Below the pieces are notes generated by a model. The model did not search any database. It worked only from the letters and a program-made list of their open reading frames with translations, and was not told where the DNA came from. Source: Lineus longissimus (Eukaryota; Nemertea; Pilidiophora; Heteronemertea; Lineidae). From it: DNA of 64,000 bases. Within the stretch, counting starts at the first letter, position 1. Every line of letters starts with the position of its first letter. The position numbers and the translations under genes are program-made. Location of the stretch: the NCBI RefSeq assembly GCF_910592395.1, contig NC_088308.1, positions 4,960,001 to 5,024,000 on the forward strand, given 5' to 3'. Positions 1 through 64,000 of the stretch are shown here, in pieces.

Positions 1-1647
1 AAGTTCCTTCACCGATCTTTTCGACTTTTACGTAATCATCCATACTCGACGTCGAGGGTGTTGTTTGAATTTCCTGAAACTGAAGTTTCAAAGTTCGAGG
101 TAGAGTTATCAACTTACTCGACACAACCGTCAAATTTCTTATTGTCGCAGGACCTATAGCTGAGGTTAGTACTTAGTAGCACCGCCAACTGCAGCGTCAA
201 TACCGTCATGAAATATTTTTAGGTTTTTTTTTATAAAATACTGTAAACTGCAACACAAAATAAATGAATGGATGTCTTTGACATTTCACTTGGCACTTTC
301 AAGTCCATTTTGCGACGTTAAATTACGTCATTATCAATTTAAATATCATTGAAATTAAAGGCATCCTTCCCACATACACTCTACTACAGGTAATGTGCAT
401 GTAATGCATGCGTGCAATGCATGCAGCCCGCAGGGTCCACCAACGTGAAACGAGAAAGAATGTCGAAAGAAGCCACCACTCCCCGATTTTGTGTCACAAA
501 ATCGAGACAACCAGCTCAAGATCTGAAATAAACATCAACACAATTGGATAGAAGAAACACTAAAAAAAGGAAACACAAAGTATGGATATCTTTATTTCCA
601 TAAAAGCCTTGATTTCGAGAAATTTTACTCACAAAAATATTTCTCTTCCCTCCGAAGATCTTTCACATATGCCGCTTATTCGAAATAACCAATCAGAGAC
701 CGTTTGTGCAACCGGTGCTGCCATCACGAAACGAAATTAGTAACTAAATTAATAAGATTGGTTTATATTACTCACGTTAGATGCCAGCAGCTGACCATAT
801 TGAGGCCATATGGAAAAATAAGTGGTTCTTGACATGTTGTATGTTTATATCCTGGACTCCATTGACAAGTTATCTCCACGGCGAGGCGGATCAGGTCGCC
901 GAGGATAGAACCGTGTGTTGTCGCATCCGTTAACAGCTTAGGAGTTAGGGTCGCCCCAATGGCCGCAAAGGTGCGGGACACGATGATGATGAATCCACAT
1001 CTCTCAGTCTCAGATGACTATTGACCACATGGATATCCGATTCCTCAGATGATCACATTCACCTGAGTTCCCATTGGCATTGAAATTTGAATGATTTATC
1101 ACCAGTATGAATCCTGGCTAACAGAAGCCCAAGGTTAGGAATGGGAACACCCCCCCCCCCCCCCCCCCCCATCAGGACCCCTTCACAAATCCTACAGGAC
1201 TCAGGAGGTCATCCTTTTTTTAAACTGCTAGAAACCAAGGCCACATGTGCGCATTCGTATTTCCCGCGTGTAGGAACTCATGGCCTAATGGTGGCGTCAC
1301 CTGTTGTTACTAGAAAAACTCCAACATCCCGCAATGTGTACATCGAGGATGTAACAAATCGCTGTTAGCGGAGCCCCGGCGAATGAATACAAAAATAGAG
1401 GAGTGAACAAAAATGTAAAAAAGTGACTACACCAACACATCAAGACAGACTACGTCTTGCTAGATGGTGAATAAACACTCCTTTCCACATCTACATAAAA
1501 TCCAGGCTTGGCTGTTTAATTAGACACATTTATGACCAAAATCAAAACGGACTATATTCCATTTAGCAGACGGACACGACTGTGCTACGGTTGAGTGTTT
1601 TCCGTGTTGCTGTCTCCAAGCATCTCCAAGTTTCACCTCAATTTAAA
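1..1647. other. upstream region of MACROH2A
   Basis: No coding exon was recognised here. The stretch holds a short palindrome at about 484-504 (ATTTTG/CAAAAT arms), clustered ATGCATGC words near 395-425, and a poly-C run at about 1149-1171. The MACROH2A promoter and 5' UTR should lie in the last few hundred bases. The open frame runs upstream of the chosen ATG to a GTG at 1582, but there is no in-frame ATG there, which supports the start at 1648. Confidence 0.5.
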
Positions 1648-5991
<4,344 letters not shown>

Positions 5992-6475
5992 ATGCATCAT
6001 TCGAAATCATCAAGTGTCATCTGAATTGTTGGGTAGAATATTACGAATGTGTCTCGTTTGGATACAAGTGTATTGTATAATGATCCGAAGTTAGTACATG
6101 TCGTACTATTGTTGGTAACCAGTATGTACTTTATCCACTGTAACGAAAGATTTTTGTGTGTTTGGTGAATGTACAGCCATAGGTTGATAGGACACGCTGT
6201 TGGTTAGCGTAGAACTGTGGAGGCCGCGCCTGGTAAAATGCAACATCTTTACCAGTAAAGGTATCTGAGGAGCAGTTACTGTGTGATGTATTTCATGCTG
6301 TATGTATTCAAGGAACAATACTAGTTAAAATTGGGTTCTGTGTTTGAATATCTTGCATAATCAAGTTCGATCACAACATTACAATATCGGGAACGACTAT
6401 GTTGGTACTTGGAAAATAACATGCCTCAGATTTTGTGCAATGGTAGAATTGAATAAAATATTCATGATCTATTGT
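5992..6475 (+). other. MACROH2A 3' UTR
   Basis: Non-coding sequence after the TAG at 5989-5991. A canonical AATAAA at 6452-6457 would end the transcript near 6475. Later polyA signals cannot be excluded. Confidence 0.5.
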
Positions 6476-8929
6476 GGATGTGAGTATTAAGAGCAACGAA
6501 ACTCGTAAGAATTTTCGGGATTGAGATTGAAAGGTTGACCTCATTTCTAAAATAAGATGACTCATTTCACCATTAATTTCCCAAATAAGAATGATCGATA
6601 TTAAGGCACCATTTTTCATGCAAATCATTGTTAAATTCCTGTAGCACTGTGGAATTTGTTATCAATACATGTGTGCATCTACTGGGTATGTAGAGTTATC
6701 ATTAGAGGTTTACATTTTATATGTTTTTATATATCTATATGTATATGTTATTGGGCAATTTTATCTATTGTGAGTCTTGATTTAAATGATCACATGTAAA
6801 AAAATATTCTAAGAAGGAGAGGCATTCACTTTTATCTGGTCGCAAATATCCCATTTAGACGTGTTATGTTAGCATTTTCGAATCTAAGCCTGAATTACTG
6901 GGTTATCTATTTTCCGTATATGTATCTTTTAAACCTCATTCCTGGTAGCCCACCATGGCTACCGGTGTACTCCGAATGGAGAACTATGTATATCAATGAA
7001 CTGCCAGTGTCGGGGACCAGACCAGGGTTCAAATCCAACAACATTGAGCATCGCCACCATGCTCCAAGACCTATCTGGGTCAAACTGGTTCCTGTCATCT
7101 GCCTGATGCTATTTTGATATTTTGTGCTATTTCAATAATAATGCGCTGGAACATGTCTTGCTGTTTTGTAGTTTGCTTGTGGTATTTATCTATAGTCTCC
7201 GTTCTACTCTGCCAAGTGTCCTTTAAGCTCCGTGCAAACAAGTGATTTAAATCGCTGCGACGTGTGATTATAATCGCTGCTATGTGCGACAAAAAGAGCT
7301 GTCATCTGGCGAGTAAGATCAGTAATCGCTGGGTTTGATATTGTTCACATGTTGCTGGGACCACTAATTTTTGTCACAATCATTATTGCAGGTTGCAGCG
7401 AATTGAACTACTTGTTTGCCGGGTACTTCATGTCTCCAATCTCCACTGAAAAGTGTGTCCTGTATGTATCGAATGATAACTGTCAGTCACTCTGGATTCA
7501 ACGAAACTAATTATACCCTTTCTAAAGGACATACATGTAATACAGCTGTGCACTTGTTTTAGAAATTCACCTGAATTTATTTACAATCTGCACCCTTCTA
7601 GTATTATATACTGTGATCTATCATCAATGTTATCCTCTTGACCGAGTCAAGTCTCACCTACGCAACTTCCAGATCTAAAATGCTTCTAAATTTGTAGTGC
7701 ATTTCTGCTGCCATATGACTATGACTATCAAGTGGTTCGACTGGTTTTCCCTTTCCCTCAAAAATCTCTCTCTCTATCAGATGAAAACCTTTAACAAAAG
7801 CCTGAGTAACAGTTTGTTTTCAGAACAGTTTTAATGTGCTGTTCCCAGTAGTTGCTTTGGTGAATGGGAAGCTGGAAGTGTTAAATCTAAATTTTGTTGA
7901 AGGTGAAATATATATACTCTCCTTGCCAGATCTAATAGGTGGTGTGTGTTCTTTTATGTTGAAATATAATAGTAATGCTCTGGGCCTGGGATGTAGTAGG
8001 TTAATGGAGAAATTCTGCTTTACAAATCTTTGGGACACTGGCTCGGCATTTGGTTGACATTAGAAAGGTAGTGTACCATTTATGTCTCTGACTTCAGTTT
8101 CGTTGCTGGAATACAGTCATCTAGGGACATCTCTAAACTTGCCGCAAATAACACATCTATAAAAGCAAACTCTGGAACATCTCAGAGCGAAGTGGCCAAC
8201 TAAACTGAAGAACTTTTTGAAATAGGGTGCAACCTCTCTATAGCCACTGTAAACGTTCATATTTTTAGGCTTTAATTCTGTTTAACTGTGATTATTATCT
8301 GGTAGTAGCTAATTCTATAGTCTCCCGAATGATCGTTCTTTTTCTTGTTCTTCTTATATTTTAACTACTTGTTTGTTTTGTTGACAAATATGAGTATTTT
8401 AACTATCGTTTTAGTCGTGAACTACATCTACATGTACTACATGTAATTTGCTTTGTTTTGATGCTTACTTGATGGTGCACTCATTTTTCTCTTCACTTAA
8501 AGAATCGTCAGTTGGGTTTGTGAGGCCCCTATAAAATCAGCATCTTGACCCCCAAGGCTTTGATGTATACCCTCGCTACACTCCCCTGGCAGACCAAAAA
8601 TATGATATGCCATTAGTCTGAAAAACTGAGTCAAGATGCTTAGTCAGTAATTGAGAGGAAAATGAAACATTCAGTTCTTGCAAGTCGAACATCCTTGGTG
8701 ATATAATGAATATTTACAGAACTTTTCCATACATGTAGTCATCTGTCTTGTAGTGTCTTTATGATCTCTTATATAAGAGAAAAACCAGTACAAATTATAA
8801 TTTGTTACGTCTGCTTGCAATATAATTTATGTGTGAAGATTACATTTTATCTATTGGCAAAGCCTTTAAGTGTAGTTATATCATTTAGAGCATGCACTGT
8901 AGTGGTAGGTAATTGTTCACTTAGTAAAC

Positions 8930-9066
8930 TACAGGGTGTCCCAAGAAATTTTAAGAAAAAAATGCAAATGTTTCCACAATTTTCTTGTCGTTGAATAGTT
9001 ATTTTGTTTTTCACAGAAAAGTAGAGTGTTGAATTTTAATCGAGTCGTTTCTCCGGATACCCTGTA
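8930..9066. mobile_element. short TA-flanked MITE-like element
   Basis: The left end reads TA-CAGGGTGTCCC and the right end GGATACCCTG-TA. These are imperfect inverted termini with a TA at each side, typical of Tc1/mariner-type non-autonomous elements. There is no coding capacity. Related end-like words occur at about 18683 and 26491. Confidence 0.45.
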
Positions 9067-10465
9067 TATACGAGTGCACATAATTGTGAAGATTTTGTCG
9101 CTGTCTTTGTAGTTGTGCAAACCTTTTCATCTTCCTTCACAGTTGGATTATTGATTATGTGTAAACGCAGCAGCGAAAACTGGCTGAGAAGCTGTTAAAA
9201 ATGTCATGCATGTTTTTTATCATTTCGTGAGTACAGAAATGTAGTAACTTATTAATTATTCAAGATAAGACCACGAACAACTCGTTGAGTTCATTCACTT
9301 TTGTCAACAAGTGTAAATATTGGGCTTTAGAACTTGGTGCTTTAATTTTCAACCATCCATGCTCACATCATCAGCTTTTAGTCCTACTTTTTATGAGTCA
9401 ACATATTTTGGAAGCCCAATATTGTGTTGCAACATCGTCACATCATTGACACATCTTAAGAACAATCTCCATCATTTTGCCGTCAGAGGCCATGTGATTC
9501 TATTCTAAATTTTGTAAGTGAAGAGTCTCCTTGTAGGCAAAACAACTTTTGGCCCTGTGCATTTTCCCTTTGGCTTAGGTGTTTTGTCAAGGACCCCTTC
9601 AGTAGCCATTTGGATTGGTCATGGACTTGATTCCCAGTTGGTCGCGGTATACCCATGTAATAAAGAGTGCGACTCTCTTCGCGGTTTCCTCTGGGTCGTC
9701 CAGTTTGTACCTACAGTATACAAATCGCCCAAATATTGTCTTATGAGCCAATAATGTGTTAGCTCCGGGCTCTATTAAACTTTTTTTTAAAGAGTCAGTT
9801 TGTAACAGATCTGTTAATAGCAGAATGACTAATTGAAACATTTATAATAGGATCACGTGGCCTTTTCAAATTTCATCATGTTTACATGTTACACTGACTG
9901 ATATTCATGTCCGATTTCATTACTGAACCGTATCTCGAGTCAAAATTAGAGTAGGTCCAGCAGGATCTTTACTCATTAGCCATTTCTTTTTGTCCTGAAG
10001 GGAGAGGGCTATGTCCAGAATAAAATCAATCGTTGCACAAAAAACCCTTACCAGAAAGTGCTAATCAAGAACGTTTTAAACTATTCTTGAAAATCATTGG
10101 GACAATTTCTGTGCAACAAATAGGCAATTTCAGTATTTTTCTCAACTTGACAGGATGACTGTGTCCTACTCTAAACTTGACATGAGATCCATTTTATATT
10201 TATCAATCAGATCTGACACCCATTGTAGAAGTCAAGCAGAAACATTTGGTGTTTCTGAATATTGTCAATGAATTTAAAATTACATGTAGCAGCAATAAAC
10301 CATTATTAGATGAAGCCCTTTTGTGCAAAACCCCCTGATGCTGGCAGTGTAAGCAGTCTGGTTGTCTCCAGCAAAGTTTCCTCCTACATTTGATACATGA
10401 CCCATCCCACTATTGTTTACAGAGCTAACCATGTCCTAGTTGACATTCAGCTCCATAGGCCCTTT

Positions 10466-10500
10466 GAATTGAATTGAATTGAATTGAATTGAATTGAATT
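10466..10500 (+). repeat. (GAATT)7 microsatellite
   Basis: Seven uninterrupted copies of GAATT, followed by a degraded copy. Confidence 0.95.
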
Positions 10501-12398
10501 GAAATTATGAAAATAATCTGCTATTGAATGTATGGTAGTTGATATTCACACCAATGTCCCCAGAATGAATCAGGTGTTTTTGTCGCCATTCTTTTTAACT
10601 TGAAAGGGTAGGTTCTGCACGTAGACACAGAGTTCGTGGAGAGAAAACTAAATAGGGTTGATAGCTGCAATTTGTCAGAAACCATCGCCAAGATGGTCTA
10701 CTTTTAGTTTGTTGGAAGGACTGCAATAAAAAATCTAAAAATGTATTTCATATGTTTAGTTCTTCTGTCTATGCTCCTTAGGCCTGCCCGCTGTTTCAAA
10801 AGAATAATATCCGGAAGGCAGAAGGCAAATTCAGGACTTCTTACTGTTGTAACCTGTGAAAATATAACAGTATGATTAGTTTTGTCTGCACATTCTCTGC
10901 AACCCCTTAAATTTAACCTGAGAACACTATTATTCTATAAGGGCCAAGAACTACCTGTGGTAACCAGACGAAACTGAGGACCTTGTAAAGGTTACAGAAG
11001 ACCTAAGGACATTGTAACAACCAGAACTCACCAGAGAACCTTGAAGTTGAGGCACACAACCACACCACAAGTGGTATCCTTGATGAATGTGCGCCCAATG
11101 ATCGTTCAGTGTTGCGAGATCCGATGGAAACAATCTTAGTCCCAAGGACAAGCAACTGTGGACAATGAATGCATGTAAAACTGTTGACATTGATTGGCAG
11201 GGTTTTATCTAGTGATTCAAGTTTCTATTGAAAACATACTGCCGAGATGACTGAAAGAGTACACTAGCATACCAACGGCTTTGTCACAACCAGATCAGAT
11301 CACACGGTGGACCTTGCAGTTTCCTCCATTACACAGAGTGGAGGGGCGAGGTTCCCTGGACTAATCACACTGATGACCCTGTAACCGCCAAATCACACAG
11401 AGTAGTACACAACCTTCAAACAATTACATGAAGATCACACCAAGGACTGGTGCCAACACCATCGAATCAAGGAACAACCATCACAGAGACAGTCACAACC
11501 ACACCAAGTAATTTCCTTTTCAAGCAAGAGCCTGCCTAAACTCACAACAGGACACTGTTAAGGGAAAGTGCTACACCAAAGTAAGCACTGTGGACCAGTG
11601 GCACAGACACTATGTCTTGTATGTCTCCCTGTAGAGACCATGTCACAACCAATCTGATTACTGTAGCTGCTGAATCTGAATAGTAATTATCAGCCAGCTT
11701 CACTCGTCCTAGACACTGTCACAACCAAGCTGATGACAGTAGCTGTCTGATTTTACGACGACAAATCCAAGATCTTTTTCGTTAGGCCAGAGAAGAGACG
11801 GCCAAGTACGTTGTATACCTGTCTTCACAAGCATGGTGAGATAATAGCTCAGTCTAAGGCAGTAGGCCCTGGTGTGCATGCCATCTAAAGCACAGTGAAA
11901 TGTTAGGTCAGTCCAAGACAGCAGCCCCAGATGACTGCTGTGGGAGAGACAAGGCTGTGAATGTCTTCCAGAAAATTGTGAGTTGCTAGCTTAGACCAAG
12001 TCATGTACTGGAATAACGTCCAGCTCATGCATGTCAGAGAGAAGTTAGCTCAAATCCAAGGAAAATGGTCAGAGCCTTTGGCAAAAGTCATCTCTGAAGA
12101 ATACTGTCATCCCTAGCAGATATACAACATTGGGCCATGGTATATGAATCCATAGGACATTTGAGTTTGGGAATGGTCCATGTATCATGATCATTATTCC
12201 AGGTACACATTATTGTACCAGCTATGGTATGAGCTGCTGTAGTGTCATTGATAATGAACCATGTCTTTGAGGATAGGTTTTAGGACATAGTCAATTGAGC
12301 CAGTAAGTACCACAGAGCCCAAAAAAGTATGAGGAAAATGAATAAGGGCTGTACCCCAAGTATATACTTGTCCCAGCTGAAAGCCCAGTCAATTGCGA

Positions 12399-12745
12399 GT
12401 GTCTCTGTCAATATAGAATACTTCTCAGTCCAAGACAGCAGGCCCAGATGACTGCTGTGTCCCAGCTGAAAGCCTAGTCGATTGCGACAGTGCTCTACTG
12501 TGTAGTCTCTGCCTTTTAAGGTGGTGTTTTGTATGTGTCTCTGTCAATATAGGATAATTCTCAGTCCAAGACAGCAGGCCCAGATGACTGCTGTGTCCCA
12601 GCTAAAAGCCCAGTCGATTGCGACAGTGCTCTGCTGTGCAGTCACTGCTTTTAAGGTCGCGTTTGGTATGTGTCTCTGTCAATATAGAATACTTCTCAAT
12701 CCAGGACAGCAGGCCCAGATGACTGCGGTGGGAGAGGCAACGGTT
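12399..12745 (+). repeat. 135-bp minisatellite, about 2.6 copies
   Basis: Units begin with GTGTCTCTGTCAATATAG at 12399, 12535 and 12670, a period of 135-136 bp. Each contains CAAGACAGCAGGCCCAGATG or a close variant. A related single module (AAGACAGCAGCCCCAGATGA) is at about 11917, so the array probably arose from a dispersed sequence. The open frame across it (12521-12826) translates the repeat and is not a gene. Confidence 0.85.
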
Positions 12746-12865
12746 TTTATTTCTGCCGTTATCGACACGAGCGTGCAATTTATATCTCGATCATTGATCA
12801 GCGAGCGATTTACAAGAACTGCTTAAATTCACATCAAGCAATTATTTGATTTGGGAAGGCATAGG

Positions 12866-12910
12866 CTAGCAGTAAAGAGCACCTAGGTTTGAATCCCATC
12901 AGGGTGAGAC
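12866..12910 (+). repeat. tRNA-derived SINE-like fragment
   Basis: Contains GGTTTGAATCCC, a good match to the RNA polymerase III B box, preceded by GGCTAGCAG resembling an A box. No complete tRNA fold could be drawn, so this is a SINE remnant rather than a tRNA gene. Confidence 0.35.
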
Positions 12911-13261
12911 TCTAGGCAGCTGTCTTTGTCGCTCTAGCCTTACTCCAGTGTATCATAAATGGGTACCGGCCAGAAATGCTCAGGTTGTAGTAACCAGTGC
13001 TGACTGAGCAGCTCATCCAAATTCTATGGAATGGTATCAGAATAGCCCAGGGTTGAACATCCTGGAAAACCATAGTCAGTCGTATGCCCTTCACTCCGCA
13101 CTCAATACTGTGTCATTAGTGGTGAGTGTTGGCCTGAAGTTAAGGATTAGGGTTGAAATGTGAAGTTCATGAGTTTGACGATAAACTCGACCACTGTTGA
13201 TATCAGACTTTAAACTCAACCCTGAAGAAACCAGAAAAAGAATTTATAAAACAGAAGTTAG

Positions 13262-14433
13262 AGTCCATTGATAAGCTACTTTATTGACAGGCATACATTC
13301 TGCACATGCAGTTAATTGATTTATACAGTCATGTTATCACATACTCGATGAAGCTTAAATAAATAACAGAAAAGTTGCAGATAGTATTCTGGCGTTTGGA
13401 GAACGACCACTGGTTTGGCATCCAATGAGCAAAAGCAGTTGTAAGTACACCATCTACATGTATGCAAAGTTAGTGCAAAGGACGATACCGCCTAGCTCAC
13501 ATCCTGATTCGACTGAACACTACATGATATACAAATAGTTGAGTGAATTAATTGTATCAGGTAATGCCAGTTTATTAGACAAAGATTTTGCGACTAATTT
13601 AACAATACTGAAATACAGGTACAGTACATATCCACCCTTATATTGAAGTGGGTACACTGTGAACAAGCATATTGTGTTATACATGCCAGAAGAGACTAGT
13701 GAGCATTCGTTTGTAATGCGGGGTAGGTCAACACCACACAGGCATTTTTTAGTATCATATCAGCTATACTCCAGTGGCATTAAAATGTGCACTTGTCAGA
13801 CCGAAATAACACAGAATGTGGGCATTCAACTGTTCTTCCTGTCTGCATAACAATGAATACCTATGCCACACTTGTCCACAGTGGGGGAGTTTGAAGCAGA
13901 AACAATTTTATGTCATTCATGCCTTATGTCTATCAAATACATTATAATACACCTCAAGTCAAAAACCTATTTCTGGACAAATTCATTAACGACTGACGAA
14001 TATGTTGCTCACAAGTGGCATTTGATACCAAAAACAACATACCTCTGACACCCTCAACCCCGAACAAACGAAAACAAACTTTTGGCAACATTTTGTTCTC
14101 CCTAAGCTTAGTGGTAAAGATGATTATGGATGACACTACAGTTACATTAATCAGTGATGGTCAATATATATCTTTGTCCACAATATTATGTGCCTTCCGT
14201 ACCATCATATACAAGTACAGAACAGTAGATGACCAGTTCTTTAACAGTACATGTAAGTCACGCTAGCCAATTTGACCTCATTTTCATTATAGATTTTAGG
14301 TATCAATCAGAAAATGGTTTACTTTTACTTATCAATTAGAACAGTGGTCAACACATGATCACAAACTTACAACATATATATACACACATACAATTTAAAC
14401 AATCAGCGAAGACACGAATTATGCGAGTATATA
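13262..14433 (-). other. HGS 3' UTR
   Basis: Sequence downstream of the HGS stop on the minus strand. The plus-strand TTTATT at 13280-13285 is an AATAAA signal on the minus strand and would end the transcript near 13262, giving about 1.15 kb of 3' UTR. Confidence 0.45.
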
Positions 14434-17400
14434 CTAATCAAAACAGATTAGTTGTTCAGACCCTGATTGCACCAGTTGTTGCTGAGGATGGCCACCATCT
14501 TGTGGCAGGGACTGACCAGGGATTCCCCCTTGTACATACTGCCCTGGCACGCCACCCTGTTGGGGCATATATTGGGGTTGTTGGTTGTACGGCCCGCCTG
14601 GTCCTGTTTGTTGGGGTAGGGGCTGTTGCTGTGGTAATGCATTCCCCATATCTGAAAAATGTAAAGAATAATTTCATCAATGAATTGTCAAAGGCACTTT
14701 CTAAAAAGATGGAACAATTCTGGTCTGGAAGAAAGCAGGAATCTTGGCTAATTTATTCAGGATATGGCAATCTGTGCGACCTATTCAAGGTTGCAAGCAA
14801 CAGAATGTGCATGGGTTCAGGCTATGTGACAGTCTGATGAACATGAACCATTGTGGCTCACTTTGGAAATTCAAAGCACATTACATGGAGTTTTACAATT
14901 GTTTCAAACTTCATTTAGATAGCACGAGCACACATTCTTTGGTCAGCATTTGGTTGAAAAGTCAACTTACTCTGCATGTTGAAGTTTTGGTAGTCCATAT
15001 GCTGTTGTTGCCCCATATACCCAGACTGGACACCACTAGGGGGCTGCTGCATCGAAGGCTGCGAGCTAGCCGGGTAGGGCCCCTGCACTCCCTGGTACGT
15101 GGAAACAGGCGGCTGATATCCACCTGGGGGTGGTGTTTGGTATGTCGTTGTCGTGCTCGCAGTCTGACCAGTTGGCTGTTGGTAATTTTGCTGGCTGTAC
15201 CCGGTTGTTGGGGCAGCTCCACCTGGTGGCTGAACACCCATTCCCATCTGTCCAACAGGCATACTCATGGGTTGCTGTGGGTTATACATCCCAGGCTGTT
15301 GCTGTTGCTGGAATCGATGTACTGGAGAACTCTCAAGGGAGCCTGCAGGGCTAAATCCTTGCCCAGGGTGGATGAACTGCTGTTGCTAAAATTAACAAAG
15401 ATGAAGCTGCTTTAAGTTTCTAATAAGATTTTGACTTGTCAATTGACATCGTGATAACGAATGAATTCCCAACCCCTAAATATTGGCTCTTCATAGTGCA
15501 TTTGTTTTCCCTTTATTTAATAATATTCTTCATTACTCTGTCTTTTATTGTTGGTATGCAAGATTCAACTGTTCAATAGAAGAGAGAGAATCACTTGGTC
15601 ATACACTGGGTGAACCAGCAAGCAGCATGAACGAAGTGTGTCCTCTACATGTAGATGGAATCCACATGATTACCAGCTAGACCTGTCAAAGCTAGGAACG
15701 ATCCATGCAGAATGAGCGGACATTACAGGAGCATTCTTGGAGTCCAGAACACAATACCGTGGAAGGTGGTTGAAGATAGTGAACGACCAAGGTTTACACT
15801 CCAGTGCATGTGAACAGATACAAGTGAAAGTCAGACTTTGAGGATATGGAAATCAAAGGAAGATTTGTCGTCTACTGACCTGTGGATTGGCGTAGACATA
15901 TTGCTGCATCTGCCTCATCTGAGTCAGTTGCTTCTGTTGCTCCAGTCGCATCTGCAGTTCATGCTTCTGCTCGGCCATGCGCTGGATGGCCAGCTGACGT
16001 TGGAACTCAAGGTACTCCTGCGATGCAACAATAAAACAATTGGTTAAGATGCCAGCTTGAGTAACTTTGCAAGTCAATTGATTTCAATCACACATTCTTT
16101 TGATTATGGCATAAAACCACGATTCCTGGTAACCAGCGCAAGCAAAAGACCCTAAATTAGAAATTTCAGTGGCTTATCCTGGACTTCTCATAGTCACCAG
16201 GCCAATAACCAATTTGGGGCCAAACACATTCTCACAAGACCGAATGCAGATAAGAGAAGACAGTACATCAAAACTTACATGTTTCTTGACTCTCATGACC
16301 TCGAGTTTCTGCGCCATCTGAATCTGCCTCTCTCTTTCTTTCGCCTCTTCCTCCAACCGTTTCTTCTCCTGGTAATCTTCCCTCAGGGCATTCAGAGCTT
16401 CCCGTGCATCCTTGAGCTGCGCTAATTTATCTTGTAGACTCTCATAATGACCTGGAAATTGAAAGAAGTTGATTAAGCAGTGTCAAGTGTTGTCGCTGAT
16501 GGATTGGTCAACAAAAGAAATGGTGACTGCATCACCGCGTATCAGCAGAAATGCATGAGCAGGTCAATGCCCTTTTGATATTGGCCAACAAGCAACTCTG
16601 ACTTAGGCCAAGTATAAAGCCGTGACTTACCTCTCAATTCCTCCTGTTCATTCATGTACTTCATGAGTTGTGGATGCATGTCGTTGATCGTGCGGAACAG
16701 CGTCTGCACCGATGAATCATTGTTGAGGCTACGGCCTCTTTGCGAGTTGCTCTTCATACGATTGACAAAGATCTCAATGCTACCCTTCAGGGCCGCAAGA
16801 AACTGCTCCGAATCTTCACTTGTCTCTCCGTTTTGGTAGTTCTGTAAGGCATAGTGGAAGTTCCGTTTTAGAAAAAGATATATTGATATGGTCATAATTG
16901 TAACTTTCGTGAATCACTGTACAACGATTACATCCATTTCATCACAAACGTTTGACACGACCTTGACCAGAAAAAATCAAAATAGCGACCAGACCAAGGG
17001 TTGAACCAGCAATGCTTGGATTGAGCTTCAGATATGTCTAAACTATACCAGTACACCACACCACACTCCACACTACACACTCAATAGTTTCTAAATAAAG
17101 CTCATCACACATTTTTTTTAAATCACTTTTTGGCACATATTTTGAGAACTCCTTACCTCCTGTACTTTGTTGACGACCTTGGGTTCTGATGAAGCTGTCG
17201 GGGCGCTCGGAGTGGGGCTTGTGGTGGCAGTGTTCCTGCTCTGCTCATTACTCTTCTTGTCCCAGTAATTCCTGTTCAGATACCTGGCTAGCTCTGGGTC
17301 CATGTCACTCGTGTCCAACATCGGCGCAGAACCCTGAAAAACACATTGCTCAATTTAATTGAAGGAGAATGAAACAGTTGATTACGTGCTCAGACTGAAT

Positions 17401-20400
17401 CAGTTGATCATATGTGCTCACCACAAACAGGCCAAACGTGGTCAATCACACAAATTTAACATGACTTTCATGTCTATTATTTCCTCACCAAAGCTTGCCG
17501 AGAAGGACAAAATATCATTGTCCTCAGAAAAGAGAGGATGTAACATTTTTGCAGAGACTTACTGAATTTGTGAGGGGTGCTGGTGAGGTATTTCTCTCTG
17601 GCGATCCAGTGTACAGGCTGTAGTTCTGACGCATTCGATCTCTCTACAAGACATCAAGTTATAGATGGTGGTTGGATTTCAAATCAAATGGTGAATGTGC
17701 AATGTACAATATTTGAATATATATAGAATCATGCCCTACCATGGACACAGTCTCTCTGAACATGCCAGACGCACACGGAAACACAACTCTTGATTCAAAC
17801 TAGATGGCAACTCTTTTGAAAATAACATGTATTTGCCCGTTCAGAAAAAAGTAAGCACTGTTCAGCTTTGCTCTCCATTGCTCTTCACGGGCTGAAAAAT
17901 AGCTTCCGTAGCAAATTGCAAATTCAACAGCATATTTTCAGTTCCTATTTTTACAGTGGATCTATATGGATGTTTGTACTAACAAAAAAAACATGAAAAA
18001 TTGTACGGTTCTCTTTAAAATACTTGCAAATGACACATTCTAAGCAACACTGAAAACTAATTTATGCAGACTGACATCAATGATTCCAACATTCTCTAAG
18101 AGATGGAGCGATATTGCATCCAAACTAAATCAAATACGACCACAACGAACCACAAATTTATACCAAACCAGAGTTAACATTCAATGATTCATACCCAAAG
18201 GTCTTATACGTAAATGAAGCAGCATGCTACAATACTGAAATCACCCAATTTTCATGCATACCTTAGTAATTTAAGAAGACGTTTTGACGTTCATTCAATC
18301 CCAATGGCCAAGGAGTTTGAAATTTGATGAGGGCAGATTTTGTTTACAATTATGTCACCCTCTATGGCTGCCTACTAGAGTGGTTTGACTATCAAAATGC
18401 ACTGTTTTATGAAAAGCATCCCAATTGTATTTATGGATGATTATTTCATAATTTAAAAGAAAATGAAAACATCGAAAAAGCAAATGTCGTAGCAGACAAC
18501 AAGAGAAGCAAACGAGAATGTGTATGGTTTAAACCTACATTTCGGTCAGACTTGCTAGACTGTAAATAAATGTTCGAGCATATCAATCATTAATGAAATT
18601 GATTTGTCATCTACTATCTAGGCAGGCCATCCAGAATGAGTGCGACATCTATCATTCATAACATATTTGATTATTGAACATACAGGATGTAGCAAAAGAA
18701 ATTCAACATCCTAAATATATTAATTGACACTGAATATTCAGTGAGGATATTTGCACAACATTCAGTTCACATATATTTGTGTAATCAAACTGAAAGTGTC
18801 TTTCAATTGTGCTAAAAAAATTATTCAGATTCAGAGCACTGGATTACTGTGCCGCACTTCTACGGATTGATAAATCACTGTATGAATTCTCACCTCTTTT
18901 TCCTTGCTCTCAGCTTCGCTCTGTGACAAAGCAATAGCCAACTGCAGTTCCTCTTCCTCTTGAAGCTCTTGTTCTTTTGTCGATCGCTGGGTGGGTGCAG
19001 GGCTCTAAAAGACAAACTTTATCAATAAGAATCTGCATTTACCATGATGGTCATGAGTTTGGAACCGTCCCTTAATTTGGGACAGAGGTCAATCGACGAC
19101 AGAGCTTCTCAATTCTGTGGTGTCGGAACTTGCATCACCTTGAAGTCGGTTGGAATAGAAATAATGAAGAACATGGCTAGTAAAGGTTGATAATTGACTA
19201 GGCACAGGTGATGTCAAGATCCAGAAGAAGTCCAATCAAGGAATGGGAGTAAACTTTACCAACCTGAGCCTGCTGAGACAGACTGCTTGACAGGTACTCT
19301 GAAGGCAGGTCATCTTCAGATGGTTTCCCTTTCACAGCAGATGATGGCCTAGAATATATATGGAAATCACTTTATCATTCAGAGCTCTGTGAATCAAACT
19401 GGCAATACTTGCTAATGGACAACCAATAACTAATTTGGCGGTTTATTGTATTCATTTTCGAAAAACCTGTCCTCTGCATGTCCCGAAAGAGGCTAGATTT
19501 TACCCCGGAGGCAATAAAACTATCAAGCAACCAAATCAGAAGCAATTATTAGTTTACCACTGCATATTTGATTCCCGATACTATAGATCCTGACAAAGTT
19601 TTGGACCAATGTTTCCAAAACAGAAACAATTTTAACTCACTTGTTTAGAAGTCCATAACAGCCATCACAAACACGCACTTCTTTCTCGATACCATATTTG
19701 GGTATGATAGACGTCTTGGCAGAACACTTAGCGCAGAAAATCTCTCCACAATTGCGACAATGGTGCTGAAAAAAAGAGGACAAATTAATCACGGATTCCA
19801 AATAATTTGGTTTACAACACAATGAACATTATCACATCAGTGGCAATTTCTTTTCAAGATCCTTAGATGTACACGTGTACCGGTAGTTCAATTTTAAGTC
19901 GGTTCTAAAGCTTGGAAGGCAGTGTAGAAGATAAGATGAATAGGGCTTTATAAGTTTACTCATACAGAACATGAAATCTTTTTTATAAAACATATTGTCA
20001 AATTAGAAGAGATCAAACTGGCTCACCTTGCGCTGGACCATTCCAAATGCCACCCGACATCTGTGGCAGACTTCACCATCTTTCCATTCTGGTGCTCTCT
20101 CAGCAGAAAACATGGCATCAGACTCTTTCAGAGCCGGGAAAGAATACCCTGAAATCATCAAAATTACAACTCACACAAGCTTCAAGAATATGCTTTATCA
20201 AGTATCGTATAAATGAGTTGTTGATGAAGGCAGCAGAAATTGCCATGTGTTGCACCTTCCATGATTAAGTCTCTTGGGCTAACACGTTACGAAGTAATTT
20301 TACATAATTATTGAGTGCATGAGCTGAGTGGCTCAGGACCCCCTTCATTTGCCGAGACAGGACTTCTCGGCCATTACATTGAATTTGCAGCTGATTGCAG

Positions 20401-22603
20401 TGACAGAAAAATTTGCAAGAAAGCGCTCAATAAGAAAGCAACAACTCTGCCTGAGCAATTGCTAATTTCGCCAAGTGAAAAATGGGCCAACTGCTTACCT
20501 TCGACCTTCATGAGGTGGAATGTATCCTGGACAGCTCGGAGACTAGGGTCGTTTCTGAACGCGTGTGACCACACCTGAATCAGTTCAAGGATCTTGGGTT
20601 TCACTGGATCAGTTCTTGTCTGAAAACAAGGGGGACATCTTAGCTTTTAGACTAGAGTATTCAGTAGACTTGTATAAATTCAAAGAATTTCTATTCGAAG
20701 AAACTTCAGGAAGCTTTTGTACAATGACAGTTCCAGAAAGAAGAGAAAATTAAGCTGGTACTATGTTTTGATAATATTATACCTTTGCCTGGTCTTTCAA
20801 GAATTCCATAAACTCCTTGCTGCCAACCTCTCCGTGGATAGTCGACCCACAATTTTTCACGGCAGATTCCAGAACCTAGAAAAACATTGAACAAAATTAA
20901 GTCACATCCAAAAAAATGTTTCTTTGGAGACAAAATGAGTTAATGACACAAGAACTAGTAATATGGTGAACAAACTGCACAGCTTAGTTCTTATATGAGG
21001 CGAACATCAGAGGTTTTAAAGATGAGATTAATGAAACGGCCAGGGGCCATTGTGCTCACCGTATAGATATTTGGTGCTTTGTAATTCATCCAGATTAAGA
21101 AACATTGTACATGTATAGTATATAGGTTAAACCAAAGTCGGTATGACATGTGATGTATCGTTGCTTGGAGTAAGTACCATAAGAATATCATCAAAAACAA
21201 GTCAATAATAAACGAGATATTGCACTTTTTACCTATTTTAGTTTTGGCCTCCTGGTGGCCGAGTTGAGTACCAGATCAGATCGAAATTCGGTGTCCGAGG
21301 TTACATGACGTAGGGAGTCATGTGTATCAAATTTCAAGTTCAAAGCTTTAGTGGTTAAGAAACGTGCCATAGTTACAATCAAACGACAAATTTACGCCAT
21401 TTGACCTCTGTGACCTTGAAAAGCAGGTCAGATCAAAAACTCATATGATATGTGATGTATCCTTGCTAGGAGAACCTACCATAAAAATGTTATTGAAAAC
21501 GAATCACTAAAAATAAGCAAGATATTGCACTTCTTACTTTTTCCATTATGGCCCCCTGGTGGCCGAATAAAGAATCAGATCGAGCCAAAATTTGGCATCA
21601 GAGGTTATCTGATGTAGGGGGTTATATGCACCAAGTTTCAAGTTCATAGCTTTACTGGTTAAGAAACGTGCCATAGTTTACACTCTAACGGCCAATTTAC
21701 GCCATATGACCTCTGTGACCTTGAAAAGTAGGTCAAATTGAAAACCCGTAAGATATGTGATGTATTCTTCCTAAGGGTACCTACCATAAAAATTTAATCG
21801 AAAACAAGTCACTTATAAGCGAGATATCACACTTTTTAGATTTCCACTTTTGGCCCCCTGGTGGCAAAGTTGAGAATCAGATCAAACTGAAATTCAGCAC
21901 CAGAGGCTATGTGATATAGGGGGTTATATGTACCAAGTTTCAAGTTCATAGCTTTAGTGGTTAAGAAACGTGCCATAGTTTACACTCTAACGGCCAATTT
22001 ACGCCATATGACCTCTGTGACCTTGAAAAGTAGGTCAAATTGAAAACCCGTAAGATATGTGATGTATTCTTCCTAAGGGTACCTACCATAAAAATTTAAT
22101 CGAAAACAAGTCACTTATAAGCGAGATATCACACTTTTTAGATTTCCACTTTTGGCCCCCTGGTGGCAAAGTTGAGAATCAGATCAAACTGAAATTCAGC
22201 ACCAGAGGCTATGTGATATAGGGGGTTATATGTACCAAGTTTCAAGTTCATAGCTTTAGTGGTTAAGAAACGTGCCATAGTTTACACTCTAACGGCCAAT
22301 TTACGCCATATGACCTCTGTGACCTTGAAAAGTAGGTCAAATTAAAAACCCGTATGATATAAGATGTATATTTACTATGAGTACCTACAACAAAAGTTTC
22401 ATCGAAAACAAGTCACTAATAAGCGAGATATCACAGTTTTTAGATATCCACATTTGGCCCCCTGGTGGCCAAGTAGAGAATCAGATCGGACAGAAATTTA
22501 GTGTCACGGGTCATCTGACCTAGGGGGTCATGTGTACAAAGTTTTAAGTTCATAGGCCTAGCGGTTAAGAAACGTGCCACTGTTTTTGAACTAGGATACG
22601 ACG

Positions 22604-22638
<35 letters not shown>

Positions 22639-24348
22639 ACGACCACGGACGACGGACACTGCGGTATTGTATAGACTCCCCTACGGTGAGCCAAAAATGA
22701 CTAACTGTAATATTTGTTTCAATCTTATTTTTTTTCATTTGCTGTCACCTCTGCTTTTCACAGTTACATGTACTCACTACAAGACTTTATTACCAGACTG
22801 ACTACAACTGCCCCTATACAATACATACATGATGCAGTCATACATACATGTACATGATGTAGTCTTGCAAACATGTAGTCATAACCTCACCTGAAGTGCA
22901 AACATGCACACATGAGGGTTCTCACTTGCCAACTTCTTCTTTATAGCAGCCAAAGCATACTTGGGCCTGGAAAAAGAAAATATAGGTTGCAGCATAATCA
23001 ATTCAGCTGCATCTTGAAACTTCAAGGTTTAAATTTGACACAATTCTGTGTCAGAGGATCAATGAATTTTAACCCTTGATAGGTTGCTTGTAAGCGCAAG
23101 ATGTTTAATTGCTGCAATGAAGCTAACAGGTTGAAAATTCCAGGGGGACAGCTATGGCAAAGGGTGTTACAACCACCATGGGTGATATGAATAAAGACCA
23201 GCAAATGGTTTTATCTAAAACTCCACGCACATTTACACTAGGCCTTTCTGTACAAAATTGTGGTAAAAGCATTTACTTGTCTTTATTCATATCGCCCAAT
23301 GTCATGAATATGGTAAGTTACACTAAAATGTTAAGCACTACTACAGACATTCATCATCATGATGACACACTGACAGTTGGTAAGATGCAGTCAGCAAGAA
23401 GAGACTTACGTAGCATCTCCTTGACGAATTGCATCACAGATGGTCAGAATAGCATCCCAATCAGGTTCGAGCAATAGTTGGCTGGTAGCTTTTTCTGAAA
23501 GATCAACAAAACATGAAATATTTAATTATTCTATCTATCCCTGTCCTAACCAGCACTCGACTGAACATTCTCAGCCAGCTGGGCAGTTGCAGATATCCTT
23601 GTACCAGTCGGAGGAAGTCGTTGACAGTAACAACAAACCAGCAGCAATCAAAGGTGCGTGGTCGCACACCACATATTCTTTTGTTGTGTCAATAGGTTTG
23701 TTTTGGCATTGAATGAGCACCTCCCATATGTGCGGTAATGCATAGCCTTAGCCTTATCTATTTCAATCATCCCTTCCTGTTCAGATAGCTCCCAAACACA
23801 GACCAGAACACCAGCTGTTCTCAAATCTTGACCCTTGACCGGATTTTGCTCTGCTGTATCCTGTCACTGGGGCCGAGCTTCATCTTCGATCGATATTCTC
23901 AGTACTCCACTGAAGGCACTATATTGAATGATTGCAGACCTTTCTTTTCTGGTCATCTTAGATCAGACATCTACCACTACCTGTCTACCAGTGCCTCAAC
24001 AGCACCAGTTTTTACCACCCTCAGTGCCTCACCAGTCAATGTCTGGACAATTGAATGACAACATTAGTATGGACAACATTTCCTAAAACACAGCCTGTCC
24101 AGTGTTGCAGCTGGTCAGCTCACAACAAGTGTGACCATCAATCATGACCGACAAGATGATGCACGGCCGGATGTACTGACTTTAGGGGTGACTTTTTCAC
24201 TTGTGAGTTGTATTTTGACTGAGGTTTAGGAAGGTGGAACGGAAAAGGCTGGAAATGAATGAACCAATACACATCAAACTCAACCAGAAATCACAACAGC
24301 TCACATACCTAAAGCTCGATCAAATGCAGAAGATCTACTAGAAAACAT
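14434..24348 (-). CDS. HGS: hepatocyte growth factor-regulated tyrosine kinase substrate (ESCRT-0)
   Basis: ESCRT-0 subunit that binds PI3P and ubiquitinated cargo on endosomes and recruits clathrin and TSG101. Minus-strand exons in order: 24309-24348, 23410-23494, 22891-22966, 20783-20875, 20499-20619, 20027-20148, 19641-19765, 19264-19348, 18894-19004, 17563-17643, 17157-17333, 16631-16841, 16279-16451, 15880-16017, 14971-15385, 14434-14651. All phases agree and give 756 aa (human 777). VHS is about 1-140. The FYVE domain, about 155-218, has all eight zinc cysteines (166, 169, 182, 185, 190, 193, 212, 215), RKHHCR at 178-183 and RVC at 210-212. The UIM at 265-281 keeps both A/S pairs of the double-sided type. 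PSAP at 355-358 should bind TSG101. A helical core spans about 380-540, then a Gln/Pro-rich tail ending LICFD, matching the human C-terminal clathrin motif LISFD. Confidence 0.97.
16985..17060 (-). repeat. tRNA-derived SINE-like fragment in HGS intron 11
   Basis: On the minus strand it carries TGGTATAGTTTAGA, close to an A box, and about 35 bp later GGTTCAACCC, close to a B box. The spacing suits a pol III promoter. It lies in the intron between HGS exons 11 and 12. No complete cloverleaf is evident. Confidence 0.4.
21040..22700. repeat. repeat element with ~302-bp internal satellite and (GAC)n tail
   Basis: Fills most of HGS intron 3. The word AAGAAACGTGCCA recurs at 21357, 21661, 21963, 22265 and 22567, a period of 302-304 bp and roughly 4.8 copies from about 21130 to 22590. 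Copies three and four look identical over about 300 bp, implying recent duplication. The array ends in a GAC/ACG trinucleotide run (about 22598-22640). The flanks GCTCACCGTA (left, 21054) and TACGGTGAGC (right, about 22682) are inverted repeats, suggesting one transposed unit. A diverged relative starts at about 37419. Confidence 0.85.
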
Positions 24349-24884
24349 GTTCAACGTAGATTCCTGACGGAATACTTTGAAAATGATATAATAATCACAA
24401 GGTTCTGACTGGCGATTTTAGTGCTTGTTGGCTGATCATACTCTGTCCCCCAATTCTGTGGTGAGGCCTCGATTTGGGATTTGTCATAAATACGTCACTG
24501 CGACAGAAGTCTATAAATAGATGGGGATGACCACGGCGTACACGTGCATGGGTGGTGTAAAGTGAAATATAGTCTCTCAAATCATAGAGTCCTTCATTAA
24601 TGTCTCTGATTGTTTATTGCTTCTCAGAACCTGTAGCATCTTGACGAGATAAACCATTCAATGTGAACTCAAATGACTGTGGCCATCTGAACTTGGCGAC
24701 ATGAATTTATAGTCATACTGGTGAAAAACCATTCTTAGGCCGATAGGCAATAGGGCCTATAGGCCTAATATCAAATATAAAAAGGTGCGAGCAATGAATG
24801 ATTTTAAAATCTTATGTTGTTGAATGTTGCAGCTTCCAGATGGACGGCCCTTATTCTGTGATAAAAATCCTTTCAACTGCAAGT
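24349..24884 (-). promoter_or_regulatory. HGS 5' flank / probable promoter
   Basis: The first coding exon of HGS begins at 24348 on the minus strand, so its 5' UTR and promoter should lie just above that coordinate. The sequence up to the foldback element at 24885 shows no coding exon. I see no clear TATA box. Upstream promoter function is inferred from position only. Confidence 0.35.
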
Positions 24885-25540
24885 GTATGGGCGGTTATTT
24901 CCGCATAAATAGAGGTTGTCTCAAATAGACATTTTATGTCGTGTTATGACTCGAATAGACGTTTGGTGGCGCTCGTTTTAACGGAGACGTACCTGAAATA
25001 AACATATTGTGTCGTATCTCAAATAGACATACACTCAAATAGACGTTTGGTGGCGCTTGTATCTCAAATAAAGCGCCACCAAACGTCTATTTGAGTGTAT
25101 GTCTATTTGAAAAGCGCCACCAAACGTCTATTTGAGTTATACACAAAAATCAGAAAACACGACAATATGTTTATTTGAGATACGAGCGCCACCAAACGTC
25201 TATTTGAGTGTATGTCTATTTGAAAAGCGCCACCAAACGTCTATTTGAGTTATACACAAAAATCAGAAAACACGACAATATGTTTATTTGAGATACGAGC
25301 GCCACCAAACGTCTATTTGAGTGTATGTTTATTTGAAAAGCGCCACCAAACGTCTATTTGAGTTATACACACAAATCAGAAAACACGACAATATGTTTAT
25401 TTGAGATACGAGCGCCACCAAACGTCTATTTGAGTGTATGTCTATTTGAAAAGCGCCACCAAACGTCTATTCGAGTCATAACACGACATAAAATGTCTAT
25501 TTGAGACAACCTCTATTTATGCGGAAATAACCGCCCATAC
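24885..25540. mobile_element. 656-bp foldback element with 113-bp internal tandem repeats
   Basis: The arms are perfect inverted repeats for 89 bp, from GTATGGGCGG at 24885 inward and its complement ending at 25540. AAGT at 24881-24884 and 25541-25544 looks like a 4-bp target-site duplication. The right half holds a 113-bp unit starting GCGCCACCAAAC at 25073, 25186, 25299 and 25412. The word AATAGACGTTTGGTGGCGCT and its complement recur throughout. There is no open frame of note. It lies about 540 bp upstream of the HGS start. Confidence 0.9.
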
Positions 25541-25544
25541 AAGT

Positions 25545-27335
25545 GACTCCACTTTTGAAACTTACAACTTACAAATTTACAGTGAGTACGACAGTATACA
25601 GGCATGCCGTACACATGTCCGAACTTTAGTTTCATGGTTTCCCGCAAGAAGAATGAGAAGGTCACCTGACATGGGGAATTCTTCAGTCCGTCAACGCATG
25701 CGCTATGAACACTACCACTCACCACAGACATGACAGAACAATTATTATGATCAGCCAACAAGCGATTTTAACAATGATGTCATTTCCCTAACGCAAATAA
25801 CAATTAACTTAATGATATGTGATCCTATATAATACTGACAAAAATATTCGGAAATAAATTAACTATGAGTGAAAAAATAAACTTTAATCGTGTTACATGC
25901 CTATTTTAGTTTTTAAAAGAAGAAACTGAGAAGTATGTTGTTAGTGGTATGTTTAACAATCTCGATATCAGTACGCGTGCACAATTTTACCCCCTGCACA
26001 CATTCCGGGCGCATGGGCTATTTATAGATGATAGGTCTCAGTAGCCAGTTGTGATCAGTTCGGGATTGTACCAAAAAACTAGTTCTTCAATCTCGCGTGA
26101 TTACCATGGATACAGATGGGCCTCCTCTATCCCTATTGCTACTTGTTCAAACGTAAATGTCCGATGTTTTTTGTGAAGGGGTAGCTCTGACCAGTTTCTT
26201 CTGTGCACTTACGCAGTGAGCAAGTACCGCATGCTATTTACAGCTCAAGAGGATGTTGACATCGACTGGTTCCTGTGAGATTGCACATGTTCTCAAGGTA
26301 AAATTTCGAGGGCAAAAAACTCAAACAAAATCCGCAACGACAGCCTATTTTTATATAAAAGATTGAACTAGTCGTCAGTTGGCTTTCTCAAGGTGATGAG
26401 TAGATGTGTATGAAATTTTTTTTCACCATCCTTGTTAATCTTGAAGTTATAAGGCATAAAGGTGAAATTTTTCAAATTTGCGTTAACATACAGGGTGTAT
26501 CATGCATTGTGCTGCATCAGTTTATCCATGACTGTATGTCTACACGACGTTGAAACTTGGACAGATGTATTCCACAAGTGACAAGCTATTCAGAAATGTA
26601 TAGGTTTGTGTGAGAGTAAGGTACTGCCAAGTCTACAGCCGCTGGAACAGGGGTATGCATGACATGACGTCGCGTCATTTTTTGAGGCAGGTAGGCCTGG
26701 CCTCCTCACCGGCTAGTGAGACCATAACATGGCGGAATATTTGCCGTTATTGGCAGAGTCTATAATCTTACGCTATTTCCGGTTGGAGATTGGGAGTCGC
26801 CTTGACGATTTCTGTCAACAATTTTTCATTGAAGCACTTTTCATGAGTTTGGTCCTTCTTTAGTGCATTAATGTGCACTTGACGTTTACATTTCTTCTGT
26901 TACACATTAGCTTTGATTTTAAGGTGATTATAAAATAACTGTAATTTGTATTTTATACTAATCACTGCCGTAAATAAGTGTGGGCATGAACATCATTCAA
27001 TCATGATGATGATGATGAAAACAAGTCATGCTCAGTCATGGACATGGTCAGGTTTTCTGCTTCTGTTCTGGTTCTGCCATGGCCCTGGGTCCTGTTTTCA
27101 TCAGTCATGTCATGTCACTTCATACTGATTGATGCATCCTGATTAATGATTTATTGATTAGGGTGAAGGATTCCTCATAGTGACATTGACAGGACAGTGA
27201 GTGAGTTTTGGCTTGAATGTTTCCAGTCACGAGATTCATCGTTATCACCAATCTAACATAGGGGCTTCTGTAATTATCTTACTTTTGCTTTTTCCATATT
27301 TGGGCACTAGGTGAGCAGCAAATTAAACCAGCAAG
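25545..27335. other. divergent intergenic region, CFAP96 5' flank
   Basis: No conserved exon was recognised. It contains a possible X-box-like palindrome at 26100-26113 and a short ATG-rich GATGAT run near 27003. The CFAP96 promoter and 5' UTR should be in the last several hundred bases. Confidence 0.4.
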
Positions 27336-30062
27336 ATGGCTGGTCACGGAAAGACGGACATGGAGAGAGTAGGTCTCTTCCAGGAGATGACCTATCACAC
27401 TATTGGAGACAAATATAAGAGGCCAGGAAGCAGTAAGTTCAGCAAGAATAATCGTCATCTTTATTGTTTAATTGGATATTCAGTGGAAAAACTTGTTTGC
27501 AGAGATACACGTGTGCGTGGCATCCATTGTTTTTGTGAAAATCTTAGAGGGCTCTCATGAAAGATAATGACTGATTTTGAATTGTTATCTGAGCATCAAA
27601 TTTGACAAGTAAAAAAGCCTGAAATATAATGCACTTGGTCAGACAATTCATCTTAATTTCCCCATTGACACAGGCACTACGCACTATTTTTTGTTTTGTT
27701 TGGCTGTAGGCATAGCTGTTTTGTATGTCCTTTATACTTGAATTTGATGAGTGAGCACATTGTGGACATAGACATAGACTGATAGAGGGTACTGTGAAAG
27801 GATTGATACTGGTAGGTTGCAATGTAAAATATCAACATTTCATCTTTACAGTCAATTTCAATGAAGCTTCAAGCAAAGGCAAACAGATGTTGCCTGGAGG
27901 GAGCAAGTCCAGGTCGGCTCTGCAGGCTGGTTATTTTGCTGACAAATTTGGCCGTACCATGGAAGGAGAGGCATACTCGGACCCTATTAAAATACGACGG
28001 CAATGGCGGTTGAAGGAACAAAAGAAAAATATAGGAAAAGCGTTTGTCCCAAATAGTGGTGAAAAACAGCCGTAAGTTGATAAAAATGCAACAACAAGAA
28101 GAGTATGGTAGTTATTTTGGGTCAAAATTAGCCATATGCCCACATTAGATGTCTGAGGCTTTTACTTCCAGAACCTAAATTCCTAACACTACACATCACT
28201 GATAATAAGCTGAATTTTAGCCCCACTTTTTGGTGTCACTTTAACCAATTCTACCTCGTGTTTCAGATCTGGCTTAGGAAGTCACTATGGTACCCTCTCT
28301 GGTCCAATACCCGCCTTTAGTCCAAATGCTCGAGCAAGAGGAGACAGGAAGGCCTCGGGAAGGAATTTTACAACTAATCCAGGAAAAAAAGGAACTGGCT
28401 ATGGGTAAGTTTTTCTGAAGTGCACACTTTGCTTGTTAATGTTACTGCAGGGCGTCTAAATTTTATGTGTTGTTATGTGATTTAGCCAGAAGTTGTAATA
28501 TACATGGAAGGGAAGATCAAAGTAGACAATTAGCTCTCTCTGAATTCTGGTGTCCCTTCCTTTCAGTTATGTACCAGTCACAATTGGAAAATATCATGAA
28601 CACAAGATTGATCCCTATGACAGAGCAAGAGAAACTTCAAAGGTTGGTATCAGAAATGACTAGATATTCAGCAGTGTTTAAGATGTAAGCTTCATTTAGA
28701 AATATGATGACACAGTTTTCTGTGTGGCACAGAACACCAGCCAATCCCTCATTTGGGAATTGGTTCACACGACGTCACATGACAATATACCTCATTGTCA
28801 ATATTACATTAAGTCGCCATCATGTGGTTAAGTTGTTTTATCGACACAGTGATGCCATGAAAATGATACATAGACTATTTGGCATGTTGAAGACATGACT
28901 CTGACTGAGGGCAGGAAGACCAGATGGGTGAAAAGGGCTACTGAACACTAGTTTACTAGGCTTTAAACCTCATTTTCCGAATTTTAAAATCTTTCATTAA
29001 TTTCTCCTCTGCTTTACAGAAAGACATGGAATCTCATAAGAGAGATATGAAGGGTGGAGCCTTCAAGCTCAATATGTCACCAAAGGCTTACTTTGATGAC
29101 AATCCATACAAGACAGAGAAACCATTGCCTCCAATTAGGAGTGGTTCTAGCAAAAAAGATGACAGTAAACCATTCAAACCCAGCTCACCTCCAAAGAACG
29201 TAAGTTTTAGCTGAGGTGGAGTGAGAAGTTTATACCGGTAACTTATCTCAAATAAGAATCATGATAAGACAATTTGCCACTGAAATTGCCCAAATAGTAA
29301 CACACCATGCTTATTCTTCAATATTCTTCATAGCATTTGCTTTCTGGTAGGCTGAATCGCTGTCTATGTCCCTTATAAATCTGATGGTCATCGCCTATCG
29401 AAAGCAGAGGACAGCGGCCTCATAAATGATGAACTGGTGTAGTCATAGAATGACAGCCCCATAACATGGTCAAAAGGTTGTGGCTTTGTTGCACAGTCAG
29501 CTCACTGCTTAATTGGTTTCCAAATATTATCATATTTCCTTTCAGCCTGGTGGTATGAAGGCTGGTACGTTCGACCCCTATCCTACTCACTCATCAGATG
29601 CCTACCAAGTGAAGATCAAGCGGCCAGTACATGTAGTAAACAACACAGGCAAGACATTCATGCCTTCACCTGGACCGAAATCAGCTCCAGTCTCCTCTAT
29701 TGTCAATTTGAATGTTTTGAAGTAAGTACCTGCAGCTTATTTTGTTTTAAAATATCACAGTTTCTCACTTTCTTGAATGATCAAATTTGGTCCATAAACA
29801 GGACAAAAAATATAGATTGTCATTCTCTCTACACTATGACTTTGACTGAGACTCAAGTCCTACAACACCAAATTAGAAAAACAACGTTTTGCTTTTTTTT
29901 TCTTCTTCATGGTTTCACATATGAAATAGATTTAGAGACTTGTTCAGGTACATCTTGGCTGCAGCTGTCCATCCATGCATGAATTTTATGTGATTCTTCC
30001 TTTGTTTCAGAACTGTGAATGTGCAGAACTACAAGACTATACGATCTGTGACCTGTGTATAA
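27336..30062 (+). CDS. CFAP96: cilia- and flagella-associated protein 96 (C4orf47 family)
   Basis: Member of the UPF0602/C4orf47 family, now CFAP96, linked to cilia and flagella; its mechanism is little known. Exons: 27336-27432, 27852-28071, 28267-28404, 28567-28642, 29020-29199, 29546-29721, 30011-30062. All junctions are in frame and give 312 aa, against about 309 in human. Family landmarks appear in order: TDMERVGLF near the N-terminus, then KQMLPGGSK, LQAGYF, NPGKKGTGYGY, FKPSSPPK, PGGMKAGTFDPYP, and a C-terminal NYKT. The ATG at 27336 follows GCAAG and begins the family's usual N-terminus. It is rich in Gly, Pro and Lys, with no transmembrane segment or signal peptide. HGS is divergent upstream; TMA16 converges from far downstream. 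Confidence 0.95.
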
Positions 30063-31175
30063 CAGAAAGATGTGTCATCAGCCGATTTGCTGCTTGTTCT
30101 CACCTCACACGAGTAAACAAACTGTTCTCCTGCGGTGTTTGTTTTTCTTTTCAAGAGTGCAGATTCTCTAGCGAGAAAGAAATTTGTGAGCCAAGAAAAC
30201 TTTTTGTTGGTGCCAGTAATTTGTTGTTCATTGACTCTGGGATGTGACAATTCATCATCTCATGATATCAGTTTGAAATGTCTGATGCCCAAAAATTGGC
30301 ACCATAGCAATTATATTTCTTCTATTTTGTGGATCAAACTGAGGTCAGTCTGCGAGGCCTATCTTTGGTTAGCCAGTTGGTTGTCAACACATTTGGAAGT
30401 AGACGATAGAACGGTCTGCAGCATAATAAGATCAGGAATAGAGAAAACTGCACTCAGTCCATCATTAGGTTTTCTGTGCGGTTAACCTTGCAACTGAGCC
30501 AGTCAACATTAGTGTATGTAGGACCATGTTTAATACTTTGGTTCTTTTTCAAGGACAAAACATATCATGAGAATTGTTAATATTGTAAATAGTTTTAAAA
30601 CACTCCGTCCAAGATGTTATTTTGTATAAATATGAAATTTAAGGCTTTTGTTGTGATTTAACCATTATATTTTCACTTTTCCTTTTCAAATGTTGATGTA
30701 AGTGTTTATATGCTTCAGGAGCACAAGCTTGTTTCTTTCAACTTATTAACTTTCTGCCTTTTTAGGCAGTTTTTAGATATTGCTTAAAAATCATGTAAGA
30801 TTTGAGTCTTGAATGTGTACAGAACTTACTGTCTTTGTGAAGACTTCAGCATAATTCAAGGCAAGACACCTGCGAGTTCTCCTGAAGTCATGTTACAAAA
30901 GCTACTTGGCTCCTATTTCACCAATGCACGTCCGTCAAATTTTGTTGGTGATCTTTTTGGGTGTGGGCTACATACATAAGATCTCCCTCGAAAATGCAAT
31001 TAATTTGTGATGACTGTTTCTTATGTTCCACTGAATTTATTAGCAGTGTGGCCAATAACAGTGTCAATAACTTTCATTTGTTGATATTGCTATTGTTACC
31101 GACTTGCGTGAAAGACATCCATCATGTTGTATCTTGTACCTTCTGAGAGATTTATATATAGAGTAATAAATATTT
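30063..31175 (+). other. CFAP96 3' UTR
   Basis: AT-rich non-coding sequence after the TAA at 30060-30062. An AATAAA at 31165-31170 is a candidate polyA signal. Short open frames here resemble nothing known. Confidence 0.4.
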
Positions 31176-31749
31176 CATATATAGAAGTGATTTTTTGTTT
31201 CTTTATAATTGACCCCATCATCCGGTTGAATCTCAATTTATCTTTCCTTTTATTAGTGTACCTTCTCAATGTTACTTGTGGTATATGTTTTCAATTTACC
31301 AACGGGTATGAAATAACTCTGTCTGTCTCTGTTAAGAATGGTGCTTCGATGCAGTTACAGTTGCCTCATTTGAGTTAATTTGGACCAGCGTAGTGCAAGA
31401 CAACCCGTTGAGATGGACCGCCACCTGAATACGCCACAGTCTGTCACAATCTGTTTTGAAGTGGATGAGAATCTACCGTATTTAGAAAAGAGGTACAATC
31501 AAACTCCCGACACTGAAAGACAATGTCACAACCAGTGTTGAAGATGGCTGAATAGTTTACCCCCTCTGTCCAGTCACACTCTGTCTTTATGATTATGAGG
31601 ACAGACACAATCAAAACGGACAGGAGAATGATGAATAATATTTGAATCAGGATAGCGCCTATCCATCCCAGCCTCGGAAAAGGCCTGTCTTAGATCTATT
31701 GGAGGGGACAAAGTGGGCTTCCGAGACCTCCAGACTAGCATTTGATTCA

Positions 31750-32075
31750 CATGATCAAGAGGTGATAGCTCCTGGGTGAGTTTACAGTAGGGACCTACAC
31801 GTAGGATGGTAGCCGACTGATAGGTCCCACTGGTGCTGCCATATTTAAGGTTAAGACAGCTCCTGGGCGAGTTCATTGTGTGTGTGTGTGGGGGGGGGGG
31901 GGGGGGGGGGAGGAGGCTGTCCTGTATTGATATATCCAGCATGTGCTGCCATTTGAAGCCCAGACAGCTCCTGGCCGGTGAGTTTACAGCAGGGAACTAT
32001 GAATATGACAGATCCAGCGGGTGCTGCCATTTGACGGTCGGACAGCTCCTGAGTGAGTTTACAGTAAGGGCCTGT
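31750..32075 (+). repeat. imperfect tandem repeat with poly-G run
   Basis: Four degenerate units share TAGCTCCTGG/CAGCTCCTGG at about 31766, 31857, 31968 and 32042, usually preceded by GTGCTGCCAT. A G run at about 31889-31909 makes a meaningless glycine-rich open frame. Confidence 0.6.
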
Positions 32076-32153
32076 AATTCATTTTACCATAACAAAACAT
32101 AAATAACTTCAAAGAAGTACTTTCTTATTATATTATACATTTTTACTTCATTA

Positions 32154-32331
32154 CAGTAGAACCTCTCTATTAAGGACACCCTTGGGACTGACAAGTGCTG
32201 TCCTTTATAGAAAGGTGTCCTGATTAGAGAGGTCAAATTGAATGTAAATAACCAATTTGGGATCAAACGTAGTGTCCTCAATAGAGAGGTTGTCCTTAAT
32301 AGAGAGGTGTCCACTAAGGGAGGTTCCACTG
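32154..32331. mobile_element. TA-flanked MITE, copy 1 (178 bp)
   Basis: Starts CAGTAGAACCTC and ends GGAGGTTCCACTG, so the termini are inverted, with TA on each side (32152-32153 and 32332-32333). Internal words such as GGACACC and AGAGAGGT recur in both orientations. Related copies are at 42088-42227 and 48433-48591. The TA target and CAGTAGAACCTC-type end resemble pogo-like elements; that assignment is inference. Confidence 0.8.
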
Positions 32332-32674
32332 TATTTACATCATACATTTTACATTTTATAAACAATATTTGATTGTGAAAAAATGGGTGAGAAGAAGCAA
32401 TTGCCTTTGCAAAGCCTAACCCAGAATCTCATCCTTTTTATCACAGGTCAATGTTTTAAACCTTTCAAGCCATGTGCCCAATTCGAGCTATTAAAACGCG
32501 CAACATGCTCACTGGCATGTCACGTCATGAGCACATTGAACTGCTTGTGAGCCATGCTGAATGAGTACCGGTTACCGCTCTCTCCATCATCACCGACAAT
32601 ATGTGCCGGTGCCGGTCGTTTCAATGAAAAAGACGCACGCCACTGCCGTACCGGTACCTGAGAAAACTTGCCGT

Positions 32675-33444
32675 TTAGGCCCCATAAAAAAAATGTCAGT
32701 TTATCATCCCCGCCCGCATCACTTTTTTGACCCGCATCAAAAAAAATTTTTTTTTTAAATTTTCAATTTCAATCACTAAATTAGGCTTTCAGCAGGTAAG
32801 AATTGATTCACTATCTATTCAGTTGCATTTCTGATGAAATTCTCTTTCCAATGATACCAGACATGTCTACTTTGGTTCATTTTAATCAACTGTTATTCAC
32901 TTTTATATGAGGAAACTCGCCCCAGCGTAGATGACGGCCGGCGGCATGCCGAACGGACGACGATTGATTTGGCGCGAAAAACGCTTCACTCATCAAATAT
33001 GCCAAACACCATTGACACATCAGAGTTTTCAGCGTAACAAACAATATCACAGTGATTTTAGATAGTCAATGCTGTTTTACAATACTTTTCAAGGAGGTTC
33101 AGAGGAATTTGTTGAAAGATTTTGTCTTCAATTGCCAAATTCGCGCCTTTTTCAGAACACGTGCTCTCCCGGCGCTAAATGTATAGCGCGCCTCTCATGG
33201 CGCCTCGTTGAACTAAATCTTCCACTTTTTGATACTAGCTGCCAGAATGCCGTTTGTCGTGTTACAGATTGTGCATAAAGCACGTATTTTGAAGGCGTTT
33301 CATGTTCAATTGTTCATGTTGCTTTCATTTAAATACCCGTTTCTGTTCTGAAAAAATAAAAAATAAAAAATAAAAACCGCCCTCCCTCATCACTTTCTTC
33401 AGAAAAAAGGATGATAAACTGACATTTTTTTTTATGGGGCCTAA
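32675..33444. mobile_element. 770-bp non-autonomous TIR element
   Basis: The left end begins TTAGGCCCCATAAAAAAAAT and continues GTCAGTTTATCATCC. The right end is the inverse, finishing TTTATGGGGCCTAA, giving terminal inverted repeats of about 35-40 bp. The core has no long open frame. I could not define a convincing target-site duplication. Confidence 0.8.
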
Positions 33445-34973
33445 CAAGCTTCATCTCTTTGAAAACAAACAAATAAAACCAAACCCATCATTTGTCCTAC
33501 TACAAGGTGTTAAATAGCAGCGTTGCTAGTTTTCAAGTTCAAAAAATATTTCATGACTGAACTTGTTTTGAAAAGGAGTTTGGCAATGAAACAAGAAGGG
33601 ACAGAGGATAGATCATAAATGTCATTATTCCAGCTCTTTTCAGTTTGTTATTTGGCTTCTGTCTGAACATTTGTCATCACCACATTGGAGGTGCTTGTCA
33701 AATATGAACATGTCTTTTTCATAAAAAAATACTAAACTTTAAAACTTGCAACATTATTGACTAACACCCTATACAATTGTTAACAGCAAATAACACCCAA
33801 TCTGCATAATCAAATAAAAAGGTTACTTATTCATTGGCCAATAACATTACCAACTTGGCTTGGCTTGTGATCTGACACCATTGTTTGGGGAACCGTAACC
33901 ATGACAACCTTGAAAGAACCTTTGGGTGTTTAGGGGTGTGTGACATAATAACCACTACCTGTCACATTTTACACCTCCCATGGCTTTGTATACAGTGCAG
34001 GCTGAACATTCATTCCAGCAAGGTGCACATGGTCCTTCAAGAAAGGGCTGGCTCAAATTTTGACATTTTCAACATTCTGAAATAGCAAAATTACTTGTGT
34101 TTTGCATCAATCTATTACAAGGTGGGTATCATCAAACTGAGTCTTGACGTTATTCATATCCAGAAGGGATTTTGGAAGAGACCAACTTGGTTTGCCTTTC
34201 TCTTTTTTTGGCGGGAAAAATGAATTGCCTTGAACTCTTGTCTCATGACCCAATATGCAGATTTCAATTTTGAGAGTCCTCAGAATTTGAGGTAGATCAA
34301 TGCAGTCAGATCAATTGCTCTTAGGTAGTCATGACCAAGAAATGAGACATTCATTTTAAGCAGAATTTCTACGGAATTCATTTGATGTCTAGTTTCAATA
34401 GTTTGGTTACACGTGACGTGGAGGGAAAGACAAAAGAAAGCAAGCTCAAACACCATGAAAAGTCAGGCATGGCAAATCACTGTTCTGCCCTCCAACATGG
34501 CTGGCTGTGAAAACACCCTTTTCAGTTAACAATTTCTCATTTGGCTGAAAGTCCCTCTCCTCCCCTCTCCCTTCAGCATTGATTAAAGTGAAACTATGAT
34601 GTGATTTACAACTTTGTGGAAATACGTCTGTTTTTAATTGTTGACCACAAATGTAAAGCTCAAATTTTCCATTTTGATTAGATTTATTATAAAATCGCTG
34701 AATGTAAACCACAGCGACCGCGAAAATGTTCATGTTGTGACGTCATCAACGAAAACATCGTCGCCGTAGCGCAATTTCAACGGCATCGAAGTGAGCCGTC
34801 CAGGTGGGATTAAACCAGCGATTTCTAGAAAATGTGCATTTTGATTCGAAAACCTTACCGATTTATGAGAAAGTGACGTTGTCATTTGTCAAAAACAGCT
34901 AAAACATTATATGGTGAAATTTGACAGGAGTTACCCTTTAAGACTTTTAACAGAATTGCTCTAATCATGTATT

Positions 34974-35440
34974 TGTGCCCATTTATCATTACAGATGCCA
35001 CAAACTTCATATGCAATTGCCACCGAAGATTCCTGTATCATGGCTTGCTTGACGATGGGTATGTACGATGTGAGGTTGGTCATTCACACGATTTGTCAAT
35101 AGAGGCCATATTGGAAGGTGTGATGCAAACTGATTGACTCCTCATGTCTTTGATCATGATCAGCTCGGAAAGACAAAACTAAGGAATGGGGTCTACCTAT
35201 GCCGAAAGAAAAATAAAAAACTCCTGAAAATGAGAAATTCATTTCGTCCATCATTTTCAGGCATCAATTTCATGAGTAATAGTACATGTAGATTTGCTGT
35301 AATTGTGGATTTTTTGCCAATTTATCATTACAGATCCCACAAACCTTGTCAGCAACCTTGTTGGCAATTGCAACCGAAGACTTTCATAATGATCTACAAG
35401 ATGAAGGGTAGGTAGAGGATCAGGTTACAACTTGCCGGAT
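34974..35440 (+). repeat. duplicated exon-like module
   Basis: Two similar segments about 340 bp apart each run from TTTATCATTACAG through CCACAAAC and AATTGC..ACCGAAGA to GATGG|GTATG or GAAGG|GTAGG, then a shared tail containing GATTTGTCA(A)TAGAGG. Each is bounded by acceptor- and donor-like signals, of about 64 and 74 bp. No conserved peptide was recognised in any frame. Confidence 0.45.
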
Positions 35441-35932
35441 TTGTCATAGAGGTGCGACTATCCAATTGTTGTTAAAGTCAATAAAATAAACTTGTAAAAT
35501 GACTCCAGCAGGAAGAGTGAAAATTATGACGAGCGACTGGACAAGTCAAACGCTTGAATGTAACAAGCCTTCATGGCGAGTTACATGAAAAAATATCGAA
35601 ATAAAAAAAAATGTTGAATCACAAAACACATCTAGACATCTTTTATCGCCATTGTAAGGACATCAATGATGTGTACTCATCTAAGAAGTCAAGGATCTCA
35701 AAACTTTTAACTTGTAATGTATATTTTGCATATCAAAATAAAACGTTCTTATCCAAAAAAAGTATGTTATATTATTCCAAAAAACATAGGACGGTGACGC
35801 CTCTATCGACAAATCCGGCAGATGGATGTTAAACGATGTTTTAACCATAGTTTGATGGTGTGAGAGTGTGCAAGTGTATGTGTGTCTGAAATGGGATAGG
35901 AAAAGGGTGTGGGTGGTGATGAGGGGGGGGGA

Positions 35933-36110
35933 GGGGAGACTCTGGCAGCTGTTATGAGTGTTGGAAGTGTGGTTGATGTTGTGTTAGTTTTGTAGCTATT
36001 GTTATTCTAGTTGTTAGAGTAGGGGAGACTCTGGCAGCTGTTATGAGTGTTGCAAGTGTGGTTGATGTTGTGTTAGTTTTGTAGCTATTGTTATTCTAGT
36101 TGTTAGAGTA
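35933..36110 (+). repeat. 89-bp tandem duplication
   Basis: Two near-identical copies of an 89-bp unit, each starting GGGGAGACTCTGGCAGCTGT at about 35933 and 36022, differing at very few positions. Confidence 0.9.
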
Positions 36111-36746
36111 GTTATCGTAGTTGTTATCTATTGTAGTCATTCTTTGTTTTGGTGCTTCCTATTTTTCATCTATTTTAACCTATTCAGCTTTCAGTTGTCC
36201 AGGCCAGGCCAGGTGACCGATGACAATGATAGATCGGGTTCGATTCAAGCTGTACGCTTGGTGTATTTGGTTATCGTGACTGGCGACTTGAGTCTATCTC
36301 ATCTCATTTCCAAAGCGCGGTGGCTGGGTCCCAGGCATGCTTGCCACTTTGTTCCACGGTCCTCATCTAAGTTTCGACGGTGATGACATGGACTTAGGTT
36401 CAAGGTACGTGTTCCCCTTGAGTCATCGTGGTTGATTGATGGGGGCAATAAGAGTTGCGTGTCGCTAGTCATTCAATTGGTCCCCTTGTTTTAGAGTGTT
36501 GGCGGGATAAGTCTTACGACTGTTAACAATAGTAAGCAATAGCTGGCCAGCGATCCCCTACCTGATCTCGAGGGGGATGGAATGACTGGGGTTTAAGTCC
36601 TGTTGTTAACCTGCGGAATTTCGTCGGACGAAATGTCAGGCGTGTCCGTGTGGGACTTGTGCTAAACCAGTTTAGTACATATGACGAAGACATTGGGCTC
36701 TTTGGATAACAACAGTGTACTTGACCTCCTTGTGCTTCACAAAACT

Positions 36747-36754
36747 TATAAATA
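36747..36754 (+). promoter_or_regulatory. TATA box of candidate small-protein gene
   Basis: TATAAATA, followed about 120 bp later by a strong splice donor (CCAG|GTAAGC at 36869/36870). A start near 36777 would give a first exon of about 93 nt with no ATG. Confidence 0.4.
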
Positions 36755-36930
36755 TGCCCGCTGAAATTGACACGACGGAGTAGAAGAAGGAGAGCCGGCC
36801 TCAGCTTGTCAGCCGAGAAGAGCAGAGAAGACACTGGACCCCAAGAATACAGTGTTGCAGCCAAACCAGGTAAGCATCACTTAGTTCTTGCAGCATGAAC
36901 TCACTGAATTCACTGCTGGTTCTGGCTTGA

Positions 36931-37162
36931 TTAAAAGATACATCTTATCGGCGGACTATAGGCAAGAGCAGAGGGGTTAATTTGGCCATCTCCAGGTGAC
37001 CAGAGTAAGGGCCCTTCAGGGTCATGTCAGATTCAGTACTGAATATATTCCTCATAAAAGCGTGAATCATTTCGACGGACTGTGAGATGTGAGAGACCCA
37101 TATTGGCGACTTTGTGTAACTTTATCTTGCCTGCCTAGCTGCTGCCTATATTGTCCCTTTAA
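36931..37162 (+). mobile_element. TTAA-ended MITE, copy 1 (~232 bp)
   Basis: Shares about 230 bp with 38870-39091, including GTGAGATGTGAGAG, TTGGCGACTTTGTGTAAC and the right end TGCCTATATTGTCCCTTTAA. The left end is degraded. Confidence 0.75.
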
Positions 37163-37275
37163 AGACGCTGAATCAACTAGGCCATCAATCTTATGTTCAT
37201 TCTCTCCTGTTTTAATATGGAAGTAAGACATACTGAATGATTACAACTTGTACATATTTCAGAAGAACCAGCCAG

Positions 37276-38685
37276 ATGGAAGGGACAAAGGATACAAGGG
37301 ACACAGGATACAACGGACACAGGATACAAGGGATCCAAGGGACAAGGGATACAAATGACGACACTGCAACCCACAAGGTGAGCAGAGAGAGGTGGTAATG
37401 TAGTAGAAATGGATAGAATGAAGTGGCCAAGGGCCATTGTGCTCACCCGATCGAAATTGGCTTGAAAAATGTCCAAAAGTTTACATCAATCTGCCAATTA
37501 TAAAGGATAACCCCTGTGACCTTGGCAGATAAGTCAAATCGTTGACACAAACATCATGACTATCTGGCCAGTAATTGAGGAATGACAGCAGTTTTTATGT
37601 TTCCAGAATCGGCTCCTAGGTGGCCAAGTAATGAACTTTTATCCCGTGATCACCTGACTTGGAGCCCTCAGGTTATGGCCAACTTATGAACTCAATGACC
37701 TTGACAAATGCAAACTTGAGCCCCCCCCCCCCCCAAACACACACACTCAAAGTGTTGTCACAAGAGAACATTGTCAACTGAGGATGCCTCAATCCTTTTG
37801 ACAAATGCAGCAAATAGGAGACAAATCAAGAAGAATCCTGAACATCTTTTCAGCTCTGCCATTTTATAAAACAGTCGAGCACGAAACTTAACATTGAAAG
37901 TGACAACCACCTCTGCCAAATGAAAAAAAAAGATCTTTTGGTTTCAATCTATTTAGTTTGAGATTGCTCGTAAATGTTCATTTCCTGTTTCCAGCCTTAT
38001 GCAGATGACGGCTGTCAGGTAGACCCAACCACTCGACCACACCATAGCAAGCTCAACTCTCGAAGATCCAGAAATCCACTGAGTGACAAACCACAGGGTG
38101 ACTGAGTGATGTCGCAGAGAAGCCAACCACTCTCTGATGGAGGTGTAAAGGATAGAGGTTGCAAGCATTGGTAACTGATGTATATTTAATCCAAATCCTC
38201 ACTGCTTGTCATGACAGTGTGGTCATACTAAGAACCGAAAATGTTTGAAACCGCTTGAGACAGACAAGTAGTCCGACACGACGAGATAAGGGGCTGAACT
38301 GGGGATGAAGGATTATGATTCTTTCTAAAACTACCTGGGCGAATTTCAAGAAACTCAATGAAAGGCTCCATGGCTCAAGTCTTTGATTATGGTAAAACAT
38401 AGAGTAACCTTGATATTTTTCTTCCAGTCCTGCATGGATGAGGGCAGTGGATTGAGAGTCGAGTGGATTCAGTGGATCGAGAGTCCAGTGGATTCAGTGG
38501 ATCGAGAGTCCAGTGGATTCAGTGGATCGAATGGTGGCACTGAGGGATATCGAAGGGGCAGGAGTGACAAACCACAGTCTTTACCGACCGATTCATGCAG
38601 AACTTTTGCTAAGATCGGGAACATTTGTGCTGTGTGTATGGAGAGGACAATTGAAACACTGTCCGAAACTCTAATAGACTATTGA
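37276..38685 (+). CDS. candidate spliced small protein, ~127 aa, unknown family
   Basis: I recognise no homologue. A model with a non-coding first exon (about 36777-36869) followed by exons 37263-37377, 37995-38018 and 38428-38820 has GT-AG borders. From the ATG at 37276 it stays open through both coding junctions, each in phase 0, to TGA at 38683-38685: 34 + 8 + 85 codons. The product would be hydrophilic. The first part translates an imperfect GGATACAAGGGACA-type repeat, and the third exon a 25-bp tandem repeat read in all three frames (38463-38536). A further donor (GTAATA at 38821) and acceptor (40132) suggest splicing in the 3' UTR. The repeats and a 24-nt exon are reasons for caution; a non-coding RNA is equally possible. 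Confidence 0.28.
37415..37730 (+). repeat. diverged relative of the HGS-intron satellite element
   Basis: Begins GGCCATTGTGCTCACC, as at 21044, and later has CTGTGACCTTG and CCTAGGTGGCCAAGTAA, words of the 302-bp unit. It ends near a poly-C run (about 37719-37733). There is only one unit and no GAC tail. Confidence 0.55.
38463..38536 (+). repeat. 25-bp tandem repeat, three copies
   Basis: GTGGATTCAGTGGATCGA begins at 38463, 38488 and 38513, a 25-bp period. The unit is not a multiple of three, so the copies are translated in different frames. Confidence 0.9.
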
Positions 38686-38869
38686 CAATATCACTCGAAA
38701 GGGACTCGATCCGAACTTTCGAAAGATACGGATAGAGCCCAGCTCAATACGCAATATGACACGATATCCAGGAGCTACCGTGAAGACAGCCTCATAACTA
38801 TGGAAGGATGCCACCCAAAGGTAATACAATCAAATCAATTGTCCTTGCTTGGTGTAGGCATTAGCCTGA

Positions 38870-39091
38870 TTAAAGGGGGACTATAGGCAGGAGCAGAGGG
38901 GCTAATTGGGCCATCTTCAAGTGACTATAGTACACAGTAAGGGCCCTTGGTCATGTCAGACTCAGCACTAAATATATTCCACGTACAAGTGTGAATCATT
39001 TCTACGTACTGTGAGATGTGAGAGTCCCCTATTGGCGACTTTGTGTAACTTTATCTTGCCTGCCTAGCTGCTGCCTATATTGTCCCTTTAA
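38870..39091 (+). mobile_element. TTAA-ended MITE, copy 2 (~222 bp)
   Basis: The left end TTAAAGGGGGACTATAGGCA and right end GCTGCCTATATTGTCCCTTT-AA are imperfect inverted repeats, both finishing in TTAA. It has the same orientation as copy 1 at 36931-37162. No coding capacity. Confidence 0.8.
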
Positions 39092-42087
39092 GAGATCATG
39101 AACAGTTAAGAAACGATGTAGAAGGGTCTGTTCTGTTAAGGAAAATGCTTTCGTCATACAGAAACAGTAGTGACACGTAATGGTCAAATACTACACGCAG
39201 TCATGATCACCAATGGGATCTCTGAAATCAAGAGATGAAGACGAGTCGCAGTGGTATATCCATGGAACAAACATCTGAGTCAGGAAGACGTCAGAGAATA
39301 CCACTTTATCACCTACAGATCTCACAAAGTTATACTATGTAGCACTTGCTCGTGTTAGTTGCATGATTGTCACAAGCATACATGTCAGGCCTTGCCTAAC
39401 CCTTTCATTGCTGGAGAATTTTTGAAAATGGCCTTTCTTTTGCCAGGTTTGGGGATGGGCGTGGTCGAATATCATTTTCGCTTTGACGCTGCGAGTTTGG
39501 GGCATGTCATATGGACTGCTCTTGGGGAGGACAGACCAGCCTCCTTTAGCTAGCTGTCACTTTCCACCGACTGTTGGGTTCATGCTCAGGCGAATTTCAA
39601 ACGCGCAAATTTGAACACGTCGAGGGTATTTTTAAGGGGTGTGTGTAGAAAATGGGACCTGTGGTGATTTCCAGAGTTGCCCCAGGCGTACTCCAGGTGT
39701 CGGAATAGATGATGCTCTGAAGGACCTTTCTTCTGATACCTGTTTGTGTCAAATAATAGTCGATTGATGGGCAACTGAATTAAAAAGTTGAAAGAGTCGT
39801 GGTTGAGACTGGAGGGGAGGGTGGCGTAGCAAAATTGAGCACCTAAAGATTTGAAATAATCCAGATTTGTTCTTAACGAATTCAAGTCAAGAGACCAGCA
39901 GACTGCAGTAAATAGCAAACAGTTCTTAACAGATGAGTCCTTATGAAAATTCTGGCTGCAGCAAGTATAAGTTGAAAATAATTTCGCTCTTAGATCTTAT
40001 CAATCCGATTGTTCTTTGAAAGGGCTAGAAAGTAAGAGCTTTCTAGAAGACAAGGCCGGACATGATGTATTTCATCAGCTGGAGCATGTGCACCAGTAGA
40101 ACCTTAATTTTATGTTGTCTGTTTCTTTTCAGCATGGTGAAGCATCCCACAGAGGAGAGAAGGATGTCGTCAACCAAGAACATCCCCTCCGGTTGTCATC
40201 AACTGACAGTTTGATGACGGTTTGTTTTTGTCATCGTAGGCCTCATCTTTAATTTGCGTTTTATTGAAATATCTGATTGAAAGGTGATTTAATGAAAATC
40301 CTAATATTTTCTGTTGGTGAGAAGGTAAATATTTACCTTCTTTTTGGCCATGACTTAGTGGCACAGCTGGTATAGAAGTTTCAGGTTGCAGGGGTGAGTG
40401 AGTACGGGTAAGTGGTCATGACTTACATTTTCCCATGAACACGGTTCAAGATCTTACACTCATTAGAAGAAGGAATCGAAAAAAGGGTGAATTAGGGGAA
40501 GGGGTTGTTTGTGGCTACCAGGGTAGCCAAAAGACCAGGGAACATCATGGCCCTTCTGCTTGAAATATTTTTCAAGCAAAACTTTTTCTGTTCTTCGGTT
40601 TTCTGCTTAAACATCACCAAAAAATCATCAGATATTTCATGTAATTATGTCCATCATTTTTGACATGGGGTTCATGTGTTGTTGTTTCTTCGACCCCAGG
40701 AAACAACAATAACACGTGTGTCTGATGGAATCGTAGGCCTTTTATGAATGTTGCTCAATCTCTTCAGTACCACAGAAACCGCTGACATTTAAACTCCCAA
40801 GGTCTAGGATCCGATGCCCCGGACCCATGATCAAACTTCCTGGCTCAGTTTCTCAGCACTTTCACCTTCGTGCTCGAGACAACTGACCGACAACAATAGT
40901 GAATTGTATTTCTTCGTTTATAATTCACAAATACCCGTTAAAACCCGGGTATCAAAAAGGTCATGAAAGACCAAAACATTTTTACAATTAATTGAAAACA
41001 GGAAAGAGTTTGATACTCTCTCGGTTTTATTGAAATTTACCAGAATATCAAAATTTGTTTGAGTTTGACAGACCAGACTGGTTCCTGATCCTACCCTAGT
41101 GGTCTCACAGGAACAAATATTTGTCTTTACTTCATTTTGATTCAAAAAGGCCTTTCACTGCAAGGACATTATCATGTTCTGCAGGTTCTAAGTTCTAAAA
41201 AACACTTTTTCGCCACGTAAAGAATGGACTTGGTACTTAAAGAATTTGAGCAAATTGTAACTTAAAAGCATCAACTTTTTGATGTTTTTAAAAGTTTTGT
41301 CCTGTATGCATGTAATTGTAAATTCTGGTATGTAAAATAAAAGTTTTGTGAAATGTCTAAATGAGATCTTGACTCTTACAAAAAATCTGGCAAACCACTT
41401 TTAGTCTTTGCCATGTTAATGCCACCTCTTTTATCATGCAAATACATGTCAGAACTGCTCCTTTTGTCATGCAAAGCAGCAGCCTCTGTCCAGCGGCCAT
41501 CAGAAATGTGGTCCTTTTGTTATTCAAATAGGGTCCTGAACCAATTGACTGCAGTGACCAAACCTATTGTGAGATTACACAGCCAAACTGAAGGCTTCAA
41601 CAATAGGATTTAATACAATAGATAATCCATGTCGAATGTACAGTACACAATACATCCTTTGTGGTATGGGTTGAGCAGTCCAGTCAAAAAATTTAAGATC
41701 TCTATTAAGCATTGTGTTTCATGAGACACAATCAGTGTTTCATTGTTACATCTTGTAAAGGAGTTGAACATGTTTTAAAGGGATAGTGCTTCTATCTCCT
41801 GGTTCTCCTCCTATATTGGGCTTTCGGAGTGGTACAGCTACATTGACTATGATCGATTTTAATGTACATGTATGAAGTCATTAGCTCAGCTGTCACCTGT
41901 GTGATGGACCGAGTTGGCGACTCCCTCCGATTGCGTAGGTTTTCTCCCGGTACGCAGGTTTCCTCCTACACGGTATTTCAAGTCTCCATGTGTTATCCTT
42001 GGAGTTCAGAACAATAAAGAATTTGAAAATGATACAGTTTTTTTCTGTTATTATGTCGCCTTGCCTCTTGGGACATAGACTGTTACT
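39092..42087. other. intergenic DNA without recognised genes
   Basis: No conserved exon, RNA gene or clear repeat was recognised over about 3 kb. A possible last exon of the candidate small transcript may start at 40133, after TTTTCAG. Confidence 0.5.
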
Positions 42088-42227
42088 CGGGACTGACTGT
42101 CCTGAATAGTGAGGTGTCCTGATTACAGAAGTCAAATTGAATGGAAACAACCCATTTGGGACCTAGTGTCCTTAAAAGAGAGGTTGTCCTTAATAGAGAG
42201 GTGTCCACTAGAAGGGAGGCTCCACTG
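42088..42227. mobile_element. TA-flanked MITE, copy 2 (left-truncated)
   Basis: Same orientation as copy 1: GGACTGAC, GTGTCCTGATTA, AAATTGAATG, then AGAGAGGTTGTCC and the right end GGCTCCACTG followed by TA at 42228-42229. The first 40 or so bases of copy 1 are missing. Confidence 0.7.
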
Positions 42228-42767
42228 TAGGCAGATTTGCGATTATTGAAACAATACATTTACCTCATAATTCTGGTATTCTCATATGACAAACCCAGTG
42301 GACACATGACCTGAACTAACATGAAGCGATCGGGAAAACTTATACACGTACCAATTGTATACAGATAGCGCTCGAGCGTTTGACTACTGACTATTGGAGT
42401 TAATTGGCGTTAGAAGAAGGAACTAGATATAATTGAACCAAACAGTAAATATACGTCAACGACCGGCGTACCCCTTTAATCATCTAGGCACCAGTGGTTT
42501 ACAATATCCTCCGCCTCTCGTTATGACGAATTAAGAAGCATAAAATGTCTGAAGCTCAGGATACCCTAATTCCAATGTATCCTCGAAAATACCAGCAGCC
42601 GATTCGATCCATCGTCGGTAGTACTCGAACGCCCGGAATCAGTATGTGCTACAGTTTGAAAAGTTTGGATGCGGGGTATGATAATGATACTAATGAAAAT
42701 TTTGACATCAGTACATGGTTGATGAGATAACAAGATAAGGAAGAAGAAAAAAAAGAGAAGTGCGGCA

Positions 42768-42845
42768 GATTCACCGGGAGTCGAACCCGTGACCAGCCGA
42801 TCCACAGTCAAACACTCTCAGCGCTGAACCGCCAAGGCTATCACG
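42768..42845 (-). repeat. tRNA-like sequence (SINE head or pseudo-tRNA)
   Basis: On the minus strand, TAGCCTTGGCGG resembles an A box and GGTTCGACTCC matches the B box consensus exactly. I could not pair convincing acceptor or anticodon stems, so a functional tRNA is unlikely. Confidence 0.45.
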
Positions 42846-42882
42846 CTGTATAGGCCATGGGACGAGTGTGAAAAATGTGAAG

Positions 42883-43742
42883 TTCCGTTTGACAAATTAG
42901 CGGGCAAATTGAAAACAGTCGTTTTTGGGTAATATGGGGGTGCTGATTTAAAAAATCAATTTTTCTCCTGCGTAAAGTTGCACATTAAGTCAGAAATGGT
43001 CCAAATTAGGGGTCAAAAAGTTGATGTCATCGAAACATGTCAACATGGGTATCAAAATGAAGGTCTATGGGGGTACTTTAACATTACATAGTTTTTGGCC
43101 CGACTAACGAACCGTGGGACCCCCCAGGGAGGGTCAAAAAGGGCAAAAGTGGTAACTTTGACCGCCTCCCATGAGCTTCATGGGCACCGCATGTGGATAA
43201 AAACTGTTTTATTCGACAGTACTCACATAGACCTTTTCATAGATACCCATGACGACACCCTTGGGCAAAAGGTTTTCGAGATCTTAAATTTGGAGCCAAA
43301 AAAGGGGTCAAAATTACTATCTCGGCAACCCTTACCCCGAGAGTGTTGTCATGGGTATCATTTTGAAGGTCTATACGATTACTGTCAAATAAAACAGTTT
43401 TTATCTATTTATAATCCCTATGAAGATCGTGGGACAGGGTCAAAGTTACCACTTTTGCCCTTTTTCACCCTCCCTGGGGGGTCCCACGGTTCGTTAAGGG
43501 GGCCAAAAACTATGCAATGTTAAAGTACCCCCATAGACCTTCATTTTGATACCCATGTTGACATGTTTCGATGACATCAACTTTTTGACCCCTACTTTGG
43601 GACCATTAGGCCCTATTAAGGGTCTCATTTCTGACTTAATGTGCAACTTTACGCGGGAGAAAAATTGATTTTTGAAATCAGCACCCCCCATATTACCCAA
43701 AAACGACTGTTTTTAATTTGCCTGCTAATTTGTCAAACGGAA
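42883..43742. mobile_element. 860-bp long-hairpin (foldback) element
   Basis: The left arm from TTCCGTTTGACAAATTAGC is repeated inverted at the right end (...GTCAAACGGAA at 43742). Similarity is high for at least 280 bp inward, with a few small indels. The middle also folds back (ACCTTTTCATAGATACCCATGA against TCATGGGTATCATTTTGAAGGT), so nearly the whole element could form one hairpin. A 142-codon open frame across it has no recognisable domain and is probably chance. Confidence 0.9.
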
Positions 43743-44370
43743 TCCTTTTTCTAGACACATTTTCGCTGAGGAGTCCTACTTCATCTTGGGCATCATAGGT
43801 TGATAAACCATGGTAAAGAGCAAAAGGCCCAGTAAGGGGTCTGGAAACGTGTTGGAAACCTTTTAAGAGGCTTGCTTACGTTGCATCCTTGACTTGGCAG
43901 AAACCAATGTCAGTTTTTCCTGGTTTCAGCCACACTACCAGACTAGCAATGAGCATGCCACAGCCGGACTTCATCATAGTGAGGAAATTTAAATCCATTA
44001 TCACCACCTCTGCCAATGCCACAACTATCACAACATGTCTTTCGTGAAACAAATCTGTGCCATCAAACATGGCACAAAACTAAAACTGGTGAAGACCAGA
44101 TCAAAAATGACTATAACAAAACCGTTATTTCTGTGACTCAAACATTTAATGCATAAACTTTTCTCAAACAGGCTGGTACAAAGAACTTGTACGCTGTAAT
44201 AATAAAATACAGTCAACAATACACTGCACCTTTGATGGATCATGAAAAAGAAAGCGTGCCTGATCCAAGAGGGTAAACTCCTGTCAAGGAAGTCCATCAA
44301 TTACATCCAGAGCAGTCATTGTATTTACTGTAATATGCCTTATCCTTGGTCTTTATCAAAACACTCTGCA
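43743..44370 (-). other. TMA16 downstream region / 3' UTR
   Basis: Follows the TMA16 stop on the minus strand. No coding exon was recognised. A plus-strand TTTAAT near 44145 reads ATTAAA on the minus strand and is a weak polyA candidate. Confidence 0.35.
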
Positions 44371-46991
44371 CTATGTATCATCAGTCTTTTCATTTTCAGT
44401 GTCTTTTTCATGATCAGAATAGTCCTCTAAACCTTCTTTCACTTCCTCATCCTCCAATGGCATCTCTTCCTCCTTTTCTGCAGCTTTTTCGACCATTTGT
44501 GATGTGATTCGACGAAACTTGAAATTCTGTACAAATCGCATTTCACCGGTCCATTCCCTGTTGAAGATAATAGGTGAGCGTTGAACATGAATTGCTTTTA
44601 GGAAAAAAAAGCACACTCATTATCCACAGACCATCTGTCTTATTTTCTACAATGGGCCGCCATTGGAACATCATGACAGATTTTATGATATAATACAAGC
44701 ATAGAGGAACCTAATATCTGGCAAACAGTTATGATGTGAACTAACCTGAAAGTCTTTAAATGATTCTGCCGCGTCAGATCAGGGAGTTCTGAAAAGATAA
44801 AGTCTTGTTAATTTGAGGACAGCTATGAATGTTAAACTCTCTTCAAAAGGAACAGATTTACCAGATTGCACTGATTTTCTCTGATCATGATACATGTAGA
44901 GGTAATATAAAACCTAGCATCAACAAATGATAGAGGGTCAGAACATCAAGGAATCATAAAATGAAACCATTTTGGTACTTTGATAGGAAAAACAACAACT
45001 TTTGACTGATCACCTTCACGGTGCATTCCCGACAAGAACTTGCCACTCAAAGGATCAGACACTCATTTGGTTCCCTTACATATTTTTGTCCCTGATACTT
45101 TCCAAACAAGTTCAAACATGTTCGATTTTCATCATACTGACCTATCCCGCCTGCGTTGTAGTCTCTTCTCTCTGTCTCGATTGTATGTTTAATGACATCC
45201 TCCCTGGATGCATTCTGGCGATTTTTACGGTTGCCGATGGAATTCTTGATTTCTATCTGTTCCACCTCTTCGTCAAACCGATGCAGATACCTGAAACAAG
45301 TAGACCCCAACACATGAGATACCTGCTTAGCAGAAATGTTGAATCATTTGTCCAGTGGCCAACTCGCAATGCTACTGTTCACATCTCTCAACAGGTGGTG
45401 CCACTAAATGTGATCCATTGTTAGCAGAAGAAAGCCACAAATGGAGTTATCCCATACAGGTTTTAAAGTACAACTGTGTTTTCCATAAAAGTACCGAAGC
45501 AATACAGGGGTTATCACAAAATTTACCAACTTCTTAAAAGAGTATACATATGGTAGTATATCTACAACATATCTTTAGAGAAATAAGATTTGAGTGACAT
45601 ACGAAGCTTTGGTTGGAAGGAGTTTATGTTACCTACCGTTCAATTAATTCTCCAACCTCTGACAAGGTGTATAAATCTACAGCTGGATCAAGCTGCTCTT
45701 GAAACCATAGCAGTTTTTCTCCTGTGAATGAAGGAACACAGCATCAAACTCAGTCTAATAACAACACATGTACGTAACGGCAACATAACGGAAGCAAAAC
45801 AGAAATTTTTCTTGACAACAGAGAGCTTGTATCATATGGTGGTGTTGAGAGAACTGGGAGGTGATGAACGGAGCCGATAACCATAGGAAGTTTGCCAAAG
45901 GATGGCCCTTAGGAAGTGTGTCTCGAGATGATACTGGCACTAACATGACTTATGAAATTTACATTATATCATTACAAATCCAGGTCCTGGGATATATCTG
46001 AAAATTTCAAGGCATGCTATACTAACTGTTTGCCCACATATGGATACAATGGTTCAAGCCAAACCATGCACTCAGGATTGACAATTTCAGTTGACCGAGC
46101 AGACGCCAAAACTACAAGAAGATGCAAATAACCTACCCTGTGCATTCATCTTCTGGCCTTTTTCTGTCATTCTCCTGTGAAGAAAACAACACACAAAAAT
46201 GAGAACAATAAATGCTGATATGGCTGGAAAGAAAGTGAACATTAATACAGCTTTCTGATGAATCTTTGCAACTGCAGATGTCACAAATGAGGTTTATTCG
46301 ACAAGCTAAAGGAAAAGGGATGAAGAATACTCTACCACACAGCCATCGGACATCCAGTTGCCAAATTAATTATTGCAGCAAATATCTCAAAGCAAGCAAC
46401 CTAGCAAAAACCAAAAAATCATCTTCTTACTTCTGAACTCTCAGTTCATGGTGCTGTTGGCGTGAAAACTGTTGGGCTTTTCTGCTATTCGGGTGCATGG
46501 CCTTCTTACCCTGGGCACCTAGCTTGATCTTGGGTGCCTTCGGCTGGAATGTAAGATAAGATGTCACCTACCCGCATCCCAGTAGCTGCTAATGCAGCGT
46601 GATATTGTATCGTCACATCGTGGGGACTATTGCCACTTCAAGAATTAACGTTGTGACGCAAATGGGTGATAGGGATAGGCCCTATAACGGCAAACGCACA
46701 ACGTGAGCGCATACGTAAAGGACATTTGACAACGTTTCACAAAATTTGCCTTGACAAGTCAGCTGCTAATGAATGATCCAAGAAATCAGATGGCAAACTA
46801 TCGACTAAACCTTGGCAGTTATCCGACAAAAGGAAAACTAGCTAGATGTACATTGGATAGGGAAATCTGTGCAGAAAGTTGTGAAAATAATACCCAAATT
46901 CGGACAGGAGAATTTTCAACTATAGATATATTTCAATGAGATATAAATCACCACATGGATTGTATACATCTATTGTATTACATCTTACCAT
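44371..46991 (-). CDS. TMA16: translation machinery-associated protein 16 (60S biogenesis)
   Basis: Nuclear pre-60S ribosome assembly factor. Minus-strand exons: 46989-46991 (ATG only), 46431-46543, 46137-46174, 45637-45721, 45142-45290, 44746-44788, 44371-44557. All are in frame, giving 205 aa (human TMA16 about 203). The start MPKAPK matches the family. Next come KKAMHPNSRKAQQ, GEKLLWFQEQLDP, ELIERYLHRFDEEVEQIE, a basic NSIGNRKNRQNASRE stretch and the conserved LKTFREW across the last junction. The C-terminus is a long acidic tail (EKEEEMPLEDEEVKEG...). The first coding exon contributes only the initiator codon, followed directly by GTAAGA; no other upstream ATG fits the family start. It is head to head with HID1. 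Confidence 0.95.
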
Positions 46992-47226
46992 ACTTCGTCA
47001 ATTGAATACTTCGATGTCAAGAGAAAGTAGTATTTTAAGGGTTATTTTTTGGAACACGCTTTCTACAACATGCCCGAGCTTACGACCACGTGTTTGACTT
47101 CTATTTTTAGTAACACGCACCTGCGGCGATGACGTCAATTGAAAAAATACACCAATCAGAGAGGCTGTAACGGAGGTCTGATGGGCTGCGTAAACACTGC
47201 CACAAAACAGATGGAAAACGAAGAAA
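46992..47226. promoter_or_regulatory. bidirectional promoter TMA16 / HID1
   Basis: Only 235 bp separate the two divergent start codons. Within it I see an E-box CACGTG at 47087-47092, a full CRE TGACGTCA at 47130-47137 and a CCAAT box at 47152-47156. No TATA box is evident. CCAAT and CRE elements are common in compact bidirectional promoters. Shared use by both genes is inferred. Confidence 0.7.
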
Positions 47227-50200
47227 ATGGGAAATTCTGATTCTAAATTAAATTTTCGCAAGGCTGTGATTCAACTTACCACTAAGACACAGGTTATTAT
47301 GATCTCCTGAAATGTGTTCTTCGTATCACGTTGAATTTTTGCTGATTTATCTAATAGTTTTTGAGTAAATGTGAGCTCAACTTGACCAAGAAATTTTGTA
47401 ATGTAAAAATGCACTGCAAACTACATCTAATGCATGCTGAATGTATCATCATGTTGCCAAGAAAATGATGAGACAATCTTACATTCAATCTGAATGCAAC
47501 TGTCAAGCCCCATCTAATGCCACCGTCACAAGCGATGCCCCCTAGGACGTGCTAGAACATAGGCCTCTGTCTAAACCTCTTTGATTTATATCAACTCTTT
47601 CAGCCAGTGGAAGCCGGAGATGAAGCTTTCTGGAACCAGTTTTGGTCGGAGACGGTCACGTCTGTCCAAGATGTGTTCACGCTCATCCCAGCTGCAGAGA
47701 TCCGAGCGTTGAGGGAGGAGTCGCCCTCAAATCTTGCCACGCTCTGTTATAAAGCAGTGGAGAAGTTGGTGCAAGCTTCAGAAGGAGCATGTGGCACATA
47801 CAAAGAACAACAAACAGGTATACACAATGTTGTGAAAACTAAAAGATGTTTCCAAAATTCTTTTTGAATCAAATGTCCGATGAGGCGTTTTGAATTCCTC
47901 AAAGTGAACCTGAAGGCTGCATATGTAGGACTGGGAATGGCAAAGAGACGAGCCTGCTGAAAAATACTTGCGACTGAACTATGTTTGCTTGAATTAACCC
48001 TCTAACAAAAGGTCCATGAAGCAGAGAGTGGTATCAATTAACATAATCTGTCTGAACTGATTGAATGCCGACAAAAGAACACAAGATGCTGTTCTGGGAT
48101 GGAATTGGTATTCCTGTGTCTTAGTTTTTGTTTCCTGACCCTGGTTTTGTCATTCTGTACATAATGACATTTTGTTTCTGTTCTAGTTTTGAACTGTGTG
48201 CGGTTGTTGACCCGAATCTTGCCATACATCTTTGAAGATCCAGACTGGAGGGGGTTCTTCTGGTCAACTATGCCTGGCCAATCAAACGAGGAGCATGTTG
48301 AGGTATATTAAGGGTATAAGCATGTCGATAGGGTTACATCTCGGGCAAAATATCAGTCATGTCTATGTCATTGTCACAACAGTGAAATACCTTAGTAACA
48401 GTCGACACCATGTAGCAGCAGTCGTAGTTATACAGTGAAACCTCCCTTAGCGGACACCTCTCTATTGAGGACACTGCATTTGGTACCAAACTGGTTGTTT
48501 ACATTGAAATTGACCTCTGTAATCAGGACACTTCTCAAGTAAGGACGCATTTGTCAGTCCCAAGGGTGTCCTTGATAGTGAGGTTCTGCTGTAGTATACC
48601 CCTGGGTGGTGCATTTTACTAAATGTGTGATGAAATTTGGCGAAGTTCAGGAACGAAATTCATGGCTCTTCACAAATTCAAGTGTCTTGTCAGATGAGAC
48701 TAAAAACTGTGGTCTTTGTACCTGAGTATGTATATTCTCAAATTTCAGAATGAAAGTGCACCGTTGGCTCAGTCGCTTCTAACAGCTTTGGCGGTAAGTA
48801 CATGTATCTTGCATGCTAGGTGTCTGAATGGGTGCAGGCTTGAACCCACCCAATGTGATTGAAAGGGGTTGGTAATAACAATAGTAAATGTAGCAGAGTG
48901 GTCAAATTTACAGACTGAGAATAATACTGCATACCAGTTAGTTGACAGGTGTCACTGAAAATTGTAAAAATAAACTTTTAAATGTTGTTATATCTTCCAA
49001 CCTTTCAGGATCTTTTGTTCTGCCCTGACTTTTCGGTTGCATCAGCCAAAAAGGCTGGCCCAGTAAGTATGATTCACTATTCTACTCTACTTCCTGATCT
49101 AACCAAATGGATGGGCTGTCTAATTCAATCTGGCTGTGAATACCTATGCCTCAACCTAACTAATAGGTCAAAGAGTTACAATTTGATAAACAATATTGTA
49201 CTAATAGTTTTCCGGACTATCTGTGCATCTGTGCAACAGATTCATCTTATTTTCAAGGATTTTCATGATTCTTCATTGTTTATTGTTTGTCCTAGTGATT
49301 CATGTCACCACTCTGTGGCTCTGACAGTTGCAAGTTTTCTCCCACCTGATCGGTTTTGCTTACAACCTTTGACGAGTCACTTTGCTTCATTTAATTGCAA
49401 CAATTACCCTTTTAAAATGAGCTATATCACTGTGATGTTGATGTGTGAATGAATTGCTTTCAAAAAGGCTACAGTTTAGTCTGTTGCTTTATTGAGTTTT
49501 ACTCCATCTATGTGATGCAATCCATTGCAAATGGAATTTTGCGCCTCATGATCATTGATAGGTTGAAACCAAATTCTACCCCCAGCGATATTTCAAAGAG
49601 TTGTTTTCTTTTATGATTAATTTTTACTGTCTTTGCCATCTCCCGTCCTTTACTTTTCTAAAAACACAGTTAGAAATATTTTCCCTATTTGTCTTTTATC
49701 AAGAAAACATTATTTGCATCTTCTGCATTTTGATATAAATCTGATCAGAGATATTTAATCGAACTACAAGCTTTTGAAAACCAGCTTCACAACCTCTTGC
49801 CCTCTCTTAATGTTTGCATTCCATTTTTATACAAAATAAGTTTTTATCTCCACTGTCCCGTCATTATCTCTTTCTGCTTGTACATGTAAATTCACTATAA
49901 CCTTTCTGTTTAGTGCACAGTCTACTGATTTGAGATAGATCGTTTAATCTCAAGCTTACATCTTCCTTCAGGCACCAGTTCATATTCTGAGTGATGAAAA
50001 GGATGGTGTCTCAGTAAAACTATAACTTTATATGCCTGATATATCATCATGTATCCTAATTGACTACGGCACTAATGGGATGGCACTGGACCAAAGTGGG
50101 TACCGGTAGACATTTCCCACCCTTCAGCTTGAACCATACAATGAATGCTATTTCAACTGAATTACTGTTTGACTGAGCTGTCAGCCCAGTTTGCTACTCT

Positions 50201-53200
50201 CCCTATAATTCCACACCCACCAAAGAAAGGCACCTGCCCCTCACCTGGTAACATCACACTACTTGCCCCCCATGAATGTTGTTAAAATGAATTTCCCCTC
50301 TGCCATTAGGATAACCCTGAGGATATCTCAACCATAGACAGCTGTGAATATATCTGGGAATCGGGGGTAGGATTCGCACATTCCCCGCACCACAATGGCT
50401 ACCACGAACAGAACCGATCTGAAATCCTTAAGCTTCTTTTGACGTGCTTCTCTGAAACTATGTACCTGCCCCCTGTCGGTGAGTAATGAAATGGCATGTT
50501 AGCAGACGAGGATCATGGTAGTCAACCTGGCAAGCAAGCTGATTTCTGCAGTGATGATTTCATCTTGAACTGTCTTGTCTAGTGTACTTTTACTGACAGC
50601 AGATTTACAGCTTTTGAAGGTTTTAGACGTAATTTTCTCAAAATGTGTTTATGTATCTATGATAATCTTGAAATAATTAAGGGTTGTGTTACAATCTAGA
50701 AGAAGGAGCTATATTGTTAGATAAAATGATGCAGCATTTGTGTGATTCTGACAAGAAATCTTTTTTTCTGCTAGCTACATCAGAAATGGGACTGAGAGTC
50801 TTGGTTGACAGATTGTCCTTTTAAAATAACGATTGCAAATAAAAGCCTGCGTCAAGCCTATATAACGACGGAGAAACATAACTGGTACTCTTTGAAAAAA
50901 GCTCTGAATCTGCTGACATCTCTCTCTTTTAGTTCCCTGGTGTTCGTGTATGTTGAATGATACCATACTGTTATTCTTTGTTCAAATGAAATTATCACTG
51001 CCTGGTCTACTTTGGAGTCGCATGTACGTTTACAAATTGAAATAATGAAATGACCAAAGTTTGCTTTTATCTCAATGCAGTAGCAATGGATAGAATTCTA
51101 GATCACTCTTGTAAATCATTTCATATTGGTCGCTTTTTGATGACAATTTGTGTACCAATGAGAAATCAAGACTCCTGAAACTCTTGCCATGGTTGACGAC
51201 TGTTGGTTGCTCAAATTAGGTGTGGTGTTGTATCGAACATTTTACTGGCATCCCTCCCCAGATAGATCGCATGAGCATGTTCATTCTGTTTCAGTACGTT
51301 TGTGGCTTAGAGGTTGATGTTTTATCTATGCTTGCAACTTTCAGGTCAGAGGGATATTTATTTGAGCCTTTCCAGGAGCTGGTGTGGAATTTGCAAGAGA
51401 CAGGATTTTCATGTACAACTTGGTTCAGTGTACAAAAACAAAAATATTCCTAACATTATAATTATAATCTCAGGGGAAAAGTTTTGAGTCAAAAAAGGAA
51501 GGTGTACATTATACATTGCATATTATGCATCCCAGAACCTACTTGTGTTTATAGTAAGGTGTCTGTGAGTTGTACACATGTCATATGCTGAACCTTGTTA
51601 AGTGAAAATCTTGTTGAAAACAGCTAAGAAAACGGCTTAGTTCCCTCTTCTGCTGTCTAAAGTCTCTGCTTGTGTCTGCGTTTGTATCTAGGATAGACCT
51701 GAGGATATACAAACGATAGACAGTTGCGAGTACATCTGGGAGCAGGGTGTCGGGTCGGTGCACTCTCCATCAGTCAGTCGACACCATGACGAGGCGCGTA
51801 TGGAAATACTTACCCTGATATTGACGTGCTGTTCTGACTGCATGTACCTGGCGCCGAACGGTGAGTACGTGGACAAGAGTGGCACGGAGATAGAAGGAAA
51901 TGACATTTCCAGGGAGAGCCTTGAGAGGGACCCGTTTGCCTCCTGCTTATCAACTCTTGTGTGAAAGCATTAATAAAAAGCACTAACAGACCACCCCTAA
52001 CAATAATCAATCTCAGATGGTATCTCTGATAAAACTGGTAGTACTGTTGAATGGATGCAACTATCCGGGTTGTATTTAGACTTCAGGAATGATAACCTTT
52101 GCACACTGGTAATTTGCTATAATGGAGGCATCAACAACATCACTGCAGCAATTTCGTTGATCCCTTGAGGGATATTGATAAAATGCCATTTGAGTATATA
52201 TGCACTTAGAGTGTTTCGTTTTGTGTGGATGACCAGTAACTTTACAGAATCCATTTCTCCATTTACCTTTCGGTGGTTGTGATGTTTATACTTTGTTTAA
52301 TTTTTGGCTTTTGTCATCAGTTGTGTGTTGTACATAACAAATGTATAGTCAGTTGTAGATGAAAGTTTGTAACAAGTGTATTGAGTTTTTTGTCAGAAAT
52401 ATGTACATGTAACATCTCTTATAAATTTTACTTCAGAATGTATTTCCTGTGAACCTGGCAAAGTGAACATCCACTTGGCTTCTGTTGAAAAACTTGTACT
52501 TTTGAACCGTATGTTTCAGCGAAACAGACATTGTCTGAGCAAGGTACCTCTGTGTTGCGGCAGATGCCTAGCCTCCTTTGGGAAGATGTCATTAGACCCA
52601 TAGAAATCTGTGGTGCATCTCTGGTCTTTAAAATGGAGAACGTCATACTCATTCTATATTTCTCAGAATGCAAAAAACTAACCAATATTACTTTCCTTTC
52701 TAGCTGATGCACACATTCATTCCAACCAGTGGATCTCTCATTTCACCTCCACAGAAAATAGGTAATAATCTGTTGTCAGTCAGTCCAGGGTACTCCGATC
52801 ATTGGGAAAGATCCAGGTTGGCTCAGCCCTTACCCCTTCCTTGAGAAATTCCAGAGCTGCATGGCTTAGTGCCTGCTTGTCTACTTCCTCTGAGCAATAA
52901 GGGTGACAAAACCTGGTGAAATATTTGGTATTGTTTGTGATTTTGAGTCCTGGTGCTGTATACCTGCTACAAAAATAACTCATGAGGGTGATTTCAACTA
53001 AACATCCTAAATCTGTTCATCCAGATTGGGAAAACTCTGATTTTGACCAGAATTTATATTTCAAATGAAAATTTAAAGTTACGTTGTCTTCATTCGATTC
53101 AGGCATGCCCTGCCACTCTTCACTTCATTGCTGAACATCGTGTGTGCCTACGATCCGGTTGGCTATGGCGTGCCCTACAATCACTTGATGTTCTCCGACT

Positions 53201-56200
53201 TCCGAGAGCCATTGGTGGAGACGGCTCTCCAGGTTCTGTGTGTGATGATGGAGAATGATTCGAACAACATTGGTGGAGAACAGACTCCTCAGAGTCCTGG
53301 CTTGGAGCATAGTGATTCGCATAGTGAGGTATGTATGTGTCAAAAACAGTAAAGGAAATTGTCATGAGAAAGGCATGTTGGATTGGTCAGCGCACAGTGC
53401 TGGATGATGAAAATAAAGCAGGTTTCTAGTAGGTTATTTGTCCATTCCCTGTCCCGTCACACATCAAAATTTGATATTTTCTGTCATTTAACCTTTGCAG
53501 GCTGGCGGACCTGATAATCTGTTTGTCAACTATCTGTCGAGAATTCATCGAGAGGAGGACTTCTCTTTCATTCTGAGCGGTATCACGCGTCTGTTGAACA
53601 ATCCCCTGATTCAGACCTATTTGCCAGGATCCACCAAGAAGATCCAATTCCACCAGGAGTTGTTGGTTCTCTTCTGGAAGATGTGTGACATAAACAAGGT
53701 ATGAGATGATGTTAGGCCTCTAAACATGGAAATCATGGTTGAAGGACTATAATTCATGATTAGGCTTGATGCTGATAGGCTGAAAAGTAGGAGTGGCATA
53801 CAGTTATCAGAGAAAACCCTCAATCGGCTGCATCCTTCATTTCTGGCTGCAGTGGATTGGTACTGGTATGATGCTTATCAGTAACTGATATCTCTCATAA
53901 GGAAGGCTGGTCTCATAATAATGCAACACCAAATGTTTTGTCAACATGGTCGATAACCTCGTCTGATCCACTTTTCAGAAATTCATGTTTTACGTGTTGA
54001 AGAGTAGTGATGTTCTCGATATCTTGGTTCCAATTCTCTATCACTTGAATGATGCCAGAGCTGATCAATGTGAGTATGTCTAAGATTGAAATTCTACATT
54101 ACTCTTGACATGCTACTCCTGTCTCTTACTTTGATTGGATCCTTCGATGCCCCAGCACTCTACCATGCTTCCCTTCAGATGTCATATTGATAAACTTGTC
54201 TTTTCAGCTCGTGTTGGTCTGATGCATATTGGTGTCTTCATTCTTCTGTTACTGAGTGGGGAGAGGAACTTTGGTGTTCGGCTGAACAAGCCGTACAATG
54301 TGCGCATTCCTATGGACATTCCAGTTTTCACAGGAACTCATGCTGACTTCCTTATAATTGTAAGTATCTTCAAATATACTGAAAAGTTCTATGAAGATGA
54401 GCCCCATATGGATCGATGTGTTATTGTTACCTTTTGTAAGCCTTTTATACATGGTCTGCATGTTCTGTTTTCAGGTATTCCACAAGATTATTACGACTGG
54501 TCACCAGAGACTGCAGCCACTCTTTGATTGTCTCCTTACTATTGTTGTTAATGGTAAGTCCACATCTAACCAAACCTGTTGTGGGAGCTAGATCAAGTCA
54601 AAAGTGAATATCTATCCCTCCAGAACTTCCCTTGAGCCAAAGAAAAGTAAAATATAACTATTATAGTATAGCTGCCACGCACAAACTGCTCAACAGTAGC
54701 AATGAATTATGTTAAAGTCTGTAGAAGTCCTATTTCCCTTGATTTGAAAAGGTTTTCCAATTCTTTACTTCAGTATCCCCGTATCTAAAGACTTTGTCTA
54801 TGGTAGCCAGCACGAAACTACTTCATTTGTTGGAGGTAAGCATTTCACGAAACTTCGAAATTTAATCGCCTCAAATCGAGGTTTACAGTTTTATATACCG
54901 GTACATGTACCGTAATGTGAAATTTCAAATCCATCCTGAGGGCAAGCTTAATGATGTTTATTGCTAGGGCACTGCCTTTGAAAGATTTCTAACTCTCCCT
55001 ATGTTGCAGGCATTTCTAACACACTCTTCCTATGTTGTAGGCCTTCAGCACTCCATGGTTCCTCTATGCTAGTCCTACAAATCATCATCTGGTGTTTTTC
55101 CTGCTTGAGGTCTTCAATAATATTATACAGTATCAGTTTGATGGTAAGTTTTCTAGTTTCTTGCCTCAACATTTTTTGTGTTAATTTTCACGGCTCTGAT
55201 ATTAGTCTTATGCCTGTGATAATATTTCCATCTTCCATACTTCACCACAGACTCGGAGTTTAATCCCATCGCCCTTGAACAAGTATGTTTGATGCACTGC
55301 GATTTCAATAGTTCCTTGTCATAGTCCGCCTCTTCTGAGATTTGTGTCCAAGGTGAGAAAAAGTTTGGAACTTATATAGCTCAATTTCATGTGATCATAA
55401 CAAGTCATTTGATATATAAACTTGAATGTCTGCAATAATCTTATAATTAGCAACACCCTGTAATAAGTTTTGTTGCACTTCAGGTAATGCCAATCTCGTG
55501 TACACGATCATACGGAAGCGTAACGTGTTCCACCAGTTGGCCAATCTACCCACTGATCACAGCGCCATTGCCAAGGCTGTCACGAAGCGAGGAAAGAAGT
55601 TTGGTACTCATCAGACGCCAGATGGATCTGCTGAGCCGCCAACCATGGAAGGGGCTCTGCCGGCTACAGATGCTGAACCTGGCACTCTCAAGGCAACTTT
55701 GCTTGCTACGCCAGGTAGGCCGATTGTTCAATTTTAGTCAGTAATTTTTAAAGTAATTGATTTTTACTGTCACTTACAACCTAATGTTTTTGATGTTGAC
55801 TAGATAGTGCAAATGGTGTTGGAAGACTTGAAAGTTTAGTAGAATATCCATCAGGAGAATGAATCGGTATTCGTATTCTTATGATTTCTTTTCTGAAATC
55901 ACCAGGTATTGAAAAAATGACTGAGACATCAACTGCCACTGCACATCGACTGTCTCCCGAGCATGAAGCTGGCCCAACAGTGGCTGGTGCGGCTGTGGCT
56001 GCAGTGCACAGCAGCTCAGCCAGGAAAGAAGACAGCGAGAACAGCACTCCTGAGAAGGTAACGTTGAGGGACATCGCCGAGGGCGCAAGGAAAGATAGAA
56101 TGGATTTCAGCGGGACTGAATCGGGTTCTGACGGCCAGAGAGAGTCTGAAATGCCAGTGAAATTGACTAAACAACAGAGCATGGTAAGGACAAGTTCCAG

Positions 56201-58080
56201 TCTTTTGTGTTAATGATTATTTCAATATGCAACTTCAAGCAACAGGTCCACCTGACTATTGCAGGGTACTGCAGCAAATGCAGTATAGATTGATTTCGCT
56301 GTTAAAGATTGGCTTATAGCAACAAAGCCTGCTAAAGCTGGAGACTGCAACTGTTGTATGGTTTTATTGTGGCTTATGTGATTTTAATTCCTACTTTAGG
56401 ATGCTCATTCAAATAACATGTGCTAACCCTTCCAATTTTAGCCCACTCCACCACAAAGCCCATCGCCCACTCATTCAGCTTCATCAGAATACAGCCGACC
56501 ACCAATGAGGAAGTCTGCCTCATCCAGCAATGCTGCAGGATCCTGGGTGGCCACCCCTGACTGGGTAAGTCTGATCTCATAGTACATTCAATTGATTTGA
56601 GAGTGAGACCGCAGAGAGGCTCTAGCTGATGAAAAGAACCTACCTTTTTGTGACAACTTTTGGTAAGAACATTTTTTGGTAGAGCAAGACATTTTGTATG
56701 AAATTTACGAGAGAGATTAAAATTGATGCTTCTTTTAATACATCGCTCTTCGTGAACATTGGGAACCATTTTTATCTGGATTTTCATAAACAGGATGGAT
56801 ACTAACTTCTGTCTTCTTGGCTTAGCTTGCTTACAGAGTTGACAATGTCTTTAAGGAAAACAAGGTGATGCATGGTCTCTGCATCATAGCATGCCATCAG
56901 TTTCTTTAGGTTTGTCATGACATGCCACAACATATTTCTTGTATTAAAATTCATGCACAATGAACTATCGTTTCATTTTATTTTAATAGAGAGTGCAAGA
57001 ACAAATTTGAAAATCATGGCTACCCCAGTAGTGGGTGTAATTTTTAGCCACTCAGATAGACACAGATAGAAGTGAAATGGGAAAAAATGGCCCTGTCTTT
57101 CTCCTAATAGTCCTATGCCTGCAACTTGTCATTGTTATTTCAGGTGATGTCGTGGAAACAGAAGTTGCCCCTACAGACTATAATGAGATTACTGCAGGTG
57201 TTGGTGCCGCAGGTTGAGAAGATCTGTATTGACAAGTAAGTATGATCTGAGCAATGACTGTATTTGTTTGGAGTTTGTACTTGAAATTGAAGCCTCAAGA
57301 ATGTACATTGATTGATTTGAAAGTATTGTCCATTGTTCTACCAGTACTTTCATGTGACACGACATGGGTATGGGCTCCAAGGTGGATGAAGGATTTGTAC
57401 TACTCCTGTAGGCCTGTATGTGGCACACAGTGCAACACAATAATCAGGGCAGAGCAGCAGAAATGATCTTACATTTACAAAATTAATGACTGCAGTGTAT
57501 GACTTCTTGTTGTTTGCACATAAACTTAAATGTCTCTTTTTCTGTTGTTTATAGGGGCCTGACTGATGAGAGCGAGATCCTGAAATTCCTCCAGCATGGT
57601 ACACTCGTTGGACTGCTTCCAGTACCGCATCCCATCTTGATTAGAAAGTACCAGGCCAATAGCGGCACCACGATGTGGTTCAGGACCTACATGTGGGGAG
57701 TTATATACCTCAGGTAAGAAAATACTATGTGCCAGGTTCACTTACTTTGTGAATTGTTCTGGAGAAATTCATTATCCAAGTCAATTAGTTGGGCGAAAAT
57801 GGTTGGTGAAAAACATTGGAAAATCAGTAGTTCTGATCCTTCAACTCATGCCTCATCCAGAAGCTTTAGATTATTTCAAAATGCAATACACTCTAAAACC
57901 ACCTGGGCCTGACAAAATGTTTTGTATTAATTGAAGGATTCCTAATTTGCTAATGACGCTATGTTTCTTAGTCTCACACAACCATTTCCATCACTCAGCA
58001 TCCTATATCTTTTCAGAAATGTGGATCCACCGATCTGGTACGACACAGACGTGAAACTTTTTGAGATTCAACGTGTTTAA
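47227..58080 (+). CDS. HID1: HID1 domain-containing protein (trans-Golgi / dense-core vesicle factor)
   Basis: Peripheral Golgi protein needed for secretory granule formation. Exons: 47227-47292, 47604-47817, 48187-48302, 48749-48793, 49009-49062, 50310-50478 or 51692-51860, 52704-52761, 53103-53328, 53501-53698, 53979-54069, 54208-54359, 54475-54553, 54774-54835, 55041-55143, 55484-55714, 55906-56183, 56442-56564, 57144-57235, 57555-57713, 58017-58080. This gives 859 aa (human about 788). MGNSDS at the start fits N-myristoylation. Strong family matches: VQDVFTLIPAAEIRA, CAYDPVGYG, FVNYLSRIHREEDF, KKIQFHQELLVLFW, RVGLMHIGVF, the PLFDCLLTIVVN segment, and the C-terminus from TDESEIL to FEIQRV. 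The extra length is in the Ser/Pro-rich linker at about 560-750. The first donor, GTTATT, is weak. Confidence 0.97.
48433..48591. mobile_element. TA-flanked MITE, copy 3 (159 bp, inverted)
   Basis: Lies in HID1 intron 3, in the opposite orientation to copies 1 and 2. It starts CAGTGAAACCTCCC and ends GAGGTTCTGCTG, with TA on both sides (48431-48432, 48592-48593). Confidence 0.8.
50310..50478 (+). other. HID1: HID1 exon 6A, candidate mutually exclusive exon
   Basis: 169 nt, phase 0 in and phase 1 out, acceptor CATTAG, donor GTGAGT. It encodes residues 166-222, including DSCEYIWESGVGFAHSP and LKLLLTCFSETMYLPP. This copy is closer to vertebrate HID1. Confidence 0.92.
51692..51860 (+). other. 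HID1: HID1 exon 6B, candidate mutually exclusive exon
   Basis: Also 169 nt with identical phases, 1.2 kb downstream of 6A; acceptor ATCTAG, donor GTGAGT. By my alignment 36 of 57 residues match 6A. DSCEYIWE and the EIL..LILTC core are kept, but the centre (GVGSVHSPSVSRHHDEARM) and the end (CCSDCMYLAP) differ and add two cysteines. There is no stop, and the splice sites are good. Confidence 0.92.
56826..56864 (+). other. HID1: HID1 candidate 39-nt microexon
   Basis: Between exons 56442-56564 and 57144-57235, CTTAG is followed by 39 open nucleotides in frame (LAYRVDNVFKENK) and then GTGATG. Both neighbouring junctions are phase 0, so inclusion would insert 13 residues between PDW and VMSW without shifting the frame. 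Confidence 0.45.
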
Positions 58081-61000
58081 TTGGAGTAACAGGGAAACAT
58101 AGCGGCTGGGTGCAGAATAGCTGTGTGCGTCTGCTAGGAAATGACGCTTTGGAGATATGACATAATGTGGTGAAGGTTGATAGAAATTGGGAGACTAAAC
58201 ATAGACAAATAACCTAATTCTGGGAAAAGGACTTTTAAATGGCTGTAATGAAGTGCCCAGTGTTTCTACAAATTGACCTACAATAAAAAAATTGGGACTT
58301 TCCAACTTGGTGTAGAATCTCCTAGGGGGCGCAGTCACTTGTGTAAGTTCGCTCTGCTCATGAGGTCAGTTTTTATACCAGACAAGTGGCAAACTAATCA
58401 CATCTTGCAAGATCTCCTACTGTTGTGATATAATTTGCTGGCTTTGTTAATAGTTTGCTGTAGCAAAACGTGCCACATGATGTCATTTTATATTCATGAC
58501 ACAACATAATCAGCTGTTGTTACGATGTCTTGAAAAGTTACACAACTTGCTGCGCCATCTACAGGGATTTATCAGACGTCCGCTTCCTCGTTTCAATGAG
58601 CTGGATTATATCAAACTGTACAATGGGCATGTGAACTGCTATTTTATTGTTATCGTTGGGTCATTTTGTAAACAAAAGAATCAGGAGGACTGGGCCTTTG
58701 AATGATTTGACTGCATGGGGTACTACTTAACTGTAACTGTCATGAAGAGTGAAAAAATCCCTGTAAAAAAGTGGACAAATATCACCTCTGAGTGCACCAA
58801 ATGGGGATCAGAATGTATATAATGGTTAGTAGAATATTAGACATAGGGCGTCACCTGGGGTGAGATTTGTTCACTCTTTAACGAAGGTAGATTGGTTCTT
58901 CGTGTACGCTGTATCGCCATCTTTTCACTTGCCTTTAACATACTACTGTCACGTCGCCTAGAGTCTCACGCCGAATGTGGGGTGTGAACCAAGGACCTCT
59001 TCACCACTAGCCAAGAGTCTGTGCCACAACTCCACAATGGCTCCTTTCTTTACAATTTCCTGAAATTACTATATCTAGTCAGGTCACATTTGAATTTTCT
59101 AAATCTCATCAGTTTTTGGCTAATATTTACCTCACAATAGAGGTAAAATTATCTGATTGCCGAATTTATCTCAACAATACTATGCCTTGGTATTGACTTC
59201 TAGAGTTACAAGTGTTTCTTTGGAAAAATATACAACCGTCACACTTTTTGCAGTATCAGTAAAGTTTATATTTTGTTATAATTCTCTGAGTGGTCGAAAA
59301 AAGTGCGGAGGTAAACTGGTTTCTAAGAATATTACACGTAAGTTTATGGTCAGTTTAAAAAGGGATAAGTAGCAGGTCGTTATGGTATGAGATTCATTCA
59401 ATTCGTACACTTGAAAACAAAAAAAAATTGATGTTTTAAGAGATAAAAATGCTTCGAGAAGTGATCTACGGCGAGTCGTCTTGTTAAATATAGGTGGAAA
59501 AAATCATAATATGTCTCACACTAAAAACATTCTAACAAGTGTGAAGAGCAAAAAGTTCAAAAACAAATTGGTGTCTGTGTACATGTATGATATGTATATT
59601 CTGTTGTATTTGTTGTCAGATAGTTTATTCATCAAATTGCTGTAATAGAAGGTACGAATACTGCTTTGTAAACTTTTCAAGGGCTTGGAAGTATTCAGAA
59701 TTTGCTTATTACATTGTGTTTCATTAAGAAAGAGATGGAGATGCCATTTGATGTTCATGAGCATGTTACCCAGCATTCCTGATATCGGATTATGATTGTT
59801 GTCTGGAAGGTTTTGTTGTATAATTTCACTTTTAAGTTTGATTTTATAGATATTCTACATCTGAATGTGACCACTATGAAAGTGGTGTGAATAATTTTTG
59901 AAATATTTTCAAGTATTGACCATAATTCGGAAGGGAATACGGTTGGAAAATTACCGCAATTATTTCCCAAAAACTGTTGTATCTAATTCAAAAATATAAT
60001 TGTTTTAAGCATTTTATAGTTTATTCTGTGTTGTATAATATATTCAGTAGTAATGACTTGCAAGTCTGTGTGATCAAAGGCAAATTGGTCTGTTGAAATC
60101 TCCTCATGTCTTCTCTTGAGAGATCATGTTTTAAACAGCTGGAATTTCAGATATTTCTCCTACTTTGAATGCATTGGTTTCGAATGGGCGCATTTGTAAG
60201 CACTATTGTCGGGCACAGCTTTCGAACTTAACCTGCCTGCTTGATTTTCATTGAGAATGACTCCCAGAATTGCTTTGAGTGAATATTGTTGTTAAAGATT
60301 TGTTAACCTTTCCCATGTGGCTGGGAGATATTCTTGGCTAATGCTCTCCATGCCATCTTGTAGCAGGCTTTAACTAATCTGGTCATGAACAGACAGCAGC
60401 ACTGCCTTGATAGCCTATTTACAATGTTGGCAAGATTTTCGTACATGTAGGTAGGACACAATAGCGTCAATAGGCGAGAATATCTCGTCGGTCCTCGGAC
60501 AGCCGAAAGTTAAGCTGTTTTAGAATTGTGGAAATTCCGCACGAGAAGGGTTCATGGTAAATAAAGTATTCAAGTGAAACTTGCTTAGAATCTGATTCTG
60601 ATGCTCCTGATTTATTTGCACGATTTTGAGAGGAGCAGTGCTTGTCTTCAGGGTGTGTGCAATTTAACATAATTACGTTTAGTTGGTTAGGGCTTGGCTC
60701 ATGACTAGTAGGGTGGTTGAGAACAGCGACATATCAATGATCTGTATACGTATGAGGTTAAAACTCTGCAGAAGGACAAATTTTGTGTACATTTCTATTC
60801 GTGAGAAGTGTCTGTTCTCAACCTCCCTATGGTAAACAACATCAACTACATGTACATACTGTTGTGTGGTAGTCATGTGGTCTTCCATTCCGTGCTCGGA
60901 TCTGTTCTACATCTATTCCTAAGTCTATCCTCGTGTAACAGTACCTTGTATGTACTTCACAACATTGTGTAGTGCTGCCTGGTGTGGATTTAATTAAATA

Positions 61001-61330
61001 CTTCATGATTGCCTGAGTCATTGTGTCCGTTGGTTGATGTTACATAGTACCAGAAGAAACAATAAACATGATCAAATATTTCCATTTTCAGAAGCCATCT
61101 GAGGAAACGGTGGCAAATTAGTGCGCTATTGATGGGGAGAGGTCCTAGGTATTATGTTATTTAGTTGACCTAAACGAGTAATGTTGTGTATACCTATTTC
61201 AACATCAGACGGGCCTTGGAACTTCTTCTGTATATCATGCGCATATAATATGATAGTCAGCTGGTAACTTTTTTGTTGTAATTGTAAATTATTGTAACTG
61301 TGCCTGAATAAATCTCCAGGTATATGATCG
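58081..61330 (+). other. HID1 3' UTR and downstream DNA
   Basis: AT-rich, no recognised exon. Candidate polyA signals are AATAAA at 58282-58287 and later ones near 61065 and 61306. A fragment near 58930-59040 has a weak tRNA-like B box on the minus strand and may be a SINE remnant. Confidence 0.4.
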
Positions 61331-64000
61331 AAATAGGTGTTGTTGTGATGTTTTGATGAGGGAATAACTGGAGTGCCTGCATTCACGAGTATTTATCTAA
61401 AAATCAAGGTGGGTAATTTGACATGAGTTGGGTCATTTAGCATTTCAAGTGGTAGAGCTATGTTCTATCTTATGGAGGCTTAATTGATGTCAATTAGCAG
61501 ATCCAGATATAGTCATGTAGGTCCTGGCTCCTAACTGTATGCCTATAGCATATGATAGTATCAAAGATCTACAACATGTATCTATGATATATGGAACCTT
61601 GGTCTGGATAGAAGTCTCGATCTGCGGAGCTGCAATTCCTGTATTGCTTGTCTCGGGCCTCGGAAACCTGCGTATCATCAAAGGCACCAGTAGAAATCGC
61701 ACAACAAGGTGCAAATCTGTATCACAGTAGGATCAACCTAAGCTTTATGGGTATATGGACCTTTAAGATACTGGATGCAGAAGTTCAGGCTATAAGCCAG
61801 AAATAGCAAAGATATTTAGGAGCTATATTTTAGACCTTCTGCCCATGATATATCCGCCCTCTATCGGTGGTTTTGTGAGTCGAAAGCGTCATCCGAATTT
61901 TAATGACAACACCGACTTTCGGGTCGAAATAAACACAGATTTCTGTGCATTAAAACACCCAGAGTGACCTATGAACCGTGCATATCAAAGTTACGATTAC
62001 TGTAAGTATCCAAAACTTATGAAAATGTTGTAACTTCACCAAATGAAGCAAAATAGCGATGGTATTTTGGCCGACGGTGCTTTCGTCACGGTCTGTGCAC
62101 AACAACATGCATTCCATGCATGGAAGCATGCATTCGTCATGTCGTAGTGGATCGACTGCATAATGGTTCGTGAGGAAGTGTGTAATACTGTTCTTAGTTG
62201 TTTGTGCAGATGCTTGTGTCTCGAATATTGCTGCCTGACTCGTTGATGGTCACGTTACTTTGGACTAGTTGTGTAACTGCCATGCAGTGAATGTAGGCGT
62301 GTTGTCACTGTTGACGTTGTTTAATGTTTTTTGCCGTCAACACGTTGCCGTTTGCAGGCCATGAGTCACTTGCATCTGCTCTACTGACTGTTTGGTAGTT
62401 GACAAAAGGTCAAGGAGATCCCTTCATTGTAAGAAAACAGTGACACTGCCTTGCACACACCATCATTCATGATTTACATCATTTGCTGGCTGGCTCTGTT
62501 AGCTGCTCAGTCAGTTATGGACAAACCGTTCCGTCATTTCCGGGAGTGAAGTTCCGGAGTGCCATTTTGCAACAGACTGTCGCCAGACAGATAAATACTT
62601 CTCATCCCGCGGAAAGGGGGGTGAGAATTTAAGCTGCTCACTGCCGGCACCATGGACACGGAAGTGCGTACCCCTCTTTTTGTAGTTAACCAGAAGAGAA
62701 GTCTGACTTCCCTCGAGTCCTGAAATGCTTGATTGAGAGAGTCCAAATTAAGAATCCTTCACTTAATACAAAAATCAGGTAGTGAAAACAATGCCAATGG
62801 ATTGGGAGGTAGTACCTCAAGTTGGCAGAGCACTGCATATCAAAAAGGTGGGGAAGCTTTTCAGTGCCTTGCCCTAATTTTTGATTATTTTATAGTGCAT
62901 TGCTTGACATTTAATACTTCATGTGTAGAAAGGTCAGATAAATGAATAGATGAATAAATTTCAGAATGTGTCTTCTCCCATACATGTACATTGATGTGAA
63001 AAAATTCTAACATTGGTGTACTGATGGACAATACTTAAAATAATTATAAAGGCGAGCTTTTCTTTTTCTGATGCATCTGTCCTGTATATTAATCATGGGG
63101 CAGCATGCACCTGCAGCCACAGTTTGTACCTATTCAATATTCATTCTCATTATTCACCTAGTTAGGACTCCCTAAACATTCTGATACTGACAGATAGAAC
63201 GACTTGCCTAACTTCTGCGCAGCAAACTCCAATATGCGTTCATGCTTTCGTTATAGACCTAATGCCCATGACTCACTCACAGGAATCAATATTGGAAGAC
63301 TGCATCAGACCATGCTTTCGTCTATCAATAGTTTCCTAGTGCTGTAGCACTCAGTGTTGACGAGCTGCCAGGGAAGTGGTGTTCTGATATTTTCAAAATT
63401 GAAATTTTTTTGCATTCAACGAGATGTGGGAGTTATGTAAGTGTGTTGCATATGATATTGTATTTAATGGTGGGAGTCCATGATGGCTATGCATCTTCTG
63501 TCAAACCCATACAACTGAACAACATGGCCAGGTCATGGTGGTTGTCGTCGTTATGTTTTCCATTTTTATCATCCTCCCTAGGTAGATTTAATATAGACGA
63601 TTGTAGGGACAGATGTGTGTATTCAAATTGAGATGGGTGCTGAAAATTGCCCTCTGTCAATTTTTAATCCCCAATTAATAGTCTGTCTAGCAGTAGCAGT
63701 ACAGACTTTGTTGGATTGATTGACTGCAGTAGCAGGGGTATGTAGATTCTTTCACCTTGACGTCTGTTGGGTGAAATTTGCTGTTTGTTTTTTTCTCCTT
63801 CTCTTGACAGTATAAGTTGAACGCGATGTGCAGCCAGAATGACCTCTATGCATTTTCTCTGTTTTGAGAAAATAGCCAATAGATAAGGTTTATGTTCTAC
63901 AATCTGATGTAGGCCTGTCGCTTTCAATTTTGAAAGAAACCTATGTGGCACATTATTTCAAGCTTTGGTAATTTTTAAAAATGGTACTGTATACCATCCA
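61331..64000. other. downstream intergenic DNA, possible start of next gene
   Basis: No conserved protein exon was recognised. Around 62520-62665 the sequence is richer in CpG, and GGCACCATGG at 62647-62656 is an ideal start context, followed by GAA|GTGCGT as a possible donor. This could be the first exon of a gene continuing beyond the window, but the evidence is slight. Confidence 0.25.

Follow-up and report, generated by a model that had tools for sequence, protein, structure and literature searches.

A tandem pair of homologous 169-nt exons in HID1 of the nemertean Lineus longissimus, very probably used as a mutually exclusive cassette

The HID1 gene and its paired exon

The window analysed here is a stretch of 64,000 nucleotides of DNA from the nemertean Lineus longissimus, the bootlace worm. 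Within it lies a HID1 gene, which we rebuilt by hand on the + strand (47227-58080) with 20 exon slots and GT-AG introns. Two homologous internal exons, 6A and 6B, adjoin one another between exons 5 and 7. The features of the model are as follows.

47227-47292, + strand: HID1 coding exon 1, with the start; MGN with basic residues, like the myristoylated N-terminus of mammalian HID-1
47604-47817, + strand: exon 2
48187-48302, + strand: exon 3
48749-48793, + strand: exon 4
49009-49062, + strand: exon 5, the common upstream exon, ending in phase 0
49063-50309, + strand: intron 5-6A, 1247 nt, the longest of the 20 introns counted
50310-50478, + strand: exon 6A, 169 nt, the copy resembling the exon of other animals
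50479-51691, + strand: intron 6A-6B, 1213 nt, the second longest
51692-51860, + strand: exon 6B, 169 nt, the copy that has diverged and that the public record 'isoform X2' contains
51861-52703, + strand: intron 6B-7, 843 nt, the third longest
52704-52761, + strand: exon 7, the common downstream exon, completing the split codon
53103-53328, + strand: exon 8
53501-53698, + strand: exon 9
53979-54069, + strand: exon 10
54208-54359, + strand: exon 11
54475-54553, + strand: exon 12
54774-54835, + strand: exon 13
55041-55143, + strand: exon 14
55484-55714, + strand: exon 15
55906-56183, + strand: exon 16, a stretch of low model confidence that is probably disordered
56442-56564, + strand: exon 17
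57144-57235, + strand: exon 18; judged by position, the C-terminal domain (PMC10522040) would start about here
57555-57713, + strand: exon 19
58017-58080, + strand: exon 20 and stop codon

Over 859 aa, the protein read from the model with 6B shows 100% identity with the public record 'protein HID1-like isoform X2 [Lineus longissimus]'. Thus an independent annotation coincides with our hand model of all exons but 6A, and public automated annotation already includes the 6B isoform. Where a computed annotation gives several isoforms, RNA-seq normally lies behind it. The 90% cluster of the X2 record has two member sequences, and this number together with the suffix 'X2' suggests that the second member, presumably isoform X1, is the 6A form.

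The 6B form matches the Pfam Hid1 profile PF12722 over its full length (900.8 bits, profile positions 1-812 of 812), and in this Lineus HID1 is like the HID1 (HID-1) of other animals. The Dymeclin profile PF09742 also matches it full length with a lower score (733.5 bits), and the named close matches are HID1. At the N-terminus the model reads MGNSDSKLNFRK, with Gly2 accompanied by basic residues. Within alignment A1 residues G2, K7, R11 and K12 are nearly invariant, the C-terminal block is largely invariant, and Lineus HID1 is 82% identical to that of the nemertean Tubulanus. No Rfam family matched at the gathering score over 47000-58300.

In the rebuilt gene the paired exons have the coordinates, the common length of 169 nt, the phases (0 in and 1 out for both) and the GT-AG splice sites that the original prediction assigned to them. 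Their peptides are identical at 35 of 56 residues over complete codons, with 21 differing; the predicted homology of 36/57 is reached once the split codon is counted, which becomes GCT (Ala) at exon 7 with either copy. BLASTP aligns the two peptides with 35/55 identities (E 1e-26). When each exon is searched alone its best Pfam match is Hid1, 6A lying at profile positions 180-229 and 6B at 180-230 of 812, with scores of 68.6 and 49.9 bits. A tblastn search of the window with both peptides found no third copy, the next best E-value being 0.13 for either peptide. The flanking introns carry no strong homology beyond the exon, as blastn of 49063-51250 against 51251-52703 gave a single strong match comprising the exon and a few bases on each side, with the next best at E 0.39.

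A length of 169 nt does not divide by three, so exactly one copy is needed to maintain the frame. HID1 models with 6A alone or with 6B alone are open to 859 aa. If 6A and 6B are joined, the junction reads GGA TAG, creating a stop and a product of 222 aa; with neither copy there is a stop at codon 195 and a product of 194 aa. The length had been predicted to forbid joint inclusion. This is correct for the full-length protein, given the stop at the junction, but the length alone does not bar splicing both copies in. A hypothetical 6A+6A arrangement of the present sequence stops at its junction as well (GGA TAA), and so the joint form probably never yielded full-length HID1.

Elsewhere in the window there is a second tandem homologous pair, at 4613-4789 and 5260-5436 (+ strand), with 59 residues in each copy and 68% identity. 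Both copies match the Pfam Macro domain at profile positions 45-105, and they could represent either a repeated domain or a further pair of alternative exons. We also observe two tandem arrays. The one at 21154-22593 repeats about every 302 nt, and its translated copies are 47-100% alike; the one at 24997-25471 repeats every 113 nt and in places matches the other strand as well. A long inverted repeat occupies 42861-43764, its arms in parts 50-100% alike in translation; it may be a foldback-type mobile element, although that name is a guess.

Divergence and conservation of the two copies

A protein search with the 6B form, in which only the 7991 candidates with most words in common were scored, gave 1400 proteins at E <= 0.001; the best 120 were aligned. 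One of these 120 matches is the Lineus record, carrying 6B. The other 119 are full-length proteins, each nearer to 6A than to 6B with a margin of 5 or more of the 55 residues, and Tubulanus, the other nemertean, has a 6A-type record. The tandem exon event is therefore seen in one species, all 119 other full-length proteins listed being of the 6A type. A search with the 6B region for B-like blocks returned only 6B itself, and had a small reach with four candidates. Fragments were also searched; 122 were found and the best 120 listed, of which 48 aligned to either exon and 45 were nearer to A. Three fragments scoring higher with 6B were rejected as short chance matches (15.8-16.9 bits).

Removal of near-duplicates at 93% left 63 other representatives, and residues were counted in 57 of them; the six excluded from this alignment, by choice, are all A-like. 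The 57 dereplicated orthologues agree without exception at 16 positions of the 56 in the block; 6A keeps all 16 of these and 6B keeps 15, losing Lys206. Over all 119 listed proteins 14 block positions are invariant, with 14 kept by 6A and 13 by 6B. The most constrained positions altered in 6B are Lys206, a lysine in 57/57 orthologues and threonine in 6B, and Phe212 (Phe in 56/57), which becomes cysteine. Phe187 is changed to Ser (55/57), Ala188 to Val (55/57) and Pro219 to Ala (52/57). Both copies give the block a net charge of -7, and there are two cysteines in 6A and four in 6B. The comparison with orthologues agrees with the expectation that 6A is near the vertebrate sequence, and that 6B has diverged in its centre and gained cysteines. 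At residue 198 (6B numbering) 6A has Glu, and Asp is found in 6B and in 56/57 orthologues.

The two exons are identical at 109 of 168 aligned bases. Codon positions 1 and 2 are identical at 85/112, compared with 24/56 for position 3 (Fisher p 2.9e-5). Since positions 1 and 2 are so much better conserved than position 3, both copies look selected as coding sequence, and both look old. The estimated dN is 0.28-0.31, and dS is 1.4 (LWL85), 3.5 (NG86) or 5.6 (ML), near saturation. Despite these near-saturated third positions 6B has neither a stop nor an indel. We simulated neutral evolution of 6B starting from the present 6A under a one-rate model, which makes the result a rough guide. At half of the position-3 distance at least 35 identities were retained in 0/20000 runs, and at one third of that distance in 178/20000, 47 of which were also stop-free.

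Four placements of 6B were tried on a tree of the 56-residue block with 25 sequences, and none was rejected. The AU p values were 0.19 for 6B as sister to Lineus 6A, 0.19 for Tubulanus, 0.92 for both and 0.066 for spiralians.

Two full-length HID1 isoforms had been predicted. This fits the uninterrupted reading of both models to 859 aa, the signs of selection on the pair and the identity of isoform X2 with the 6B form; their either/or use at the level of transcripts we infer.

Splicing signals and the readings of the pair

The pair is flanked and separated by the three longest of the 20 introns (1247, 1213 and 843 nt, the next being 579 nt), an arrangement expected once in 1140 if random. This is compatible with room for splicing control. 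Both copies have the donor GTGAGT, and both acceptors end in AG. Considering what minor-type (U12) splice sites look like, these donors and acceptors rule out an incompatibility of U2 and U12 sites as the means of exclusion. Steric hindrance is ruled out too, since the 1213 nt between the copies is not too short to splice.

Dscam-type exclusion, based on docking and selector RNA structures, operates on tandem homologous exons. Unlike that type, 6A and 6B are only two copies, and an ungapped search of their introns within the single species gave no complementarity beyond chance. The observed score was reached by 57 of 100 shuffles for I5-I6, by 7 for I6-I7 and by 59 for I5-I7. Because the complementarity does not exceed chance, exclusion by RNA structure would appear to have no support for this pair. 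With the short intron and U2/U12 incompatibility excluded and base pairing unsupported, a trans-acting choice coupled with the reading frame remains. Any regulator named for the choice would be a guess, as splicing-factor motifs around the pair offered nothing persuasive, measured against window totals only.

The acceptor of 6B has the lowest score of 20, using a crude leave-one-out matrix derived from HID1 itself. The donor scores, however, are 9.1 for 6B and 7.5 for 6A. Inclusion of 6B may therefore require assistance, though the indication is slight, and 6B could be a minor form.

We consider it very probable that 6A and 6B constitute a tandemly duplicated, mutually exclusive cassette in HID1 of L. 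longissimus. On this explanation one 169-nt exon of phase 0/1 would have been copied in tandem, and only transcripts with exactly one copy would stay in frame. Transcripts with both copies or with neither would be expected to undergo nonsense-mediated decay (NMD). A cell-type-dependent choice of 6A or 6B would be made by trans-acting factors that bind within the three introns, all of them unusually long. Regulated splicing together with frame and NMD would then keep the two copies apart, as in U2AF1, and the HID1 isoforms would differ solely in a block of 56 residues. The worm can thus probably make two forms of HID1.

It is improbable that 6B acts instead as a poison exon, lowering HID1 output through joint inclusion with 6A and giving little or no 6B protein. 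A stop located right at the 6A+6B junction would suit such a function, as would the low score of the 6B acceptor. A poison exon needs no protein constraint, yet conservation is seen at codon positions 1 and 2 where position 3 is nearly saturated. Moreover 6B is exactly 169 nt long and in the correct phase, and the 859-aa protein with 6B replacing 6A is annotated.

We give a little less credence still to 6B being a dead or dying copy, spliced in rarely as noise. The absence of a stop or indel in the face of near-saturated third positions is hard to reconcile with this, as are the retention of 15 of the 16 invariant positions, the low likelihood under the rough neutral simulation and the use of 6B by the public annotation. 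On the other side, the 119 other full-length proteins listed have 6A-like blocks only, and 6B alters a lysine found in 57/57 and a phenylalanine found in 56/57 dereplicated orthologues. Least credible of all would be two ordinary cassettes whose joint inclusion or skipping is also real and generates functional truncated fragments of HID1: there is no sequence bar to the splice 50478-51692 (a 1213-nt intron with GT-AG sites), but the products of 222 or 194 aa would be without the C-terminal domain that is reported as required in PC12 cells (PMC10522040).

Related exon pairs and the meaning of a two-form HID1

The mutually exclusive cassette that we favour has a close parallel in exons Ab and 3 of vertebrate U2AF1, described as tandem homologous exons of 67 nt each that are 'mutually exclusive', with NMD lowering the transcripts that hold both (PMC5224494). 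The Lineus exons are likewise tandem, of equal length, and of a length not divisible by three. The U2AF1 copies are reported to show minor divergence and to have been kept through vertebrate evolution (PMC5224494), whereas 21 of 56 residues differ between 6A and 6B; the U2AF1 exons also belong to another gene and animal group, and their regulators have been studied. More generally, 236 tandem duplicated exon substitution events are reported as annotated in human, mostly ancient and convergent across animal groups (Martinez-Gomez et al. 2022, PMC9741552). The Lineus pair resembles these in being a homologous swap of one block, the remainder of the protein being identical. Twelve families are reported with events in human, fly and nematode, and six of these are ion transporters (PMC9741552). 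HID1, by contrast, is a peripheral Golgi protein, and a word search of the main text of that paper gives no occurrence of HID1.

Mammalian HID-1 has named isoforms, including an 'isoform #2' (PMC10522040); in the searched text of that paper 'exon' and 'splic' do not occur. The searched text of PMC5094852 has 'exon' three times, all in knockout design, and neither 'splic' nor 'isoform'. Within the open-licence full-text literature searched, no mutually exclusive exon in HID1 is described, and nothing links Lineus longissimus with HID1 or nemerteans with mutually exclusive splicing. The statement that such an exon in HID1 was previously undescribed thus seems correct within that literature. As a class, tandem duplicated exons of the mutually exclusive kind are already known; it is their occurrence in HID1 that seems new. 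Unlike Lineus 6B, the block of the 119 other full-length HID1 proteins listed is 6A-like.

Where does the block lie in the protein? AlphaFold models have a mean pLDDT of 61.5 for the 6B form and 59.2 for the A-type Tubulanus protein, which is modest confidence, and we rely upon them for the term 'helical region' only. In both models the block comprises a short helix and a loop, parts of which have pLDDT <50, followed by a confident helix at about 195-211 (6B numbering). Searching the PDB by sequence, no chain matched HID1; by fold there was no match at E <= 0.001, the weak matches including many helical-repeat proteins. The changed residues are not significantly clustered on one helix face (p 0.26 and 0.54).

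Membrane binding of HID-1 is attributed to its first 22 residues, and the functional domain of the mammalian protein is placed at the C-terminus (687-788), where it is required for function in PC12 cells (PMC10522040). The swapped block is outside both. With modest confidence, the models place it in a helical region of the N-terminal part, after the membrane-binding terminus and ahead of the C-terminal domain. Given this position, the most likely effect of 6B would be on the stability or a binding surface of HID1 at the trans-Golgi, and not on the C-terminal effector end.

In mammalian cells HID-1 is reported to act as dense-core secretory granules form and mature, and it is also reported to act in worm neuropeptide signalling (PMC5094852, PMC10522040). 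It is conceivable, though rather unlikely, that 6B provides a lineage-specific second HID1 that has departed from a constraint common to the animals compared, molluscs to mammals (Lys in 57/57 to Thr, Phe in 56/57 to Cys). Such a form might serve a separate granule pathway, in venom, mucus or proboscis glands or in neurons, so that a single gene would run two regulated programmes of granule formation. If one block of 56 residues is a natural two-state switch, it would mark a part of HID1 that can be tuned without loss of function, with 6B indicating which of the residues fixed in other animals may change. The pair would also offer a simple test at the level of RNA of whether different secretory cells use different forms of HID1.
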